Positions 1 through 64,000 of a stretch of 64,000 bases of DNA are shown piece after piece (position 1 is the stretch's first letter; each line of letters begins with the position of its first letter). Both the position numbers and the translations under genes were made by a program. This DNA comes from Streptomyces sp. NK15101. Lineage in GTDB: Bacteria > Actinomycetota > Actinomycetes > Streptomycetales > Streptomycetaceae. Under the pieces are notes generated by a model, which had not been told where the DNA came from, made no database searches, and saw nothing but the letters and a program-made list of their open reading frames with translations. The DNA is taken from the NCBI RefSeq assembly GCF_020400725.1, contig NZ_JAINVG010000009.1, positions 62,001 through 126,000 of the forward strand, in the 5' to 3' direction.

Positions 1-285
1 TGGGCCGACCAGGCGCGGGCCGAACTGCGGGCGACCGGAGGTGCGGTGGGCAGGAGGGCCGTCCCCGGTGCGGTGGGCGAGTTGACCCCTCAGCAGCAGC
101 GCATCGCCCGACTGGTGGCGGCGGGGGCGACGAACCACGAGATCGCCGACCGGCTGTCGCTGAGCCCCCGCACGGTCGACCACCACCTGCGGAACGTCTT
201 CGCCCGGCTGGGAGTCCGCTCCCGCGTCGAACTGTCGGGGCTCCTGTCCCGTACCACGGGGGACGGCCGCCGCTCCGACCGGTGA
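1..285 (+). CDS. LuxR-family regulator, C-terminal fragment (5' end outside window)
   Basis: The open frame runs in from the left edge, so only the last 94 residues are visible. They form a LuxR/GerE-type helix-turn-helix: ELTPQQQRIARLVAAGATN, then HEIADRLSLSPRTVDHHLRN and a final helix around FARLGVRSRVEL. The short lead-in WADQARAELRATG resembles the linker that precedes the HTH in large AAA-ATPase LuxR regulators of Streptomyces; that origin is inferred, since the N-terminal domains are not in view. The role would be DNA binding and transcription activation; the target is unknown. Confidence 0.85.
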   Translation, partial: WADQARAELRATGGAVGRRAVPGAVGELTPQQQRIARLVAAGATNHEIADRLSLSPRTVDHHLRNVFARLGVRSRVELSGLLSRTTGDGRRSDR

Positions 286-736
286 CCCGGCGGGGTCCGG
301 GAAGCGTCCGGTCCTCGGCCGCCGTTCCCACCGGTGCCCCGGCGGGGTCCGGGGAACGCCTGTTCCCGGTCGCCGTCACCTCCGCCGTCGCCGCGGTCGG
401 CCCGGCCAGCCCCCGCCGTCGCCGCGGTCGGCCCGGCCCGCACTCGGCGGCAGCCCGGCGCGGGCGGCGAACCGCCGCCGGACCGGCCGTCGCCGCCCGC
501 TTCGAGGCCCGGACGGTGAGAGCCCGGCGGTGCCGTCCGGAGGGCTCGGGCCGTTCCGCCCGTTTCCCGGCGGCCGCCGGCCCGGCGGGCTCGACATCCA
601 CCGCACGGTCCCGCTCGCCGAGCCCCGGGGCTCCCTCAGGCCCAGGGCTCCCCCACGCCCGGGGCTCCCCGGGCCCGGCGGTCCACGCTCGCCCTCTTCG
701 TGCGGGACGAGCGGTCCGGGCGGGTCCCTCGCCGCC
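286..736. other. Gene-free stretch between LuxR 3' end and PucR 3' end
   Basis: The stretch lies between the 3' ends of two convergent genes. Frames here are open only because of high GC and show no recognisable protein. It holds a perfect 26-bp direct repeat (382-407 and 413-438, core GCCGCGGTCGGCCCGGCC) and a shorter repeated CGGCGGGGTCCGGG motif (289 and 341 regions). No terminator with a clear stem could be assigned. Confidence 0.6.
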
Positions 737-1936
737 TCAGCACGAGGCCGTCAGGCGGAAGGCGTCCAGGGCCAGCGTCATCTCCGTGAGGTCCCTCGGC
801 CGGGACAAGGACCGGGACGTCAGCTGCTCCAGGCGGCGCAGCCGGTTGAAGACCGTGTTGCGGTGGCAGTAGAGCCGAGCCGCCGCCCGGCCCGCCGAAC
901 CCTCGCACTCCAGCCAGACGTCCAGTGTCTCCAGCAGGATCGCGCGGTCGGCCGGGTCCAGTTCCAGCAGGCTGCCCAGGACGTCCGTCACCAGCAGGCC
1001 GGCCAGCTCCGGCTGTCCGACCACCAGGGCGCCCGCCATCCGGCGGTCCAGCCGGACGATCTGCCGTGAGTCCGGCGGGCTGGTCCGCAGGGCCAGCTCC
1101 GCGAGCCTGCGTGCTCGCCCCAGCTCCGCGAGACCCGTCACCACCGGGCTGATCCCTCCGGGTCCCGGGCAGCGCCCGTCGAGCAGTTCGGACAGCGCGT
1201 CCAGACCGATGCCCTCCGCCAGCGACACCACCCCGATCTCGCAGTCCGCGCCCATCCGCCACAGGAACCGCGCGCCCGCCCCCTGCACCCGGCGGTGGAA
1301 GGGCTCGGGGGCCTCCCGCCGGTCGTGCCGCAGCACCACCACCGCGTACCGGCCGTGCTCCGGCAGATCCAGGCCGGCCGCCGCCCGCGAGGTCACCTCC
1401 GGCGAACACCGGCCTTGCAGCAGTGCGTCCAAGAGGGCCTGGAGCTGCTCGTCGGTACGCCGCCGCAGCTCCCGCTCCGTCGCCCGGTACGCCTCCGACG
1501 CGGTGTCCGCCTGCGCGTCCACCGCCTGCCAGACCATGGTCGCCGACTGGGTCAGCACCGCCAGCCTCGACGGGAACGCCGCCGCGTCCTCGACCAGCGC
1601 CTCCCACACCAGATGACCGGCGTGCCGGTAGGCGTGCACCAGCAGCTCCAGCGGCATCCCCTGCTCGGCACGCCGCCGCCCCAACTCGTCGGCGTGTTCC
1701 AGGTCCCGACGCGGTGAGTCCCGCGGTGCCGAGATCATCTCGATCCCGATCCGCAGCGCCTCGTGGGCCTCACGCCAGTGCTGGTCGTACGGCACGATCC
1801 GGCCGTACGCCGGTTCGTACTCGTGCAGTTCTCTCAGGTGCTCGTCCACCAGCTCGGGCAGCCGCTCCAGAAGCGCCGTACACGCCTCGGCCAGCAGCTT
1901 CCAGTCATCGCCGGTCCGTGGTCTGCGCCGTCCCAT
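737..1936 (-). CDS. PucR-family transcriptional regulator
   Basis: 399 residues from the ATG at 1936, chosen because the conserved region begins just after it (MGRRRPRTGDDWKLLAEAC). The frame stays open 44 codons further upstream, but that part is arginine/proline-rich and crosses the promoter region. The N-terminal half is helical and resembles the RsbRD-type sensory region of PucR/CdaR proteins. The C-terminus has the PucR helix-turn-helix (LLETLDVWLECEGSAGRAA, then ARLYCHRNTVFNRLRRLEQL). It is divergent from the Liv-type importer starting at 2116, so it probably controls that operon in response to the imported amino acid or related nitrogen compound; this is inferred from position only. 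Confidence 0.88.
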   Translation of the reverse strand: MGRRRPRTGDDWKLLAEACTALLERLPELVDEHLRELHEYEPAYGRIVPYDQHWREAHEALRIGIEMISAPRDSPRRDLEHADELGRRRAEQGMPLELLVHAYRHAGHLVWEALVEDAAAFPSRLAVLTQSATMVWQAVDAQADTASEAYRATERELRRRTDEQLQALLDALLQGRCSPEVTSRAAAGLDLPEHGRYAVVVLRHDRREAPEPFHRRVQGAGARFLWRMGADCEIGVVSLAEGIGLDALSELLDGRCPGPGGISPVVTGLAELGRARRLAELALRTSPPDSRQIVRLDRRMAGALVVGQPELAGLLVTDVLGSLLELDPADRAILLETLDVWLECEGSAGRAAARLYCHRNTVFNRLRRLEQLTSRSLSRPRDLTEMTLALDAFRLTASC

Positions 1937-2115
1937 GCCGGGAGGATGCCACCCCGTCCCCCTTCCCGACAGGCCCCTGACACGCGGTGTTGTGCGCGTG
2001 CACAACCCGTCCCGGCGCCCGCTGGTCACCGGCAGCGTTTCGGCCGCCGCACGTGGACGGGCGGCCACCGCGGTGCTGGGGTGATCGCCACTGAACAGGC
2101 CACGGAAGGGGAACC

Positions 2116-2934
2116 ATGGGAGGGACCGGACTCGCCCTCGAGGTCACGGACCTGTCGGCGGGATACGGACCGGTACGCGCCCTGCGGCGGGTGTCGCTCA
2201 CCGTGCCGGAGGGCGCCGTCGTCACCGTTCTCGGCGGCAACGGCGCGGGGAAGTCCACTCTGCTGAGGGCCGTCTCGCGCACGCTGTCGTTCCACGGCGG
2301 GGCCGTCACCTCCGGCTCCGTCGCCTTCGGCGGGCGGCCGATCGGCGCGCTCGCGCCGGACCGGGTCGTCGCCGCCGGGATCTCCCAGGTGCCGGAGGGG
2401 CGGCAGGTCTTCGCCCGGATGACCGTGGAGGACAACCTGCGGGCGGGGGCGCTCGGCGCACGGGGAGACCGGAGGGCGAAGGCCTCGGCCCTGCGACGGG
2501 TCCACGAACTCTTCCCCGTGCTCGCCGACCGGTCCCACCAGCGCGCCGGGCTGCTGTCCGGCGGTGAACAGCAGATGCTCGCCGTCGGACGCGCGCTGAT
2601 GGCCTCGCCGAAGCTGCTCCTCCTCGACGAGCCCTCGCTGGGCCTCGCCCCGCTCATGGCGGCCCGGATCGCCGACACGATCCGCGAGATCAACGCCCAG
2701 GGCACCGCCGTCCTCCTCGTCGAGCAGAACGCGGCGCTCGCGCTGCGGCTCGCCGACCGGGCGTACGTCCTGGAGGTCGGCGAGGTCTCCCTCTCCGGCC
2801 CGGCCGCCGAACTCGCCGCCTCCGACGAGGTGCGGCGGCGCTATCTGGGCGTCGTCGACGAGGCCGCGGACGCGGACGCCTCGGACGCCGCCGTCGCGCA
2901 CCCCGTCCTCGCCCGCTGGGAGGAGATCCGATGA
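2116..2934 (+). CDS. livF: Branched-chain amino acid-type ABC importer, ATPase LivF
   Basis: 272 residues. Cytoplasmic ATPase that powers a hydrophobic amino acid (HAAT) importer. Walker A is GGNGAGKST near residue 43, the signature LSGGEQQM near 152 and Walker B LLLLDEPSLGL near 171, followed by the H-loop region around LLVEQN. The family normally ends near 235-240 residues; this one has an acidic/alanine tail of about 30 residues. It is the first gene of a five-gene operon and its stop overlaps the livG start by four bases (ATGA). Substrate cannot be read from the sequence; a branched-chain amino acid, urea or purine-related compound is possible given the PucR regulator next door. Confidence 0.92.
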   Translation: MGGTGLALEVTDLSAGYGPVRALRRVSLTVPEGAVVTVLGGNGAGKSTLLRAVSRTLSFHGGAVTSGSVAFGGRPIGALAPDRVVAAGISQVPEGRQVFARMTVEDNLRAGALGARGDRRAKASALRRVHELFPVLADRSHQRAGLLSGGEQQMLAVGRALMASPKLLLLDEPSLGLAPLMAARIADTIREINAQGTAVLLVEQNAALALRLADRAYVLEVGEVSLSGPAAELAASDEVRRRYLGVVDEAADADASDAAVAHPVLARWEEIR

Positions 2935-3845
2935 GTGAGCCCGCCACCCGGGGCCCGGACCCCGGTGGTCCCGCGAAGCCGCCCGCCGCGCCCGGCGAGG
3001 GCACCGCGGCGGACGCCCGGTCCGCGGAGGTCCCCGCCCCGGAAGGGCCCGTCCCCGCGAAGGCCCACGCCGCCGTCCCCGCCCTCGACGTCCGTGACGT
3101 CACCGTCCGCTTCGCGGGGCTCACCGCCCTCGACGCGGTCTCGTTCACCGTCCGTCCCGGCACCGTGCACGCCGTCATCGGCCCCAACGGAGCCGGCAAG
3201 TCCACCTGTTTCAACGTGCTCTCCGGCGTCTACCGGGCGACGTCGGGAAGCGTCCGGCTCGGCCCGCACGAACTCACCTCCCTGCCTCCGCACAAGATCG
3301 CCGGACTCGGTGTCGCCCGCATCTTCCAGAACCTCGCGCTGCCGCCCCGCGCCACCGTCGAGGACAGCCTGCTGCTCGGCCGTCACCGGCTGACCCGTAC
3401 CGGTTTCCTCGCCGCCGGGCTCCGGCTGCCCTCCGCCGCCCGCGAGGAAGCCCGCCACCGCGCCCGCGTCCGCGAGATCGCCGCCTTCGTCGGCCTGGAG
3501 AAGCAGCTCGCGCAGCCCGCCGGATCCCTCCCCTACGGACAGCAGAAGCTCGCCGAACTGGCGCGCGCCCTCTGCATGGAGCCCTCGCTGCTGCTCCTCG
3601 ACGAGCCCGTGGCCGGGATGACCTCCGACGAGCGCCGGCGTACCGCCGCCGTCATCGCCGGCGTCCGCGACAGCCTCGGCATCTCCGTCGTCCTCGTCGA
3701 GCACGACATGGGAGTGGTGATGCGGCTGGCCGACTCCGTCACCGTCCTCGACTTCGGCCGCCGGATCGCCGACGGCGCTCCCGGCGACGTCCAGAACGAC
3801 CCCGCGGTCGTCCGCGCCTATCTCGGAGAGGAGACCGCCGGATGA
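2931..3845 (+). CDS. livG: Branched-chain amino acid-type ABC importer, ATPase LivG
   Basis: 304 residues. Second ATPase of the HAAT importer. Walker A GPNGAGKST lies near residue 84, the LivG-type degenerate signature LPYGQQKL near 200 and Walker B LLLLDEPVAGM near 220. Unlike usual LivG proteins (about 255 residues) it carries a 45-residue Pro/Ala/Gly-rich N-terminal extension before the ABC domain begins at ALDVRDVTVRF. The annotated ATG overlaps the livF stop, which supports this start, although an internal start nearer the domain is possible. It overlaps livH by four bases. Confidence 0.92.
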   Translation: MSEPATRGPDPGGPAKPPAAPGEGTAADARSAEVPAPEGPVPAKAHAAVPALDVRDVTVRFAGLTALDAVSFTVRPGTVHAVIGPNGAGKSTCFNVLSGVYRATSGSVRLGPHELTSLPPHKIAGLGVARIFQNLALPPRATVEDSLLLGRHRLTRTGFLAAGLRLPSAAREEARHRARVREIAAFVGLEKQLAQPAGSLPYGQQKLAELARALCMEPSLLLLDEPVAGMTSDERRRTAAVIAGVRDSLGISVVLVEHDMGVVMRLADSVTVLDFGRRIADGAPGDVQNDPAVVRAYLGEETAG

Positions 3846-4732
3846 CCACCTTCGCCGAACTCCTGCTCAACGGCGTCTCGTTGGGATCCGTATACGCTCT
3901 CATCGCCCTCGGTTTCGTGGTGATCTTCCGCGCCACCGAGGTCGTCAACTTCGCCCACGCCTCCCTGCTGCTCGCGGGCGGCTACGTGACCGCCGTGCTC
4001 CACGAGAGCATCGGCTTCTGGCCGGCGCTGCTGGCCGGGATCGGCGGCGCGGCCCTGGTCGGCGCCGGTGTCGAGTTCCTCGTCATGCGCCGCTACCGCG
4101 GCTCCGACCAGAGCGTCCTCGCCATCGTCACCATCGGCGTCGACATCCTGCTGGCCACCGAGCTGACCCGCCGCATCGGCACCGACATCCTGTCGCCCGG
4201 CGACCCGTGGGGCGACGCCGTCGTCACCGTCGGCCCGGTCACCCTGGCGCAGACCCGCATAGCGGCCTTCCTCGTCGCCGCACTGCTCATCACCGCCTTC
4301 CTGCTCGCCTTCCGCCACACCTCCTGGGGCGTCGCCATGCGCGCCGCCGCCGAGAACCAGGAGACCGCCGCCCTCATGGGCATCCGGCTCGGCCGGGTCT
4401 CGCTCGGCGCCTGGGCGGTGGCCGGCGGCCTCGCCGCCGTCGCCGCGCTCTTCCTCACCGTCTTCCCGACCCCGGGCCTGGAACGGACCACATCCCTCGC
4501 CGCGATGAAGGCCTTCCCGGCCGCCATCCTCGGCGGGCTCGACTCCACCACCGGCGCCCTCGTCGGCGGCCTGCTCGTGGGGGTCACCGAGTCCCTCGCC
4601 ACCGGTTACCAGGGCGATCTGACCTTCCTCGGGCGCGGCATCGGCGATCTCGCCCCGTACCTGGTGATGGTCGCGGTCCTGCTCCTCCGCCCCGCCGGAC
4701 TCTTCGGCACGAAGGAGCTGTCCCGTGTCTGA
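3842..4732 (+). CDS. livH: Branched-chain amino acid-type ABC importer, permease LivH
   Basis: 296 residues with eight or so hydrophobic segments typical of the LivH inner-membrane permease. The N-terminus (LLNGVSLGSVYALIALGFVV) matches the family start well, and the conserved cytoplasmic loop MRAAAENQETAALMGI contacts the ATPases. The start overlaps livG by four bases and the stop overlaps the livM GTG by eight bases, so translation is coupled along the operon. Confidence 0.92.
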   Translation: MTTFAELLLNGVSLGSVYALIALGFVVIFRATEVVNFAHASLLLAGGYVTAVLHESIGFWPALLAGIGGAALVGAGVEFLVMRRYRGSDQSVLAIVTIGVDILLATELTRRIGTDILSPGDPWGDAVVTVGPVTLAQTRIAAFLVAALLITAFLLAFRHTSWGVAMRAAAENQETAALMGIRLGRVSLGAWAVAGGLAAVAALFLTVFPTPGLERTTSLAAMKAFPAAILGGLDSTTGALVGGLLVGVTESLATGYQGDLTFLGRGIGDLAPYLVMVAVLLLRPAGLFGTKELSRV

Positions 4733-5828
4733 CGCGCTTCCCCGCCGGAGCACGGCCGTCCTCGCCCGGCCCCGTGTGTACGGGTGGGCCGCCGCCGGGC
4801 TCGTGCTCGTCGCCTTCCCCTTCTACCTGGACCGGTTCTGGCTCCAGGCCGGGCTCTTCGCCATGGCCGCCGCGATCGGCGCCATCGGCATCAACCTGCT
4901 GACCGGAGCCACCGGCCAGCTCTCGATGGGCCACGCCTTCTTCCTCGCCGTCGGCGCTTACGGCTACTGCGTCTTCGCCGGGGACGGGACGGACGGGCTC
5001 ACCGGCCTCGGCCTGCCCGGCTGGCTCGCCGCCGTCCTCGCCGTCGCCCTCGCGGGTGCGGCCGGCGGGCTGTTCAGTCCCATCGCCGGTCGGCTGCGGG
5101 GGGCCTACCTCGGCATCGCGACCCTCGCGCTGATCTTCATCGGACAGCACGTCCTGTTCAACGCCCACGGCCTCACCGGTGGCTTCAACGGCCGCGCCGT
5201 GCCCCCGCTGAACCTCTTCGGCATCGCCTTCGACGACAGCGAACTACTGGTCGCCCGGGTCCCGTTCGGTTCCGCCGAGAAGCTCTGGTACCTGGGGCTC
5301 GTCCTCCTGCTCGCGGGCGTCCTCTTCGCTCGCGGCGTCCTCCGCGGCCGTCCCGGCCGAGCCATGAACGCGATCCGGGACCACCGGATCGCCGCCGGCG
5401 TCATGGGCATCCCCGTCGCCCGCTACCGCGCCGCCGTCTTCGTCCTGTCGTCCATGTACGCGGGACTGGCGGGGGTCCTGCTCGCACTGGTCTTCCAGCG
5501 CACCGTGCCGGAGTACTTCGGCATGCTGCTCTCCCTCGAATACCTGGCCATGATCGTCATCGGCGGTCTCGGTTCGGTCGCCGGGGCGGTGGTGGGCGGC
5601 GTCTTCGTCTCCCTGCTGCCGCAGCTCCTCAACCGGTACAGCGACGCGCTGCCCCTGGTCTCCGCCCCCGGCACGGGCGGGATCACACCGGGGGAGGCCG
5701 CCCGCTATCTCTACGGCGCCGCCGTCGTCGCGGTGGTGCTCTTCCTGCCCGGCGGCCTGGTCCGGCTCGCCGCCCGGTCCCGCGGGCGGAACGCCCGACC
5801 CTCGCACTCCTCTGGGGAGGAACGATGA
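4725..5828 (+). CDS. livM: Branched-chain amino acid-type ABC importer, permease LivM
   Basis: 367 residues, the second membrane subunit of the importer. It starts at GTG, inside the end of livH, with GGAG eight to nine bases upstream. Recognisable LivM blocks are NLLTGATGQLSMGHAFFLAV and the coupling loop GRAMNAIRDHRIAAGVMGI, and the C-terminal helices contain AMIVIGGLGSVAGAVVGG. It overlaps the binding-protein gene by four bases. The C-terminus (RSRGRNARPSHSSGEER) is hydrophilic. Confidence 0.92.
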   Translation: MSDALPRRSTAVLARPRVYGWAAAGLVLVAFPFYLDRFWLQAGLFAMAAAIGAIGINLLTGATGQLSMGHAFFLAVGAYGYCVFAGDGTDGLTGLGLPGWLAAVLAVALAGAAGGLFSPIAGRLRGAYLGIATLALIFIGQHVLFNAHGLTGGFNGRAVPPLNLFGIAFDDSELLVARVPFGSAEKLWYLGLVLLLAGVLFARGVLRGRPGRAMNAIRDHRIAAGVMGIPVARYRAAVFVLSSMYAGLAGVLLALVFQRTVPEYFGMLLSLEYLAMIVIGGLGSVAGAVVGGVFVSLLPQLLNRYSDALPLVSAPGTGGITPGEAARYLYGAAVVAVVLFLPGGLVRLAARSRGRNARPSHSSGEER

Positions 5829-7099
5829 CCCACCGACGCCAGGCCCCGAGAACCACGGCCGCCGCGCTCGCCGCCGCCCTCGTCGTGCTGACCGCCGCCG
5901 GCTGCAGCTCCAAGGCCACGTCCACCGACGCGGCGAACACCGGGGCGGACGGGGTGAAGTCCGGCACGGGCGTCACCGACAAGACCATCACGGTCGGTGC
6001 GCTCACCGACATGACGGGCGTGTACGCCACGCTCGGCAAGAGCGTCACCCAGGCACAGCAGTTGTACGTGAAGCAGGTCAACGCGGCCGGCGGGATCTGC
6101 GGCCGGCAACTGGAGCTGACGGTCCGCGACCACGGCTACGACCCGCAGAAGGCGCTCTCCGCCTACACCGAGCTGGAGCCGAAGGTCGCCGGTTACATGC
6201 AGTTCATCGGCTCTCCGTTCGTCGCCGCCGTGAAGCAGCGCGTCGACGCCCTGGACAAGGGGGTGGTGCTGCCGCAGGCCTGGTCGGCCTCACTGCTCGG
6301 CTCCCCGTACATCCGCGTCCTCGGCTCCACGTACGACATCGAGACGATCAACGCCGTCGACTTCCTGGTGAAGGAGAAGGGACTGAAGGCGGGCGACAAG
6401 CTGGGCCACGTCTACTTCGAGGGCGACTACGGCGAGAACGCGCTGGCGGGGTCGAAGTACGCGGCCGGGAAGGCGGGGCTGACGGTCGTGGAGCAGAAGG
6501 TCAAGCCCACCGACAACGACATGTCGGCGCAGGTGGCGGCGTTGAAGCAGGCGGGCGTCAAGGCCGTCGTCGTCAGCACGGGCCCGCGGCAGGCCGCCTC
6601 TCTGGTCGGCGTCGCGGCGGCGGCGAAGTTCCTGGTGCCGGTCATCGGCAACAACTCGGCCTTCGCCCCCCAGCTGCTGGGCACCCAGGCCGGGCCGGCG
6701 CTGGAGAAGATGTACTGGTTCGCCTCTCCGAGCCTTCCGATCGGCGCCGACACCCCGGCCGCGAAGAAGCTCGTCGCCGACTACAAGGCCGCGTACCCGA
6801 ACGACAGCCTCGACAACGGCATCGTGGCCGGCTGGACGGCGGCCGGCGTCTTCGGGGAGGCGCTGAAGAAGGCGTGCGACGCCAAGGACCTCACCCGGGA
6901 GGGCATCGACAAGGCCCTGCTGACCCTGAACGCGTACGACGCCGGGTTCGGGACGCACGACTTCAGCGACCCGGAGGCGCCGTCCTCGCGCGAGTCCGTC
7001 ATCCTCCAGCCGGACAAGTCCGTCCCCGGCGGCATGCGGACCGTCCGTGAGCCGCTCGTCTCCGAGGCGGCGAAGGGCTTCACGCCGAAGGCCGGCTGA
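5825..7099 (+). CDS. Liv-type ABC importer, substrate-binding lipoprotein
   Basis: 424 residues. A type-1 periplasmic-binding-fold protein (ANF/Leu-Ile-Val family). The signal peptide ends in lipobox LTAAGC with Cys27 as the lipidation site, followed by a Thr/Ala-rich linker and the domain start ITVGALTDMTGVYATLGKSV. It is last in the operon, with the ATPase genes first; many liv operons put the binding protein first. The start is the ATG at 5825, which has GGGGAGG just upstream and overlaps livM by four bases. The ligand is not predictable here. Confidence 0.93.
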   Translation: MTHRRQAPRTTAAALAAALVVLTAAGCSSKATSTDAANTGADGVKSGTGVTDKTITVGALTDMTGVYATLGKSVTQAQQLYVKQVNAAGGICGRQLELTVRDHGYDPQKALSAYTELEPKVAGYMQFIGSPFVAAVKQRVDALDKGVVLPQAWSASLLGSPYIRVLGSTYDIETINAVDFLVKEKGLKAGDKLGHVYFEGDYGENALAGSKYAAGKAGLTVVEQKVKPTDNDMSAQVAALKQAGVKAVVVSTGPRQAASLVGVAAAAKFLVPVIGNNSAFAPQLLGTQAGPALEKMYWFASPSLPIGADTPAAKKLVADYKAAYPNDSLDNGIVAGWTAAGVFGEALKKACDAKDLTREGIDKALLTLNAYDAGFGTHDFSDPEAPSSRESVILQPDKSVPGGMRTVREPLVSEAAKGFTPKAG

Positions 7100-7118
7100 G
7101 CGCACGTCACCGCGGCGT

Positions 7119-7139
7119 CCGGCCCGCCGGCCGGGCCGG
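7119..7139 (+). terminator. Hairpin after the liv operon
   Basis: Perfect stem CCGGCCCG / CGGGCCGG with a CCGGC loop, 20 bases after the binding-protein stop. No run of T follows, as is common for Streptomyces terminators. Confidence 0.5.
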
Positions 7140-7242
7140 TACTCCTTCCGGATTCCCGACCCGCCCGGCGGGGCGTCCCCCGCGCGAGGCGGGCACGGCG
7201 GAGGCCGGGTCCCGCGCCGCGCCCGCCGGGGAGGGAACGCTT

Positions 7243-7614
7243 TCAGCAGCCGGCGGACCACTGGTGGGAGCCGCCCTGGTCGTTGGCGCCGGCGTCGTGA
7301 CCGACCTCCTGCCCGGGGGCCAGGCAGAGGGTGACCCTGCCGAGGTGCTGGCGGCCCTCGTAGACCTTGACGTGGTCGGGCACACCCGGGCCGGAGACGC
7401 CGTGGTTGGCCCAGGAGGAGTCCTGCTTGAACATGTCGCCCTCCCACCAGCTGTCGTCACCGCTGTGCTCGATCTTCAGGCCGTCGAAGTCGGCGTGGGT
7501 CCAGACACAGAAGTAGCCGCTGCGGCAGTCCGCCGCCTCGGCGGCGGCCGAGGTGGCGAGGATCCCGGCGGTGGGGATCAGGACGGTGGCGAGGAGGGTG
7601 GTCAGGCGCTTCAT
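7243..7614 (-). CDS. Secreted peptidase inhibitor family I36-like protein
   Basis: 123 residues. A Sec signal peptide (MKRLTTLLATVLIPTAGILA, cleavage likely after AEAA) precedes a small cysteine-containing domain with CRSGYFCVWTHADFDG near the start and a C-terminal GSHQWSAGC. This pattern fits the I36 (SMI-type) metalloproteinase inhibitor/beta-gamma-crystallin-like proteins that Streptomyces secretes. The start ATG at 7614 has GAAAGGAAA upstream and overlaps the stop of the lipoprotein gene before it, so the two are co-translated. Inhibitory activity is inferred from family resemblance. Confidence 0.75.
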   Translation of the reverse strand: MKRLTTLLATVLIPTAGILATSAAAEAADCRSGYFCVWTHADFDGLKIEHSGDDSWWEGDMFKQDSSWANHGVSGPGVPDHVKVYEGRQHLGRVTLCLAPGQEVGHDAGANDQGGSHQWSAGC

Positions 7615-8186
7615 GCGGGTGGGTTTCCTTTCGGTGGCGGGGTCTTGAGCACAGCGGTGGCTTCGGCGAGGGCGTGGGCACGCAACCGCTCCCATCGGGC
7701 GATCTCGGTGCGGTGGCGGGCCCGGACCTCGGTGAGGTCGCGGTGGGTGTGGGCGGCCTCGGGGCCGAGGTTGTTGACGACGACCGAGACGCGGAACCAC
7801 CCGGGCTGGTCGCCGTAGAGCCGCTGTTGCGCGGCGGCAAGACAGCCGTCGGTGTGGGCGCGTACGACGTAGCCGGTGGGGAGCGGGAGGGACAGTTCGG
7901 CCGGGCCGGAGCCGAAGAGCGCCGCGTCGACCTTCCGGTCGTCCGTGCCCGGCGGCCGGCTCCTCCCGGCGCGGGGCGGGACGAGTCCCTGGCGGGCCAG
8001 GCAGGCGTCGGTGAGGCGCTGGGTGGCGGCCTTGATCAACTCGTCCGGATCCGGGGCGGGTTTCGAGGCCCGTGCCGCACAGCCGGTCAGGACCGCGCAG
8101 GCCAGGACCGCCGCGGTGGCCGGCAGCCGTGCGGGCCGGGACGGCCGGCGACGCGTCCGGGCGGGCGATTCCTTGATCACATCCAT
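7611..8186 (-). CDS. Putative lipoprotein, function unknown
   Basis: 191 residues. A basic N-terminus and hydrophobic stretch end in lipobox VLTGC (Cys about residue 36), so the protein is probably anchored on the outer face of the membrane. The rest has no domain I recognise; it contains two further cysteines (DACLARQG and DGCLAAAQ) and a helical C-terminus. It is translationally coupled to the I36-like gene, so the two may act together at the cell surface. Confidence 0.7.
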   Translation of the reverse strand: MDVIKESPARTRRRPSRPARLPATAAVLACAVLTGCAARASKPAPDPDELIKAATQRLTDACLARQGLVPPRAGRSRPPGTDDRKVDAALFGSGPAELSLPLPTGYVVRAHTDGCLAAAQQRLYGDQPGWFRVSVVVNNLGPEAAHTHRDLTEVRARHRTEIARWERLRAHALAEATAVLKTPPPKGNPPA

Positions 8187-8399
8187 GGTGTCTAGTCGCC
8201 GGAGCCCACCGCGCGACAGGGTGACGGCCCGGTCTCACCCGACCGGGTGCTCCTTTTCACCCTGGGGGGTCTTGTTGCGCGGAGCCCCGGGCGCGAACCT
8301 CACCGGCTGACTCGACCGTGTCCGCGGCTTGCTCGTCCGCATCACCGACCGTCGAAGCGGAGGGAAACCTTCCATGCGCGTGGCGCGTCCCTCACCGGC

Positions 8400-8816
8400 A
8401 TGCAGACACGACGTGACCCGCCCTGGACAGCCGGCTGCTCGACACTTCTCGCGGGAGCAGCGGCCGGTTACGGTGCCCACCGGCTGTCCCGGGCGGCACG
8501 ACGGACATGCGCGGTCGTCCTTCGCGAACACCCGAGCCTGTTCGACTGGTGGACCTGGGAAGCGCCGCTCACCGTCATCGCCGCGACTTTCACGGGACTT
8601 GCGGCATGGGCGATGCCCGCCCTGCTGCTCCCGCGCACCACGCCCCGAGCCCTGCGCGTGATCGCCCCCGGCGCTGCCCTCGTGATCGCCCTGACGGCCC
8701 TTGCCCTGGTCCACTTCGCCTGGCTGGGCACACCGCTCGGAGTCGGCAACGACACGAACGGCGGCTGCGCCCCCGACAACGTTCCCGCCTGGTGGCCTCA
8801 CTGGCTACCCGCCTGA
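8400..8816 (+). CDS. Small membrane protein, function unknown
   Basis: 138 residues from the ATG at 8400 (MQTRRDPPW). There are two or three hydrophobic segments (around AGAAAGYGAH, VIAATFTGLAAWAMPALLL and AALVIALTALALVHF). The frame is open further upstream, but the residues there lose the membrane-protein character. No strong ribosome-binding site is seen before the chosen ATG, so the start is uncertain. Not recognised as a known family. Confidence 0.55.
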   Translation: MQTRRDPPWTAGCSTLLAGAAAGYGAHRLSRAARRTCAVVLREHPSLFDWWTWEAPLTVIAATFTGLAAWAMPALLLPRTTPRALRVIAPGAALVIALTALALVHFAWLGTPLGVGNDTNGGCAPDNVPAWWPHWLPA

Positions 8817-9126
8817 TGTCGCCCTGCCCCCCCGTAGCGGCACGCGATCGTTCGTCGTCGAGCGTTCGGTGGGCCGCGCGGCGCTTCCCGCGGCACCGGG
8901 AAGCGGCCGGCCTCCGCTCGGGTCGGTACGACCGGACCGCCGGGATTCGGCCCGGACGGCTGGTCCTCGGCCGGAAGGCGGGCGGGGCGTCGGCGCGGGA
9001 CTCCCGACGTGCCTCGTGTCTTGCGGGTTCGCCGATGAGGCGCGGTGGGACAGTGGAGTCCGACGGCCGGTCGGCCGGATCGCGGCCGGACCTCCTCGAC
9101 GCCCGGACTCGAACAGGAGCTCTTGA
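8817..9126 (+). other. Gene-free stretch upstream of 9127
   Basis: 310 bases between two same-strand genes. No convincing coding frame; it presumably carries the promoter of the 9127 gene, but no clear -35/-10 pair stands out. An AGGAG at 9115-9119 serves the TTG start at 9127. Confidence 0.5.
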
Positions 9127-9732
9127 TTGCGCTTCTACGCCCAGACACCCGCACGCCGAAACCTTCAGGTGCTCGCGGACCTGATCGCCGTGGCCCTGAT
9201 CGCCGCCGCCGTGTGGGCGGCCTTCGCCGTCCGCAGGGCGATCCTGCTGCTGGCCGAACCGGGCCGCAAGGTGGAGAGCGCCGGCGACAGCCTCGCCGAA
9301 GAACTCGGCAACGCGGGGGACGCGGCATCGGACGTGCCGCTCATCGGCGACATCCTGAAGAAGCCGCTCCAGTCCGCGGCCGACGCCGGCTCCGGCTTCG
9401 CCGACGCGGGAGTGTCGCTCCAGGAGACCGTCCACCAGGTCGCCGATGTGGTCACGACGGCCCTCGTCCTCGTCCCGGTGCTCTTCGTGCTGCTGCTGTG
9501 GCTCCCGCCGCGGCTGCTCTGGATCCGGCGCAGCAGCACCCTGCGCCGCCTCGCGGAGGCTCCCGGAGGCGCGGACCTGCTCGCCCTGCGCGCCCTCACC
9601 GGTCCTCCGGGCGCGCTCGCCGGGCTCCCGGCCCCACCGGGCGGATGGGCCGACGCCTGGCGTCAGGGGGACCGGCAAGCCGTCACCGACCTGAGCAGGA
9701 TCGCCCTCGACCGCATCGGACTCCGGCCCTGA
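9127..9732 (+). CDS. Membrane protein with two transmembrane helices, function unknown
   Basis: 201 residues from a TTG start, supported by AGGAG seven bases upstream. One helix lies near the N-terminus (LIAVALIAAAVWAAFAV), then a soluble region with repeated Gly/Ala/Asp turns (residues about 45-100), a second helix (VVTTALVLVPVLFVLLLWL) and a cytoplasmic tail. The topology suggests an extracytoplasmic loop of about 70 residues. Proteins like this are common in Streptomyces but I know no function. Confidence 0.75.
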   Translation: MRFYAQTPARRNLQVLADLIAVALIAAAVWAAFAVRRAILLLAEPGRKVESAGDSLAEELGNAGDAASDVPLIGDILKKPLQSAADAGSGFADAGVSLQETVHQVADVVTTALVLVPVLFVLLLWLPPRLLWIRRSSTLRRLAEAPGGADLLALRALTGPPGALAGLPAPPGGWADAWRQGDRQAVTDLSRIALDRIGLRP

Positions 9733-9735
9733 CGC

Positions 9736-9766
9736 GGGGGTCCCACTCCTTCGGCGTGGGGCCCCC
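9736..9766 (+). terminator. Hairpin terminator after 9127 gene
   Basis: Stem GGGGGTCCCAC / GTGGGGCCCCC (11 pairs, one G-T) around a TCCTTCGGC loop, beginning three bases after the stop codon. The rest of the gap to 10020 shows nothing else. Confidence 0.75.
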
Positions 9767-10020
9767 AAGCGGCGGAACGGACGGCCGCCCGTCGTGGGGC
9801 GCGCCGGTCGTGGGGCATACGCCGCACGGCCAGGACGCCGCGGCCTTTCCGGTCGCGGTCACCGCGCGTCCCGGTCGGCAGGAGACCGACCGGGACGCGG
9901 CCGAGTGGACGCCGCACCGCCCGGGACGCACTTCCGGTACCCCTCCGAGCGGGTCGGCACCGGACTTTGCCGGACGTCCCGTGCGGGGCCGGCTTCCGTC
10001 CCCTGGCGACGCGTGGTGCG

Positions 10021-10701
10021 TCAGGCGTTGACGAAGTCGCGCACCTGCCCGTAGACGGTCGGATCCGAACCGATGGCGGTGTGACCGAGGCAGGCGGTCT
10101 GGGTGTTCCTCGCGCCGCTCAGAGCGACGCTGCTGTCGGGGTTGATGACCGTGTCGCAGGGCGACCACCAGGTGCCGTAGCGCGGGTCGCCCGGGGTCTC
10201 GTCACCGGCGTTCAGCGAGGCGAGGAAGGCGGAGCCGATGCGCATCTCGAGGCAGGAGGTGTAGGCGCACCCGTTGGCCCAGTCGGTGCCGTGGTTGGGA
10301 CCGGCCAGCGAGACCCAGGCGTCGATCTTTCCGCTGCCGCCCAGGTTCTTGGCGTAGTAGCGGCTGGAGAGCCCGCCCATGGAGTGGCTGACGATGTCGA
10401 CCTTGGACGCGCCGGTGGCCGCGAGCAGGCGGTCCACCTCGGCGGCCAGCTGCTGGGCGGTGGTGGCGTTGGACTGTCGCCAGTCGTAGCTCCACTGGTC
10501 CAGGTGGGACGAGGGCCAGCCGTCGGCCCGGAAGTCGTCGGCCATGGTGTTCCAGTAGGAGCCCGACGAACTGTATCCGTGGACGAACAGGACGGGGTTG
10601 CTGGACGGCCCGAAGGCGGATGTTCCGGCGGCGTGGCCCGGGGCCGCGGACGTGAGTGCCAGCAGGGCGCCGGCGAGGGCGGCGAGCACGTACTTCTTCA
10701 A
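10021..10701 (-). CDS. Secreted triacylglycerol lipase (lipase class 2, alpha/beta hydrolase)
   Basis: 226 residues. TTG start at 10701 with AGAGG six bases upstream, signal peptide KKYVLAALAGALLALTSAAP with cleavage near GHAA, then a compact alpha/beta hydrolase. The oxyanion-region strand is NPVLFVHGYSSSGSYW, the nucleophile elbow is VSHSMGG (Ser about residue 112) and the catalytic His is probably in CLGHTAIGSD near the C-terminus. Length and layout match the small secreted lipases of Streptomyces and Bacillus. No LuxR-type lipR gene sits beside it, as it does in some species. Likely role: hydrolysis of extracellular lipids. Confidence 0.88.
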   Translation of the reverse strand: MKKYVLAALAGALLALTSAAPGHAAGTSAFGPSSNPVLFVHGYSSSGSYWNTMADDFRADGWPSSHLDQWSYDWRQSNATTAQQLAAEVDRLLAATGASKVDIVSHSMGGLSSRYYAKNLGGSGKIDAWVSLAGPNHGTDWANGCAYTSCLEMRIGSAFLASLNAGDETPGDPRYGTWWSPCDTVINPDSSVALSGARNTQTACLGHTAIGSDPTVYGQVRDFVNA

Positions 10702-10970
10702 GGCGTACCTCTGGGTGATCGGCTCGGTGGGGGGCGGCGCGAGCAGAGGTTACTCCCTGGTAGCCGCGCCGGGTCAATGGCCCTTCAGGGATCGATACCA
10801 GCCCTTGACCTGCGGTTTCGCTCCACCTCGTAGCGTTTGTGCGGCACCGGAGGCCCCGGCCGCCCCGCATCCCGACCGCGCGTCAGGAAGCCGCGGACCG
10901 CGCCGGGGTGCCGACCTCGGCCGGACCCTCCGGCCGGATGACACGGATGGGTAACGGAACCCCCGACGGC

Positions 10971-10999
10971 TTGTCAGTACAATTTCACATTACTATGTT
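10971..10999 (+). promoter_or_regulatory. Candidate vegetative promoter for the peptide importer operon
   Basis: TTGTCA (10971-10976), a 17-base spacer and TATGTT (10994-10999), in a markedly AT-rich patch about 60 bases upstream of the binding-protein start at 11058. The remainder of the 10702-11057 gap holds the divergent lipase promoter but no gene. Confidence 0.5.
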
Positions 11000-11057
11000 A
11001 CGGGTCACATTCCACTCAGCCCTCTGGCTGTCCGCTTCGCACCCGGAGTGACCCCTC

Positions 11058-12806
11058 ATGAACAAGCGCACGCGCACCTCCCTGGCCACCGCCCTCGTGG
11101 CGACGCTCGCCCTCGGCGTCACGGCGTGTTCCGGCGGGAAGGAAGCCGGCGGCGACCGGAACCGGAAGAACCCCGTCACGGCCAACAACGGCGCGACGGT
11201 CGGCGGGACTCCGCAGAAGGGCGGCACCCTGACCGTCCTGTCCAACCAGGACTTCACCCACCTCGACCCCGCCCGCAACTGGGTGATGGGCGACATGGAC
11301 TTCGGCACGCGCCTCCTCTACCGCACCCTCGTCACCTACAAGGCCGAACCGGGCGCCAAGGGCGGCGACCTCGTCCCAGACCTGGCCGAGGACCTCGGCA
11401 CTCCGTCCAACGGGGCGAAGACCTGGACCTTCCGGCTGAAGCAGGGCCTGAAGTACGAGGACGGCACCCCCATCACCGCCCGGGACGTCAAGTACAACGT
11501 CGAGCGGTCCTTCTCCCCCGACCTCCCCGGCGGCCCCGACTACGCGGCCCGCTACCTCGCCGGCGCCGAGGGCTACCAGGGCCCGGCGGGAGGCGAGCAC
11601 CTCGACTCCGTCAGGACTCCGGACGACCACACGATCGTCTTCGAACTGCGCAAGCCCTTCGCCGAGTTCCCCTACGCCACGGTGCTGCCCACCTTCGCCC
11701 CGGTGCCCCGGGCGAAGGACAAGGGCCCCCAGTACGACAACCGGCCCTTCTCCTCCGGCCCGTACAAGATCGAGTCCTACGCCCGCGACAAGCAGCTCGT
11801 CCTGGTGCGCAACACGCACTGGGACGCCGGGACCGACACCGTGCGCAAGGCGTACCCGGACCGGATCGTCGTGACGATGGGACTGAAGGGCAACCAGATC
11901 GACGACCGGCTGATCGCGAGCGCGGGCGCGGACGCGTCGGCGGTGTCCTGGGGCAAACTGCGTCCCGAGTCCACCCCGAAGGTGCTCACCAAGGCCGACG
12001 TCAAGGCGCGGCTGCTCGCCGAGTCGACCAACTGCACCGAGATGGTGCAGATGCACACCGGCCGCGCCCCCTTCGACGACGTGAGGGTCCGCCGGGCCGT
12101 GCAGTACGCGCTGGACCGCGAGGCCCTCGTCACCGCCTCCGGCGGACCCGCGCTGAACGACGCGGCCACCGCCCTCATGCCCGGCTCCCTCTTCCAGGGC
12201 GGCAAGCAGCCCGACACCCTGGGGATACCGCTGACGGGTGACGTCGCCAAGGCCGAGCAGCTCCTGAAGGAGGCCGGCAGGCCCGACGGGCTCTCCACCG
12301 GCATCACCGTCTCCAACGGCGACAAGGCCGTCGGCGAGGCGATCCAGCAGTCCCTCGGCCGGGCCGGCATCAAGGTCACCATCGAGACCGTCGACCCGTC
12401 CGCGTTCTACGACACCATCGGGGACACCGAGAACCGCACCGACCTCGTCTACACCGGATGGTGCCCGGACTACCCCTCCGGGTCGACCTTCCTGCCCTTC
12501 GTCTTCGACGGCCGCTACATCAAGGAGAAGGGCAACTCGGGCAACCACTCCCTCTTCCGGGACCGGGCCACGATGAAGCGGATGGACGAGATCGCCGCCA
12601 TGGCCGACGCGGCCCGGGCGAACAAGGCCTGGCAGACGCTGGACGGGGAGATCCTCGCCAAGGCCCCCACGGCGCCCGCCGTCATCGAGCGCATGCCGCT
12701 GCTGCTCGGCACCAACATCGCCGGCGCCTTCGGACACACCTCCTTCGGCGGCCAGATCGACTACGCGACGGTCGGCCTCAAGGACCCGGCGAAGAGCGGG
12801 AACTGA
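11058..12806 (+). CDS. Peptide/nickel-type ABC importer, substrate-binding lipoprotein (SBP family 5)
   Basis: 582 residues. The signal peptide has lipobox LGVTAC (Cys24). The mature protein starts with a Gly/Asn linker and KGGTLTVLSNQDFTHLDPAR, the standard entry to SBP_bac_5 proteins (DppA/OppA). The conserved block TWTFRLKQGLKYEDGTPI is followed by ARDVKYNVERSF. Length is typical. It leads a five-gene operon for oligopeptide-type import; the true ligand (peptide, heme, nickel chelate or other) cannot be told. Confidence 0.93.
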   Translation: MNKRTRTSLATALVATLALGVTACSGGKEAGGDRNRKNPVTANNGATVGGTPQKGGTLTVLSNQDFTHLDPARNWVMGDMDFGTRLLYRTLVTYKAEPGAKGGDLVPDLAEDLGTPSNGAKTWTFRLKQGLKYEDGTPITARDVKYNVERSFSPDLPGGPDYAARYLAGAEGYQGPAGGEHLDSVRTPDDHTIVFELRKPFAEFPYATVLPTFAPVPRAKDKGPQYDNRPFSSGPYKIESYARDKQLVLVRNTHWDAGTDTVRKAYPDRIVVTMGLKGNQIDDRLIASAGADASAVSWGKLRPESTPKVLTKADVKARLLAESTNCTEMVQMHTGRAPFDDVRVRRAVQYALDREALVTASGGPALNDAATALMPGSLFQGGKQPDTLGIPLTGDVAKAEQLLKEAGRPDGLSTGITVSNGDKAVGEAIQQSLGRAGIKVTIETVDPSAFYDTIGDTENRTDLVYTGWCPDYPSGSTFLPFVFDGRYIKEKGNSGNHSLFRDRATMKRMDEIAAMADAARANKAWQTLDGEILAKAPTAPAVIERMPLLLGTNIAGAFGHTSFGGQIDYATVGLKDPAKSGN

Positions 12807-12819
12807 GGAACCACCAGTC

Positions 12820-13746
12820 ATGTCGACCATTTCTCCGACCTCACGCGCGGGCAGCGGTCCCTGGCGACTCGCCCGCGCGGAACTGCGCCGCCGCCCCTCG
12901 GTGAAGGTGTCCCTCGCCGTCGTCACGCTCTTCGCGGTCATGGCCGTGGCCGCCCCGCTGCTCAGCGCGCTGGGCGGCTGGGGGCCCGAGGAGTTCGACA
13001 AGAGCGCCGTCGATCCGTATCTGGGAGGCCTGCCCGTCGGACCGCTCGGCGGCGTCTCGGCCGAACACTGGCTCGGCGTCGAACCCGTCACCGGCCGCGA
13101 CCTGTTCGCCCGGGTCGTGCACGGCGCCCAGGTCTCCCTGCTCATCGCCTTCGCCGCGACGGCCATCGTCGTCGCCGCCGGGACCGCGGCCGGGATCGCG
13201 GCCGGCTACTTCGGCGGCCGCACCGACAGCGCCCTCTCCCGCCTGATGGACCTGACGATGTCCTTCCCCTCCCTCATCTTCATGATCGCGATGATGTCGG
13301 TGGCGCGGGACGTCAACCGGATCGTCCTGATGACCCTGGTCATCGGCCTGTTCGGCTGGCCCGGCATCGCCCGCGTCGTCCGCGGCCAGACCCTCTCGCT
13401 CAAGCACCGCGAGTACGTCGACGCCGCCCGCGTCGGCGGCTCCGGCCCCTGGCGGATCCTGACCCGCGACATCCTCCCCGGCGTCGCCGGGCCGGTCATC
13501 GCCTACACGACCCTGATCGTCCCCGGCATGATCGCCACCGAGGCGGCCCTCAGCTATCTGGGCGTCGGCGTCCGTCCGCCGACGCCCTCCTGGGGCCAGA
13601 TGATCGCCGAGAGCGTCGCCTTCTACGACACGGATCCCATGTACTTCGTCGTCCCGAGCCTCTGCCTCTTCCTCACGGTGCTCTCGTTCACGCTGCTCGG
13701 CGACGCGCTGCGCGACATCCTCGACCCGAGGGGAAGCCGCACGTGA
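12820..13746 (+). CDS. Peptide-type ABC importer, permease DppC-like
   Basis: 308 residues. An N-terminal helix, an extracellular loop with HWLGVEPVTGRDLFARVVHG (the typical DppC/OppC HxLGTDxxGRDxxSR box), and five further helices. The EAA-type coupling loop is YVDAARVGGSGPWRILTRDI. It follows the binding protein by 13 bases and overlaps the next permease by four. Confidence 0.92.
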   Translation: MSTISPTSRAGSGPWRLARAELRRRPSVKVSLAVVTLFAVMAVAAPLLSALGGWGPEEFDKSAVDPYLGGLPVGPLGGVSAEHWLGVEPVTGRDLFARVVHGAQVSLLIAFAATAIVVAAGTAAGIAAGYFGGRTDSALSRLMDLTMSFPSLIFMIAMMSVARDVNRIVLMTLVIGLFGWPGIARVVRGQTLSLKHREYVDAARVGGSGPWRILTRDILPGVAGPVIAYTTLIVPGMIATEAALSYLGVGVRPPTPSWGQMIAESVAFYDTDPMYFVVPSLCLFLTVLSFTLLGDALRDILDPRGSRT

Positions 13747-14728
13747 TCCTCTACCTGGCCCGCCGGCTGCTCGGCGTCGTCGCCGTCCTCGTCGCCATCG
13801 CCGCCGTCACCTTCACCATCTTCTACGTCCTGCCCTCCGACCCCGCCGCCGCGGCCTGCGGAAAGTCGTGCAGCGCCGAGCGCCTGGAGGCCATCCGCGC
13901 CCACATGGGCCTGGACCAGCCGCTGTGGCGGCAGTTCGCCGACTTCACCGCCGGGATTCTCACCGGCCGCACGGTCGGCTCCGGCCCGTACGCGCTGAAC
14001 TGCGACTTCCCCTGCCTGGGCTACTCGTACGAGAACAGCCAGCCCGTCTGGGACCTGCTCGTCGACCGGCTCCCGGTCTCCGCCTCCCTCGCCCTCGGCG
14101 CCGCCGTGCTCTGGCTGCTCCTCGGACTCTCCGCGGGCGTCGCGGCGGCCCTGCGCAAGGACAGCCTCACCGACCGCGTCCTCATGGTCGGCGCGGTCGC
14201 CGCCGCCTCCCTGCCCGTCTACTTCACCTCGGTCATGCTGATCTACGGGCTGATCCGGGTGGCCGGACTGCTGCCCTATCCGCAGTACACGCCGTTCGGC
14301 ACCGACCCGCTCGACTGGGCCGCCAACCTGCTGCTGCCCTGGCTGGCGCTCGCGATCCTGTACGCCGCCATGTACGCCCGCCAGAGCCGCAGTTCGATGA
14401 TCGAGACCATGGCGGAGCCGTACATCCGCACCGCCCGCGCCAAGGGACTCCCCCGCCGCACGGTCGTCGTCAAACACGGGCTCCGCGCCGGCATGACCCC
14501 CGTCCTCACCATCTTCGGCATGGACCTCGGCGGTCTTCTCGCCGGCGCCGTCATCACCGAGTCCATCTTCGGACTCCCGGGCGTCGGCCGGCTGTTCTAC
14601 GGCGCGCTCTCCACCGGCGACCAGCCCGTCATCCTCGGCGTCACGCTGCTCGCCGCCACCTTCATCGTCGTCGCCAACCTGGCCGTCGACCTGCTGTACG
14701 CCGTCGTCGACCCGCGAGTGAGGTACTG

Positions 14729-14729
<1 letters not shown>
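13743..14729 (+). CDS. Peptide-type ABC importer, permease DppB-like
   Basis: 328 residues starting at GTG inside the previous gene (GTGA overlap). Six hydrophobic segments, the N-terminal [12 protein letters not shown] typical of DppB/OppB, and coupling loop [20 protein letters not shown]. The periplasmic loop near residues 40-50 contains two cysteines (CGKSC) and another pair further on (NCDFPCLG), which may form disulfides; this is unusual for the family. It overlaps the ATPase gene by one base (TGATG). Confidence 0.92.
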
Positions 14730-15729
<1,000 letters not shown>

Positions 15730-15733
<4 letters not shown>

Positions 15734-16710
15734 CCACCACACCCCCGCCCCTGCTCCGCGTACGGGACCTCGGGATGACCTTCCCCGGGCGCCGGGGCCG
15801 CTCGGCACCGATCCGGGCCGTCGACGGCGTCGGCTTCGACCTCGCGGCGGGCGAGACCCTCGGCCTCGTCGGCGAGTCCGGCTGCGGCAAGTCGACCACG
15901 GGCCGCGCGATCGTCCGCCTCCTCGAACCGACCGCCGGCTCCGTCTCGTACGACGGACGCGACATCAGCCACCTGTCCCAGCGGCAGCTGAAGCCGCTGC
16001 GCCGCGACATCCAGATGGTCTTCCAGGACCCGCACTCCTCCCTCAACCCACGGCAGACGGTGGCCCGGATCATCTCCGATCCCCTGCTGGTGCAGGGGAG
16101 CCCGGCGACGGAGGCGCGCAAGCGGGCCGTCGAGCTGATGGAGCTCGTCGGGCTCATCCCGGAGCACATCGACCGCTATCCGCACGAGTTCTCCGGCGGC
16201 CAGGCCCAGCGCATCGGCATCGCCCGCGCGCTCGCCACGAGCCCCCGGCTGGTCGTCGCGGACGAGCCCGTCTCCGCCCTCGACGTCTCCGTGCAGGCGC
16301 AGATCGTCAATCTGATGGAGCGGCTCCAGCGGGAGCTGGGCCTCGCCTATCTCTTCATCGCCCACGACCTGTCCGTGGTGAAACGGGTCTGCGACCGGGT
16401 CGCCGTGATGTACCTCGGCCGGATCGTGGAGATCGGGGACAAGGAGCGGGTGTACGGGGCGCCGGAGCATCCGTACACCCGGGCGCTGCTCTCGGCGGTG
16501 CCGCTGCCCGACCCGGCCGCCGAGCGGACCAGGGAACGGATCACGCTGCTCGGCGACCCCCCGAGCCCGGCCGCTCCCCCGCCCGGCTGCACCTTCCACC
16601 CCCGCTGTCCCAAGGCGCAGGCGATCTGCCGCACCGAGGCACCGGCCCTGCGGACCACCGCACAGGGCGAGGCCCGTCAGGTGGCCTGCCACTTCCCCGA
16701 GAGCGCCTGA
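15730..16710 (+). CDS. Peptide-type ABC importer, ATPase DppF-like
   Basis: 326 residues. Walker A GESGCGKS, signature FSGGQAQR, Walker [13 protein letters not shown] and H-loop IAHDLSVVK, then the oligo_HPY-type tail with [14 protein letters not shown]. It overlaps DppD by four bases and is the last gene of the operon; a perfect hairpin follows 14 bases after its stop. Confidence 0.93.
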
Positions 16711-16724
16711 CACGCGGCCGGCAT

Positions 16725-16764
16725 GCGGTGTGCCCCGGGACCGACCGGTCCCGGGGCACACCGC
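16725..16764. terminator. 19-bp perfect inverted repeat, bidirectional terminator
   Basis: Arms 16725-16743 and 16746-16764 are perfectly complementary (GCGGTGTGCCCCGGGACCG and its reverse complement) with only AC between them. It lies between the convergent ends of the peptide importer operon and the M9 peptidase gene, so it can stop transcripts from both sides. A 106-base gap to 16869 holds nothing else. Confidence 0.85.
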
Positions 16765-16869
16765 TGTCGACGGACCACCGCTCGGTGACGCGGACGGTCT
16801 CCCCGTAGCCGTCGGCGCGACCGCCCGTCCTCCGGTCGGCGGAGACTCCGGCGGCGTCGGGCGTACGGG

Positions 16870-17811
16870 TCAGGCGCCCGCCGCCACGGCCGTCAGCCAG
16901 GCGTTCCAGTCGGCCTCGTAGTCCAGCGAGGTGAGGAAGGCGCGGGCGGCGGTCCAGTTTCCGGTGCGGTAGTGGCCGAGCACGGTGGCGACGTCGGCGG
17001 GGTGGCGCTCGACCATGTAGCGGGCGGCGAGGTAGCCCCAGTTGTAGGTGCGGTTGACGTCGCTGTTGGCGTAGGTGGTGTCGAACAGCGTGCGCAGGGA
17101 GTACGTGTGCTTGCCGGCCTCGGCCAGCGCGTTGGTGTAGGGGATCCCGCGGTAGGAGTAGGAGACGTACTCCGCGATGCCCTCGCCCCACCACACGGTG
17201 GGGGTGGTCTGGCTGGCGCCGAAGTCGCCGTACAGGTCGTAACGGCCGTCGAGGTAGTGGGTGTACTCGTGGTTGAGGTTCCAGATCTGCCAGCCGGGGC
17301 TCACGTCGGTGCGCTCGTAGCAGATGAACCGGGGCTGGTTGCCCGGGCTGGAGGGGTCTCCCTCCAGGTACATGCCGCCGTTGTTGGTGTCGATGCCGTA
17401 GATCTTCCTCGCGTAGGCCTTGTAGTCGGCGCTCGAGTTGAAGACGTCGACCTCCAGGGTGGTGTTGTAGTCGTTCGCGACCGGTCCCGAGTCCTTGACC
17501 ACGCCGTGGAAGTAGGCGTCCTGGCCGGTCAGGCTCGCGCAGGTCGCCGCCAGCTGAGCGGCTGTCATCTCCTGGGCACGTATGCGCAGCGACGGGTTGC
17601 AGTCGTGGACGATCGGCAGGATCCGTGACTCCAGCCCGCCGCCGGCGGTCGCGCCGGGAACGTTCTTGGCGTTTCCGTGGGCCGGGCGCTGGGCCGGGTC
17701 CGCGAAGACGTGTTCCGGCCGGGGGTCGGCCGGACCGGCCTGGGCGGCCTGGGCGGGAGCGGCCGCGACGGCGGCGACGAGCAGGGCGGTGGCGATGGCC
17801 ATGGCGCGCAA
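16870..17811 (-). CDS. Short secreted M9-family metallopeptidase (collagenase-type catalytic domain)
   Basis: 313 residues. TTG start at 17811 has AGGAG six bases upstream; the next ATG, three codons in, is too far from it. A signal peptide (MAIATALLVAAVAAAPAQA) and a linker precede a gluzincin core: zinc motif HEYTH within NLNHEYTHYLDGRYDLYGDF and the downstream glutamate ligand in WWGEGIAEYVS, both typical of bacterial collagenases. Full M9 collagenases are 700-1000 residues with activator, PKD and collagen-binding domains; here only a compact catalytic part is present, without visible truncation. Substrate is therefore uncertain (collagen, gelatin or other protein). Confidence 0.85.
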   Translation of the reverse strand: MRAMAIATALLVAAVAAAPAQAAQAGPADPRPEHVFADPAQRPAHGNAKNVPGATAGGGLESRILPIVHDCNPSLRIRAQEMTAAQLAATCASLTGQDAYFHGVVKDSGPVANDYNTTLEVDVFNSSADYKAYARKIYGIDTNNGGMYLEGDPSSPGNQPRFICYERTDVSPGWQIWNLNHEYTHYLDGRYDLYGDFGASQTTPTVWWGEGIAEYVSYSYRGIPYTNALAEAGKHTYSLRTLFDTTYANSDVNRTYNWGYLAARYMVERHPADVATVLGHYRTGNWTAARAFLTSLDYEADWNAWLTAVAAGA

Positions 17812-17862
17812 GATTCACTCCTGGGAGGGAAGTTGGGAACCCGTCCGTGACGGGCTGCGCAG

Positions 17863-17892
17863 TAAAATGGCACATGTCACATGGCTTTTCAA
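17863..17892 (-). promoter_or_regulatory. Candidate promoter of the M9 peptidase gene
   Basis: On the minus strand TTGAAA (17892-17887), an 18-base spacer and ATTTTA (17868-17863), in an AT-rich island about 50 bases upstream of the TTG start. The repeated CACATG/CATGTG elements inside the spacer could be a regulator site. Confidence 0.4.
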
Positions 17893-18601
17893 TATTGTTC
17901 ACAAGGCCGTAGGGAGCCCGTTCGCCGTCCGACTCCGCCCCGGGGCAGGGGAATTGCAGGGGCCTGGCCACCGAGGGAACAGGGGACGCCCACAGCTCGT
18001 GGAGCGGCTTCGAGCGGCCGTCGGTCGAGCGGGACGGCACCGCCCGTACGAGGGCGAGGACATGGGGACGAAAACCGGCGCCGAGTTCGTCAGACCCGCC
18101 TACGGGGGCTTCGACCTGGTCTTCCTGGTCCTCGGCGAGGGCTGGACCTTCGGCGGTGTCGGTCGCTGATCGGCCGTTCGGAGGTCCGGGGTGCCCGCGC
18201 TTCGTGACGGGACATCAGGCCGCCGCGTACGCGGCGCATCACGGGGCGTTTTCCCGCTCCGAACCGGAGCGCTTCCTCCTCTTGGACGGCCTGGCGACTG
18301 CCCTTCGGCCCGTAAGCCGTCGGTCAGCCGGCGGCGCCGTCCTCACCTGTCCCGTCCGAAGGCAGCGCAGAGCCTGACGCGCAGCCTGCGGAAAGGGACC
18401 GGGGCGATCAGGAGGAGGAATCAGCACCGGCCGGCCCCACGGCGATCCGCGGCGCCCCCACTCCCCGAGCGCCTTCCGGGTCCGGTCCTGTCTGATGAAG
18501 GGATTGATTGCGAATGCACGTGTCCCAGCAGCTTGTCGGAAGCCGCGTGTCTAGGGTCGCTCTGCCCGTGTGTATCGCCTTCCCTCCCCGACGGAGTTCT
18601 C
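17893..18601. other. Gene-poor stretch upstream of ctaD
   Basis: About 700 bases with no intact gene. It holds a transposase remnant (18201-18335, listed separately), a 16-bp perfect palindrome CGCCGCGTACGCGGCG at 18221-18236 inside that remnant, and presumably the ctaD promoter, for which no good -35/-10 pair was seen. A 35-codon frame at 18062-18169 lacks support. Confidence 0.5.
18201..18335 (+). pseudogene. Remnant of a Tn3-family transposase N-terminus (DUF4158-like)
   Basis: The frame reads [17 protein letters not shown] then [18 protein letters not shown] and [10 protein letters not shown]. It lines up from memory with the start of Streptomyces Tn3-type transposases (FLTDEQAAAYGR, then SRAELERFFFLDDxDRAL, then xxRRGDHNRLGFALQL). 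The similarity stops after the RRG position and nothing of the remaining 900 or so residues follows. No inverted repeats or resolvase were seen. I judge it a decayed fragment; the match was made by eye. Confidence 0.5.
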
Positions 18602-20323
18602 ATGGTCACTTCCACGGAACCACCCACCCTCGTGCCCACGGAAAGGAGGAGCAAGGGCCGGATCGTCGTGGACTGGCTGACGACGACGGACCACAAGAAG
18701 ATCGGGCACCTCTACCTGATCACCTCGTTCGTCTTCTTCCTGCTCGGTGGAATTCTCGCCCTGGTGATCCGGGCGGAGCTGGCGCGGCCGGGTCTGCAGA
18801 TCGTCTCCCCCGAGCAGTACAACCAGGCGTTCACCCTGCACGGCACGGTGATGCTGCTGCTCTTCGCCACCCCCACCTTCGCCGGCTTCGCCAACGCGAT
18901 CATGCCGTTGCAGATCGGGTCGCCCGACGTCGCCTTCCCGCGGCTGAACATGTTCTCGTACTGGCTGTTCCTCTTCGGCGGGCTGATCGCCTTCTGCGGC
19001 ATCTTCACCCCGCAGGGCACGGCCGACTTCGGCTGGACCGCCTACACGCCGCTCAGCGGCGGGGAACGCACGCCCTACGTCGGCGGCGACATGTGGATCA
19101 TGGGGCTCACGCTCGGCGGCTTCGGGACGATCCTCGGTGCGGTCAACTTCATCACCACGATCATCTGCATGCGCGCCCCGGGCATGACGATGTTCCGGAT
19201 GCCGATCTTCACCTGGAACGTGCTGCTGACCTCGGTGCTCGTGCTGTTCGCGTTCCCCGTGCTGGCGGCGGCGCTGTTCGCGCTCGAGGCCGACCGGCAG
19301 TTCGGCGCGCACGTCTACGACCCGGCCAACGGCGGGGCGCTGCTGTGGCAGCACCTGTTCTGGTTCTTCGGCCATCCCGAGGTCTACATCATCGCGCTGC
19401 CGTTCTTCGGCATCGTCACCGAGATCCTGCCGGTCTTCTCCCGCAAGCCGATCTTCGGCTACGTGGGACTCATCGGCGCCACGATCGCCATCGCGGGCCT
19501 GTCGGTGACGGTGTGGGCGCACCACATGTTCGCCACCGGTGCGGTGCTGCTGCCGTTCTTCTCCTTCATGACCTTCCTGATCGCGGTGCCCACGGGGGTG
19601 AAGTTCTTCAACTGGATCGGCACGATGTGGAACGGCTCGCTCTCGTTCGAGACCCCGATGCTGTGGTCCATCGGATTCCTCGTCACCTTCCTCTTCGGCG
19701 GGCTGACCGGAATCATCCTGGCCTCGCCGCCGATGGACTTCCACGTCACCGACAGCTATTTCGTCGTCGCCCACTTCCATTACGTGGTCTTCGGAACGGT
19801 CGTCTTCGCGATGTTCGCCGGCTTCTACTTCTGGTGGCCCAAGATGACCGGCACCATGCTCGACGAAAGGCTCGGCAAGATCCATTTCTGGACGCTCTTC
19901 GTCGGCTTCCACACCACGTTCCTCGTCCAGCACTGGCTCGGGGCCGAGGGAATGCCCCGGCGGTACGCCGACTACCTGCAGGCCGACGGATTCACGACGC
20001 TGAACACCGTCTCCTCCATCGGCGCGTTCCTGCTGGGCATGTCCACCCTGCCGTTCTTCTACAACGTCTGGAAGACGGCCAAGACCGCCCCGCGGGTCAC
20101 CGTGGACGACCCGTGGGGCTTCGGCCGCTCCCTGGAATGGGCCACCTCCTGCCCGCCGCCCCGGCACAACTTCCTCTCCATCCCGCGCGTCCGCTCCGAG
20201 TCACCCGCCTTCGACCTGAACTTCCCCAGCCTCGCGGCGCTCGACTACGGCCGGACGCACAAGCGGGACGTCATCGACGACCCCGGCGCCGCCCAGGGCC
20301 CGGAAGACGGCCGAGGGGCATGA
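18602..20323 (+). CDS. ctaD: Cytochrome c oxidase subunit I (aa3-type), stand-alone copy
   Basis: 573 residues, twelve-helix heme-copper oxidase core that reduces oxygen to water and pumps protons. Metal ligands are visible: heme a His in [11 protein letters not shown], CuB His and cross-linked Tyr in [10 protein letters not shown], the CuB His pair in WAHHMF, and the heme a3/a histidines in [11 protein letters not shown]. The start ATG at 18602 follows a weak CGGAG. Streptomyces normally keeps its main ctaD with ctaC, ctaF and ctaE near qcr genes; none of those lie here, so this is probably a second ctaD. It is followed by a four-base overlap with a small membrane gene. Confidence 0.95.
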
Positions 20324-20739
20324 CCGTGCCCGGCCGTCGTGAGCACCAGGGCCTGCCGGGCCCGCCCGACCTCATGGCCGGGGCGGCCCGGCGTGACCTC
20401 GCGGCCGAAGCGGTCACGGGCATCGTGCGGCTCGAGGGGTACCTGCTCGCGCAGCGTGCGAGGACCGAGGCCGCCGAGGCCGGTGCCGCCTTCGCCCACC
20501 GGTTTCCCTGGCTGGGACCGGGCGAGGAGGCCGAGGTCGCCCGCGCCTTCGCCCAGGAACACCTGGCCGTACGCCGACGGATGCTCGAGGCCGCCGTCGC
20601 GCACGCGGAGGAACTCCGCCGGGAGTACGGCCGGCGCTACGCGTGCCTGCGCCGGCGTCTGGTCGGTACGGCTCTCGGCGTGGCCGCCGGCGCGGCGGCG
20701 GTGCTGTGGGTCGTCGCGGTCGCGCGGGGCGCCGGTTAG
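20320..20739 (+). CDS. Small single-helix membrane protein coupled to ctaD
   Basis: 139 residues. The ATG overlaps the ctaD stop (ATGA). The body is mostly charged helix ([20 protein letters not shown] through [20 protein letters not shown]), ending in one transmembrane helix ([20 protein letters not shown]) close to the C-terminus, so it looks like a tail-anchored protein with a cytoplasmic helical domain. Not recognised. Coupling suggests it acts with, or assembles, this CtaD copy; that is inference from position. Confidence 0.7.
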
Positions 20740-20863
20740 TCAGGTGCGGGGCGCCGCTTGGTCAGGTACGGGGCGCAGGTTGGTCAGGTACGGGGCGCAG
20801 GTCGGTCAGGTGCGGGGCGCAGGTCGGTCAGGTGCGGGGCGCAGGTCGGTCAGGTACGGCGTC
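20739..20863. repeat. 22-bp tandem repeat between convergent genes
   Basis: Five full units and a partial sixth begin at 20739, 20761, 20783, 20805, 20827 and 20849. Each starts GTCAGGT(A/G)CGGGGCGC and most continue AGGTCG. The array fills the whole gap between the two convergent genes and runs into the stop codon region of the minus-strand gene (20850). Confidence 0.9.
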
Positions 20864-21272
20864 TGCGGTCCGACCGCCAGATCAGCAAGGAGACCAGACT
20901 GAGGACGACCAGGGCACTGCCGGCCACGAGGGCCAGCACGCGGTCCGCCGTGTCCACGGCGGTGTTCTGGGCGTCCAGGACGAGCGGCGAGACGATCAGC
21001 CACGCGCCCGCCAGACCCACGACGGCATCGGATCGCAGGCTCCCGCCGCGATAGATGCGCCACCCCGCGGTGAACGCGACGACGAGCCCCACGAGCATCT
21101 CGTTGATCTGCGCGTCCTTGGGCCCTGCCTGCGTGGCCATCGGCACCAGCAACAGCAGCACCGAGACCGCCAGCATCAGCAGGCCCAGGATCTGATCGTG
21201 GGCCCCCTGGCGCAGCACATGAGCAGGGTCCGAGACGCGCGGCGTCAGACCCCGGTCGATCTGGATCACCAT
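20850..21272 (-). CDS. Four-helix membrane protein, SPW-repeat-like
   Basis: 140 residues with four hydrophobic helices in two pairs. The second pair contains VGLAGAWLIVSPLVL, which resembles the SPW repeat (a helix pair with Ser-Pro-Trp-type motif) seen clearly in the 23187 protein. The start ATG overlaps the stop of the upstream catalase-like gene by three bases. Function unknown; the company of stress genes suggests a role in stress or envelope state. Confidence 0.7.
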   Translation of the reverse strand: MVIQIDRGLTPRVSDPAHVLRQGAHDQILGLLMLAVSVLLLLVPMATQAGPKDAQINEMLVGLVVAFTAGWRIYRGGSLRSDAVVGLAGAWLIVSPLVLDAQNTAVDTADRVLALVAGSALVVLSLVSLLIWRSDRRRRT

Positions 21273-22066
21273 GGTTCGCCATCTCCCCGTGCCGATCTCG
21301 CGCGACCGGCCGTCGCACCTTCGCTCCCACCCCGTCCGGCTCGGGACCCCGCGTACGCGGCGAGGCGCAGCGCACGCAGGCGGTCGACGGGGTGGAAGCC
21401 GGGCAGGCAGTTCCGATAGGGGTCGAATCCGTGCCGAGCGGGCGCGTGCTCCTCACGGAAGAGGGTGAGCCGCGCCAGAGGCCGCCAGCCCGCAGGCGTC
21501 CCGACCCGTAGGTCGAACACGACGGGCCGTGAGGCCGCCGCCGCCCCCACCGCGGCCGGGTCGGCCGCGATCCGTGGGGAGTTCGGCACGGGAAACGCGG
21601 CCACGACGCCCTTCCCGGCACCCACGACATAGGACAGGAGCGTGGTGTACGGACCGGCGGTGGCGGACACGCGCGGAATCGGCACGTGCCGGGTCAGGCG
21701 ACCGCGACCGCCGCTGGTGAGCAACAGCTCCAGGGAGCGCCCCGGTCCATCCGCGTCCTCCACCCGCAGCGCGAGCCCCAGCCCGTCGGGAAGCGGGCGG
21801 GGCAACCCGGCCGCCCGCGACCACCGTGCCGTCACCGGGTACGACGCGGGCCGGTCGAACCACGGCACGCCCCACCGGATCTCCTGGTCGGGCACGTCGA
21901 GGCGTCCCGCGAGCACCACGCCGTGGGGGTGCAGGGCGGGCCGGGCGCCCCGGCGACGGGCGACGGCCCGCGCCGCGCGGAAGACGACGCCCGCCTCGTC
22001 GGCGCCGACGCCGGCGTCCAAGCGGGCCGTGCCCGTGCGTCCGATGCCCGTACCGCTCGTTCTCAT
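21266..22066 (-). CDS. Catalase-like (SrpA-type) domain protein, uncharacterised
   Basis: 266 residues. Segments fit the heme catalase-like superfamily in order: GARPALHPHGVVLAGRL (a His in the position of the catalytic HxxG of catalases), then RWSRAAGLPRPLPDGLGLALRV, and a C-terminal region with LTLFREEHAPARHGFDPYRN. The usual N-terminal arm and the proximal-Tyr helix of true catalases are not obvious. The protein may bind heme or may be a degenerate relative; activity is doubtful. Coupled to the SPW-like gene downstream. Confidence 0.5.
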   Translation of the reverse strand: MRTSGTGIGRTGTARLDAGVGADEAGVVFRAARAVARRRGARPALHPHGVVLAGRLDVPDQEIRWGVPWFDRPASYPVTARWSRAAGLPRPLPDGLGLALRVEDADGPGRSLELLLTSGGRGRLTRHVPIPRVSATAGPYTTLLSYVVGAGKGVVAAFPVPNSPRIAADPAAVGAAAASRPVVFDLRVGTPAGWRPLARLTLFREEHAPARHGFDPYRNCLPGFHPVDRLRALRLAAYAGSRAGRGGSEGATAGRARSARGDGEPW

Positions 22067-22255
22067 GCCCGCCGACTACCCCGGCCGCGCCGGTCGACTC
22101 GCCCGCGGTGCCTCCGAGTCGCCACGGCAGACGAGTGGGAGCGCTACGAGTTCACGCTGCTGCGCCGCACCACCGCGCCTGCCAGGCGGCGAACCGTCCT
22201 CGGCGGAGTCCAGAGGTCTCGACCGGATTTCCGCGCCGTGCGCGGTCACCCCTGG

Positions 22256-22492
22256 TCACCACTCGGGATGGACGTCGTGGCTGTCGTAGCGGGCACCGGT
22301 CGCGGTGATCCAGGGCCTGAAACGCCCGGGCCCCGAGCCCTCGTGCGCGTAGATCACCGGTTCCTCCGTCTCGTCGGTGACGATGACGGCTCCCGCCTTC
22401 TGCGCCCAGCGCAGGGCGTGCGTCCAGTGCCTGCCACGATGATCGGTGCGGTAGTCGGGGATCTTGCATTGAGCCATCGCTCTCACCGCCAT
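22256..22492 (-). CDS. Small conserved-looking protein, function unknown
   Basis: 78 residues, or 73 if the internal ATG at 22477 (MAQCKIPDYRTD) is the true start. It is soluble, rich in Trp/His (GRHWTHALRWAQKAGAVIV, then EGSGPGRFRPWITATG), with clear Streptomyces codon use. I recognise no family. It is divergent from the receiver-like gene at 22659 and separated from it by a GC-rich hairpin. The 22067-22255 gap before it shows no gene. Confidence 0.6.
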   Translation of the reverse strand: MAVRAMAQCKIPDYRTDHRGRHWTHALRWAQKAGAVIVTDETEEPVIYAHEGSGPGRFRPWITATGARYDSHDVHPEW

Positions 22493-22506
22493 GCCATGAC
22501 GTCACC

Positions 22507-22533
22507 CGCCCGCCCGTGAGGAACGGGCGGGCG
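22507..22533. repeat. 11-bp perfect hairpin in divergent intergenic region
   Basis: CGCCCGCCCGT / ACGGGCGGGCG around GAGGA. It sits 15 bases before the start of the minus-strand 22492 gene and upstream of the plus-strand 22659 gene, so it lies in a 5' leader or operator rather than at a gene end. Confidence 0.6.
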
Positions 22534-22658
22534 TCCGGCCGGCGCCGAACATGCGGAAATACCCCATCTGTGTATTTTTGAACATCTCGGTTCCGGGACC
22601 CTACCCGCAGGTACCGGCTCCGCTCCGCCACGCCCGATCACCGCAGCCTGGAGAAATG

Positions 22659-23048
22659 ATGGCAGCGAGCGTCTCGGTCCTCCTCTACAGCAGCGACGCC
22701 GACACCCGGGCGCAGGTCCGTCTGGCCACCGGCCGCAGCCCCGCCCCCGACGTCCCGCCGGTCACGTTCGTCGAGTGCGCGACCCTTCCCGCGGTCCTGC
22801 GGGCACTGGACACGGGCCGCATCGACGCCTGCGTGCTGGACGGCGAGGCGGCCCCCGCAGGGGGCATGGGCGTGTGCCGGCAGATCAAGAACGAGGTCTT
22901 CCGGTGCCCGCCGGTCCTGCTCCTGATCGGCCGGCCCCAGGACGCCTGGCTGGCCACCTGGAGCCGCGCCGACGCCGTGATCACCCTGCCGGTGGAGCCG
23001 ATGGGATTCGCCGCGGCCCTCGCCGCGCTGCTGCGCGCGCCGCATTAG
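22659..23048 (+). CDS. Orphan response-regulator receiver-like protein (Rv3143 type)
   Basis: 129 residues, a stand-alone receiver-like domain. The phosphoacceptor region is RIDACVLDGEAAPAGGMGVC and the family marker RQIKNEVFRCPPVLLLIGRP, then QDAWLATWSRADAV. From memory these are the hallmark of the Rv3143 family, normally found beside the nuo (complex I) operon. No output domain is present. The second of two adjacent ATGs (22659) is chosen because GGAG lies five bases before it. No nuo genes are near, so this is a second or relocated copy. Confidence 0.8.
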   Translation: MAASVSVLLYSSDADTRAQVRLATGRSPAPDVPPVTFVECATLPAVLRALDTGRIDACVLDGEAAPAGGMGVCRQIKNEVFRCPPVLLLIGRPQDAWLATWSRADAVITLPVEPMGFAAALAALLRAPH

Positions 23049-23129
23049 ACCGACGGCTCGCGAACGCGGCCGGGGAGCCCGCCCGATCCGGCGCCCCTCC
23101 CTGCGCACTGCGCAACATTCACCCATTTC

Positions 23130-23156
23130 GTCTATTTATGCCGGATTTATGGGTAA
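23130..23156 (+). promoter_or_regulatory. Possible sigma-B-type promoter of the SPW gene
   Basis: GTCT (23130-23133), 17 bases, then GGGTAA (23151-23156), in an AT-rich patch 30 bases before the SPW start. Streptomyces SigB-type promoters read GNNT, 14-16 bases, GGGTAC/T, so the spacing is slightly long. Confidence 0.35.
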
Positions 23157-23186
23157 GCGGTGGGTGAACATCCTTCGGAGGTCATC

Positions 23187-23666
23187 ATGGCATCAACTCA
23201 TCGCGCACCCATCGAAGAACATCCGGACCTGATGGAACTGCGCGCCCGGCACGACAGGGCCGCCGTCACCCCGCGAGCCCAGATGATCGAGGCCCTCGCC
23301 CTGGTCACCGGTCTCTTCCTGGCCGCGTCCCCCTGGATCGTGGGCTTCAACGGCTTCACCACACTGGCCGTCACCAACCTCATCGCCGGACTCGCGTACA
23401 TGCTGCTCCTCGGCGGCCTCGGCACCTCGTACGAACGCACCCACTCCATGGCCTGGGCCGCGGCCGTCATCGGCATCTGGACCTGCGTCGCCCCCTGGGT
23501 CGTCGCGGGCGACGTGGCCCACACCCGCTCCATCACCAGCAACCTCATCACGGGAGCCATCGCCACCCTCCTGGCTCTCGCCGCCGCGTCCGCGGCCCGC
23601 GACCGCACCGGCACCCGGCGCGGTTCCCCCACCGGCCGGCGCCACCCCATGGCCGGGGACCGCTGA
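23187..23666 (+). CDS. SPW repeat membrane protein
   Basis: 159 residues. Two SPW repeats, each a pair of helices: LALVTGLFLAASPWIVGFNG with LIAGLAYMLLLGGLG, then IGIWTCVAPWVVAG with LITGAIATLLALAAASA. The start ATG has GGAGG five bases upstream. SPW proteins are membrane proteins of unknown function, frequent in stress-related regions of actinobacteria. A strong terminator follows ten bases after the stop. Confidence 0.88.
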   Translation: MASTHRAPIEEHPDLMELRARHDRAAVTPRAQMIEALALVTGLFLAASPWIVGFNGFTTLAVTNLIAGLAYMLLLGGLGTSYERTHSMAWAAAVIGIWTCVAPWVVAGDVAHTRSITSNLITGAIATLLALAAASAARDRTGTRRGSPTGRRHPMAGDR

Positions 23667-23676
23667 CCCCTGACAC

Positions 23677-23717
23677 GAGACCGGATCCGACCTGCCCTCA
23701 GGCCCGGATCCGGTCTC
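23677..23717. terminator. 13-bp perfect hairpin terminator
   Basis: GAGACCGGATCCG (23677-23689) pairs with CGGATCCGGTCTC (23705-23717), followed by CTGTCCCTTGTTCCCC. It separates the SPW gene from the convergent gene ending at 23780. Confidence 0.8.
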
Positions 23718-23779
23718 CTGTCCCTTGTTCCCCACCCCCTCGCAAGCCCCTGCCGAACGGCCTCACGGCCCACCCGGCC

Positions 23780-24184
23780 TCACCGCGCGAACCGACGACG
23801 GCGTGCCTCGCGGCGGCGAGTCCGGTCGCCGGACTCCGTCCCCGCCGCCCACCAGGACGCCAGCCATGCTGCTTCCTTCGCCGCATCCATGAGATAGGTG
23901 GCCGGAATCCGCCGCCTCGGCACGTACACCAGGTCGACGGCGAGGAACGTCAGCGCCGTGCCGATCCCCGTACGACGGGCATGTCGCAGTCCCTCGGGGC
24001 CGGGAGCCGCCATCAGCATGCTGATGCCGGCCGAGGCGAGCAGGGCGCCGCTCGTCTTCTGCAGCCACCCTTCCGCCTTCGCTCCGTACACGCGCTCGAA
24101 GGTGCGGAGCGAGACCACCGGCCACAGACCGCCCACCAGGTTGAACAGGCCTTGGGCTCGCGCCACGGTCAAGGGGCTGGGCAT
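23780..24184 (-). CDS. Conserved membrane protein, function unknown
   Basis: 134 residues with about four short hydrophobic segments: QGLFNLVGGLWPVVSL, SGALLASAGISMLMAA, GIGTALTFLAVDLVYVP and EAAWLASWWAAG. The motif RTFERVYGAKAEGWLQKT is typical of a family of small Streptomyces membrane proteins I know only as hypothetical. The C-terminus is strongly basic. The start ATG at 24184 follows a GGAGGAAG eight bases upstream. Confidence 0.72.
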   Translation of the reverse strand: MPSPLTVARAQGLFNLVGGLWPVVSLRTFERVYGAKAEGWLQKTSGALLASAGISMLMAAPGPEGLRHARRTGIGTALTFLAVDLVYVPRRRIPATYLMDAAKEAAWLASWWAAGTESGDRTRRREARRRRFAR

Positions 24185-24515
24185 GGCTTCCTCCTCCGCT
24201 CCGGCTTCCGGGATTGCGGGTGCCCTGAAGGGGCGGTTCCATACGGGCTCCGCACCGGCTCGGTTTCCGGACGGCGTCCGTGATCACCATCGCTCCGCCG
24301 CTCCGCCGCTCCGTCGGCCGTCGGCCGTCGGCGGGGAAGTCGGTCCGCCGTACGGGAGCGGGGGGACAAGAGCCGGAAGAGACCGTTCAGTCCGCGCAGG
24401 GCCTCGGCATCGCCGGACGCCGAGACTCAAACCATGACAAAAGGATTGAGGGGCGCTCCGACAGGTCACACGCGAAGACGAGTGGAGTTCTCTTCCATCG
24501 ATCCAGGAGGACGCG
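24185..24515. other. Divergent intergenic region
   Basis: 331 bases between divergent genes. It should carry both promoters. It includes an imperfect run of a 7-base GTCGGCC unit near 24313-24333 and an AT-richer patch (ATGACAAAAGGATTGAGG, about 24433-24450) that could be the promoter of the 24516 gene. No gene is seen. Confidence 0.45.
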
Positions 24516-24716
24516 ATGAGCAAGCCCCAGCAACCCGGACAGCGGCGTAGCGGCAAGGGAGCGGCCACGCCCGAAGATGCCGCGGCCCTCAAGGCACGGC
24601 AGAGGCCAGGAGGCGCGGAGAAGTCCTCGGGGCGCCCCCACGGCACCGACAAGGGGAACCGAGGCGGTGGCGAAGGGGGCGGCACCCCACCCGAACAGGA
24701 GGGCATGGGCACTTGA
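24516..24716 (+). CDS. Small hydrophilic, probably disordered protein
   Basis: 66 residues with a strong ribosome-binding site (AGGAGGA about five bases before the ATG). The sequence is Gly/Lys/Gln-rich with no hydrophobic core (QPGQRRSGKGAATPEDAAAL, then a GGGEGGGTPPEQ tail) and resembles small stress-induced hydrophilic proteins in composition only. The gene is real by RBS, codon use and the bidirectional terminator after it; function is unknown. Confidence 0.6.
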   Translation: MSKPQQPGQRRSGKGAATPEDAAALKARQRPGGAEKSSGRPHGTDKGNRGGGEGGGTPPEQEGMGT

Positions 24717-24780
24717 CCTTCGACCGGCGGTCGTGACGGCCGGGTCCGGTCATCGCCGCGCACCTCAGCGGGCCCGAGGG

Positions 24781-24816
24781 CGGCCGGAGCCGCCGCGCAC
24801 GCGGCGGCTCCGGCCG
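24781..24816. terminator. 16-bp perfect hairpin, bidirectional terminator
   Basis: CGGCCGGAGCCGCCGC pairs with GCGGCGGCTCCGGCCG around GCAC. It lies between the convergent genes 24516-24716 and 24855-25307. Confidence 0.8.
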
Positions 24817-24823
24817 CGGGCAC

Positions 24824-24851
24824 GGCACACGGCACACGGCACACGGCACAC
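24824..24851. repeat. 7-bp microsatellite, GGCACAC x4
   Basis: Four perfect copies of GGCACAC at 24824, 24831, 24838 and 24845, ending three bases before the stop codon of the minus-strand DUF6098 gene. Confidence 0.9.
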
Positions 24852-24854
24852 GGA

Positions 24855-25307
24855 TCAGGTGTGACGGTCGAGGGGCCCCCAGCCGTTCGGCTGGCGTTCG
24901 ACCTCGGACGAGGCCTCCTCGATGACGCGATCACCGATCCAGCCCAGGGGCCGCACCTCCGCGACCAGGGGCTCGTTGTCGGGCCCGCGCCCGACCTCGC
25001 GTCCGCGCAGGAGCCAGGGCCGCACCCGGGGGTCCTTGACCCGCGGGAGGTGGGAGTAGTCGTGGAGACGCCGCGCGGCCCAGGTGCGCAGGGGGCGGTC
25101 GCCCCACCAGGGCTCGACGTCCAGGGGACTCGCCGACAGGCCCGGGAGCGGGACCCCGGTGAGATCGTCGCGGCTGCTCACGTCCGGCAGATCGGCATCG
25201 GGGCCCCTCGACCACCGCACGTACAGGCCGCTGCCCCGGGCGAGGACGTCGGCGAGTTCGTCCAGCGAGTCGATGCTGGGGAGAGGGGAGGCGTTCGACG
25301 GGTTCAC
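24855..25307 (-). CDS. DUF6098 family protein
   Basis: 150 residues, soluble. The N-terminal part SIDSLDELADVLARGSGLYV followed by RWSRGPDADL is the recognisable DUF6098 start, and the family tryptophans follow (EPWWGDRPLRTWAARRLHDY, RPWLLRGREVGRGPDNEPLV). Function unknown; such proteins are found near catalase and other stress genes in Streptomyces. The GTG/ATG choice is simple here: the ATG opens the domain directly. Confidence 0.8.
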   Translation of the reverse strand: MNPSNASPLPSIDSLDELADVLARGSGLYVRWSRGPDADLPDVSSRDDLTGVPLPGLSASPLDVEPWWGDRPLRTWAARRLHDYSHLPRVKDPRVRPWLLRGREVGRGPDNEPLVAEVRPLGWIGDRVIEEASSEVERQPNGWGPLDRHT

Positions 25308-25625
25308 ACCCCGCCCCTACCCGAACCACGGCCGATGCAGCACCACTGACCACATCGTCGACGAACACCCGGAAGGACGCCCGGACGCCGCCCGTCGCCC
25401 CGCGACGGGCGCGGGGCCCGCCGATGGCCGGCCCCGCCGAGCGGTCCGCGTTCCCCCGAATGCACCCAGGAACGCCCGTTCGCATGAGGCCCGGCCGTAG
25501 CGGGGCCGCTCGGGATGCCGGATGCCGAGCGGGACGAGAGGGTGGCACCGGGCTCGAGGGACGTCGGCCGGTGGGGCGGCGAGGCACTCGCAAACCACGG
25601 AATCCCACAGGAAGAGAGAGCAGGC
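25308..25625. other. Divergent intergenic region before katE
   Basis: 318 bases between DUF6098 and katE starts. It carries both promoters, but no clear -35/-10 or SigB-type GGGTA element was found. Open frames here have no recognisable protein. Confidence 0.45.
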
Positions 25626-27926
25626 ATGGTCCGGAAGAACTCGAGCAAGAACACGGGCGAGATCACGGCCCGGAAGTCCACGCCCCGGAAGTCCACGGCG
25701 CCCGAGGGCGGTCCCCGGCGGCAGGACGCGCCGCGCGCCGTGCCCGGGAAGCCGGCGCCCGAGCCGCCGGAGGTGACCGAGCCGACCCTGCCCCGGGGCC
25801 CCCTGCCGCCCGCTCCCGACCAGGACGGCCCCGACACCGTCAGCCCGACCGGACAGCCCACGGGTGCGCCCCAGGCGGCCGTGGCACAGGGCGGCGCCCA
25901 TCTGACGAACGCCCAGGGCACCCGGCTCTACGACAGTGACCACTCGCTCAAGGCCGGTGCACGCGGCCCGGTGCTGCTCCAGGACCACCACCTGCGGGAG
26001 AAGATCACCCATTTCGACCACGAGCGCATTCCCGAGAGGGTGGTCCATGCGCGGGGGGCCGCCGCGCACGGGGTCTTCCGGGGTTACGGCACGGCCGCGA
26101 AGATCTCCAAGGCCGCGTTCCTGGCGAAGGACGTCGAGACACCCGTCTTCGTACGCTTCTCGACCGTCCTCGGCTCACGCGGCTCCGCGGACACCGTCCG
26201 TGACACGCGCGGTTTCGCGACGAAGTTCTACACCTCCGAGGGCACGTTCGACCTGGTCGGCAACAACATCCCGGTCTTCTTCATCCAGGACGGCATCAAG
26301 TTCCCCGACATCATCCACGCCGGGAAACCGCACCCGGACCGTGAGATCCCCCAGGCACAGAGCGCCCACGACACCTTCTGGGACTTCGTCTCCCTCCACA
26401 CGGAGGCCACCCACCACACCCTGTGGAACATGTCCGACCGGGGCATCCCCCGCTCCTTCCGGATGATGGAGGGCTTCGGCGTCCACACCTTCCGCCTGAC
26501 CGACGCCGAAGGCTCGACCTCCCTGGTGAAGTTCCACTGGAAGCCGAAGCTCGGCGTCCACTCCCTGGTCTGGGAAGAAGCGCAGATCACCAACGGCATG
26601 GACCCCGACTTCCACCGCCGCGACCTGGCCGACGCCATCGAGGCGGGCGCCTTCCCCCAGTGGGAACTCGGCGTACAGGTCTTCCCCGACACCCCGGAGC
26701 AGACCTTCGAGGGGATCGACCTGCTCGATCCCACCAAGATCGTGCCCGAGGAGCTCGCGCCGGTGCGGCCCGTCGGTCTGATGACCCTCAACGCCAACCC
26801 GACCAACTTCTTCGCCGAGACCGAGCAGGTCGCCTTCCATCCCGGACACCTCGTGCCCGGCATCGACATCACCGACGACCCGCTGCTCGCCGCGCGCCTG
26901 TTCTCCTATCTGGACACCCAGATCAGCAGGCTCGGCGGCCCCAACTTCGCGCAACTGCCCGTCAACCGCCCCCACACCCCGGTCAACGACATGCTCCGCG
27001 ACGGGATGCACCAGACGGCGGTGCACGCCGGAGTCGCGCCCTACCGCCCCAACTCCCTGGACGGCGGCTGCCCGTTCCTGGCCGGTGCGGACGACGGGGC
27101 CTTCATCGAGTCCCCCGTCGAGGTCGCCGCCGCGCGGAAGGTACGCGAGGCGCCCGCCTCGTTCGCCGACCACTTCTCGCAGCCCCGGCTCTTCTGGCTG
27201 AGCATGACGCCGACCGAACGCGAGCACATCATCGCCGCCTACACCTTCGAGCTGGGCAAGTGCTACGAACAGGCGGTGAAGGAGAGGATGCTGACCGTCC
27301 TCGCCAACATCGATCCGCAGCTCTGCGAGGAGGTCGCCACCGGTCTCGGGCTCCCCGCCCCGGCCGCCACCGAACCGCTCGCGGACGTCGAACCGAGCCC
27401 CGCCCTGTCCCAGCTGGGCCGCACCTGGCCGGTGGACGGGAGGATCATCGGCATCGTGGCCGACGGCGACGCCGACCTGAAGGGCGTCCGGTCCGTCAGG
27501 AAGACGATCCTCAACGCGGGAATGGTCCCGCTCGTGATCGCCCCGACGGGCGGCACCCTGGGGTCGCGGAACCCCGTCACCGTCCAGCGCACCTTCGCCA
27601 CCGCGCGCTCGGTCGAGTTCGACGCCCTGCTCTTCGCCGGTGCGCCCCGGGCCGCGGCCGACGCCCACGGCGCCCGCGACGCGAAGGCCGGCACGTCCGG
27701 CCCCGACGGCCCCGACCCCCGGGTCCTGTTGCTGCTGACGGAGGCGTACCGCCACGGCAAGGCCATCGGCGGCTGGAACGGCTCCTCCCGGATCCTCGAA
27801 GCGGCCGGCATCCACGAGAACGAGCCGGGCATCGCCTTCGCCGACACCGCCGCCGCGGCCCTGAAACAGCTCACCCGCGCCCTCACCGGACACCGCGCCT
27901 GGGACAGGTTCCCCGCGACCGTCTGA
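25626..27926 (+). CDS. katE: Large-subunit monofunctional heme catalase (HPII type)
   Basis: 766 residues; converts hydrogen peroxide to water and oxygen. Catalytic His in RVVHARGAAAHGVF, catalytic Asn in LVGNNIPVFFIQDG, and the proximal heme Tyr in RLFSYLDTQISRLGGPNF are all present. After the catalase core the C-terminal flavodoxin/DJ-1-like domain of large catalases is present (from about residue 600, WPVDGRIIGIVADGDADLKG). The N-terminal 80 residues are basic then Pro-rich and disordered, as in HPII. Start ATG at 25626 follows AGAGAGAG. Orphan gene, convergent with the STAS-like gene after a 38-base gap. Confidence 0.96.
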   Translation: MVRKNSSKNTGEITARKSTPRKSTAPEGGPRRQDAPRAVPGKPAPEPPEVTEPTLPRGPLPPAPDQDGPDTVSPTGQPTGAPQAAVAQGGAHLTNAQGTRLYDSDHSLKAGARGPVLLQDHHLREKITHFDHERIPERVVHARGAAAHGVFRGYGTAAKISKAAFLAKDVETPVFVRFSTVLGSRGSADTVRDTRGFATKFYTSEGTFDLVGNNIPVFFIQDGIKFPDIIHAGKPHPDREIPQAQSAHDTFWDFVSLHTEATHHTLWNMSDRGIPRSFRMMEGFGVHTFRLTDAEGSTSLVKFHWKPKLGVHSLVWEEAQITNGMDPDFHRRDLADAIEAGAFPQWELGVQVFPDTPEQTFEGIDLLDPTKIVPEELAPVRPVGLMTLNANPTNFFAETEQVAFHPGHLVPGIDITDDPLLAARLFSYLDTQISRLGGPNFAQLPVNRPHTPVNDMLRDGMHQTAVHAGVAPYRPNSLDGGCPFLAGADDGAFIESPVEVAAARKVREAPASFADHFSQPRLFWLSMTPTEREHIIAAYTFELGKCYEQAVKERMLTVLANIDPQLCEEVATGLGLPAPAATEPLADVEPSPALSQLGRTWPVDGRIIGIVADGDADLKGVRSVRKTILNAGMVPLVIAPTGGTLGSRNPVTVQRTFATARSVEFDALLFAGAPRAAADAHGARDAKAGTSGPDGPDPRVLLLLTEAYRHGKAIGGWNGSSRILEAAGIHENEPGIAFADTAAAALKQLTRALTGHRAWDRFPATV

Positions 27927-27964
27927 GCGGGGCCGCCGCCTCCCGGGGACACACGACCGTCGTC

Positions 27965-28246
27965 TCAGGCGCCGTCGGTCTCCAGGAGGCGGCCGGTGCG
28001 CTCGCTCGCGCCGGTGAGGACGAGGGGGACGCCGAGGCCGGCGCACATGCGGTGGGCACGGGCGAGGGCGCTGAGGGTGGCGGGGCTGGGGTCGGCGGCC
28101 GGAACCGCGATGACGACCCGGGCGGGCCGGTGCGCCTGGACGAGGGCCTCGATCCGGAGGGCCGCCGCGGCGCGGTTGGTGACGTCCAGGTCGCGGTGGA
28201 GCGTCACGTGCAGGGCGTCGGGGCGTACAACGTGGCTGACGAGCAA
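27965..28246 (-). CDS. STAS-domain-like protein
   Basis: 93 residues from a TTG at 28246, chosen because GGAGGG sits six bases before it; an in-frame GTG at 28279 would add 11 residues. The order strand-helix-strand (DALHVTLHRDLDVTNRAAAA, PARVVIAVPAADPSPATLSA, MCAGLGVPLVLTGASERTGR) fits a STAS anti-sigma antagonist fold. The phosphorylatable Ser normally in a DxSG motif is not evident (VPAADPSPA), so it may not be a switch of the SpoIIAA type. Confidence 0.6.
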   Translation of the reverse strand: MLVSHVVRPDALHVTLHRDLDVTNRAAAALRIEALVQAHRPARVVIAVPAADPSPATLSALARAHRMCAGLGVPLVLTGASERTGRLLETDGA

Positions 28247-28485
28247 GGTGTCCCTCCGCGCAGGACGAGGAAGGCCCACAGGTCGGACGCCGTGTGGGCG
28301 GTTCGTCCGAGGATGTCATGAGTGGCGGCCATGCGGCGTTCACGTGGTGTTCACCGCGCGGAGTGTCCGCCCGAGAACCCCTGAAGTTCACGTATATGAA
28401 TCGGTGGGGGTACGCCCTAGGGTGAGGAGGACCGGGGCGACCGGTCGAGATTTCGAACGAGACCTTCACTCACCAGGCGGTTTCC

Positions 28486-29463
28486 ATGACCCAGTTCGAC
28501 CTGTCCCTCGACCGGCTCCGCACCTACCGGAGCGCGTCCGTGGAACCCGAGGACTTCGACGCCTTCTGGACCAAGACCCTCGACGAGGCACGCGCGCACG
28601 AGCTGGACGCGCGCTTCGAGCCCGTGGTGACCGGGCTCGCCACGGTGGAGGTCTTCGACGTGACCTTCGCCGGGTTCGGCGGGCACCCGGTCAGGGGATG
28701 GTTCGTCCTGCCGGCCGGCACGACCGAACCGCTGCCCGTCGTGGTGGAGTTCCTCGGGTACGGCGGTGGGCGGGGCCTTCCGCACACCCATCTGCTCTGG
28801 GCCTCGGCCGGGTTCGCGCACTTCGTGATGGACACGCGCGGGCAGGGCAGCGGCTGGGCCACCGGTGACACCCCGGACCCGACGGGCAGCGCGCCCTCGT
28901 TCCCGGGCTTCATGACGCGGGGCATCGAGGACCCGTACTCCTACTACTACCGCCGGCTCTTCACGGACGCGGTGCGCGCCGTGGAGGCGGCCCGCTCGCA
29001 TCCGCTGGTGGACGCGGGCCGTACGGCGGTGACGGGCGGGAGCCAGGGCGGCGGCATCACGCTGGCCGTGGCGGGGCTGGTGCGGAACCTGGTGGCGGTG
29101 GCGCCGGACGTGCCGTTCCTGTGCGACTTCCCGCGCGCGACCACGATCACGGACCGCATGCCGTACCGCGAGATCGGCAACTACCTCAAGGCGCACCGCG
29201 GCCGGGTGGAGCGGGTCAGGGAGACGCTGGCCTATTTCGACGGGGTCCACTTCGCGGCCCGTGCGACGGCCCCGGCGCTGTTCTCGACGGCCCTGGAGGA
29301 CGAGACGTGCCCGCCGTCGACGGTGTTCGCGGCCTTCAACGCGTACGCCGCGGAGGAGAAGGCGATCGAGGTGTACGACTTCAACGACCACGAGGGCGGC
29401 GGCGCGTTCCAGCAGGCCGCCCAGCTCCGCTGGCTGCCGGGGAAGCTGCGTCAGGGCTCCTGA
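28486..29463 (+). CDS. Acetyl xylan esterase / cephalosporin-C deacetylase (CE7)
   Basis: 325 residues, cytoplasmic alpha/beta hydrolase of the AXE1/CE7 family, which removes acetyl groups from xylo-oligosaccharides and related esters. Markers: RGQGSGWATGDTPD, nucleophile GGSQGGG (Ser about 186), catalytic Asp in ALEDETCPPST and catalytic His in NDHEGGGA. No signal peptide. Start ATG at 28486; upstream RBS is weak. It stands alone between the STAS-like gene and the P450 unit, sharing a terminator with the latter. Confidence 0.9.
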   Translation: MTQFDLSLDRLRTYRSASVEPEDFDAFWTKTLDEARAHELDARFEPVVTGLATVEVFDVTFAGFGGHPVRGWFVLPAGTTEPLPVVVEFLGYGGGRGLPHTHLLWASAGFAHFVMDTRGQGSGWATGDTPDPTGSAPSFPGFMTRGIEDPYSYYYRRLFTDAVRAVEAARSHPLVDAGRTAVTGGSQGGGITLAVAGLVRNLVAVAPDVPFLCDFPRATTITDRMPYREIGNYLKAHRGRVERVRETLAYFDGVHFAARATAPALFSTALEDETCPPSTVFAAFNAYAAEEKAIEVYDFNDHEGGGAFQQAAQLRWLPGKLRQGS

Positions 29464-29469
29464 AACGGG

Positions 29470-29507
29470 GCCGGAGCCCGGGCCGTGCAGCGGACCCGGG
29501 CTCCGGC
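29470..29507. terminator. 13-bp perfect hairpin, bidirectional terminator
   Basis: GCCGGAGCCCGGG (29470-29482) pairs with CCCGGGCTCCGGC (29495-29507). It ends transcripts from the esterase on the left and from the P450/pentapeptide unit on the right. Confidence 0.8.
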
Positions 29508-29573
29508 GGGGTGCACGTGAGCCGCACACCGGCGTGCCGCCCGCCTCCCGGACGGGCGTCACGCTCGCTGGTT

Positions 29574-29591
29574 TCAGTGCCAGTACTTCAT
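29574..29591 (-). CDS. bytA: Biarylitide-type pentapeptide precursor MKYWH
   Basis: Minus strand, ATG AAG TAC TGG CAC TGA: five residues, MKYWH. The ATG (29591-29589) overlaps the P450 stop TGA (29590-29588), and GGAGGAGG lies seven bases upstream, inside the last P450 codons. The sequence fits MxYxH, the precursor motif of biarylitides (RiPPs such as that from Planomonospora, encoded by an 18-bp bytA), in which a P450 joins the Tyr and His/Trp side chains before the leader Met-x is removed. Tyr3 and His5 would be linked; Trp4 is the variable residue. Described precursors lie upstream of the P450 as I recall, so the downstream, coupled position is unusual. A chance match is unlikely but not excluded. 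Confidence 0.75.
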   Translation of the reverse strand: MKYWH

Positions 29592-30778
29592 GGTCGGACC
29601 TCCTCCCCCGCTCGTGGACGCAGTGTGACCTCCAAGCGGTCGAGACCACGGAGGGTCAGATTGCGCCGGTGTTCCGGTTCCGCGACGGCCCGTGCGTCCG
29701 GGTAGTCCCTGGCCAGGGCCCCGAGGACCGATCCGGCGAGCCGGATCGCCATGGACGCGCCCAGACAGGCATGGGCCCCGCGCCCGAACCCGAGGTGCGG
29801 GTTCGGGGCGCGGTCGAGTCGCAGTTCTGCGGGGTGGTCGAACCGCAGCGGGTCGTGGTTGGCCGCGCCCAGGAAGAGCGTGACCGGATCACCCGCCTTG
29901 ATGGTGACGCCACCCAGTTCGGTGTCGGTGACGCAGACCCGGGCGTCCGCCTGGACCGGTGCGTCGTACCGGATGAGTTCGTCCACGGCCGGGGCCGGGC
30001 TCGCCCGGAACGCGTCGAGCGCGCCGGGGGCGGTGAGGAGAGCGGCCGCGGCGTTGCCGAGGAACCGTGAGGCGGATTCGTAGCCCGCGTGGAGGACGGC
30101 CCGCAGACTGTTCCGCAGAACCGTTTCTGCCACGCCGCTTTCCGCCGCGTGCTCGGCCACGTGGGCGATGAGCCCCTCCTTCGGCGGGTCCGCGAGCCAT
30201 CCGCCGGCGTACTCCGCGAGTCGGGCCCGGGCCGCGACGGCGGGCTCGTGCTTCTCGGGCCACAGCCCGGCGTCCATGCCGTCGACGACGGTACGGGACA
30301 TGGGCACGAACCAGTCGAGTTCGGGGGCGGGGACACCGAGGAAGGCGGTGACGAAGCGGAGGGCGACCGGTTCGGCGAGCTCTCCGACGAAGTCGAAGGA
30401 AGGCCGTTCGGCCAGCTCGGCGAGCAGGTCCGCGATCCGGTGCTCCAGACCGTCGTGCAGGGCCCGGCGGTCCTGGGCGCGGAAGCCGTCGAGCAGCAGG
30501 TGCCGGATGGCGGTGTGCTCCGGCGGGTCGAGGGTCTGGACGCTCAGCAGCGGTGCGGGGATGTCCTCGCCCGCGCGCCGCCAGTCGGAGGCGAACCGGT
30601 TGCCGTCCGTGAGGACCGCGAGGCAGTCGGCATGGCGGGTCAGGACCCAGGAGCCGAGCGGTTCGTGCCAGAAGACCGGCGCGGTCTCCCGCAGGTGCGC
30701 GTAGGCCGGGTAGGGGTTCCGCAGGATCGACGGACGGGCCAGATCCAGGATCGGGTCCACGGCTGCCGCTTGCTCCAC
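29588..30778 (-). CDS. bytO: Cytochrome P450, probable biarylitide cross-linking enzyme
   Basis: 396 residues from GTG at 30778 (AGGGGAG seven bases upstream). Heme-binding loop HLGFGRGAHACLGASMA gives the Cys ligand. The K-helix ExxR is in DELIRYDAP. The I-helix region is LHAGYESASR: the usual acid-alcohol pair (E/D-T) is replaced by Glu-Ser, which suggests chemistry other than plain hydroxylation. No ferredoxin gene is nearby. The pentapeptide MKYWH begins at its stop codon, which argues for a C-C or C-N cross-linking role on that peptide. Other P450 functions remain possible until tested. Confidence 0.82.
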   Translation of the reverse strand: MEQAAAVDPILDLARPSILRNPYPAYAHLRETAPVFWHEPLGSWVLTRHADCLAVLTDGNRFASDWRRAGEDIPAPLLSVQTLDPPEHTAIRHLLLDGFRAQDRRALHDGLEHRIADLLAELAERPSFDFVGELAEPVALRFVTAFLGVPAPELDWFVPMSRTVVDGMDAGLWPEKHEPAVAARARLAEYAGGWLADPPKEGLIAHVAEHAAESGVAETVLRNSLRAVLHAGYESASRFLGNAAAALLTAPGALDAFRASPAPAVDELIRYDAPVQADARVCVTDTELGGVTIKAGDPVTLFLGAANHDPLRFDHPAELRLDRAPNPHLGFGRGAHACLGASMAIRLAGSVLGALARDYPDARAVAEPEHRRNLTLRGLDRLEVTLRPRAGEEVRP

Positions 30779-30840
30779 GAAACGTCTCCCCTGCGCATCG
30801 GGCCTGGTTGAGGCCTTGGCTGCTTACCGAGTCGATCGCA

Positions 30841-30902
30841 CGAGGCGCCGGATCACCGGTGGGTGAACGCCTCGTTGGTGTCTCACCGGCGGTTCGCCGG
30901 TG
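30841..30902. promoter_or_regulatory. Inverted repeats in the divergent P450 promoter region
   Basis: Two dyads lie between the divergent P450 genes: CGAGGCG (30841-30847) with CGCCTCG (30868-30874), enclosing TCACCGGTGGGTGA, and CACCGGCG / CGCCGGTG (30884-30902, three-base loop). Either could bind a regulator controlling both units; no regulator gene is adjacent. Confidence 0.4.
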
Positions 30903-31013
30903 CCTCCCCGTACATCATCCGAGCCGAGCGCCGGTGACGCTACCACGCAACTGGGGCGGCTGGTATGACTACCTGCCTCAGATCTTTCACAAAGCTCCGG
31001 GGAGTTACGGAAG

Positions 31014-32240
31014 ATGACCGGCCAAGACCAGACAATCGTTCACGATGTCCCGGTAAACGTTGCTCAACAGCCCAACCCCTACCCGCTCTTCGAACGCATC
31101 CGTGAGCACGGCGTCGTCCAGCGCGTCCGGCTGAATCCCGCTCTTGAAGTCTGGATGGTCACCGGATACGACGAGGCGGTGGCCGCGCTCACCGACCCGC
31201 GCCTCAGCAGCAGCCCCGTCGGGGTCGCCGGCCTCGAGGAGGAGATGGCCCACCAGGAGCGCACCAACGTCCTGATGGCCAGCATGCTCGTGGCCGACGG
31301 CGAGGACCACACCCGGCTGCGCAACCTCGTCTCGAAGGCCTTCACCTTCCGGCGCGTGGAGCAGCTCGCACCCCGCGTCCAGGCGCACACCGACGCCTTC
31401 CTCGACGCGATCGCCCAGCGCGGATCAGCCGATCTGGTCGCGGAGTTCGCGCTGCCGCTGCCGATGGCCGTGCTCGGCGAACTCATCGGCATCCCGGCCG
31501 AGGGGCAGCCGGACTTCGCCCGTCTCGCGGTCGGCCTGATCATGCCGCCCAACACCCCGGAGCGGCTCGCCAAGGGAGCACGGGCCCGCGCCGAACTCAC
31601 CGAGTTCTTCGAGCCGTTGATCGCCGCGCGCAAGGCCGACCCGAAGGACGACCTGCTGAGCGCGCTCTGCGCCGCGCAGGCCGAGGAGAAGATCAGCGAC
31701 CGTGAGCTGACGGCCATGGCCATCCTGCTCACGCTCGCCGGCCACGAGACGACGGCGAGCCTCATCGCGAACGGCGTCCACGCCCTCCTTCGCCACCCGG
31801 AGCAGTTCGCCGCGCTGCGCGACGACCCCTCGCTGCTGCCCGGCGCGATCGAGGAACTCCTGCGCTACGAGGGCCCGGTGAGCCGGGGCGTCGCGCGCTT
31901 CACGGTCGACGCGTACGAGATCGGCGGGGTCACCGTCCCGCCCGGCGAGATGATCATCATCGGGCTCGCCGCGGCCAACCGCGACCCCGCGCGCTACGAC
32001 CGTCCCGACATCCTCGACGTGGCCCGTCGCGAGGTGCCGCAACAGCTCGCCTTCGGTCACGGTGTGCACTTCTGCCTGGGCGCCCCGCTGGCCCGCGCCG
32101 AGGCCAGGATCGCCATCGGCACCCTGCTGCGGCGCTTCCCCGACCTGCGGCTCGCCGACCCGGACGCGGACCTGAGCCGGCGCGAGGGCATCCTGCGCGG
32201 CATGGCGACGCTGCCGGTGACCTTCACCCCGCAGGCGTGA
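31014..32240 (+). CDS. Cytochrome P450 (CYP107-like)
   Basis: 408 residues. All landmarks are standard: I-helix LTLAGHETTASLIANG with the Thr pair, ExxR in EELLRYEGPV, and heme loop QLAFGHGVHFCLGAPLARAE. The fold start NPYPLFERIREHG is typical of class I bacterial P450s. ATG at 31014 has GGGGAG nine bases upstream. It overlaps a methyltransferase gene by four bases (GTGA), suggesting sequential oxidation and methylation of one small molecule. Whether it works with the divergent pentapeptide unit is unknown. Confidence 0.92.
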   Translation: MTGQDQTIVHDVPVNVAQQPNPYPLFERIREHGVVQRVRLNPALEVWMVTGYDEAVAALTDPRLSSSPVGVAGLEEEMAHQERTNVLMASMLVADGEDHTRLRNLVSKAFTFRRVEQLAPRVQAHTDAFLDAIAQRGSADLVAEFALPLPMAVLGELIGIPAEGQPDFARLAVGLIMPPNTPERLAKGARARAELTEFFEPLIAARKADPKDDLLSALCAAQAEEKISDRELTAMAILLTLAGHETTASLIANGVHALLRHPEQFAALRDDPSLLPGAIEELLRYEGPVSRGVARFTVDAYEIGGVTVPPGEMIIIGLAAANRDPARYDRPDILDVARREVPQQLAFGHGVHFCLGAPLARAEARIAIGTLLRRFPDLRLADPDADLSRREGILRGMATLPVTFTPQA

Positions 32241-33031
32241 GGGGGGCGACGGTGACCTCCTCCTCTCCGGCCGCCCGCCCGGTGGCGGAGTTCGACGAGA
32301 TCGCCCCGGGGTACGACGAGTCGCGCGGCGGTACGGCGCGTGCCGCCGGTTTCGCGGAGCAGCTGGTGCCGCTGCTCGACCCGGCGCGCCCGGTGCTCGA
32401 CATCGGCGTCGGGACGGGCATCGTGGCGGCCGAACTGACGGCGCGCGGCCACACCGTGTACGGCGTCGACCTCTCGCCCGGGATGCTCGCGCGGGCGAGG
32501 GCCCGGCTCGGCACGCGGGTGGCGGTGGGCGACGCCTGCCGGCTGCCCGTGCGGAGCGGATCCGTGGACCAGGCCGTCTCGACCTGGTTGCTGCACGCGG
32601 GCCCGGACAACCGGGCCGTGCTGGCCGAGGTCGCGCGGGTCCTGCGGCCGGGCGGGCGCTATCTGGTGATTCCGGCGGGCGGGACGCGCCCGGCGGACGA
32701 CATCGGGGTCCTCGTCGGGGAGTTGGAGGACCGTCTCGATCCGGAGGGCGGCCGTCGCGACGGGCCGGAGTGGCTGGCCCCGATCGGCGCGGCGCACGGC
32801 CTCGTCTACGAGGGGACGGCCTCGGAACGCCCCACGTCCTTCCCCGTGTCGCCGCGGGCGATGGCCGAGTCGCTGACGCGCGGTCTGTTCACCGGCGCCT
32901 GGGCGGTGGGCGGCGAGGCCACCCGTCTGGTCGACGAGACCAGGTCCCGCCTGCTGGCCCTGCCCGATCCGGACGTTCCCCGGGTCCGGGAGGCGGCGGA
33001 CGTCGTCCTGGTCTTCAGCCGACGGGCCTGA
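32237..33031 (+). CDS. Class I SAM-dependent methyltransferase
   Basis: 264 residues from the GTG overlapping the P450 stop; an in-frame GTG at 32252, after a GGGGGG run, is an alternative start. Motif I for SAM binding is VLDIGVGTGIVAAEL, then the acidic residue in VYGVDLSPGMLARA, post-motif VAVGDACRLPVRSGSVDQAV and LRPGGRYLVIPAG. Methyltransf_11/25 type; substrate unknown but probably the product of the coupled P450. Confidence 0.9.
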   Translation: MRGATVTSSSPAARPVAEFDEIAPGYDESRGGTARAAGFAEQLVPLLDPARPVLDIGVGTGIVAAELTARGHTVYGVDLSPGMLARARARLGTRVAVGDACRLPVRSGSVDQAVSTWLLHAGPDNRAVLAEVARVLRPGGRYLVIPAGGTRPADDIGVLVGELEDRLDPEGGRRDGPEWLAPIGAAHGLVYEGTASERPTSFPVSPRAMAESLTRGLFTGAWAVGGEATRLVDETRSRLLALPDPDVPRVREAADVVLVFSRRA

Positions 33032-33294
33032 CGGGGCGACCCGTCGCGGGCCCGAGCCCGGCGGGGCGACTCCCCGGCCCACCCGCCGTGTGGGCGATCG
33101 TCCCGCAGGGCGGGACGGGTGGGCACACGGGACGGCGCCCATAGCGGGGCCTCCGCGTTCCGCGCCCGGACCCGCACCACCGGGGAGCCGTGCACGGGGT
33201 GCGGGTCCAGGCGCGGGAGCCTCGGGCGCCGGCAGGGGCGCCGTCCGTTGTGCCCCAGCGGAACGACTGCCCACAACGGCGGTGGGCGGGCCCG

Positions 33295-34206
33295 TCAGGC
33301 GCGGCCGCGCAGTGCCGCCGCGTAGGCCTCGTCCGGGTCGAGGCGGCGGAGCTCCTCGGCGATCAGTTCCGCGGTGGTCCGGACCTTCAGGGCGAGGACC
33401 CTGCCGGGCTGGCCGGGAATGGCGAGGTGCGCGACCGGGCCCTCGGGCCGGTCGATGCGGATCTCGCCGTCGGGGGTGCCCATGCGGACGGCCGTGACGA
33501 CGGGGCCGTCGGTGACGACCCGGTCGACGGGGACGCCGAGCCGGACCTCGAACCAGCGGGCCAGGAGTTCGGCGCTGGGGTTCTCCGCCTCGCTCTCGAC
33601 GGCGGCGGAGGTGATGGTGAGCGGTGCCTGGTCGAGGGCGGCGGCCAGCATCGAGCGCCACGGGGTGAGCCGGGTCCAGGCGAGGTCGGTGTCGCCGGGT
33701 GCGTACGAGGCGGCGCGCTTCTCCAGCGCGGTGAGGGGGTCCTCGACCGCGTACATGTCGGTGATGCGGCGCTGTGCGAGCGAGCCCAGCGGGTCCCGGG
33801 AGGGCACTTCGGGGGCGTCGACGGGCCACCAGACGACGACGGGCGCGTCCGGCAGGAGCAGCGGCAGGACCACGGAGTCGGCGCGGGCGCCGACCTCGCC
33901 GTACAGCCGGAGCAGGACCGTCTCGCCCGAGCCGGCGTCGGTGCCGAGCCGGACCTCCGCGTCGAGCCGGGTCACCTGCCGCTCGCGCGGGGTGCGGGCG
34001 TGCCGCTTGATGACGACGAGGGTGCGGGAGGGGTGTTCCCGGGACGCCTCGTTGGCCGCCTTGACGGAGTCGTACGCGTTCTCCTCGTCGGTGACGACGA
34101 CGAGGGTGAGCACGGCGCCGACGGCGGGGGTGCCGACGGCCCTGCGACCCTGCAGGATCGCCTTGTTGATCTTGCTGGAGTCGGTGTCCGTCAGATCGAT
34201 CTTCAT
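33295..34206 (-). CDS. opcA: Glucose-6-phosphate dehydrogenase assembly protein OpcA
   Basis: 303 residues. The N-terminus MKIDLTDTDSSKINKAILQG, then RRAVGTPAVGAVLTLVVVT is typical of actinobacterial OpcA, as is VVVWWPVDAPEVPSRDPLG. OpcA activates G6PDH (Zwf) at the oxidative pentose phosphate entry. Here it stands alone, with no zwf, tal, tkt or devB next to it, whereas Streptomyces usually has zwf-opcA pairs; this is likely an additional copy. The 33032-33294 gap downstream holds only weak stem-loops. Confidence 0.88.
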   Translation of the reverse strand: MKIDLTDTDSSKINKAILQGRRAVGTPAVGAVLTLVVVTDEENAYDSVKAANEASREHPSRTLVVIKRHARTPRERQVTRLDAEVRLGTDAGSGETVLLRLYGEVGARADSVVLPLLLPDAPVVVWWPVDAPEVPSRDPLGSLAQRRITDMYAVEDPLTALEKRAASYAPGDTDLAWTRLTPWRSMLAAALDQAPLTITSAAVESEAENPSAELLARWFEVRLGVPVDRVVTDGPVVTAVRMGTPDGEIRIDRPEGPVAHLAIPGQPGRVLALKVRTTAELIAEELRRLDPDEAYAAALRGRA

Positions 34207-34289
34207 GTGCGGCGCCCGTCCCTTCCTTCTGCGGCGAGCCTAACCCTCCCGCGCGGCGGACGCGTGCGGGTCCCCCGGCGGAAGTCGTC

Positions 34290-34835
34290 CTACGCGGGCT
34301 CCGATTCCGCGTCGGGAGCCGGGTCGGGGGACGCCTGCTCCTGGGCACGGCGGCCGACGACGGCCGCGGCGGCGATCGCCGTGCCGAGGAAGGCGACGGC
34401 CACCACCCAGGGGCGGTCGAGGACGTGCCCGGTGGCGTGGTCCAGGGAGTAGCGTCCGGCGCCGGTGATGCCGATCCCGGCGGCCGTGAAGCCGAGGAAG
34501 GCCGGGTACTCGTAGCCGCCGCCCTGGGCGAAGAAGCCGGCCGGGGCGTGGACGGCGACGGCTCCCGCCATGGCGCCCGCCGCTGCGGCGCCGGCGGCCG
34601 GGGTGGCGAGGCCGAGTGCGAGGAGGACGCCGCCGCCCGCCTCGCCGAGACCGGCGGCGATCGCGCTCTGGCGGCCCGGGTTGAAGCCCATGGCCTCCAT
34701 CGCCTTGGTGGTGCCCTCGAGACCGCCGCCCCCGAACCAGCCGAGGAGCTTCTGCGTGCCGTGCGCGGCGAGGACGGCGCCGGTGCCGGCTCTCAGCACG
34801 AGCAGCCCGAGATCGCGTCGGTTGAGGTGGGCCAT
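34290..34835 (-). CDS. DoxX family membrane protein
   Basis: 181 residues. Four helices in the DoxX layout: LGLLVLRAGTGAVLAAHGTQ with KLLGWFGG, IAAGLGEAGGGVLLALG, AAGAMAGAVAVHAPAGFF and FLGFTAAGIGITGAGR. An extra C-terminal helix (VAVAFLGTAIAAAAVVG) and acidic tail follow. Start ATG at 34835 with GGAG six bases upstream. DoxX proteins sit in the membrane and have been linked to thiosulfate oxidation or redox stress; no partner gene is adjacent. Confidence 0.88.
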   Translation of the reverse strand: MAHLNRRDLGLLVLRAGTGAVLAAHGTQKLLGWFGGGGLEGTTKAMEAMGFNPGRQSAIAAGLGEAGGGVLLALGLATPAAGAAAAGAMAGAVAVHAPAGFFAQGGGYEYPAFLGFTAAGIGITGAGRYSLDHATGHVLDRPWVVAVAFLGTAIAAAAVVGRRAQEQASPDPAPDAESEPA

Positions 34836-35006
34836 GGGGTTCTCCAGGTGCGGGAGGCGGACGCGTACGCCGTCCACTCTCGTCCCGCCCGCTCCCCCGC
34901 GCCCTCCGGGACCCGCCCCGGATAGGCCACTTGAGTCACGTTTTGCGGCGTTTGTTCGGTGTTGCTTGACTGAGTGGGCTTTCGTCCCCGAGGGAAGTGG
35001 GTACGC

Positions 35007-36383
35007 ATGTCCGCCGAGTCCACCGAGACCGCAGCCCTGCGGGAGAAGGTCCGGGCGCTGATGCCCCGGGCGAAGGAGGACCTGACCGCGCTGGTGGCGA
35101 TGCGCTCCGTCGCCGACCCGCGCCAGTTTCCGCCCGAGGAGTGCGCGAAGACCGCCGACTTCCTCGTGCGGGCCTTCACGGAGGCCGGGCTCCGGGACAT
35201 GCGCCGGGTGACGACCCCGGACGGCACGGACGCGGTGGTGGGGCACGCGCCGGGTCCTGAGGGGGCTCCGACGGTGCTGCTCTACTGCCACTACGACGTG
35301 CAGCCGCCCCTCGACGACGCCGCCTGGCGGACCCCGCCCTTCGAGCTCACCGAGCGCGACGGGCGCTGGTACGGACGCGGCGCCGCCGATTGCAAGGGCA
35401 ACATCGCGATGCACCTGACGGCGCTGCGCGCGCTCGGCGGGCCCGAGGGCCGGGGCTTCCCCGTGAACATCAAGTTCGTGGCGGAGGGTTCGGAGGAACA
35501 GGGGACGGGCGGCCTGGAGCAGCTCGTGCCGCTGCAGCCCGGACTGTTCGCCGCCGACGCCCTGTTGATCTGCGACACGGGCAACTTCGCGCTCGGCCTG
35601 CCCACCGCCACCACCTCGCTGCGCGGCCTCACCAACGTCGTCGTGACCGTCTCGACCCTCAGGGGCGAGATGCACTCCGGCATGTTCGGCGGCCCGGCAC
35701 CCGACGCCCTCGCCGCCCTCGTCCGGATCCTCGACAGCCTCCGCGACGAGCACGGCGACACGGTGATCAAGGGGCTGCCCGGCGACGGCCTCTGGGACGG
35801 GGTGGACTACCCGGCCGAGCAGTTCCGCGCCGACGCGGGCGTGCTGGAGGGGGTGTCCCTCGTCGGCACGGGCTCGGTCGCCGACGAACTGTGGGCCCGG
35901 CCCGCCGTCACCGTCCTCGGCATCGACTGCCCGCCGGTGGTGGGCTCCTCGGCCGCGATCCAGGCGAAGGCACGGGCCAGGGTCAGTCTGCGGGTGCCGC
36001 CGGGGATCGACACGGACGACGCCCTGCGCGCCCTGACGGACCATCTGGTCTCGGCCGCCCCGTGGGGCGCCCGGGTGGAGGTCGAACCGGAGAGCGCCGG
36101 GCAGCCCTTCCGGGCGCGCACCGACGGACCCGCCTACCGGGCCCTCGGGGCGGCGCTCCGCGAGGCGTACGGGAAGGACATGGTCCAGTCGGGGCAGGGC
36201 GGCTCGATCCCGCTGTGCAACGTGCTCGCCGCACAGTTCCCGGCGGCGGAGATCGCCCTCATCGGCGTCGAGGAGCCGGGCTGCCTCATCCACGCGCCGA
36301 ACGAGAGCGTGGACCCTTCCGAGATCGAGCACATGGCACTGGCCGAGGCCCTCTTCCTCAGCTCGTACGCCACTCCCCTCTGA
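35007..36383 (+). CDS. M20-family dipeptidase / metallopeptidase
   Basis: 458 residues, cytoplasmic zinc peptidase. Metal ligands in family order: His in LLYCHYDVQPP, bridging Asp in YGRGAADCKGNIAMH, catalytic Glu pair in AEGSEEQGTGGLE, and the late His in CLIHAPNESVD. The dimerisation (lid) domain runs from about residue 205 to 345. It fits the dipeptidase branch of M20 (CNDP-like). ATG at 35007 is preferred over the 34974 frame start because it has GAGGGAA upstream and begins the family's N-terminal helix. Confidence 0.9.
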   Translation: MSAESTETAALREKVRALMPRAKEDLTALVAMRSVADPRQFPPEECAKTADFLVRAFTEAGLRDMRRVTTPDGTDAVVGHAPGPEGAPTVLLYCHYDVQPPLDDAAWRTPPFELTERDGRWYGRGAADCKGNIAMHLTALRALGGPEGRGFPVNIKFVAEGSEEQGTGGLEQLVPLQPGLFAADALLICDTGNFALGLPTATTSLRGLTNVVVTVSTLRGEMHSGMFGGPAPDALAALVRILDSLRDEHGDTVIKGLPGDGLWDGVDYPAEQFRADAGVLEGVSLVGTGSVADELWARPAVTVLGIDCPPVVGSSAAIQAKARARVSLRVPPGIDTDDALRALTDHLVSAAPWGARVEVEPESAGQPFRARTDGPAYRALGAALREAYGKDMVQSGQGGSIPLCNVLAAQFPAAEIALIGVEEPGCLIHAPNESVDPSEIEHMALAEALFLSSYATPL

Positions 36384-36420
36384 CCTACCGCCCCCGTGAC
36401 GAAAGGACCGGTGCCGCCCC

Positions 36421-37035
36421 ATGACACAGACTCATGACGATCCGTACGGCCGCTCCGCGCGAGGGGACGCGCCGCCCGGCCCCCTGGGCATCCTCGCGGG
36501 CTTCGCCTGGCAGGCCCTGCTCGTCGCCGGGCTCGTCTCGCTGATCCTCGGCGTCGTGGTGCTGGCCTGGCCGGAGGCCACCCTGCGGGTGGTGGGGGTG
36601 CTCTTCGGTCTGTACCTGCTGCTCAGCGGTGTGACGCAACTGATCGCCGCCTTCGGCACGCACGCCACCACGGCACTGCGGGTGATGGCCTTCATCAGCG
36701 GCGCGCTGTCGATCCTGCTCGGTCTGTTCTGCTTCCGGAGCGCGACGCAGTCGACCCTGCTGCTCGCGCTGTGGATCGGGATCGGCTGGCTCTTCCGCGG
36801 CATCACCCAGACCGTGGCCGCGGCCTCCGACCCGGCGATGCCCGCCTCCGGCTGGCAGGCCCTCCTCGGCATCGTCAGCGCGCTCGCCGGAATCGTGCTG
36901 ATCGTGTCCCCGCTGGAGTCCGCCACGGTGCTCACGCTCCTCGGCGGCATCTGGCTCATCGCCGTCGGCGCGGTCGAGGTCGTCACGGCCTTCATGGTCC
37001 GCTCCCGAGCCAAGGACCTTCCGCCAGGCGCCTAG
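36421..37035 (+). CDS. HdeD family membrane protein (DUF308)
   Basis: 204 residues, six helices arranged as three DUF308 hairpins (LLVAGLVSLILGVVVLAWPE, GVLFGLYLLLSGVTQLIAAF, FISGALSILLGLFCFRS, LLLALWIGIGWLFRGITQTV, LGIVSALAGIVLIVSPLES, LLGGIWLIAVGAVEVVTAF). HdeD-like proteins are associated with acid resistance in enterics; in Streptomyces the role is not known. A strong hairpin follows 20 bases after the stop. Confidence 0.88.
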   Translation: MTQTHDDPYGRSARGDAPPGPLGILAGFAWQALLVAGLVSLILGVVVLAWPEATLRVVGVLFGLYLLLSGVTQLIAAFGTHATTALRVMAFISGALSILLGLFCFRSATQSTLLLALWIGIGWLFRGITQTVAAASDPAMPASGWQALLGIVSALAGIVLIVSPLESATVLTLLGGIWLIAVGAVEVVTAFMVRSRAKDLPPGA

Positions 37036-37055
37036 CGGATACTCGCCGCCTCCGT

Positions 37056-37088
37056 CCGCCGTCCGCCCGCGCCCCGGGCGGACGGCGG
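37056..37088 (+). terminator. 14-bp perfect hairpin after hdeD-like gene
   Basis: CCGCCGTCCGCCCG (37056-37069) pairs with CGGGCGGACGGCGG (37075-37088) across CGCCC. The right arm is copied again by the adjoining tandem duplication. Confidence 0.78.
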
Positions 37089-37131
37089 GCTTCGTTCACC
37101 CGCGCCCCGGGCGGACGGCGGGCTTCGTTCA
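37066..37131. repeat. 33-bp perfect tandem duplication
   Basis: Copies 37066-37098 and 37099-37131 are identical (each starts CCCGCGCCCCGGGCGGACGG and ends CTTCGTTCA). It overlaps the terminator hairpin and ends 71 bases before the DUF350 start. Confidence 0.9.
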
Positions 37132-37202
37132 CCCGTGCGCTACATTTTGCCGGTCCTTGACCACCGATCCCCCGTGATCGCAACCTTCGGAGCCGGCACC
37201 TC

Positions 37203-37625
37203 ATGAGCGACATCGTCAACGGCCTCGGCCGGGCCGGCGCCTACGGCGCCCTCGGCGTGGTCCTGCTGATCCTCGGCATCGTGCTCGTGGACCTGCTGAC
37301 CCCCGGGAAGCTCGGGCGCCAGATCTGGGAGGACCGCAACCGCAACGCCGCGGTCCTGCTGAGCTCGGCGCTCCTCGGGATCGGCGGCATCGTCTTCACC
37401 TCGATCTGGACGACGTACGACCACTTCGGCAAGGGGCTCGTCTCGACCGCCGCGTTCGGCCTCCTCGGCCTGGTGATGATGGCGGTGGCCTTCCTCGTCG
37501 TCGACCTGGTCACGCCGGGGAAACTCGGTGCCACGCTCGTCGACCCCGAGCCGCACCCGGCGGTCTGGGTGACGGCCTCCTGCAACATCGCGGTCTCGGC
37601 GATCGTCTCCGCCTCGATCGCCTGA
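37203..37625 (+). CDS. DUF350 family membrane protein
   Basis: 140 residues, four helices in two similar halves (GALGVVLLILGIVLVDLLTP and GLLGLVMMAVAFLVVDLVTP are clearly related), each followed by GKLG. This internal duplication is the DUF350 pattern. Function unknown. A TTGACC about 45 bases upstream may be its -35. It converges on the 37636 gene with a gap of only ten bases. Confidence 0.85.
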   Translation: MSDIVNGLGRAGAYGALGVVLLILGIVLVDLLTPGKLGRQIWEDRNRNAAVLLSSALLGIGGIVFTSIWTTYDHFGKGLVSTAAFGLLGLVMMAVAFLVVDLVTPGKLGATLVDPEPHPAVWVTASCNIAVSAIVSASIA

Positions 37626-37635
37626 CGGTCACGCG

Positions 37636-38118
37636 TCACGGGGACATGGGCTCGACCTCCAGGAAGCGGCGGCCGCGCGGCCCCTTGTAGAGGAGCGCCT
37701 CCCAGCCGAGCCGCGCCAGGACGGGGACGCATGCGCCCAGGGCCTCCGCCTCCTCCTGGGCGGCGCCCGTCCCCGGCGGGCCGAGCCACTCCACCACGGC
37801 GGTCTCCGGCCGCTCCCCCGCCCTGACCCGGTAGCCCGTGGAGAGCCGGACCCCGGCGGCGTCCACGGACGAGGGCGTGATCCCGCCGGACTCCAGGACG
37901 AGGGCCACCGCGCGGACCGGCCGCAGGCGCTCCCAGTCCGCGGGCACGGTCCTCGGGTCACCGCCCCGGCGCAGGGTCAGCCGTCTGATCTGGAGCAGTC
38001 CGTCGACGGCCGCGCGGATCTCCCGGGACCGCTGCTCGGCCTCGGCCGGGGGCAGCGGCGGCCCGTCGCCCGTGGCCGCCTCGAACACGCCCGAGCCGCC
38101 CCCCGCGCCGGTGGTCAC
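37636..38118 (-). CDS. Hypothetical protein coupled to the WGR/propeller gene
   Basis: 160 residues from GTG at 38118, which overlaps the stop of the WGR gene (GTGA). Soluble alpha/beta-looking sequence with EAEQRSREIRAAVDGLLQIR near residue 30 and ALGACVPVLARLGWEALLYK near the end; no family recognised. The much longer open frame seen upstream is only the shadow of the WGR gene. Confidence 0.7.
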   Translation of the reverse strand: MTTGAGGGSGVFEAATGDGPPLPPAEAEQRSREIRAAVDGLLQIRRLTLRRGGDPRTVPADWERLRPVRAVALVLESGGITPSSVDAAGVRLSTGYRVRAGERPETAVVEWLGPPGTGAAQEEAEALGACVPVLARLGWEALLYKGPRGRRFLEVEPMSP

Positions 38119-39548
38119 AGGAGCCGCCGGATGTCGCCGCGGACGCGGTAGAACCCGCCCGCGGCGGGGTGCAGGGCGTCCACCACGTACCGCGCGCCGG
38201 GCTCCCGGATCGCCCGCGGGAACTGCACGTTCCACCCGGACTCGTATCCCTGCGAGACGACCCGCACCCTGGTCCGGCCCGACTCGGTCACGCACTCCAC
38301 GACCACCGAGCCCGCCGGTGCGTCGCTGACGGCGGTCACCGCCGTCGCGGTCGTGGCCGGCTCGTACACCGGCAGGGCGGCGGCGAGCTTGACGTCCCGC
38401 GCGACCGGGACCGTGCCCTGCTGCGCGGCCTCGATCGCGGTCTCGCTCGCGTCCACGCAGACCAGCGAACCGTCCGTCGTCACCAGGTAGAGCCGCTCGT
38501 CCCGGTACTGCATGGAGAGCGCCGAACCGCCGCCCGTGCCCAGCTTCCACAGCCGGGTGCCGTCCTCGGCGAAGCAGTAGACGGAGGAGGCCGAGTCGGC
38601 CGCGAAGACGAACCGGCCGCCGGGCGAGGTGGCGCAGGAGTAGACCGGGCTGTCGCAGGAGTACACCGCCTCCACGCGCCCGTCCTTCTTCGCGAGCCGC
38701 TGCACCTTCTTGCGGGACGTGCCCGCGTAGACCGCGGTGTCCTCCTGCCAGCCGAAGAGGACTCCGCCCTCGGTCGCGGTGTGCCACAGTTCGCCGCCGC
38801 CGTCCGGCGCGTGGGCGGCGACGCCCTTCGTGTCCCCGTAGTAGACGGCGTCGCCGTCGGCGCGGACCATCCAGGCGTGCTCGCCCTGGCCGCCGCGCGC
38901 CCACTGGTGCTCGTCCTCGTGGTCGATGACGGTGAGCCGGCCGGAGCGGTCGGCGACGTGCAGGACGCCCTCGTGGATGTCGAGCCAGAAGATGTCGACG
39001 TCGGTGGCGATGTCGTAGGCGGCGAAGGGGAGCTTGGACGAGAGGTCGTACACCTTGCCGTCGTCGCAGCCCGCGTAGATCCAGAAGTCGTCGGCGACCA
39101 GGCACTTGACGCCGTCCGGCAGGCTGAACCGGGCCTGCACCTCGCCGCCGCGGTCGAGCGTGAAGACGTCCCCCGCCTGGTTGCCCACCCAGCAGCGCTC
39201 CTCGTCGACGTGGATGCCGAAGGCGGCCGAGCCGGTGCGGAAGCGCCAGAGGACGGGGGCGACGGCCCGCGCGGTGGAGGGTGCGGAGCTGACCTCGCGG
39301 CGGGTCACGGGACGCGCGGCGCGCTGTCCCCGGACGGCGGGGGCGTACCCCTTGCGGACCTTCTCGCCGATCTTCTTCGCCGCCGCGGCCTGCGCCTTCG
39401 CCGCCGTCGGGAACGTGGAGCGCTGGGTCTGGCCGTCCGAGCCGATCCGGCCGTAACGGACCGACACCGCGAGGTCCTCGACGGTCACTTCGTAGAACTT
39501 GTGGGCACCGCCGCCGTCCTGCGACAGCTCCAGATAGGTCGTCGTCAT
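38115..39548 (-). CDS. WGR-domain protein with PQQ-like beta-propeller
   Basis: 477 residues from the ATG at 39548 (MTTTYLELSQDGGGAHKFYE). Residues 1-75 are a WGR domain (the Trp-Gly-Arg motif is here VRYGRIGSDGQ), known from PARP-type and helicase-linked proteins where it senses DNA ends or nucleic acid. From about residue 95 to 400 there are repeated blades of a beta-propeller (such as WVGNQAGDVFTLDRGGEVQA, IYAGCDDGKVYDL, YCFAEDGTRLWKLGTGGGSA). The combination suggests a binding or sensing scaffold. No signal peptide, so it is cytoplasmic. Confidence 0.85.
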   Translation of the reverse strand: MTTTYLELSQDGGGAHKFYEVTVEDLAVSVRYGRIGSDGQTQRSTFPTAAKAQAAAAKKIGEKVRKGYAPAVRGQRAARPVTRREVSSAPSTARAVAPVLWRFRTGSAAFGIHVDEERCWVGNQAGDVFTLDRGGEVQARFSLPDGVKCLVADDFWIYAGCDDGKVYDLSSKLPFAAYDIATDVDIFWLDIHEGVLHVADRSGRLTVIDHEDEHQWARGGQGEHAWMVRADGDAVYYGDTKGVAAHAPDGGGELWHTATEGGVLFGWQEDTAVYAGTSRKKVQRLAKKDGRVEAVYSCDSPVYSCATSPGGRFVFAADSASSVYCFAEDGTRLWKLGTGGGSALSMQYRDERLYLVTTDGSLVCVDASETAIEAAQQGTVPVARDVKLAAALPVYEPATTATAVTAVSDAPAGSVVVECVTESGRTRVRVVSQGYESGWNVQFPRAIREPGARYVVDALHPAAGGFYRVRGDIRRLL

Positions 39549-39687
39549 GGTGAGAACGGTAGGGGCCACCACTGACAACGGCCTGCCGCGCAGCCGCGGC
39601 CGAGGACGGGAGGCCCGGGCGTCCGGGACTTTCGCCGCGGCGTTCCGTCCCCGGCCCCGCCGCCCCCGTGCAAGGCGGCGACGGCCC

Positions 39688-40392
39688 TCAGGCCCCGACG
39701 CGGTCCGCCGCCGTCCGCCGGTTCTCCTCGATCGTGATGCGGCCCTTCCGGATCGTGGCCAGGCGGGGGGCGCGGCGGGCGACGGCGCTGTCGTGGGTGA
39801 CCATGACGAAGGTCAGCCCGTGCTCCTCGCAGACCCCTTCGAGCAGGTCGACGATCTCGTCGCGCATCGACTCGTCGAGGTTGCCGGTGGGCTCGTCGGC
39901 GAGGAGCACCTTGGGCCGCTTCACCAGGGCGCGGGCGATGGCCACCCGCTGCTGCTGGCCGCCGGAGAGCTCGGACGGCAGGTGCCCGAGGCGCTCGCCG
40001 AGACCGACCGACTCCAGCGCCTCGGCGGCCCGGGGGCGCCGCTCGGCGGCCTTGACCCCGAGGGGGACGAGGGCGGCCTCCACGTTCTCCTGGGCGGTGA
40101 GCGTGGGGATGAGGTTGAAGCTCTGGAAGACGAAGCCGATGTTCCGGCCGCGCACGGTCGTCAGCCGGCGCTCGGAGAGCGCGGCCAGGTCGGTGCCGTC
40201 GAGCAGGACCCGGCCCGAGGTGGGGCGGTCGAGGCCGCCGAGCATCTGGAGGAGGGTCGACTTGCCGCCGCCCGTGGGGCCCTGGATGACCAGCCGGTCT
40301 CCCTGGGCGAGGGTGAGGTCGATCCCGGCGAGCGCGTCGACTCTCTGCCGGCCCCGCCGGTACTGCTTGGTGACGCCGATGAGTTCGTACAT
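39688..40392 (-). CDS. MacB/LolD-type ABC exporter, ATPase
   Basis: 234 residues. Walker A GPTGGGKST, signature LSGGQQQR, Walker B VLLADEPTGNLDE and H-loop VTHDSAVARR, the LolD/MacB/FtsE-like subgroup. Start ATG at 40392 has AGGAG seven bases upstream. It follows the permease gene on the same strand after 124 bases that contain a 28-bp tandem repeat. Such pairs export lipids or peptides, or work mechanically on the cell envelope. Confidence 0.92.
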   Translation of the reverse strand: MYELIGVTKQYRRGRQRVDALAGIDLTLAQGDRLVIQGPTGGGKSTLLQMLGGLDRPTSGRVLLDGTDLAALSERRLTTVRGRNIGFVFQSFNLIPTLTAQENVEAALVPLGVKAAERRPRAAEALESVGLGERLGHLPSELSGGQQQRVAIARALVKRPKVLLADEPTGNLDESMRDEIVDLLEGVCEEHGLTFVMVTHDSAVARRAPRLATIRKGRITIEENRRTAADRVGA

Positions 40393-40433
40393 GGTGGGAC
40401 TCCTGTGGTCCGTTTCCGTGGGCTGTGGGCCGT

Positions 40434-40489
40434 GGGCCGTATCCGTGGTCCGGCGGTCCGTGGGCCGTATCCGTGGTCCGGCGGTCCGT
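40434..40489. repeat. 28-bp perfect tandem duplication between ABC genes
   Basis: Copies 40434-40461 and 40462-40489, each starting GGGCCGTATCCGTGGTCCGG, with partial copies on both flanks. It lies in the leader between the permease stop (40517) and the ATPase start (40392). Confidence 0.9.
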
Positions 40490-40516
40490 GGGCCGCGGGT
40501 GGGTTCGGGCGTGCGG

Positions 40517-41986
40517 CTACTCGACGCGGCGCAGCGCGTCGGCGGGACGCAGCCGGGAGGCGCGCCACGCACCGAAGGCGCCCGCGACGAGCCCGCCGCC
40601 GAGGGCGAGGAGGACGGCGAGACCGACGGTGGTGACGCTGACGGGGGCGGTGAGGGCGATGTCGACCGTCCTGCCGACCGCCGTACGGGCTGCGCCGGGG
40701 CCGCCGAAGACCATGCCGCCGCCGCGTCCGCCGCCGAACCCTCCGCCGTCCGCGCCGAGTTCGGCGGTGAGGGTCGGGCTCGCGGCGGTGACGGCGTACG
40801 CTCCGGCGAGGCCGACGGCGATGCCGAGGACACCGCCGATGACACCGTTGACGAGGGCTTCGCCGACGACTTGGCGGGTGACCCGGCCGCTCTTCCAGCC
40901 GAGGGCCTTGAGGGTGCCGAACTCGCGGACCCGGCGGCCGACGGCGGCGGAGGTGAGGAGCCCGGCGACGAGGACGGCGGCGAGCAGCACGGCGTACGAG
41001 AGCCACTTGCCGACGTCGGCGGCGAGGTCGGCGGCGGTGTCGAGCGAGCCGGAGACCGTCTGCGCGAGGTCGGCGGAGGTGGTGACGGTGGTGCCGGGGA
41101 CGTTCTTCCGGATGGCGGCCTCGACCGCGTCGATGCGGGTCGAGTCGGTCGCCTTCACGTAGATCGTGGTGATCCTGCCGGCGGACGCGGAGAGCGTCTG
41201 CGCCTGCTCCAGGGGCAGGTAGACCTGGGCGGCGGACTGCCCGCTGTCGGCGGTCGCGATGCCGATGATCTCGAACTTCACTCCCTTGACGGTCAGTTCG
41301 TCGCCGACGGAGAGGCCCTTCTCCTGCGCGTAGGCGCTGTCGACGACGGCGACCTCGGCATCGGTCTCGGTGGTCCTGAAGGTGCGGCCCGCGGAGACGG
41401 TGGAGGTGGTGAGGGGGCCGAGGTCGGGGGCGGTGACGTCGGTGCCGTAGATCGTGAAGGAGTCGACGTCGAAGGCCGCGCCGCCGCCGGTGACGGTGTC
41501 GCCGGGACCTCCGCCGTCGCCGACGTTCCCGCCGGCCGGACCGCCGGGCGGGGTCTGGCCGCGCTGGATCCGACCGCGCTCGAACTCTCCGTCGATCCTC
41601 AGGCTGACGAGGCTCAGACCGCCCACCGCCCGGTCGACGCCCTGCTGCTTCGCGACCGTGCCGACGGTGGAGTCGGCGAGGGTCTGGAAGCCCTGGACCA
41701 TCAGCCGGTCGCTGCTCTGCTCCTCGCCGTCCTCCTTGCCCTGGAACTCGAACCGCGGCCGCTGCGGCTGCGCGCCGGCCTCGGGCCGCTCCTGCGCCTT
41801 GGTCACCGTCAGGTCCGTACCGAGACCGTAGAGGGATTCCAGCACCTCGCCCTGGGCCCGGTTCATGCCGGAGGAGACGGAGTTGACGACGATGACCAGC
41901 GCGATGCCGAGCGCGAGCCCGGAGGCGACGACGAGCGCCGCCTTTCTGCGGCGGCGCAGTTCGCGCCGGAGGTAGGTGAGGAACAT
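40517..41986 (-). CDS. MacB/FtsX-type ABC exporter, permease
   Basis: 489 residues. One N-terminal helix (ALVVASGLALGIALVIVVNS), a large extracytoplasmic domain (residues about 45-330) and three C-terminal helices with the FtsX motif FGTLKALGWKSGRVTRQVVG. The extracytoplasmic domain carries a Gly/Pro-rich insertion (PPGGPAGGNVGDGGGPGD) and the last loop a Gly-rich GGGFGGGRGGGMVFGG. Promoter likely in 41987-42108. First gene of the exporter pair. Confidence 0.9.
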   Translation of the reverse strand: MFLTYLRRELRRRRKAALVVASGLALGIALVIVVNSVSSGMNRAQGEVLESLYGLGTDLTVTKAQERPEAGAQPQRPRFEFQGKEDGEEQSSDRLMVQGFQTLADSTVGTVAKQQGVDRAVGGLSLVSLRIDGEFERGRIQRGQTPPGGPAGGNVGDGGGPGDTVTGGGAAFDVDSFTIYGTDVTAPDLGPLTTSTVSAGRTFRTTETDAEVAVVDSAYAQEKGLSVGDELTVKGVKFEIIGIATADSGQSAAQVYLPLEQAQTLSASAGRITTIYVKATDSTRIDAVEAAIRKNVPGTTVTTSADLAQTVSGSLDTAADLAADVGKWLSYAVLLAAVLVAGLLTSAAVGRRVREFGTLKALGWKSGRVTRQVVGEALVNGVIGGVLGIAVGLAGAYAVTAASPTLTAELGADGGGFGGGRGGGMVFGGPGAARTAVGRTVDIALTAPVSVTTVGLAVLLALGGGLVAGAFGAWRASRLRPADALRRVE

Positions 41987-42108
41987 GGGCGCGAAGCTAG
42001 GGGCGGTGCGTGATGACGGGATAAGGCCCGCGTGAGAGCGGGATGAGAGCGGGCGGGACGACGCCCGGCCGCCGCTCGGCCTCCCGCCGGACCCGGCGGC
42101 CTGGGCCG

Positions 42109-43323
42109 TCAGCCGCCCGCCGCCGTCGTGGCGTACGCCAGCGGGTCGGACAGGACGTCGTGGAGGACGAGGGCCGCCGCGCCGCGCGACGCGTCGGTGG
42201 CGGCGGACGCCGGGCGGAGGCGCTCCGCGTCCGGGGTCCAGAGGCCGGAGACGACCCGGGTGGCGAGCTCCTCGACGACGGCGGGGGCCAGCCAGGGCAT
42301 CAGGCGCGGGTAGATGCCGCCCAGGACGACGGCCTCGGGGTCGAGGAGGTTGACGGCCCCCGACAGGGCGCGGCCGAGCATCCGGCCGGCCTCGGCGAGG
42401 GCGGCGAGGGCGCGCGGTTCACCGGCCCCGGCGCGGCGCGCGAGGTCCGGGACGTCGGTGGCGCCCGCCGAGGCGAGGAGGGCGGCCTGTCCCGCGTACT
42501 GCTCCAGGCAGCCGCGTGAGCCGCAGCGGCAGCGCGGGCCTTCGGCGTCGACGACGAGGTGTCCGATCTCGCCGGCGAAGCCGTGGGCGCCGCGCAGGAG
42601 TTCGCCGTGGACGACGATCGCGCCGCCGACGCCGATCTCCCCCGTCAGGTGCAGGAAGGTGCGGAGGGGGCCGAGGTCGCCGAACCACAGCTCGGCGAGG
42701 GCCGCCATGTTGGCCTCGTTGTCGGAGGTGACGGGGAGGCCGGCGGTGCCGGGGCGCAGGGCGGTGAGCGCCTTGCCGAAGAGGGCTTCGGCGGGGACCT
42801 CGTTCCAGCCGAGGTTGGGGGCCTGCCGGACGGTCCCGTCGGAGACGAGTCCGGGGAGGGCGAGTCCGGCCCCGGCCGGGGCGAGGTGCCGTTCGGCCGC
42901 GGCGTCCAGGGCGTCCGCGGCGACGCGGGCGGCGCGGGCGAGGACGTCGGCGGCCTCGGCGTCCCGGTTGTCGAGGTACTCGGTGCGGCGGACGCGGTCG
43001 GCGCCGGTCAGGTCGACGACGCAGACCGTGACGTAGTCGACGTTGATCTCGACGCCGAGGCCGGCGGGTCCCGTGTCGGCCGGTTTGAGCACGGTGCCGG
43101 GCCGTCCCGCCTGCCCGCTGAAGGTCTTGCCCGACTCGACGAGGAGGCCGAGGTCGAGGAGCTGCTCGACGAGGGAGGAGACGGCGGGCCGGGTGAGCCC
43201 GACGCGGGCGGCGACGGCCGCCCGGGTCGTCTCGCCGGCCTCGTGGACGGTCCGCAGGACGAGGCTCAGGTTGTGCCGGCGCACTCCCGACTTGTCGGCC
43301 TTGGGTTCCGTGGGCTGGTTCAT
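42109..43323 (-). CDS. ROK-family transcriptional repressor
   Basis: 404 residues. N-terminal winged helix (NLSLVLRTVHEAGETTRAAV, then AARVGLTRPAVSSLVEQLL) followed by the ROK kinase-like sugar domain, with the zinc-binding pattern CRCGSRGCLEQY and the ROK signature around TGEIGVGGAIVVHGELLRGA, then HGFAGEIGH. XylR/NagC-type proteins bind a sugar and release DNA. xylB/xylA lie 3.5 kb away, so xylose control is conceivable but not adjacent. Confidence 0.9.
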   Translation of the reverse strand: MNQPTEPKADKSGVRRHNLSLVLRTVHEAGETTRAAVAARVGLTRPAVSSLVEQLLDLGLLVESGKTFSGQAGRPGTVLKPADTGPAGLGVEINVDYVTVCVVDLTGADRVRRTEYLDNRDAEAADVLARAARVAADALDAAAERHLAPAGAGLALPGLVSDGTVRQAPNLGWNEVPAEALFGKALTALRPGTAGLPVTSDNEANMAALAELWFGDLGPLRTFLHLTGEIGVGGAIVVHGELLRGAHGFAGEIGHLVVDAEGPRCRCGSRGCLEQYAGQAALLASAGATDVPDLARRAGAGEPRALAALAEAGRMLGRALSGAVNLLDPEAVVLGGIYPRLMPWLAPAVVEELATRVVSGLWTPDAERLRPASAATDASRGAAALVLHDVLSDPLAYATTAAGG

Positions 43324-43347
43324 GGTGAGCGAGAGCCTAGTCGGCCC

Positions 43348-43381
43348 TTTCGCCCGCGCGAAAACAGTTCGGTGACCGAAC
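43348..43381. promoter_or_regulatory. Dyads between ROK and HxlR genes
   Basis: A perfect operator-like palindrome GTTCGGTGACCGAAC (43367-43381, 7-1-7) lies 23 bases before the HxlR start, with a second dyad TTTCGC/GCGAAA (43348-43363). The first probably binds the HxlR protein for autoregulation. Confidence 0.6.
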
Positions 43382-43403
43382 CTTTCCGCGTTAGGCTCCG
43401 CCC

Positions 43404-43973
43404 ATGACGCTTCCGCGCGACTACCGCGGTCAGACCTGTGCCCTCGCCCGCTCGATGGAGATCGTCGGCGAGCGCTGGACGCTGCTGATCCTGCGCGACG
43501 CCTTCTACGGGGTCCGCAGGTTCGGTGAGTTCGCCGCGCACCTGGGCGTCCCCCGGGCCGTCCTCGCCGACCGGCTCGCCACCCTCACCGAGGCGGGCGT
43601 CCTGGTGCGCCGCCCCGAGACGGGCACGGGCCGCCGCGAGGTCTACGGGCTCACGCCCAAGGGGGTGGCGCTCTGGCCCGCCGTCCGTGCGCTCACCGCC
43701 TGGGGCGAGGAGTTCCACGCGGCGGAGGGCGGGCCGCGCCGCGTCTTCCTGCACGTCCAGGACGAGGCGCCGCTCGAACCGGACGGGCGCTGCACCGGCT
43801 GCGGCTCGGCCGTGCCCGTCCAGGACGTCCTGGTCGCCCCCGGCCCGGGGCTCGCCCCCTCGGCCCCGGACGACGACCCGGTGACGGCGGCGCTCGCCCG
43901 GCCGCACCGGCTGCTCTCCCCTCTGCTCACCACCGCGCCCCCGAGGCGCCCCACGAAGGGTTCACCCCGATGA
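43404..43973 (+). CDS. HxlR-family transcriptional regulator
   Basis: 189 residues. Winged-helix domain with the family core ALARSMEIVGERWTLLILRD, FYGVRRFGEFAAHLGVPRAV, then ADRLATLTEAGVLVRRPE. The C-terminal 90 residues extend beyond a usual HxlR (about 110-120 residues) and contain CTGCGSAV, a possible metal or redox site. It overlaps the reductase gene by four bases (ATGA), so it probably controls it. Confidence 0.9.
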   Translation: MTLPRDYRGQTCALARSMEIVGERWTLLILRDAFYGVRRFGEFAAHLGVPRAVLADRLATLTEAGVLVRRPETGTGRREVYGLTPKGVALWPAVRALTAWGEEFHAAEGGPRRVFLHVQDEAPLEPDGRCTGCGSAVPVQDVLVAPGPGLAPSAPDDDPVTAALARPHRLLSPLLTTAPPRRPTKGSPR

Positions 43974-44902
43974 AGATCCTGGTCGTCGGCGCCGGTGCCA
44001 CCGGTGGCTACTTCGGCGCCCTGCTCGCCCGCGCGGGCGAGGACGTCACCTTCCTGGTCCGCCCGGCCCGGGCGGCCGCGCTGCGCGAGCGCGGGCTGCG
44101 GGTCGTGGGCCGCGACGAGGAGTGGGCGGTGGAGCCCCGCCTCGTCACGGCCGGCGAGCTGCGCGAGCCGTACGACCTCGTCCTGCTGTCGGTGAAGTCC
44201 ACCGGGCTCGACCGGGCGATCGAGGACGTCGCGCCGGCCGTCGGACCGGACACGGCGGTCGTGCCGCTCCTCAACGGCCTCGCCCACATCGACGCCCTCA
44301 ACGCCCGCTTCGGCGCGCCGGCCGTCCTCGGCGGCGTGGCCAAGGTGGTGACCGCCCTCGACGACTCGGGCGACATCCGGCGGCTCGCGCCGCTGGCCCA
44401 TCTGTCCTTCGGGGAGCAGGACGGGACGGTCTCCGCGCGCGTGGAGCGGATCCGGAAGGTCCTCGACGGGGCGGGGATCGACGCGCCGGTGCCGGCGGAC
44501 GTCCTCACGGCGATGTGGCACAAGTGGGTGTTCATCACCACGTTCGGCGCGGTGACGAGCCTGATGCGCGGCACGGTCGGCGACGTGTACGACGTGCCGG
44601 GCGGCCCCGCTCTCGGCCCGGCGCTGCTCGACGAGGCCGCCGCGGTCGCCGCCGCGGCCGGGCACCCCGTACCGGAGGAGGAGCGGGCGGCGACGCTCGC
44701 CGTGGTGTCCGCGCCGGGTTCGCCGATGGTGCCGTCGCTCTACCGCGATCTGGCGGCGGGCCGCCCGACCGAGGTCGAGCACCTCTTCGGCGACCTGACC
44801 GCCCGGGCCCGCGCCCTGGGCGTGGCGACCCCGCTGCTCGACCTGGCGACGCTGCACCTGCGCGTCCACCAGCGCCGGGTCACGGCTGCCGCGGGGGTCT
44901 GA
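43970..44902 (+). CDS. Ketopantoate reductase-like oxidoreductase (PanE/ApbA)
   Basis: 310 residues. NADPH-binding Rossmann start MKILVVGAGATGGYFGALLA, then VLLSVKSTGLDRAI, the LNGL motif in VVPLLNGLAHIDAL, and the catalytic Lys in MWHKWVFITTFGAVTSL. PanE reduces 2-dehydropantoate in coenzyme A synthesis, but many paralogues act on other 2-keto acids; pairing with an HxlR regulator rather than pan genes suggests a specialised substrate. Confidence 0.88.
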   Translation: MKILVVGAGATGGYFGALLARAGEDVTFLVRPARAAALRERGLRVVGRDEEWAVEPRLVTAGELREPYDLVLLSVKSTGLDRAIEDVAPAVGPDTAVVPLLNGLAHIDALNARFGAPAVLGGVAKVVTALDDSGDIRRLAPLAHLSFGEQDGTVSARVERIRKVLDGAGIDAPVPADVLTAMWHKWVFITTFGAVTSLMRGTVGDVYDVPGGPALGPALLDEAAAVAAAAGHPVPEEERAATLAVVSAPGSPMVPSLYRDLAAGRPTEVEHLFGDLTARARALGVATPLLDLATLHLRVHQRRVTAAAGV

Positions 44903-44911
44903 CGGGAGGAG

Positions 44912-44937
44912 GTCGTCTCCCCCGCCCGGGAGACGAC
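44912..44937 (+). terminator. 10-bp hairpin after panE-like gene
   Basis: GTCGTCTCCC (44912-44921) pairs with GGGAGACGAC (44928-44937) across CCGCCC, ten bases after the stop. Confidence 0.72.
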
Positions 44938-44991
44938 GGGGCCACCAGGGCGACGCCGGGCCCCCGGTCCGGCGGCAGTCCGGTCGGCATG

Positions 44992-45186
44992 ATGAAACTC
45001 AAGGCCCTTCCGGGTGTGCCTCGTTGGGCCGCCGTCGCCTCCCACGCCGTGCCGCTGGTCGTCCTGCCGTCCGACCTCTGGCGCGTCGCCCTGACGTTCG
45101 GCGCGCCGGTGGCCCGGGTCGACGGCCCGACTCCCGGCCCGGCCGTCTACCGACTCGGACTCACCGCCCTCGCCGAGCTGCTCGAT
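44992..45186 (+). pseudogene. Truncated start of a small multi-helix membrane protein
   Basis: The frame reads MKLKALPGVPRWAAVASHAV, PLVVLPSDLWRVALTFGAPV, and then YRLGLTALAELLD, which matches from memory the first third of a common Streptomyces membrane protein of about 160 residues (where the text continues LLTLGLVRPWGE...). After AELL the sequence becomes Pro/Arg-rich and runs into the SMI1/KNR4 gene on the other strand. I read it as a truncated remnant. The match rests on memory only. Confidence 0.5.
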
Positions 45187-45277
45187 CGCGTACCACCGCC
45201 GCCGTACGGCCCGCGGGAAGGCCGCGGCAGGGGTCGTGTGAGACCGCTTCAAGCTCCCAGCGCCTCGCCCCCGGCCC

Positions 45278-45883
45278 CTACCGGTCGGCGGGCACGGGCT
45301 CGCCGGAGTACCGGTCCAGGCCCGCTTTCCAGCGTCGCTGCTGCTCCAGCCAGTGCACGTAACGCGGTGCGTCACCGAGCCGGACGCTGATCGGGTAGGG
45401 GTCGAACTCGTCCAGGAGCAGCTTGCGGAGGAACTCGGCCATGCCGCAGGGGAACAGGGTGAAGTCCTCGCGGGTGTGGCGACCGCAGACCAGGACGGGC
45501 CACCGGTCGGGGTCGGGGTCGGTCGTCAGCCAGCAGAGGATGTCCGCGCCGGAGGTGACGCCCCAGGCGAGGATGTGCTCCGGGTCGATGTCGAGGCCTT
45601 CCTGGCCGTGCAGCATCTCCCAGGTGTGACGGGCGTTCTCGGTCTCCTCCTCGAAGGTGCCGGGATCCCACTGGGGGTACTCCTTCGGCAGCGGCATGAG
45701 GACGCTCACCTCCCCCACCGTCCCGAACGTGCCGGCGCCCCAGAGGGACATGAAGGCCGTGCAGTCCCGCGGGAGTCGCGTGCCCCACCGTTCTTCCGCG
45801 GCCGTCCAGTCGATCTCCTCGTCGCTGCCGAGATCCGCCGGAAGGACCTCGGCCGGCAATGCGATGTCCGTCGCGTCCTCCAC
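45278..45883 (-). CDS. SMI1/KNR4 (SUKH) family protein
   Basis: 201 residues from GTG at 45883. The SUKH fold is indicated by EEIDWTAAEERWGTRLPRDC, then TAFMSLWGAGTFGTVGEVSV, and LAWGVTSGADILCWLTTD. SUKH proteins often serve as immunity proteins to polymorphic or contact-dependent toxins, or as regulators. No toxin gene is next to it, so it may be an orphan immunity gene. Start supported by AAGGGG upstream. Confidence 0.8.
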   Translation of the reverse strand: MEDATDIALPAEVLPADLGSDEEIDWTAAEERWGTRLPRDCTAFMSLWGAGTFGTVGEVSVLMPLPKEYPQWDPGTFEEETENARHTWEMLHGQEGLDIDPEHILAWGVTSGADILCWLTTDPDPDRWPVLVCGRHTREDFTLFPCGMAEFLRKLLLDEFDPYPISVRLGDAPRYVHWLEQQRRWKAGLDRYSGEPVPADR

Positions 45884-46018
45884 GGCAGCCCCTTCGATCC
45901 GATGAGATCGCCGAGCCTACGAGAACGCACCGACAACCGCGCGACGGAGCCGGTCGGCGCCCGGGGGTCATGCGGTTTTCCGTGGCAGCGGGAGACCAGG
46001 GCCTGTCCGGAAAGCCCC

Positions 46019-46417
46019 CTAGGCCGGTGCGTCCGCGGCGGGCCGGGCACGCCGTGCGCGGTTCCGCAGGTGGACGACGAGCGGGAGGGCCGATGCGATC
46101 AGCGCCATCACGGCGGCGCCGACCCAGTGCCGCGTCTCCTGGCCGATGAGCAGGCACGAGACGGCACCGAAGCAGGCGCCCGCGGCCGGGACCAGGGCCG
46201 CGTGCCGGCCGGCGGGCGTATCGGTGAGGGAGGCCACGCCGAGGTAGGCGACGATGAAGCCGGCGAACAGGGCGAACGTGTACCACTCCCCGCCGTCGGG
46301 TAGGGCGTAGCCCCTGCGGGTTCGCTCCAGCCCCAGGTCGACCGCCCCGGCGACCGCCCAGAAGAACGCGCTGGAGGCCACCACGCCGAGAGCGACGCGC
46401 CACGCCGTGTTCGTCAT
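46019..46417 (-). CDS. Four-helix membrane protein, function unknown
   Basis: 132 residues from the ATG at 46417; the longer open frame adds a basic, promoter-like stretch. Helices: VALGVVASSAFFWAVAGAV, WYTFALFAGFIVAYLGVASL, ALVPAAGACFGAVSCLLIG and WVGAAVMALIASALPLVVHL. Not recognised. Confidence 0.65.
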   Translation of the reverse strand: MTNTAWRVALGVVASSAFFWAVAGAVDLGLERTRRGYALPDGGEWYTFALFAGFIVAYLGVASLTDTPAGRHAALVPAAGACFGAVSCLLIGQETRHWVGAAVMALIASALPLVVHLRNRARRARPAADAPA

Positions 46418-46541
46418 GCCGGGATCGTACGGGCGGGAGGCGGAATTCGGCCAGGACGGTGTTCCGATCCGCCGTGGGCGCGGGCGCGAGAACGCCGGCA
46501 CGCGGCCGGCCGCCGCCCGGCCCTCATGGTCGGCAGCCGCC

Positions 46542-46587
46542 CGGTTCTCACGGCCGGTGGCTGCGCGGTTCTCACGGCCGGCGGCTG
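46542..46587. repeat. 22-bp near-perfect direct repeat
   Basis: CGGTTCTCACGGCCGG followed by (T/C)GGCTG occurs at 46542-46563 and 46566-46587, with a weaker third copy upstream near 46518. It overlaps the 3' end of the 46572 gene. Confidence 0.75.
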
Positions 46588-46799
46588 CCGCGGATGTAGT
46601 TGTCGCTCGCCGTGGGCGGGGAGTTGTGGGCGCCGAGGCCGAAGGAGACCCGGTCGGCCTGGGCCTGGCGGAGGGCCTGCTGTTCCCGGAGCACGCCGTC
46701 GACCGTGTCCGCCCGGCCGCCGCCCCTGCGGAGCAGGGTGATGGTCAACAGCGCCCCGACGCAGCCCAGTACGCCGAAAAGGATCAGTAGAGCGGTCAT
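46572..46799 (-). CDS. Small single-helix membrane protein, function unknown
   Basis: 75 residues. One N-terminal helix (TALLILFGVLGCVGALLTIT), a basic stop-transfer stretch LLRRGGGRAD, then a soluble tail with EQQALRQAQADRVSFGLGAH. The layout matches small Streptomyces membrane proteins of unknown role. Its last codons lie in a repeated sequence. Confidence 0.6.
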   Translation of the reverse strand: MTALLILFGVLGCVGALLTITLLRRGGGRADTVDGVLREQQALRQAQADRVSFGLGAHNSPPTASDNYIRGSRRP

Positions 46800-46888
46800 G
46801 GTGTTCCCCCGTCGTCTTCCGCAGGGTAACCCGGAGATCGCGGGCGGAACAGGGCTTCGCGAGCCGCACGCGGCGGTCCCGCCGTCCG

Positions 46889-48364
46889 TCAGCTCAGGAG
46901 CGTCGGTGTCGCCGCGGCGAGGACCGTCGCGATGCGGTCCCAGGCCTGCTCGTCGCGCGGAGCCGGGGGCAGTTGCGCTCCGGTGCCCGTGCCCCAGGCG
47001 GTGGCCAGGGCCACCGGGTCGGAGCCGGTGACGGCGCCCGCGGCGAGGGCCGCGGCGCCGAGGGCGACGAGTTCGGTGGCGGCGGGGACGATCAGGGAGC
47101 GCCCGGAGAGCCTGCGGACGGTCTCGGTCCAGGCCCGGCCTCGCGCGCCGCCGCCGACGAGGCGCAGCGGGCGGTCCCGTACGCCGGGGGCGGCGGGGTC
47201 GAGGCCGCAGGCGGCGAGGAGTTCGTCGAGGGCGCGCAGCACGGTGAAGGCCGCGCCCTCGTAGGCGGCGCCGAGGACGGCCCTGGGGTCGGTGTCGTGC
47301 CGGAGGCCGGTGACGAGCCCGGCGGCGTGCGGGAGGTCGGGGGTGCGTTCGCCGTCGAGGTACGGGAGGACGACGACGTCGCCGCCGGGGGCGGCGTCCT
47401 CGCGGTCGAGGCCGAGGAGCGTGGCGAACCGGTCGACGGCGAGGGTGCAGTTGAGGGTGCAGCCGAGCGGCAGGTACGTGCCGTCGGTGGCGGCGAAGCC
47501 GGCGAGGCCGGGGGCGACGGGGCGGGTGCGGGTCGCGGCGAAGACGGTGCCGGAGGTGCCGAGGCTGACGACGGGGTGGTCGAGCAGGCCCGCGCCGCCG
47601 AGCCCGAGTCCGACGGCGGCGGCCATGTTGTCGCCGGTCCCGGCGGCGACGGCGACCGTGCGGGGCAGGCCGAGCGCTTCGGCGGCGGCGGCGGTGAGGG
47701 TGCCGACGCGGGTGGCGCCGGACGGGGCGACGGTCGGCAGCAGGGCCGGGTCAAGGCCGACGAGGTCGAGGACGTCGGGGTCGTAGGCGCGGGTGGCGGT
47801 GCCGTACCAGCAGGTGCCGGAGGCGTCCCCGGGGTCGGTGACGGCGGATCCGGAGAGGCGTTCGGTGAGGTGGTCGTGCGGAAGGCGGACGCCGGCCGTC
47901 GCGGCGGCGTGGTGCGGCTCGTGCTCGCGGAGCCACTGCCATTTGGCCGCGGTCATGGAGGCGACCGGGACGGAGCCGGTCCGCGCCGGCCAGGACGCCG
48001 GGCCGCCGAGGCGGGCGGCGAGGGCGGCCGCCTGGGGGGCGGAGCGCGTGTCGTTCCAGAGCAGCGCGGGGCGGAGGGGGCGGCCGTCGGGGCCGAGGGC
48101 GACGAGGCCGTGCTGCTGGCCGGCGACGGCGATGCCGGTGACGGCCGCCGCCGGGACGTCCGCGTCGCGCACCGCCGCGCGGACGGCCGTGACGAGGGCG
48201 GTCCACCACTCCCCGGGGTCGCTCTCGCGCGCCCCGGCGGAGCCGGTGACGGTGTGCGGTGCGCGGCCGAGGGCGAGGAGCTCGCCGGTGTCGGCGTCGA
48301 CGGCGGCGGCCTTGGCGGACTGCGTGGAGCTGTCCACGCCGATCACCACGGAGCGGCGGCTCAT
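46889..48364 (-). CDS. xylB: Xylulokinase
   Basis: 491 residues, FGGY kinase that phosphorylates D-xylulose to xylulose 5-phosphate. Family marks: VVIGVDSSTQSAKAAAVDAD at the N-terminus, GIAVAGQQHGLVAL, the catalytic Asp in LPHDHLTERLSG with TDPGDASGTCW, and LRLVGGGARGRAWTETV in the ATP domain. The second ATG (48364) is chosen because GAGG lies eight bases upstream; the ATG two codons earlier is too close to it. Divergent from xylA, sharing the promoter region. Confidence 0.93.
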   Translation of the reverse strand: MSRRSVVIGVDSSTQSAKAAAVDADTGELLALGRAPHTVTGSAGARESDPGEWWTALVTAVRAAVRDADVPAAAVTGIAVAGQQHGLVALGPDGRPLRPALLWNDTRSAPQAAALAARLGGPASWPARTGSVPVASMTAAKWQWLREHEPHHAAATAGVRLPHDHLTERLSGSAVTDPGDASGTCWYGTATRAYDPDVLDLVGLDPALLPTVAPSGATRVGTLTAAAAEALGLPRTVAVAAGTGDNMAAAVGLGLGGAGLLDHPVVSLGTSGTVFAATRTRPVAPGLAGFAATDGTYLPLGCTLNCTLAVDRFATLLGLDREDAAPGGDVVVLPYLDGERTPDLPHAAGLVTGLRHDTDPRAVLGAAYEGAAFTVLRALDELLAACGLDPAAPGVRDRPLRLVGGGARGRAWTETVRRLSGRSLIVPAATELVALGAAALAAGAVTGSDPVALATAWGTGTGAQLPPAPRDEQAWDRIATVLAAATPTLLS

Positions 48365-48425
48365 GGGCATGTCCTCACCTTGTCTCTCGGCTGTCGGGGC
48401 TGGCGTCCGGGCGCCCCGTCCCGTA

Positions 48426-48446
48426 TTAGTTATCTCAGAAAACAAA
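48426..48446. promoter_or_regulatory. Candidate XylR operator between xylB and xylA
   Basis: An AT-rich imperfect dyad TTAGTT (48426-48431), nine bases, AACAAA (48441-48446) sits between the divergent genes. ROK-type XylR operators in Gram-positive bacteria have TTAGTTTG-type half sites, so the ROK protein at 42109 is a candidate ligand. Confidence 0.5.
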
Positions 48447-48473
48447 TCTGGCTGCCAGTAGCAGGGAGACGCC

Positions 48474-49640
48474 ATGACCGACTTCTCGCCCACCCCCGGG
48501 GACCGCTTCACCTTCGGCCTGTGGACCGTCGGCTGGCAGGGCCGCGATCCCTTCGGCGAGGCGACCCGCCCCGCCCTCGACCCCGTGGAGGCCGTCGAGC
48601 GGCTCGCCGCCCTCGGTGCGTACGGCATCACCTTCCACGACGACGACCTGATCCCCTTCGGGACGCCGGACGCCGAGCGCGACGCGATCGTCAAGCGCTT
48701 CCGGGGCGCCCTGGACCGCACCGGGCTCGCGGTGCCCATGGCGACCACGAACCTCTTCACGCACCCCGTCTTCAAGGACGGCGCCTTCACCGCCAACGAC
48801 CGGGACGTGCGCCGGTTCGCCCTGCGCAAGACCCTCCGCAACATCGATCTGGCCGTCGAGCTCGGCGCCACCACCTACGTCGCCTGGGGCGGCCGGGAGG
48901 GCGCCGAGTCCGGCGCGGCGAAGGACGTCCGGGTCGCGCTCGACCGGATGAAGGAGGCCTTCGACCTGCTCGGCCAGTACGTCACCGAGCAGGGCTACGA
49001 CCTGCGCTTCGCGATCGAGCCCAAGCCGAACGAGCCGCGCGGCGACATCCTGCTGCCCACGATCGGGCACGCCCTCGCCTTCATCGAGCGGCTGGAGCGC
49101 CCCGAGCTCGTCGGCGTGAACCCGGAGACCGGACACGAGCAGATGGCCGGGCTGAACTTCCCGCACGGCATCGCGCAGGCGCTGTGGGCCGGCAAGCTGT
49201 TCCACATCGACCTGAACGGCCAGTCGGGCATCAAGTACGACCAGGACTTCCGCTTCGGCGCGGGCGACCTGCGGCAGGCGTTCTGGCTGGTGGACCTGCT
49301 GGAGACGGCCGGTTACGCGGGCCCGCGCCACTTCGACTTCAAGCCGGTCCGCACCGACGGCTTCGACGGGGTGTGGGAGTCCGCGAAGAACTGCATGCGG
49401 AACTACCTGATCCTCAAGGACCGCGCGGCGGCCTTCCGTGCCGACCCGGACGTCGTGGCGGCGCTCGCCGCCTCCCGGCTGCCCGAGCTGGCCGTCCCCA
49501 CGGCCGCCGACGGTCTCGCGGCGCTGCTGGCCGATCCCACCGCGTACGAGACGTTCGACCCGGACGCGGCCGCGGAGCGCTCGATGGCCTTCGAGCACCT
49601 GGACCAGCTGGCCATGGAGCACCTGCTCGGCGTGCGCTGA
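48474..49640 (+). CDS. xylA: Xylose isomerase
   Basis: 388 residues, class I (short N-terminus) actinobacterial xylose isomerase converting D-xylose to D-xylulose. Active-site blocks: [14 protein letters not shown] (catalytic His), FTTN-equivalent [26 protein letters not shown], metal ligands in [20 protein letters not shown] and in [19 protein letters not shown] at 48474 with GGGAG seven to eight bases upstream. Divergent from xylB. Confidence 0.97.
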
Positions 49641-49655
49641 GGACCGTACGGGCGG

Positions 49656-49850
49656 TCAGCGGCCGGGGAGCGTCGAGCGGCGGACGACCGGTTCCGGCCG
49701 GAGCACCACGTGCTCGTGCCGGTGGTCGGCCGCCTGCTCGCCGGTCTCCTCCAGGAGCGGCTCGGCGGCCTCCGCCCCGAGGGTCGGCGCCGGCTGCCGT
49801 ACGGAGGTCAGGGGTACGGCCGCGGTCGCGGCGAGCGCGAGCAGGGCGCC
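49656..49850 (-). pseudogene. C-terminal remnant of a LacI-family regulator
   Basis: Reading leftward, the frame ends VPLTSVRQPAPTLGAEAAEP, LLEETGEQAADHRHEHVVLR and PEPVVRRSTLPGR, which is the standard closing segment of LacI/GalR proteins (compare LTTIRQPWDR and LPTELVRREST in the intact gene at 52861). Upstream of about 49850 the family pattern vanishes and the HTH and sugar-binding core are missing. It lies just after xylA, so it may once have been a pentose-locus regulator. Confidence 0.65.
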
Positions 49851-49992
49851 CTCGCGCGGGTGCGCCCGGTGGGCGGTGGAGGCCGTGACGCGCTGCGCGG
49901 ACGCGGCCCCTGCGACACTACGTACCGCAGGGCGACGGCGCCGCCTGGGACAGGGCCGCCGCCCGACCCGAACCGTCCCCGAGGAAGCCGTG

Positions 49993-50709
49993 ATGCGTGT
50001 CGCCCTCTTCGTCACCTGCGTCAACGACGCCGTCTTCCCGTCGACGGGCGTGGCCACGGTCCGGCTCCTCGAACGGCTCGGCGTGGCGGTCGACTTCCCG
50101 GCGGCCCAGTCCTGCTGCGGACAGCCGCAGTTCAACACCGGCTACCGCGCGCAGACCGAGCCGCTCGTACGGCGCACGGTGCGGGCCTTCGAGGGCTACG
50201 ACCACGTCGTGACCCCGTCGGGCTCGTGCGCGGCGATGGTCCGCCGCCACTACCCGTCGTTCGGTACGGAGGCGGGGGCCCTGGCGCCTCGCGTGTACGA
50301 GCTGACGGAGTTCCTGGTGGACGTGCTCGGCGTGACGGACGTGGGCGCGTACTTCCCGCACCGGGTGACGTACCACCCGTCCTGTCACGGCCTGCGGCTC
50401 CTCGGGCTCGGGGAGCGGCCGCGGCGGCTCCTGGAGGCGGTGAAGGGCCTGGAGCTGGTGGAGCTGCCGGGCGCGGAGGAGTGCTGCGGCTTCGGCGGCA
50501 CGTTCGCGGTGAAGAACCCGGACGTCTCGGCGGCGATGGGCGCCGACAAGATCAAGAACGCGCTGTCCACGGGCGCGGAGGTCCTGTGCGGCGCGGACAA
50601 CTCCTGTCTGCTGCACGTGGGCGGCATGCTGAGGCGGCAGGAGGCGCCGCTGCGGGCGCTGCACCTGGCGGAGATCCTGGCGAGCACGGAAGAGGAGCCC
50701 TGGGCATGA
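49993..50709 (+). CDS. lutA: L-lactate oxidation Fe-S protein LutA
   Basis: 238 residues. Two CCG domains with Cys clusters QSCCGQPQFNTGY and GAEECCGFGGTF, plus YHPSCHGLRLLG, typical of LutA/YkgE/GlcF-like subunits. Part of the LutABC complex that oxidises L-lactate to pyruvate. ATG at 49993 has GAGGAA six bases upstream; a GTG just before it is also possible. Overlaps lutB by four bases. Confidence 0.93.
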   Translation: MRVALFVTCVNDAVFPSTGVATVRLLERLGVAVDFPAAQSCCGQPQFNTGYRAQTEPLVRRTVRAFEGYDHVVTPSGSCAAMVRRHYPSFGTEAGALAPRVYELTEFLVDVLGVTDVGAYFPHRVTYHPSCHGLRLLGLGERPRRLLEAVKGLELVELPGAEECCGFGGTFAVKNPDVSAAMGADKIKNALSTGAEVLCGADNSCLLHVGGMLRRQEAPLRALHLAEILASTEEEPWA

Positions 50710-52130
50710 GCGGGACCTATCTGGGGATGCCGGCCTTCCCGGAGGCGGCGCGGGAGGCCGTCCGTGACGAGCGGCTGCGCGCCAACCTCCGGCACGCGAC
50801 CCACACCATCCGGGACAAGCGGGCGCGGGCGGTGGCCGAGCTGGACGACTGGGCCGCGCTGCGCGAGGCCGGCAGGCGCGTCAAGGACGAGACGCTCCGC
50901 CACCTCGACGCGCACCTCCTCCGGTTGGAGGAGTCGGTGACGGCGGCGGGCGGCACGGTGCACTGGGCGGCGGACGCGGCCGAGGCCAACCGGATCGTCA
51001 CAGAGCTGGTGAAGGCGACCGGCGAAAGCGAGGTCGTCAAGGTCAAGTCGATGGCCACCCAGGAGATCGGGCTCAACGAGCACCTGGAGGCCGAGGGGAT
51101 CCGCGCCTACGAGACCGACCTCGCCGAGCTGATCGTGCAGCTCGGCGAGGACCGCCCCTCGCACATCCTGGTCCCGGCGATCCACCGCAACCGCGGCGAG
51201 ATCCGGGACGTCTTCCGCGAGAAGATGGCGAGTTGGGGCCGCCCGGCACCGGAGGGACTGAGCGACGCCCCGGCCGAGTTGGCGGAGGCGGCCCGGCTGC
51301 ACCTGCGGGAGAAGTTCCTGCGGGCGAAGGTCGGGATCTCGGGGGCGAACTTCATGGTCGCCGAGACCGGCACCCTCGTCGTCGTCGAGTCCGAGGGCAA
51401 CGGCCGCATGTGCCTGACCCTGCCCGAGACCCTCATCTCCGTCGTCGGCATCGAGAAGGTCGTCCCCACCTGGCGGGACCTGGAGGTCTTCCTCCAGACG
51501 CTCCCCCGCTCCTCGACGGCCGAGCGGATGAACCCGTACACGAGCATGTGGACCGGCACCACCGACGGAGACGGACCGAGCGCCTTCCACCTGGTGCTCC
51601 TCGACAACGGCCGCACCGACGTCCTCGCCGACGAGGTGGGGCGTCAGGCGCTGCGCTGCATCCGCTGCTCGGCCTGCCTCAACGTCTGCCCGGTGTACGA
51701 GCGGGCCGGCGGTCACGCGTACGGCTCGGTCTACCCCGGCCCGATCGGCGCGATCCTCACCCCGCAGCTGCGGGGCACCGCGAGCGAGGTCGACGCCTCG
51801 CTGCCCTACGCCTCCTCGCTGTGCGGCGCCTGCTACGAGGTGTGCCCGGTCGCCATCGACATGCCCGAGGTGCTCGTGCGCCTGCGGGAGAAGGTCGCCG
51901 GGGAGGGCGGCAAGGGCCACCGCCTGGAGAGGGCCGCGATCAAGGCCTCCACATGGGTCCTGGACCACCCCGGCGTGCTCGGGGCCGGGGAGCGCCTCGC
52001 GTCCGCCACCCGCAAGCTGCACCCGAGGAAGCTGCCCGGGCCCGTCGCCGGCCGGTGGACGGAGAGCCGCGACCTGCCCGAGATGCCCGCCGAACCGTTC
52101 CGCGACTGGTGGAGGAGGAACCGGACGTGA
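50706..52130 (+). CDS. lutB: L-lactate oxidation iron-sulfur protein LutB
   Basis: 474 residues. N-terminal LUD domain (KVKSMATQEIGLNEHLEAEG, GISGANFMVAETGTLVVVES) and two 4Fe-4S motifs, CIRCSACLNVCPVYE and CGACYEVCPVAIDMPE. Same length and order as LutB/YkgF. ATG overlaps the lutA stop. The C-terminus WWRRNRT is encoded by the first copy of a 23-bp repeat that also carries a spare GTG start. Confidence 0.94.
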   Translation: MSGTYLGMPAFPEAAREAVRDERLRANLRHATHTIRDKRARAVAELDDWAALREAGRRVKDETLRHLDAHLLRLEESVTAAGGTVHWAADAAEANRIVTELVKATGESEVVKVKSMATQEIGLNEHLEAEGIRAYETDLAELIVQLGEDRPSHILVPAIHRNRGEIRDVFREKMASWGRPAPEGLSDAPAELAEAARLHLREKFLRAKVGISGANFMVAETGTLVVVESEGNGRMCLTLPETLISVVGIEKVVPTWRDLEVFLQTLPRSSTAERMNPYTSMWTGTTDGDGPSAFHLVLLDNGRTDVLADEVGRQALRCIRCSACLNVCPVYERAGGHAYGSVYPGPIGAILTPQLRGTASEVDASLPYASSLCGACYEVCPVAIDMPEVLVRLREKVAGEGGKGHRLERAAIKASTWVLDHPGVLGAGERLASATRKLHPRKLPGPVAGRWTESRDLPEMPAEPFRDWWRRNRT

Positions 52131-52178
52131 CCGACCTGCCCGTGCGGAACCCCGCGAGGAGGAACCGGACGTGACCGA
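52112..52178 (+). repeat. 23-bp direct repeat duplicating the lutC start region
   Basis: Identical copies at 52112-52134 and 52156-52178 (44-base period), each with GAGGAGG, the ACGTGACCGA start context and a GTG. Copy one overlaps the lutB stop; copy two holds the lutC start. Between the GTGs runs a 15-codon frame (VTDLPVRNPARRNRT) that itself ends in a GTGA overlap with lutC. Confidence 0.9.
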
Positions 52179-52806
52179 TTCCCGCGCACGGATCCTCGCC
52201 CGGATCCGTACAGCCGTCGCGGACGCGCCCGAGGCCGCGCCCGTCGTCCGCGACTACCGGACCCGCCACGTCCCGGACGACCCGGCCCGGCTCCTCGACC
52301 TGCTCCACGAGAACCTCGCCGACTACCGGGCCCGTGTGCACCGCACCGGACCGGACGGCGTCGCCGGCCTGGTCGCCCGGTTGCTCCGGGAGCGCGGCGC
52401 GCGCAGTGTCGTCGTGCCGCCCGGGCTGCCCGAGGAGTGGCTCGCCACGACCGAGGCCGTGCGGCGGCCCGACGGGCCACGGCTGGGCCCGTGCGAACTG
52501 GACGGCACGGACGCCGTGGTGACGGGGTGCGCGGTGGCGATCGCCGAGACGGGCACGATCGTCCTGGACGGCGGTCCGGGCCAGGGCCGCCGGGCGCTGA
52601 CGCTCGTCCCCGATCTGCACCTCTGCGTGGTGCGGGCCCCGGAGCAGGTGGTGGCCTCGGTGCCGCTCGCGCTCCCCCGGCTCGCCCCGGGGCGTCCGCT
52701 GACCTGGATCTCCGGGCCGTCCGCGACGAGCGACATCGAGCTCGACCGGGTGGAGGGCATCCACGGGCCGCGCACCCTGGAGGTCCTCCTGGTGACGGGC
52801 GGCTGA
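52171..52806 (+). CDS. lutC: L-lactate oxidation protein LutC (LUD domain)
   Basis: 211 residues from GTG at 52171. LUD-domain protein (RARILARIRTAVADAP; VTGCAVAIAETGTIVLDGGP; RALTLVPDLHLCVV; ISGPSATSDIELDRVEGIHG), matching LutC/YkgG. Third subunit of the lactate-oxidising complex. A 13-residue insert or linker near LLHENLADYRARVHR is usual for the family. A terminator follows seven bases after the stop. Confidence 0.93.
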   Translation: MTDSRARILARIRTAVADAPEAAPVVRDYRTRHVPDDPARLLDLLHENLADYRARVHRTGPDGVAGLVARLLRERGARSVVVPPGLPEEWLATTEAVRRPDGPRLGPCELDGTDAVVTGCAVAIAETGTIVLDGGPGQGRRALTLVPDLHLCVVRAPEQVVASVPLALPRLAPGRPLTWISGPSATSDIELDRVEGIHGPRTLEVLLVTGG

Positions 52807-52812
52807 CACGCG

Positions 52813-52846
52813 GAAGCAGCCGGGCCCGGGGGCGTCCGGCTGCTTC
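52813..52846. terminator. 11-bp hairpin after lutC
   Basis: GAAGCAGCCGG (52813-52823) pairs with CCGGCTGCTTC (52836-52846). It separates lutABC from the convergent LacI gene. Confidence 0.75.
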
Positions 52847-52860
52847 ACCCCGGGGCGGCG

Positions 52861-53886
52861 TCAGGTCGACTCGCGGCGGACGAGCTCCGTCGGCAGGATG
52901 ACCGTCGCCGGGTCCTCGCCCGCTATCCGTGCCAGGAGCGTCCGGACCATCTCGGTGCTGATGCGGTCCCAGGGCTGGCGGATGGTGGTGAGGGAGGGGC
53001 GGGAGGAGAGGGCCGCCGGGGAGTCGTCGAAGCCGCCGACGGCGATGTCCTCGGGGACCCGCCTGCCCGCGCGGTCGAGCGCGTCGAGGACGCCCTGCGC
53101 CATCAGGTCGGAGGCGACGAAGACGGCGTCGATGTCCGGGGCGCGCTCCAGGAGGACGCGGGCGGCGTCCTCGCCGCTGGCCCGGCTGTAGTCACCGGTG
53201 GCGATCAGCGTCTCGTCGACGGGCAGGCCGTGTTCGGCGAGCGTCTCGCGGTAGCCGGCGAGGCGTTCCACCCCGCCGGGGGTGTCGAGCGGTCCGGTGA
53301 CGGTGGCGATGCGGCGCCGCCCGGTCGCGTACAGGTGGCGCACCATGTCGCGGGCGCCGTCCCGGTCGTCGGCGGCGACGTAGCCGATCTTGGCGGTCTG
53401 GCCGAGGGGCTTGCCGCAGGCGACGACGGGGACGCCGGCCTCGTGCAGCCGGGCCACCACGGGATCGCCGGAGTGGCTGGAGACGAGGAGGACGCCGTCG
53501 ACGTGGCCGGCCTCGATGTAGCGGAGGTTGCGGCGGCGTTCGTCCTCGGTGCCCGCGATCATCAGGAGGAGCGGGATGTCCTGGGCGGCGAGGGCCTGGG
53601 TGCAGGCCCTGAGGAGGACGTTGAAGTTGGGGTCCTCGAAGAAGCGCTCCTGCGGTTCGGTCAGGAGGAAGGCGACCGAGTCGGACTTGCCGGTGATCAG
53701 CGAGCGGGCGTGCCGGTTGACGACGTATCCCGTTCTTCGGATCGCGGCGTCGACGGCCGCCTTCGCGGTCGGGCTGACGTAGTGGCCGCCGTTGAGGACG
53801 CGGGAGACGGTGCCGCGCGAGACTCCGGCCTCGCGGGCCACGTCGTGGATGGTCGCCGGGCGGCGCCTGCTCGCTGCTGCGCTCAT
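52861..53886 (-). CDS. LacI-family regulator, probable galactan-locus repressor
   Basis: 341 residues. HTH PATIHDVAREAGVSRGTVSR with hinge helix VLNGGHYVSPTAKAAVDAAI, then a periplasmic-binding-type sugar domain ending PTELVRREST. It is the gene just downstream of the ABC importer on the same strand (29-base gap) and probably represses the importer and the divergent GH42/GH53 genes; a LacI-type operator lies on the importer promoter (57187-57200). Effector is likely galactose or a galacto-oligosaccharide, by context. Confidence 0.9.
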   Translation of the reverse strand: MSAAASRRRPATIHDVAREAGVSRGTVSRVLNGGHYVSPTAKAAVDAAIRRTGYVVNRHARSLITGKSDSVAFLLTEPQERFFEDPNFNVLLRACTQALAAQDIPLLLMIAGTEDERRRNLRYIEAGHVDGVLLVSSHSGDPVVARLHEAGVPVVACGKPLGQTAKIGYVAADDRDGARDMVRHLYATGRRRIATVTGPLDTPGGVERLAGYRETLAEHGLPVDETLIATGDYSRASGEDAARVLLERAPDIDAVFVASDLMAQGVLDALDRAGRRVPEDIAVGGFDDSPAALSSRPSLTTIRQPWDRISTEMVRTLLARIAGEDPATVILPTELVRREST

Positions 53887-53915
53887 GCTGTGTGTTTCCC
53901 CTCGATCCCCTGTGG

Positions 53916-54830
53916 TCAGGACTTTACGGCGCCGGAGAGCAGGTCGAGGCTCCAGAAGCGCTGGATGACCAGGAACAGGGCGATGAGCGGGACGACGGCG
54001 AGGAAGGCTCCGGTGATGACGAGGGTGTAGAGGGAGGGCTGGCTGGCGCCCTGCTTGAGGAGGGTGAACAGGCCGACGGTCATGGGGAACTTCTCGTCGT
54101 CGCCGAGCATGATGAAGGGCAGCAGGAAGTTGTTCCAGATGGCGACGAACTGGAAGAGGAAGATCGTCACCAGGCCCGGGGCCATCATGGGGACGGCGAT
54201 CCGCAGGAAGATCCGCCATTCGCCCGCGCCGTCCATGCGGCCCGCCTCGACGAGTTCCATCGGGATGGCGGCCTCGGCGTAGATCCGGCCGAGGTAGACG
54301 CCGTACGGGGAGAGGACCAGCGGCAGCAGCACGGAGGCGTACGTGTCCGTGAGGTCGGCCTCGGCCATGATCAGGTACTGCGGGATGGCGAGGATGACCG
54401 GGGGCATGAGGACGCCGGTGAGGATGACGTTGAAGAAGGGCTCGCGGCCGCGGAAGCGGTAGACCGCGAAGGCGTAGCCGGCGAAGGCGGAGACCACGGT
54501 GGACAGGACGGCGCCGAGGCCCGCGTAGAAGACGGAGTTGCCCATCCATCGCCAGTAGATGCCCTCGCGGTACGTGTCGAGGTCGGCGAGGTTGTCGGCG
54601 AAGCCGTCGCCGGGCAGGAAGGTGAAGGTGGAGAAGAGGTCCTGGCCCGACTTGGTGGCGGCGACCACGACCCAGGCGACGGGGAGCAGGCAGTAGAGCG
54701 CCCCGAGGACGAGCGCGGCGGTGGGGAGCAGGGCCGTGCGGCGGGGGCGGGGCGGGCCCTGGGAGGTGCCGGGGGTGGTGCCGGCGGCCGGGGCGGACGC
54801 GCGGAGCGGCGGGGAGGCGAGCCCGGTCAT
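53916..54830 (-). CDS. Carbohydrate ABC importer, permease (MalG/GanQ-like)
   Basis: 304 residues. Six helices, with the coupling loop LVEAGRMDGAGEWRIFLRIA (EAA motif of MalG-type permeases). N-terminal 30 residues are Ala/Pro-rich and cytoplasmic. The ATG overlaps the stop of the other permease by four bases. No ATPase gene is in the operon, so it should use a shared MsiK-type ATPase encoded elsewhere, as is usual in Streptomyces. Confidence 0.92.
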   Translation of the reverse strand: MTGLASPPLRASAPAAGTTPGTSQGPPRPRRTALLPTAALVLGALYCLLPVAWVVVAATKSGQDLFSTFTFLPGDGFADNLADLDTYREGIYWRWMGNSVFYAGLGAVLSTVVSAFAGYAFAVYRFRGREPFFNVILTGVLMPPVILAIPQYLIMAEADLTDTYASVLLPLVLSPYGVYLGRIYAEAAIPMELVEAGRMDGAGEWRIFLRIAVPMMAPGLVTIFLFQFVAIWNNFLLPFIMLGDDEKFPMTVGLFTLLKQGASQPSLYTLVITGAFLAVVPLIALFLVIQRFWSLDLLSGAVKS

Positions 54831-55810
54831 CGGCCTGCTCCTTGTGCGGTGCGGCGGTTGGAGGCCCTCAGGAGGGTGAAGGAGAGCGCGAAGGTGGCGA
54901 GGGCGAGCACCACGGCGGTGGCCGAGGCGGCGTGGATGTTCCCGCCGGTGAAGGCGTCGCCGTAGACCTTCATGAGGGGGCTCCAGGTGGAGGGGATGCC
55001 GTTGGTGAGCGGCTTGAGCGTCATGGGCTCGTTGAAGACCTGGAGGGTGGCGATGATCGAGAAGAAGAAGGTGAGCACCAGGGAGGGCGCCACCATCGGG
55101 ATCTTGATGCGGAGCGCGATCTGCAGCTCCGAGCAGCCGTCGAGCTTGGCCGCCTCGTGCACCTCGGCGGGCAGGGAGCGCAGCGCGGTGTAGATGACGA
55201 TCATGTTGAAGCCGGTGCCGCCCCAGACGGCGATGTTCGCCATCGACAGGTAGAGGAGTCCGCCGTCCATGAGGTCGGGCCGCGGGAGTCCGAGGGCGTC
55301 GAGGAGGTGGAGGAAGGGACTGACGTCGGGGAGGTAGAGGAAGCCCCAGAGGAGCGCCGCGATGACGCCGGGCACGGCGTACGGCAGGAAGATCGCGAGG
55401 CGGGCGAAGGAACGGGCGCGGACGCGCTCGGTGTCGAGCAGGAGCGCGAAGAGCAGGGCGAGGCCGAGCATGACGGGGACGACGATCGCGCCGTAGCCGA
55501 GGACGCGCAGGGCGCTGTGGAGGAACTCGGAGTCGGTGAGGGCGGCGGTGTAGTTCTCCAGGCCGGCCCAGACCTCGCTCCTGGCTCCCTTGCCGAGGCC
55601 GAGGCCCTTGATCTCGACCTTGTGGAAGCTGAGCCAGACGGCGTAGCCGATGGGCAGGGCGAAGAAGAGGGCGAAGAGGACGGCGGCGGGGAGGAGGAAG
55701 AGGTAGGGGGCGCTTCGCGCTCGTTTGGGGGTGGTGGTGGGCGACGGGAGGTCGTACGGGGCCGCTTCGGCCCCGTACGACCGGCGCACGCCCTGGCGGG
55801 GCCGCGTCAC
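54827..55810 (-). CDS. Carbohydrate ABC importer, permease (MalF/GanP-like)
   Basis: 327 residues from a GTG that overlaps the binding-protein stop (GTGA). Six helices (start YLFLLPAAVLFALFFALPIG) and EAA loop EVHEAAKLDGCSELQIALRI. The first 30 residues (TRPRQGVRRSYGAEAAPYDL, then PSPTTTPKRARS) are encoded across a 15-bp perfect hairpin, so this segment may be shaped by RNA structure rather than by protein function. Confidence 0.92.
   Translation of the reverse strand: MTRPRQGVRRSYGAEAAPYDLPSPTTTPKRARSAPYLFLLPAAVLFALFFALPIGYAVWLSFHKVEIKGLGLGKGARSEVWAGLENYTAALTDSEFLHSALRVLGYGAIVVPVMLGLALLFALLLDTERVRARSFARLAIFLPYAVPGVIAALLWGFLYLPDVSPFLHLLDALGLPRPDLMDGGLLYLSMANIAVWGGTGFNMIVIYTALRSLPAEVHEAAKLDGCSELQIALRIKIPMVAPSLVLTFFFSIIATLQVFNEPMTLKPLTNGIPSTWSPLMKVYGDAFTGGNIHAASATAVVLALATFALSFTLLRASNRRTAQGAGR
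55750..55782 (-). repeat. 15-bp perfect hairpin at the binding-protein/permease junction
   Basis: GGTCGTACGGGGCCG (55750-55764) pairs with CGGCCCCGTACGACC (55768-55782) across CTT. It lies within the first codons of the permease, 25 bases after the binding-protein stop, where a stem can lower expression of the permeases relative to the binding protein. Confidence 0.75.
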
Positions 55811-57123
55811 TTGGCGACTCCGAAGCCCTGCTTCTCCAGGTCCGCGACGGTGGTGTTCCGGACGGCGGTCAGGGCGGTGCCGAAGCCGGACCTGGCCTTG
55901 GCGGCCTTGCCGAACTCGTCCTTGAAGGAGGTGTAGGCGACGTTCACGTTGGGGCCCCAGGCGGCCGGCGCGGTGGTCTTCGCGATCTCGGCGGCGCGGG
56001 TGTAGAAGTCGGGCTGGTTGGCGAAGTAGGCGGGGGCCTCGGCGAGGGCGCCGCTGGTCTGGGCGGCGGTGGCGGCGGGGTAGATGCCGCTCTCCTTGAC
56101 GAGGGCGGCGAGGGCCTTCGGGTCGGTGTTCAGCCAGACGGCGAACTTCGCGGCGGCCTCCTTGTGCTTCGAGTCGGAGGTGACGGCGGTGGAGGAACCG
56201 CCCCAGCTGCCGGTGGAGTTCCCGTCCTCGGTCCACTGCGGGAGCGGGGCCATGGCCCACTTGCCCTTGCCGTCGGGGGCGGCGGTGGTGAGGGTGCCGG
56301 GGGCCCAGACGGCGCTGACCCAGGCGAGCTGCTCGCCGGTGTTCATGGCCTTGTTCCAGGCGGGGGTGTACATCGGCTGGTTGTCGATGGCGCCCTCGGC
56401 GACCAGGCCGCCCCAGAAGTCGGCGACCTTCTTGGTGGCGGCGTCGTCGATGCCGACCTTCCACTTCTCGCCCTCGAAGGTCCACCACTTGGCGCCGGCC
56501 TGCTGGGAGAGGCCGGCGAAGAGGCCGGCGTCGTTGGCGGAGAAGGTGGTCAGGGACTTGCCGGGGGCCTTCTTCTTCAGGGTGCGGGCGGTGGCGGCGA
56601 ACTCGTCCCAGGTGGTGGGGACGGAGAGGCCGTACTGCTCGAAGAGGTCCTCGCGGTAGAAGAACATCAGCGGCCCGGAGTCCTGCGGCAGGGCGTAGAC
56701 GGCCTCGCCGCCGAAGGTGGTCTGCTGCCAGATGCCGGGTGCGAAGGCGTTCTTGACGTCCTCGGGGACCTCGGCGGCCACGTCGGCCAGGGAGTCGTTG
56801 CTGACGAGGGTGGGGAGGGCCTGGTACTCGGCCTGGACGAGGTCCGGTCCCTTGTGCGCCTTGGTCGCGGTGATGACCTTGGTGACGAGGTCGTCGCCGG
56901 AAGCCTGCTTCTGCACGGTGACCTTGATGTCGGGGTGCTCGGCGTTCCAGAGGGCGGCGACCTTGTCCATGCCGGGTGCCCAGGCCCAGTAGGTGAGCGA
57001 GACGGGGCCGGAGCCGGCGCCCGCCTCGTCGTCGGAGCCGGAGGAGCCGCAGGCGGAGAGTGCGGTGGCGCCGAGCAGGACGGCGGTGGCGGCGGCGAGA
57101 CCGCGGCGCGTGATGTGAGGCAT
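55807..57123 (-). CDS. Carbohydrate ABC importer, substrate-binding lipoprotein (GanS-like)
   Basis: 438 residues. Signal peptide with lipobox TALSAC (Cys25), then an SBP family 1 fold beginning SLTYWAWAPGMDKVAALWNA. Tryptophan-rich sugar-site segments such as GAKWWTFEGEKWKVG and GNSTGSWGGSSTAV are present. First gene of the importer operon, divergent from the GH42 gene. Substrate is inferred from context as beta-1,4-galacto-oligosaccharides. Confidence 0.93.
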   Translation of the reverse strand: MPHITRRGLAAATAVLLGATALSACGSSGSDDEAGAGSGPVSLTYWAWAPGMDKVAALWNAEHPDIKVTVQKQASGDDLVTKVITATKAHKGPDLVQAEYQALPTLVSNDSLADVAAEVPEDVKNAFAPGIWQQTTFGGEAVYALPQDSGPLMFFYREDLFEQYGLSVPTTWDEFAATARTLKKKAPGKSLTTFSANDAGLFAGLSQQAGAKWWTFEGEKWKVGIDDAATKKVADFWGGLVAEGAIDNQPMYTPAWNKAMNTGEQLAWVSAVWAPGTLTTAAPDGKGKWAMAPLPQWTEDGNSTGSWGGSSTAVTSDSKHKEAAAKFAVWLNTDPKALAALVKESGIYPAATAAQTSGALAEAPAYFANQPDFYTRAAEIAKTTAPAAWGPNVNVAYTSFKDEFGKAAKARSGFGTALTAVRNTTVADLEKQGFGVAK

Positions 57124-57186
57124 GGGGTGCTTCTCCCTGACCGAAAAAGGGGCCTCTCCCTGGAGCGGGGTGGCCGGTCATGCATC

Positions 57187-57228
57187 TGTGAGCGTTCACA
57201 GTAGAGAAACGTTCCAGACACTTGTCAA
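57187..57228 (-). promoter_or_regulatory. Importer promoter with LacI-type operator
   Basis: On the minus strand TTGACA (57228-57223), 17 bases, TCTACT (57205-57200), followed directly by the operator TGTGAACGCTCACA (57200-57187). TGTGA-N4-TCACA is fully symmetric. A second AACGTT centre (57208-57213) lies in the spacer. A repressor here would block this promoter and could also affect the divergent GH42 gene. Confidence 0.78.
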
Positions 57229-57333
57229 TGGTTGTTCGTGTGCGGTTATGTTGCGTTGCCGCATCGAGATCGAGTGTGTGCACGTTCCCAGGTAGCCCAG
57301 AGCTTCCGTCTTCCGAGGTTTCAGGAGAGACTC

Positions 57334-59358
57334 ATGCCGCAGACCACTCCGAAGGGCCTGCACCGGCTCGCGTTCGGCGGGGACTACAACCCCGAGCAGT
57401 GGCCGGAAAGCATCTGGCAGGAGGACGTCCGGCTGATGCGGGAGGCCGGCGTCACCATGGTGAGCGTCGGGATCTTCTCCTGGGCCCTCCTCGAACCCGA
57501 GCCGGGCCGCTACGACTTCGGCTGGCTCGACCGGCTCCTCGACCTGCTCCACGAGAACGGCGTCCGCGTCGACCTGGGCACCCCCACCGTGGCGCCGCCC
57601 GCCTGGTTCTACCGCGCCCACCCCGAGGCCCTGCCCGTCACCGCCGAGGGCGTCCGCTTCTCCTACGGCTCACGCGGGGCGATCTGCCACGGCAACGGCG
57701 ACTACCGCGCGGCCGCCGCCGGCATCACCACCCGGCTGGCCCGCCGCTACGGCAGCCACCCGGCGCTCGCCCTGTGGCACGTCCACAACGAGTACGGCGT
57801 CCCCGTCAGCGCCTGCTACTGCGACAACTGCGCCGCCCGCTTCCGCCGCTGGCTCCACGAGACGTACGGCTCGGTCGACGCCGTCAACGAGGCCTGGGGC
57901 ACCGCCTTCTGGGGCCAGCGCTACGGCTCGTACGAGGAGATCGACCCGCCCCGCGTCACCCCCACCGTCGGCAACCCGGCCCAGCAGCTCGACTACCGCC
58001 GCTTCGCCGACGCCACCATCCGGGAGAACTTCCGGGCGGAACGGGACGTCCTGCACGAGCTCGCCCCCGGCATCCCCGTCACCACCAACTTCATGACCGC
58101 GCTCAGCCAGTGCGACTCCCTCGACTACTGGGCCTGGGGCCGCGAGGTCGACCTCGTCACCAACGACCACTACCTCATCACCGACGGCCGCCGCACCCAC
58201 GTCAACCTCGCCATGGCCGCCGACCTCACCCGCTCCGTCGCCGGCGGCGCGCCCTGGCTGCTCCTGGAGCACTCCACCTCCGGCGTGAACTGGCAGCCCC
58301 GCAACCCCGCCAAGCGCCCCGGCGAGATGGCCCGCAACTCCCTCGCCCACGTCGCCCGCGGCTCCGAGGGCGCCATGTTCTTCCAGTGGCGCCAGTCCCG
58401 GCGCGGCGCCGAGAAGTTCCACTCCGCGATGGTCCCGCACGGCGGCACCGACACCCGGATCTGGCGGGAGGTCGTCGCCCTCGGCGCCGACGTGGAGGCC
58501 CTCGCCGAGATCCGCGGCACCCGGACCGTCCCGGACGTCGCCATGGTCTGGGACTGGCACTCCTGGTGGGCGCAGAGCCTGGAGTGGCGGCCGAGCGAGG
58601 CCCACGAGGCCCGCGAGCGCGCCGACGGCTTCTACGAGGCCCTCTACGACCGGCACCTCACCGTCGACTTCGCCCACCCCGAGTCCGACCTCTCGGCGTA
58701 CCCGCTGGTCGTCGTCCCCGCGCTCTACCTCACCACCGAGGCCGCCGGAGACAACCTGCGGGAGTACGTCGAGAACGGCGGCACCCTCGTCGTCTCGTAC
58801 TTCTCCGGGATCGTCGACGAGCACGACGCCGTCCACCCCGGCGCCCACCCGGGCGCCCTGCGCGAGGTCCTCGGCCTCACCGTGGACGAGTGGTCCCCGC
58901 TCCTGGACGACCAGCGGGTGACCGTCACCGGACCGGACGGCGCCACACTCACCGGCGACGTCTGGACGGAGTTCGTCCGGCCGCGCGGCGCGGAGACGGT
59001 GTGGACGTACGCGGACGGACCGGCCGCCGGCGGGCCCGCCGTCACCCGCCACCGGCTCGGCCGGGGCACCGCCTGGTACGTCTCCACCCGGCTCGACGCG
59101 GCCTCGCTCGACGCGATCCTCGCCGCCGCCTGCGAGGACGCCGGGGTCGCCCCGCGCACCGGACTCCCGCGCGACGTCGAGGTCGTGCACCGCGCCGGGG
59201 ACGCCGGGCAGCGGTACGTCTTCGCGCTGAACCACTCCGCCGAGGACGCCGAGGTGCCGCTGGACGGCTCCGGCACGGAGCTCCTCCACGGCGATCCGGC
59301 GGACGGCAGGCTGACCGTCCCGGCCGGCGCCGTCAGGGTCGTACGCCTCGACGCCTGA
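57334..59358 (+). CDS. GH42 beta-galactosidase, cytoplasmic
   Basis: 674 residues. GH42 start LAFGGDYNPEQWPESIWQED; acid/base Glu in LWHVHNEYGVPVSACYCDNC, which also holds family zinc-binding cysteines; nucleophile Glu in WLLLEHSTSGVNWQPRN. Domain A is a TIM barrel to about residue 390, B the trimerisation domain (VALGADVEALAEIRGTR onward), C the small beta domain at the end. No signal peptide. ATG has AGGAG six bases upstream. It would hydrolyse imported galacto-oligosaccharides. Confidence 0.95.
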   Translation: MPQTTPKGLHRLAFGGDYNPEQWPESIWQEDVRLMREAGVTMVSVGIFSWALLEPEPGRYDFGWLDRLLDLLHENGVRVDLGTPTVAPPAWFYRAHPEALPVTAEGVRFSYGSRGAICHGNGDYRAAAAGITTRLARRYGSHPALALWHVHNEYGVPVSACYCDNCAARFRRWLHETYGSVDAVNEAWGTAFWGQRYGSYEEIDPPRVTPTVGNPAQQLDYRRFADATIRENFRAERDVLHELAPGIPVTTNFMTALSQCDSLDYWAWGREVDLVTNDHYLITDGRRTHVNLAMAADLTRSVAGGAPWLLLEHSTSGVNWQPRNPAKRPGEMARNSLAHVARGSEGAMFFQWRQSRRGAEKFHSAMVPHGGTDTRIWREVVALGADVEALAEIRGTRTVPDVAMVWDWHSWWAQSLEWRPSEAHEARERADGFYEALYDRHLTVDFAHPESDLSAYPLVVVPALYLTTEAAGDNLREYVENGGTLVVSYFSGIVDEHDAVHPGAHPGALREVLGLTVDEWSPLLDDQRVTVTGPDGATLTGDVWTEFVRPRGAETVWTYADGPAAGGPAVTRHRLGRGTAWYVSTRLDAASLDAILAAACEDAGVAPRTGLPRDVEVVHRAGDAGQRYVFALNHSAEDAEVPLDGSGTELLHGDPADGRLTVPAGAVRVVRLDA

Positions 59359-59502
59359 CCACACCTCCTCCGGGGCCCTCCGATCTCCCCGGGGGCGGCC
59401 CGCACCCGTTGCGCCGCCCCCGGGCGAGCCGTGCCACCGCACCACCCGCAAGGAACCGCCCCGCACCACTTCCCCGTCCGTCACCGTCGAAGGGACTCGA
59501 CG

Positions 59503-61083
59503 ATGCGCACCACCAGAAGCCGCTTCCGCCTGCGGGCCCCGTCGCTCGCCGCCGTGCTCGGCGCGGGCCTGTTGCTCGCCCCGCTCCCGGCGCACGAGGC
59601 CGCCGCCGCGAGCACCCTCGCCAATGCCGGTTTCGAGGCCGGCGGCACCGGGACCGCCACCCCCTCCGGCTGGTCCACCTACTCCGCCGCCGGCCAGGAC
59701 GCCGCCTCCTTCACCGAGGCCGGGGGCCACAGCGGCAGCTTCCGCCTCACCCACTGGTCCTCCGCCGCGTACAAGGTGGAGACCTACCAGTACCTCTCCG
59801 GTCTCACCGACGGCGACTACACGCTCAGCGCCTGGGTCCGCTCCGGCGGCGGGCAGAACTCCGCCTACCTCGCCCTGCGCAACTGCGGCTCCGCCGAGCA
59901 GCGCACCGACCTCCCGGTGACGTCGAGCGGCTGGATACGGATCGTCACCCCGGTCAAGGTCGTCGGCGGGGCCTGCACGATCAGCGTCAACTCCGACGCC
60001 AAGGCGGGCAACTGGATCAACGTCGACGACCTGACGTTCGCCTCGGGCACGAGCGGTCTGACGGTCAGGGGCGTCGACCTGTCCGCGCTGAAGAAGAGCG
60101 AGGACCTCGGCGGGACGTACAGGTCGAGCGCGGGCACCACCGGTGACGCGGTGGCGCTGCTCAAGGGGGCGGGCGCGAACTACGGCCGCCTCAAGGTGTG
60201 GGTGAACCCGGCCGACGGCTACAACGACAAGGCCCGCGTCCTGGCCACCGCGCAGAGGATCAAGGCGCAGGGCATGAAGCTGCTCGTCGACTTCCACTAC
60301 TCGGACATCTGGGCCGACCCGGGGGCCCAGACGAAGCCGGCGGCCTGGTCGGGGCACTCGTACACCCAGCTGAAGACCGATGTCCACGACCACACGTACG
60401 ACGTGCTCAACGCCCTCAAGGCGCAGGGCACCGCGGCCGACATGGTGCAGATCGGCAACGAGATCAACACCGGCATGCTGTGGCCCGAGGGCTCCACGAG
60501 CAACTGGACCCAGCTGGCCGGGCTGCTGAAGTCCGGGATCTCCGCCGCCAAGGAGGTCAGTTCGAGCACCCGGATCGCACTGCACCTCGCCAACGGCGGC
60601 GACAACGCCCTGTACCGCACCTGGTTCGACAACGCGGCGGCGCAGGGCGTGAGTTACGACGTGATCGCGCTGTCCTTCTACGGCTACTGGCACGGCGCCC
60701 TGCCCTCGCTCCAGGCCAACCTGGACGACATCTCGGCCCGTTACGGCAAGAAGGTGATGGTCGCGGAGACCGCGTACCCGTTCCGGCTGGACAGCGAGGA
60801 CAGCCACGAGAACATCATCGACCTGCCGAGCGAGCTCGTCTCCGGCTACCCGGCGAGCAGCGCCGGCCAGTCGGCGTGGCTGCGTGACGTGATGAACGTC
60901 GTCGAGGCGGTGCCGAACGGCCGCGGCCTGGGCGTCATCTACTGGGAGCCGGCGTGGACCGCCGTCGCGGGCAACGGCTGGGACCCGGCCGACTCCTCGT
61001 CCGGCAACGGCTGGGAGAACCAGGCCCTGTTCGACTACGACGGCAAGCTGCTCCCGGCGGCGGGCCGGCTGGCCCACCGCTGA
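59503..61083 (+). CDS. Secreted GH53 endo-beta-1,4-galactanase with N-terminal CBM
   Basis: 526 residues. Signal peptide (SLAAVLGAGLLLAPLPAHEA), then residues about 37-185 form a CBM-like beta-sandwich (LANAGFEAGGTGTATPSGWS ... WINVDDLTFASG), then the GH53 barrel from VRGVDLSALKKSEDLGG. Catalytic acid/base Glu in QIGNEINTGMLWP and nucleophile in VMVAETAYPFRL. Degrades type I (arabino)galactan outside the cell. Follows GH42 by 144 bases; shared transcription is likely. Confidence 0.94.
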   Translation: MRTTRSRFRLRAPSLAAVLGAGLLLAPLPAHEAAAASTLANAGFEAGGTGTATPSGWSTYSAAGQDAASFTEAGGHSGSFRLTHWSSAAYKVETYQYLSGLTDGDYTLSAWVRSGGGQNSAYLALRNCGSAEQRTDLPVTSSGWIRIVTPVKVVGGACTISVNSDAKAGNWINVDDLTFASGTSGLTVRGVDLSALKKSEDLGGTYRSSAGTTGDAVALLKGAGANYGRLKVWVNPADGYNDKARVLATAQRIKAQGMKLLVDFHYSDIWADPGAQTKPAAWSGHSYTQLKTDVHDHTYDVLNALKAQGTAADMVQIGNEINTGMLWPEGSTSNWTQLAGLLKSGISAAKEVSSSTRIALHLANGGDNALYRTWFDNAAAQGVSYDVIALSFYGYWHGALPSLQANLDDISARYGKKVMVAETAYPFRLDSEDSHENIIDLPSELVSGYPASSAGQSAWLRDVMNVVEAVPNGRGLGVIYWEPAWTAVAGNGWDPADSSSGNGWENQALFDYDGKLLPAAGRLAHR

Positions 61084-61109
61084 CCGACCCGTACAGCCGA
61101 CGGAACACC

Positions 61110-61137
61110 GGGGCGGACTCCTGAAGGAGCCCGCCCC
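61110..61137 (+). terminator. Hairpin terminator after GH53 gene
   Basis: GGGGCGGACTCCT pairs with AGGAGCCCGCCCC around GA, 13 pairs with one mismatch, followed by TTC. Confidence 0.75.
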
Positions 61138-61150
61138 TTCGGCGTGGCCG

Positions 61151-61339
61151 CTACCACTCGGCCGGCGAGCCGTCGTCCCGGCGCCGGGCCGGGTTGCGCC
61201 AGCGGTGCCCCACCTCGGCGGCCCGTCCGACCGCCTTCGCGTCGACCTCGATCCCGAGGCCCGGGCCGGCCGGCAGGGCCACGTGACCGTCCTCGTACCG
61301 GAAGACCGAGGGGTCGACGAGGTAGTCGAGCAGGTCGGA
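61151..61339 (-). pseudogene. C-terminal remnant of a galactonate dehydratase-like enzyme (enolase superfamily)
   Basis: On the minus strand the frame ends VFRYEDGHVALPAGPGLGIE, VDAKAVGRAAEVGHRWRNPA, RRRDDGSPAEW, stop at 61151. This is the closing segment of mandelate racemase/D-galactonate dehydratase-type proteins (PGLGIEVD and HRWRNP are characteristic). The pattern stops at about 61339, leaving only some 63 of roughly 380 residues. On its right the sequence changes directly to a plus-strand ROK fragment. Confidence 0.75.
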
Positions 61340-61369
61340 CGGCCGCCCGCGCCTCGGCGGGGGCGGTGC

Positions 61370-61998
61370 CCCTGCGCGCCGGTGTCGGAGCGGGGATCGC
61401 GATCGGCGGCCGGCTCTACCGGGGCTTCACCGACAGCGCCGGCGAGTGGGGCCACACCTGCCTCGCCGTCGACGGCCGGCTGTGCACCTGCGGCAACCGG
61501 GACTGCGTCGAGGCGTACGTCAGCACCCGGGGGATCGCGCAGACCCGGCGCGAGCTCGCCCCGGGCGACGCGCGGGCGGCGGGGACGGACGACGCGGCGA
61601 CGGTCGCCGCCCTGGCCCGCGCGGTGGCGGAGCGGGACCCGGTGGCCGAGGCCGTCGTCGACCGGACCGCGCGTCACCCGGGGGCGGCGGTCGCCAATCT
61701 GCTGAACCTGCTGAACCCCCGCGCGCTCGTCCTCGGCAACCAGGTCGTGGACCTGCTCGGCGAGCGACTGCTGAGCGCCACGTACGAGGCGGTCACCCGG
61801 CACGTCCTGCCGCTGCCGCACCGGGCGGCGGCCCTGCGGCGCAGCGCGGTGCCGCACAACGCGGTCACGCGGGGCACGGCCGCCTTCGCCCTGGAGGGCT
61901 TCCTCGACGACCGGGAGGTCTTCGGGCCGGTCAGCCGCATGCGCCGGCCGCGCGGGCGCCGGGACGCGGGACGCGCGGACGCCGACGCGAGCGCGTGA
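61370..61998 (+). pseudogene. ROK-family protein lacking its N-terminal half
   Basis: From about 61370 the frame reads AGVGAGIAIGGRLYRGFTDS, AGEWGHTCLAVDGRLCTCGN, RDCVEAYVSTRGIAQTRREL, i.e. the second half of a ROK sugar-binding domain with the zinc CxCGNRDC pattern, through to a stop at 61998. The HTH and the first ROK subdomain are missing; codons to the left belong to the dehydratase remnant on the other strand. No start codon with RBS is evident. Confidence 0.78.
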
Positions 61999-62010
61999 CG
62001 CGTGCCCGAC

Positions 62011-62781
62011 TCAGCGTCCCGCCCGATGGCCCAGGCGTGCCGAGAGTTCGCCGGCGCCCCTGACCGCGAGGGCGGTGAGTTCGTTCTCCCGCTCCTCGCT
62101 CCAGCGGTGCACCGGCACGGAGACGGACAGCGCCGCGACGACCCGGCCGGAGCGGTCCCGTACGGGTGCGGCGACACAGCTGACGTCGGGGTTGGACTCC
62201 TGCTGCTCGACGGCGACCCCGAGGACCCGGATCTCCGCGAGGGCGGCCCGCAGCGCGTCCGGGTCGGTGAGGCTCCTGGGCGTCATGGCGACGAGTTCGC
62301 GCCCTTCGAGGCGCTCGTCGAGCTCGTCCTCGGGGAGCGTGGCGAGCAGCATCTTGCCGACGGCCGTGCAGTGGGCGGGGAGCCGGCGACCGACCGCCGA
62401 GACCATCCGCACCGCGTGACTGGAGTCCACCTTGGCGATGTAGATGACGTCGGTGTCCTCCAGGAGGGCGACGTGGACGGTCTCGCCGCAGGTGTCGGCC
62501 ACCTCGCGGGCCACCTCCCGGCCCTCGGCCGCGAGGTCGAGCTGCTCCGCGTACCGGCTGCCGAGCTGGTACGTGCGGACGCCGAGCCGGTAGCGGCCGG
62601 GCTGTTCCGGCACGGGGGCGAGGTAGTTGCGGGCGGTCAGGGTGGTGACCAGCTCGTGGGTGGTGGTGCGCGGCAGCCGGAGCCTGCGGGTGATCTCGGG
62701 GGCGGACAGCGTGCCGTCGCCCTCGAGGAAGAGCTCCAGTATGTCGAATGCCCTGGTCACCGCGGGTACGAGTCGTCCCAT
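62011..62781 (-). CDS. IclR-family transcriptional regulator
   Basis: 256 residues from ATG at 62781. Winged HTH (VTRAFDILELFLEGDGTLSA, PEITRRLRLPRTTTHELVTT) and IclR effector domain (GRRLPAHCTAVGKMLLATLP; YIAKVDSSHAVRMVSAVG; VSCVAAPVRDRSGRVVAALS). It is intact, divergent from a truncated enolase-superfamily gene, and ends 13 bases after the ROK remnant. It presumably once controlled sugar-acid catabolism here. Confidence 0.92.
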   Translation of the reverse strand: MGRLVPAVTRAFDILELFLEGDGTLSAPEITRRLRLPRTTTHELVTTLTARNYLAPVPEQPGRYRLGVRTYQLGSRYAEQLDLAAEGREVAREVADTCGETVHVALLEDTDVIYIAKVDSSHAVRMVSAVGRRLPAHCTAVGKMLLATLPEDELDERLEGRELVAMTPRSLTDPDALRAALAEIRVLGVAVEQQESNPDVSCVAAPVRDRSGRVVAALSVSVPVHRWSEERENELTALAVRGAGELSARLGHRAGR

Positions 62782-62946
62782 GGCCCCCCACCTCACGCTC
62801 GCACTGTTCGATATTCCGCACCACGACCGAAATCGCGGACAGAGAGTAGCGTGGGCGCGCTTCCGTCGACACCCCCGTGGGCCGCTCCCCACGGTCACGC
62901 CGCCACTCGCCGGACCGCGTCCGGCCTTCCGAACGGAGCAAGCACC

Positions 62947-63369
62947 GTGCGCATCACGGGAATCACCACTCATGCCGTCGGCACGCCCCGGCGCAACCTC
63001 ACGTACGTCCTGGTCCACACGGACGAGGGGCTGACCGGCGTCGGCGAGACCCGCACGCTCGGCCACACCGACGCCCTGGTCGGGTATCTCCGCGAGGCGG
63101 AGGCGAACCACATCGCGGGCTCCGACCCGTTCGCCGTGGAGGACCTCGTCCGGCGCATGAGGTACGGGGACTTCGGACGGGCCGGCGAGATCGTCATGTC
63201 CGGGATCGCCGTGGTGGAGACGGCCTGCTGGGGCATCAAGGGCAAGGCGCTCGGCGTGCCCGTCCGGCAGCTGCTCGGCGGGAAGGTGACCGACCGGGTC
63301 AAGGCGTACGCCAACGGCCGGTACACCACCGAGCGCACCCCGGAGGTCTATCACGCGGCGGCCCGCGCG
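62947..63369 (+). pseudogene. N-terminal remnant of a mandelate racemase/sugar-acid dehydratase
   Basis: Starts GTG at 62947 with GGAG upstream and reads RITGITTHAVGTPRRNLTYV, TLGHTDALVGYLREAEANHI, SGIAVVETACWGIKGKALGV, RQLLGGKVTDRVKAYANGRY up to TERTPEVYHAAARA, a good enolase-superfamily N-terminal (capping) domain. After about residue 141 the text becomes Pro/Arg/Ser-rich. The barrel with the catalytic Lys, metal-binding Asp/Glu and His is absent, so it cannot be active. It differs in type from the C-terminal remnant at 61151. Confidence 0.8.
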
Positions 63370-63482
63370 TGTCCCGTACCGCGTCCGCCACCCCGGGCAG
63401 AGGACCCCGATGGCCACGCGACCGGCACCCCGACGTCCCGGCAGCAGGGTCCGTCGGCCCGCTTCCCGGCAGCCGGCGCCTG

Positions 63483-63545
63483 GCGGCCCTTCACCACCAG
63501 CCGAGTGCGCGGCCCTTCACCGCTCGTCGGGCGCGCGGCCCTTCA
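63483..63545. repeat. 26-bp period degenerate repeat
   Basis: GCGGCCCTTCA occurs at 63483, 63509 and 63535, exactly 26 bases apart, with partly conserved flanks. The last copy includes the stop codon of the monooxygenase gene (63543). Confidence 0.75.
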
Positions 63546-63848
63546 GTCCGCCCGCGGCGGCTCGGCGAGCAGGTCGTCGACGAGGGTGAGGCGCGTCTCG
63601 GGGAAGTACTCCGCGATCGCCTCGCGCATCATCGCCTCGCCCTCCGGATCGGGGGTCCCGCACCTCTCCCGCGTCTCACGGTCGGGCCATCGGGCGTACG
63701 CCACCCAGGTGCCGTCGTCCGCCCGGTGGAGCCGGGAGCCGTAGCTGCCGCACTCCCGGTGGATCGCCACGGTCACCCGGTGCCAGCCGTCGACGAGCAG
63801 TTGCTCCTTGCCCGGACTCACCCGCCACCGGTACACCACCGCGAACAT
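63543..63848 (-). CDS. ABM-domain (antibiotic biosynthesis monooxygenase-like) protein
   Basis: 101 residues from ATG at 63848, which has GGAGG seven bases upstream; the longer open frame crosses the promoter. Dimeric alpha-beta barrel start MFAVVYRWRVSPGKEQLLVD, then WHRVTVAIHRECGSYGSRLH and VAYARWPDRETRERCG. Such small cofactor-free proteins act as monooxygenases or heme-binding/stress proteins. Not associated with a biosynthetic cluster here. Confidence 0.82.
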   Translation of the reverse strand: MFAVVYRWRVSPGKEQLLVDGWHRVTVAIHRECGSYGSRLHRADDGTWVAYARWPDRETRERCGTPDPEGEAMMREAIAEYFPETRLTLVDDLLAEPPRAD

Positions 63849-63908
63849 CTCTCCGCCTCCCTCGTCCTGGCCGACGGCCCGCGCCGCCCCCGGGAAGGAG
63901 AGAACTAT

Positions 63909-63943
63909 ACCGATCGGTTCACTGTCAAGACTGAACGGTTCAG
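63909..63943. promoter_or_regulatory. TetR-like operator dyads upstream of ABM gene
   Basis: ACCGATCGGT (63909-63918, perfect palindrome) and CTGAACGGTTCAG (63931-63943, perfect 6-1-6) flank TGTCAA, the complement of a TTGACA -35 for the ABM gene. A TetR-type regulator gene probably lies beyond the right edge. Confidence 0.6.
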
Positions 63944-64000
63944 GAAACAGGGGAGTCCGCCTTTCGTCGAAGCGCTTCGGCATCGCGCCGCCCCCGCTCC

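What the first reader, a model, noticed from the sequence alone, without database searches (positions are those of the whole stretch)
29574..30778. Minimal RiPP locus: MKYWH pentapeptide gene overlapping the stop of its P450
An 18-bp reading frame (MKYWH) with a strong GGAGGAGG site starts inside the stop codon of a P450 gene. MxYxH is the biarylitide precursor motif, and the partner enzyme of that class is a P450. The order is P450 then precursor, with a four-base ATGA overlap, and the P450 I-helix has Glu-Ser in place of the usual acid-Thr pair. A terminator follows 67 bases downstream, so this is a complete two-gene transcript. Automatic annotation would miss the peptide. Predicted product: a Tyr3-His5 (or Tyr3-Trp4) cross-linked short peptide.
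Basis: partly seen in the sequence, partly recalled or inferred. Interest (0 to 1): 0.93.

Follow-up and report, generated by a model that had tools for sequence, protein, structure and literature searches.

The report
Five-residue peptide with two P450s
In a Streptomyces genome, an 18-base gene for the five-residue peptide MKYWH overlaps the end of the gene for a cytochrome P450 that is predicted to staple the peptide's tyrosine to its histidine, and a second P450 that likely modifies the stapled product further lies beside each of the 28 YWH-type peptide genes examined here, so the natural product is probably more elaborate than the simple ring so far made in the test tube.

Summary
MKYWH (29574-29591, -) has a GGAGGAGG site and overlaps the stop of a P450 (29588-30778, -) by ATGA. 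Its 18 bases are invariant in 21 Streptomyces loci; only 4 of 60 columns downstream are. The P450 falls among biarylitide P450s and shares V169/A231/H234/E238/S239 with P450Blt, so the 'odd' Glu-Ser pair is the P450Blt signature. The kind is known: AchB, the P450 of an MKYWH locus (inferred here to be L029's, 54% identical), joins Tyr to His-Ntau in vitro (PMC13417212). Relatives (at least 45% identical) lie beside 28 of 28 MKYWH/MRYWH loci, 0 of 49 with other motifs and 0 of 5 scored without one, in two gene orders. Copies at least 94% identical occur in exactly the 14 of 392 Streptomyces-genus genomes with the MKYWH gene. In the Actinomadura family, close relatives occur in exactly the 5 of 341 genomes with MKYWH loci. 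I read it as a tailoring enzyme of YWH biarylitides (inferred, untested), so 'minimal two-gene locus' is probably wrong. I could not see the 2026 paper's supplement, which may list this gene.

The parts
29574..29591 (-). 18-bp gene for the precursor pentapeptide MKYWH
   Evidence: Sequence; 18 of 18 columns invariant in 21 Streptomyces loci; 18-mer in 14 of 392 genus genomes, all beside this P450
29599..29606 (-). Ribosome-binding site GGAGGAGG of the pentapeptide gene, inside the last codons of the P450 gene
   Evidence: Sequence; site aligned in 21 loci
29588..30778 (-). P450a, biarylitide-type P450 (396 aa), predicted Tyr3-His5 cross-linking enzyme
   Evidence: Pfam p450; PDB sequence matches 22yx, 9m47, 9eby, 8spp/9duj, 8spc, 8u2m; tree; P450Blt residues
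29470..29507 (-). Stable hairpin after the pentapeptide gene, candidate terminator between convergent genes, no T-run
   Evidence: Folding z = -4.65 for 29460-29574; no terminator-like site by scan
30779..31013 (.). 235-bp divergent intergenic region between the two P450 genes, presumably with both promoters
   Evidence: Alignment of 20 Streptomyces loci with conserved blocks; no sigma-70-like site found
31014..32240 (+). P450b, canonical P450 (408 aa, AGHETT), predicted tailoring enzyme of the cross-linked YWH peptide
   Evidence: 28 of 28 YWH loci, 0 of 49 others; same 14 of 392 genomes; same 5 of 341 genomes; trees; hydroxylase relatives incl. PikC
32237..33031 (+). Class I SAM methyltransferase overlapping the P450b stop by GTGA; optional member, role inferred
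   Evidence: Pfam Methyltransf_11 and related; not found in L011, L012, L015, L017; only weak matches to solved structures

Best explanation
By motif and phylogeny this is a biarylitide-type RiPP locus in which the 18-base MKYWH gene overlaps the stop of a P450 (29588-30778) that is predicted to cross-link Tyr3 to His5, likely Tyr ring carbon to His nitrogen, while a divergent second P450 (31014-32240) likely oxidises the cross-linked YWH core further. Step 1: P450a and MKYWH would be translated in a coupled way from one transcript (inferred from ATGA and the internal ribosome-binding site). Step 2: P450a would remove two hydrogens to close the Tyr-X-His ring (shown in vitro for AchB on Nle-KYWH, PMC13417212; not for this enzyme). 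Step 3: P450b, which has the ordinary acid-Thr pair, would add an oxygen or a second bond, most plausibly at Trp4 (inferred from co-occurrence with YWH; untested). Step 4: a host protease would remove the MK leader (inferred; I recognised no dedicated protease gene). Step 5: the methyltransferase, where present, would methylate the product (inferred by analogy with myxarylin).
For: Conserved 18-mer. P450 clade: of 54 rows on the window's side of a branch with SH-aLRT 98, 47 have a pentapeptide gene after the P450, 1 has none found, 6 are proteins without context. P450Blt residues Q84, V169, A231, H234, E238, S239 all identical. P450b: 28 of 28 YWH loci, 0 of 49 with other motifs, 0 of 5 scored without motif, at 45% identity or more; identical genome sets 14 of 392 and 5 of 341; linked copies together in trees; in L018, L020-L022 MT, P450b, P450a and MKYWH are kept while OpcA, M20 and AXE1 of the window were not found; in L154 P450b follows the peptide gene directly.
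Against: No activity, expression or product was tested. 21 of the 28 YWH loci are one Streptomyces lineage; the independent part is 7 loci. 42 of 392 genus genomes hold unlinked P450b-like proteins of 47-53% identity, as similar as the Streptomyces and non-Streptomyces linked copies are to each other; joint grouping of the linked copies has only moderate support (91/84), and an unlinked 50% copy (L181) is their sister. Three of the 7 positions compared differ between this enzyme and L029's (AchB, inferred): 169, 231, 238. MRYWY loci also have Trp4 but no P450b (7 of 7), so Trp4 alone does not call for it. P450Blt does not tolerate Trp at position 4 (stated in PMC13417212).
Confidence: 0.72

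Rival explanations
1. A plain two-gene biarylitide locus: P450a and MKYWH make a monocyclic YWH peptide, and P450b with its methyltransferase belongs to an unrelated neighbouring pathway.
For: AchB alone cross-links Nle-KYWH in vitro (PMC13417212); P450b lies on the other strand here; P450b-like proteins of 47-53% identity occur unlinked in 42 of 392 genus genomes.
Against: P450b relatives accompany YWH loci in other genera in a different gene order, 7 of 7; genome sets coincide 14 of 14 and 5 of 5; the four genes stay together when outer neighbours change.
Confidence: 0.2
2. P450b is a second cross-linking enzyme that makes a bicyclic product (a further -2 Da), not a hydroxylase.
For: Co-occurrence with an aromatic Trp4 inside the ring; other RiPP pathways use two cross-linking P450s (recalled for atropopeptide-type pathways, not tested here).
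Against: P450b has the canonical AGHETT helix and its best solved matches are hydroxylases such as PikC.
Confidence: 0.15
3. P450a nitrates the tyrosine, as RufO does with MRYLH.
For: Several of the best PDB matches score above P450Blt, among them 8spp/9duj, RufO (PMC12186263); the genome holds a nitric oxide synthase gene.
Against: The window enzyme has Val and Ser where RufO has Asp169 and Val240 (PMC12186263); the synthase lies on another contig with no P450a/P450b/MT relative in the 4 kb locus around it.
Confidence: 0.02
4. MKYWH is a chance or purely regulatory short frame.
For: It is very short and there is no direct proof of translation.
Against: 18 of 18 bases invariant in 21 loci against 4 of 60 downstream; the same peptide, or MRYWH, at 16-52 nt from the P450 in 7 loci outside Streptomyces; same peptide is the substrate of AchB (PMC13417212).
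Confidence: 0.01

Closest known systems
AchB / MKYWH biarylitide locus of Actinomadura hibisca (PMC13417212; here L029, identity of AchB with L029's P450 inferred from species and motif)
   Same: Same precursor MKYWH, placed after the P450; P450 54% identical; cross-links Tyr to His-Ntau in vitro (paper); also has P450b
   Different: 49-nt gap instead of ATGA overlap; cluster on one strand with TylF-type and another methyltransferase and an Asp/Asn hydroxylase; I-helix Thr-Ser instead of Glu-Ser
P450Blt of Micromonospora sp. MW-13 (8u2m; here L173)
   Same: Pentapeptide substrate of MRYXH type, free of a long leader; identical residues at 84, 169, 231, 234, 238, 239
   Different: Precursor MRYLH lies before the P450; 47% identical; does not tolerate Trp4 (PMC13417212); no P450b beside it
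MRYWH locus of the same Micromonospora sp. MW-13 (L027)
   Same: P450a (59%), MRYWH after it, P450b homologue nearby
   Different: 45-nt gap, methyltransferase and Asp/Asn hydroxylase between peptide and P450b; I found no paper on it: 'MRYWH' had 0 occurrences in each of the 7 papers listed
RufO (9duj)
   Same: Homologous P450 acting on a free five-residue peptide (PMC12186263)
   Different: Nitrates instead of cross-linking; Asp169 and Val240 in place of Val and Ser (PMC12186263)
Myxarylin pathway (PMC8708641, PMC12951456; passages)
   Same: Pentapeptide, cross-linking P450 and a methyltransferase
   Different: MNYLH precursor, precursor before P450, one P450 described in the passages I saw

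Membership tests
Biarylitides | Five-residue precursor MxYxH/Y/W from an 18-bp gene | tested here: met
   MKYWH, 29574-29591
Biarylitides | Precursor gene tightly coupled to a P450 gene | tested here: met
   ATGA overlap; adjacency in 21 of 21 Streptomyces loci
Biarylitides | P450 belongs to the pentapeptide-linked P450 clade | tested here: met
   Tree of 80 rows, 4 of them outgroup; PDB sequence matches
Biarylitides | Active-site residues of a proven cross-linking enzyme (P450Blt) | tested here: met
   7 of 8 compared positions identical; position 74 is Glu instead of Val
Biarylitides | Cross-linked (-2 Da) tripeptide or pentapeptide is made | not testable with these tools
   Needs enzyme assay or LC-MS
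RufO-type nitrating P450s | Asp169 and Val240, nitric oxide synthase in the cluster | tested here: not met
   Val and Ser instead; the only synthase gene found is on another contig. Contrast: L034 has MRYLH, synthase and Glu-Val P450 together
P450b as partner of YWH biarylitides (association proposed here) | Present beside YWH loci and absent beside other biarylitide loci | tested here: met
   28 of 28, 0 of 49, 0 of 5; genome sets agree
P450b as partner of YWH biarylitides (association proposed here) | Linked copies form one clade apart from unlinked relatives | tested here: inconclusive
   One side of a branch, support 91/84; SH-aLRT 99 for a wider set; a test rejected a group from which I had left out P0064
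P450b as partner of YWH biarylitides (association proposed here) | Acts on the cross-linked peptide | not testable with these tools
   Needs enzyme assay or deletion

The most novel reading that the evidence does not exclude
MxYWH biarylitides are a two-P450 subclass: the first P450 closes the Tyr-X-His ring, and the second, an obligate and so far overlooked partner, oxidises the ring at its Trp. The monocyclic YWH made in vitro is then only an intermediate and the true metabolites are still unseen, which may also be why in vivo attempts with AchB failed. In Streptomyces, enzyme and 18-base precursor gene have merged into one coupled ATGA unit.
Probability: 0.55. Interest if true: 0.62.

Novelty: new variant of a known kind. 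Interest (0 to 1): 0.5.

Why it matters
The biological function of biarylitides is unknown and no bioactivity was detected in assays so far (PMC13417212). If the widespread MKYWH pathways need a second P450, the ring made so far is not the end product, and the gene set to express is now defined: P450a, MKYWH and P450b, with the methyltransferase where present. It also offers a simple system for asking how a P450 of the ordinary hydroxylase type recognises a three-residue ring, and how a five-codon gene is translated from inside an enzyme's stop codon.

Tried and rejected
Chance frame: rejected (one search is uninformative, pattern and reversed control each once). Nitration: rejected on residues and on the place of the synthase. 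Known RNA families in 28000-34500: no match. Sigma-70 promoters and T-run terminators in 29400-31100: none found, weak evidence in Streptomyces. Homologues of L027's Asp/Asn hydroxylase and L029's methyltransferase in the window's own genome: none found, without a positive control in those calls. Leader protease: the convergent neighbour 28486-29463 scores on PF00326 (40.2 bits, cut-off 22.6), the family of the prolyl oligopeptidase proposed in PMC12951456, but its best family is AXE1 (395.6 bits) and it was not found in L018 or L020-L022, so I do not count it. P450b identity alone (51-53%) was not taken as orthology, because 42 of 392 genus genomes hold unlinked proteins that similar; hence the trees. 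In one search a test of one clade rejected my named group (p-AU 2e-06) because I had left P0064 out of it, which falls inside, without these metagenome rows, the 13 linked rows were one side of a branch at 91/84.

Rows dropped: in the P450a tree L025 and L043 (frame broken) and ten near-identical Streptomyces rows; in the P450b trees 10 linked rows were used and 13 of 28; L023 (P450b cut by the contig end) in the intergenic alignment. The five loci scored 'no motif' were searched only 600 nt upstream and 2.5 kb downstream; one search then found MRYLH about 1.3-1.4 kb upstream in four of them (L034, L038, L155, L156), of which L038 and L156 are the same record. Absence of P450b means none at 45% identity or more; L165 has a 38% match and L164 and L021 have 30-33% ones. 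Some loci are short (L154, L034, L026, L023), so absent neighbours there weigh less. No structure prediction or fold search was run.

Full report
What is there. On the minus strand a P450 gene (29588-30778, 396 aa; P450a) ends in a stop that overlaps, by ATGA, an 18-base frame for MKYWH (29574-29591); GGAGGAGG lies seven bases before its ATG. A stable hairpin follows at 29507-29470, without a T-run. On the plus strand, 235 bases away, a second P450 (31014-32240, 408 aa; P450b) diverges and overlaps by four bases (GTGA) a class I methyltransferase (32237-33031). On either side lie an acetyl xylan esterase family gene (28486-29463) and an OpcA-like gene (33295-34206).

Is it more than chance. 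On both strands of the window there are ten ATG-started five-residue frames; this is the only one with a strong ribosome-binding site and the only one with Tyr, His or Trp at positions 3 and 5. ATGNNNTAYNNNCAYTGA occurs once in the genome, as does its reversed control, so that count alone says nothing. The MKYWH 18-mer was found in 14 of 392 Streptomyces-genus genomes and its reversed control in none; all 14 lie beside a homologue of P450a. Over 21 Streptomyces loci all 18 columns are invariant, against 34 of 60 upstream (P450 coding) and 4 of 60 downstream. In 16 of the 21 the frame starts in an ATGA overlap; L025 has the same bases but a broken P450 frame; in L018, L020 and L022 one base, and in L021 22 bases, separate stop and start. 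In the seven YWH loci outside Streptomyces the gap is 16-52 bases. Overlap is thus a feature of one lineage, not a requirement.

What P450a is. The best PDB sequence matches are 22yx, 9m47, 9eby, 8spp/9duj and 8spc, then 8u2m. PMC12186263 (passages) names 8U2M as P450Blt and 9DUJ as RufO. 8u2m is identical over 388 residues to the MRYLH-linked P450 of Micromonospora sp. MW-13 in L173. In a tree of 76 such P450s and 4 outgroup P450s, the window protein lies on a side of 54 rows (SH-aLRT 98), of which 47 have a pentapeptide gene after the P450, one has none found and six are proteins without context. Positions that PMC10929621 and PMC12186263 (passages) discuss for P450Blt (Q84, V169, A231, H234, E238, S239) are identical in the window protein (Q81, V165, A227, H230, E234, S235), as is V287; position 74 differs, Glu for Val. 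RufO's Asp169 and Val240 are absent. PMC10929621 assigns H234 a role in directing the C-N bond. L029's enzyme, which I take to be AchB, has Thr-Ser there, and differs from ours at 169, 231 and 238.

What is already known. PMC13417212 (JACS Au, July 2026; abstract, outline, Results in full, Conclusions and passages read; Introduction and Methods only in passages; [quoted passage not shown] It was the only paper in the library holding 'MKYWH'. L029, from Actinomadura hibisca NBRC 15177, carries MKYWH 49 nt after a P450 54% identical to ours, the only match at E <= 1e-60 in that genome. The window locus is a member of a known kind and may itself be in that paper's Table S1.

What seems new. P450b relatives (at least 45% identical) lie beside 28 of 28 loci with MKYWH or MRYWH, beside 0 of 49 with other motifs (MRYLH 19, MRYWY 7, MRHVH 4, MRHAH 3, MDYPH 3, MRYIH 3, MRYAY 3, MRYRH 2, five singles) and 0 of 5 scored without a motif. 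In those seven P450b is on the same strand downstream; in six of them a methyltransferase and an Asp/Asn hydroxylase lie between (Pfam checked on L027 and, for the methyltransferase, L029), and in L154 it follows the peptide gene directly. Searched the other way, copies of P450b of 94% or more occur in exactly the 14 of 392 genus genomes that hold the MKYWH gene, each within about 1.5 kb of it. Relatives of 77% or more to L029's P450b occur in exactly the 5 of 341 genomes of the Actinomadura family in which MKYWH loci were found; one of them has a further 50% copy elsewhere. Unlinked proteins of 47-53% identity occur in 42 of the 392, so trees were needed: 13 linked copies group apart from 17 unlinked ones at 91/84, moderate support; in a wider tree they share a side of a branch at SH-aLRT 99 with nine proteins of unknown context (P0011-P0013, P0015-P0019 and others). 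Two of those share a contig length with a P450a homologue (P0019 and P0229, 9,269; P0025 and P0195, 5,295), which hints at linkage.

What moves together. The window's methyltransferase was not found in L011, L012, L015 and L017, while P450b was. In L018 and L020-L022 the window's outer neighbours OpcA, M20 and AXE1 were not found, but methyltransferase, P450b, P450a and MKYWH are all there. So the unit is about four genes, and P450a, YWH gene and P450b are its common core.

Is the second P450 in print. The main text of PMC13417212 has 0 occurrences of 'methyltransferase' and 'second P450', and its one 'additional P450' is about training data. Two further library searches listed no paper that I recognised as describing it from title and abstract. 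PMC8708641 (2021, passage) states that organisms other than myxobacteria lack a methyltransferase gene in these clusters. Subscription papers and all supplements are outside what I could see.

How it most likely works. P450a and MKYWH are predicted to be made from one transcript with coupled translation. P450a closes the Tyr3-His5 ring, likely C-N as for AchB and P450Blt. P450b has a canonical helix (AGHETT) and hydroxylases including PikC among its best PDB matches, so an added oxygen is likelier than a second bond. Trp4 is the obvious site but this is inferred only from the restriction to YWH; MRYWY loci also have Trp4 yet no P450b (7 of 7), so the YWH ring as a whole is what co-occurs. A host protease would remove MK, and a methyltransferase would act last, as reported for myxarylin (PMC12951456, passages). 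The methyltransferase of L029 is closest among solved structures to 3g2m, PCZA361.24, which I recall as a glycopeptide N-methyltransferase. The window's own methyltransferase has only weak, varied matches.

Limits. Nothing here shows expression, activity or product. Most YWH loci are one Streptomyces lineage. The P450a tree leaves open how the Streptomyces and other YWH enzymes are related. The supplement that could already list P450b was not available.

Noticed in passing
L026 3541-3558 (Nocardioides speluncae): The pentapeptide frame after a 59%-identical P450 reads MRYIR (or MPMRYIR), with no aromatic residue at position 5; its P450 has Ala for the I-helix Glu. Possibly a decayed precursor, possibly a new motif that a rule asking for an aromatic at 5 would miss.
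   Followed up: partly
L034 3477-5992; also L038/L156 (same record) and L155: Nonomuraea-type loci with MRYLH about 1.3-1.4 kb before a Glu-Val (RufO-like) P450; in L034 a nitric oxide synthase gene (PF02898) lies between, so precursor and P450 are physically separated.
   Followed up: partly
L030-L033, L035-L037, L162: P450s followed by MRHVH, MRHAH or MRHIH frames with His at position 3, in L031 and L032 in two copies; six of them have Gln-Thr instead of Glu-Ser in the I-helix. PMC13417212 models His-3 systems but reports no test of them in the parts I read.
   Followed up: no
L138-L146, L165-L167: MRYIH, MRYLH and MRYWY loci often carry an Asp/Asn hydroxylase, a methyltransferase related to L027's and a sulfotransferase relative beside the P450.
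   Followed up: no
L025 6001-7177 (Streptomyces diastatochromogenes ATCC 21481): P450a is split into two frames in this assembly while MKYWH and P450b are intact; assembly error or real loss not decided.
   Followed up: no
window 30779-31013: The divergent region holds conserved blocks, among them GACGCTACCACGCAACT-like and CACCGGTG-like stretches in most of 20 Streptomyces loci; candidate promoters or regulator sites.
   Followed up: no
window 29460-29574: Three successive hairpins are predicted after the peptide gene on the minus strand (z = -4.65), more than a simple terminator needs.
   Followed up: no
G000 contig C157 57430-58491 (L182): The genome has a nitric oxide synthase gene on another contig, with no relative of P450a, P450b or the methyltransferases in the 4 kb around it.
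   Followed up: partly
window 28486-29463: The convergent acetyl xylan esterase family gene also scores above cut-off on PF00326, the family of the prolyl oligopeptidase proposed for leader removal in PMC12951456; not kept in L018 or L020-L022.
   Followed up: partly
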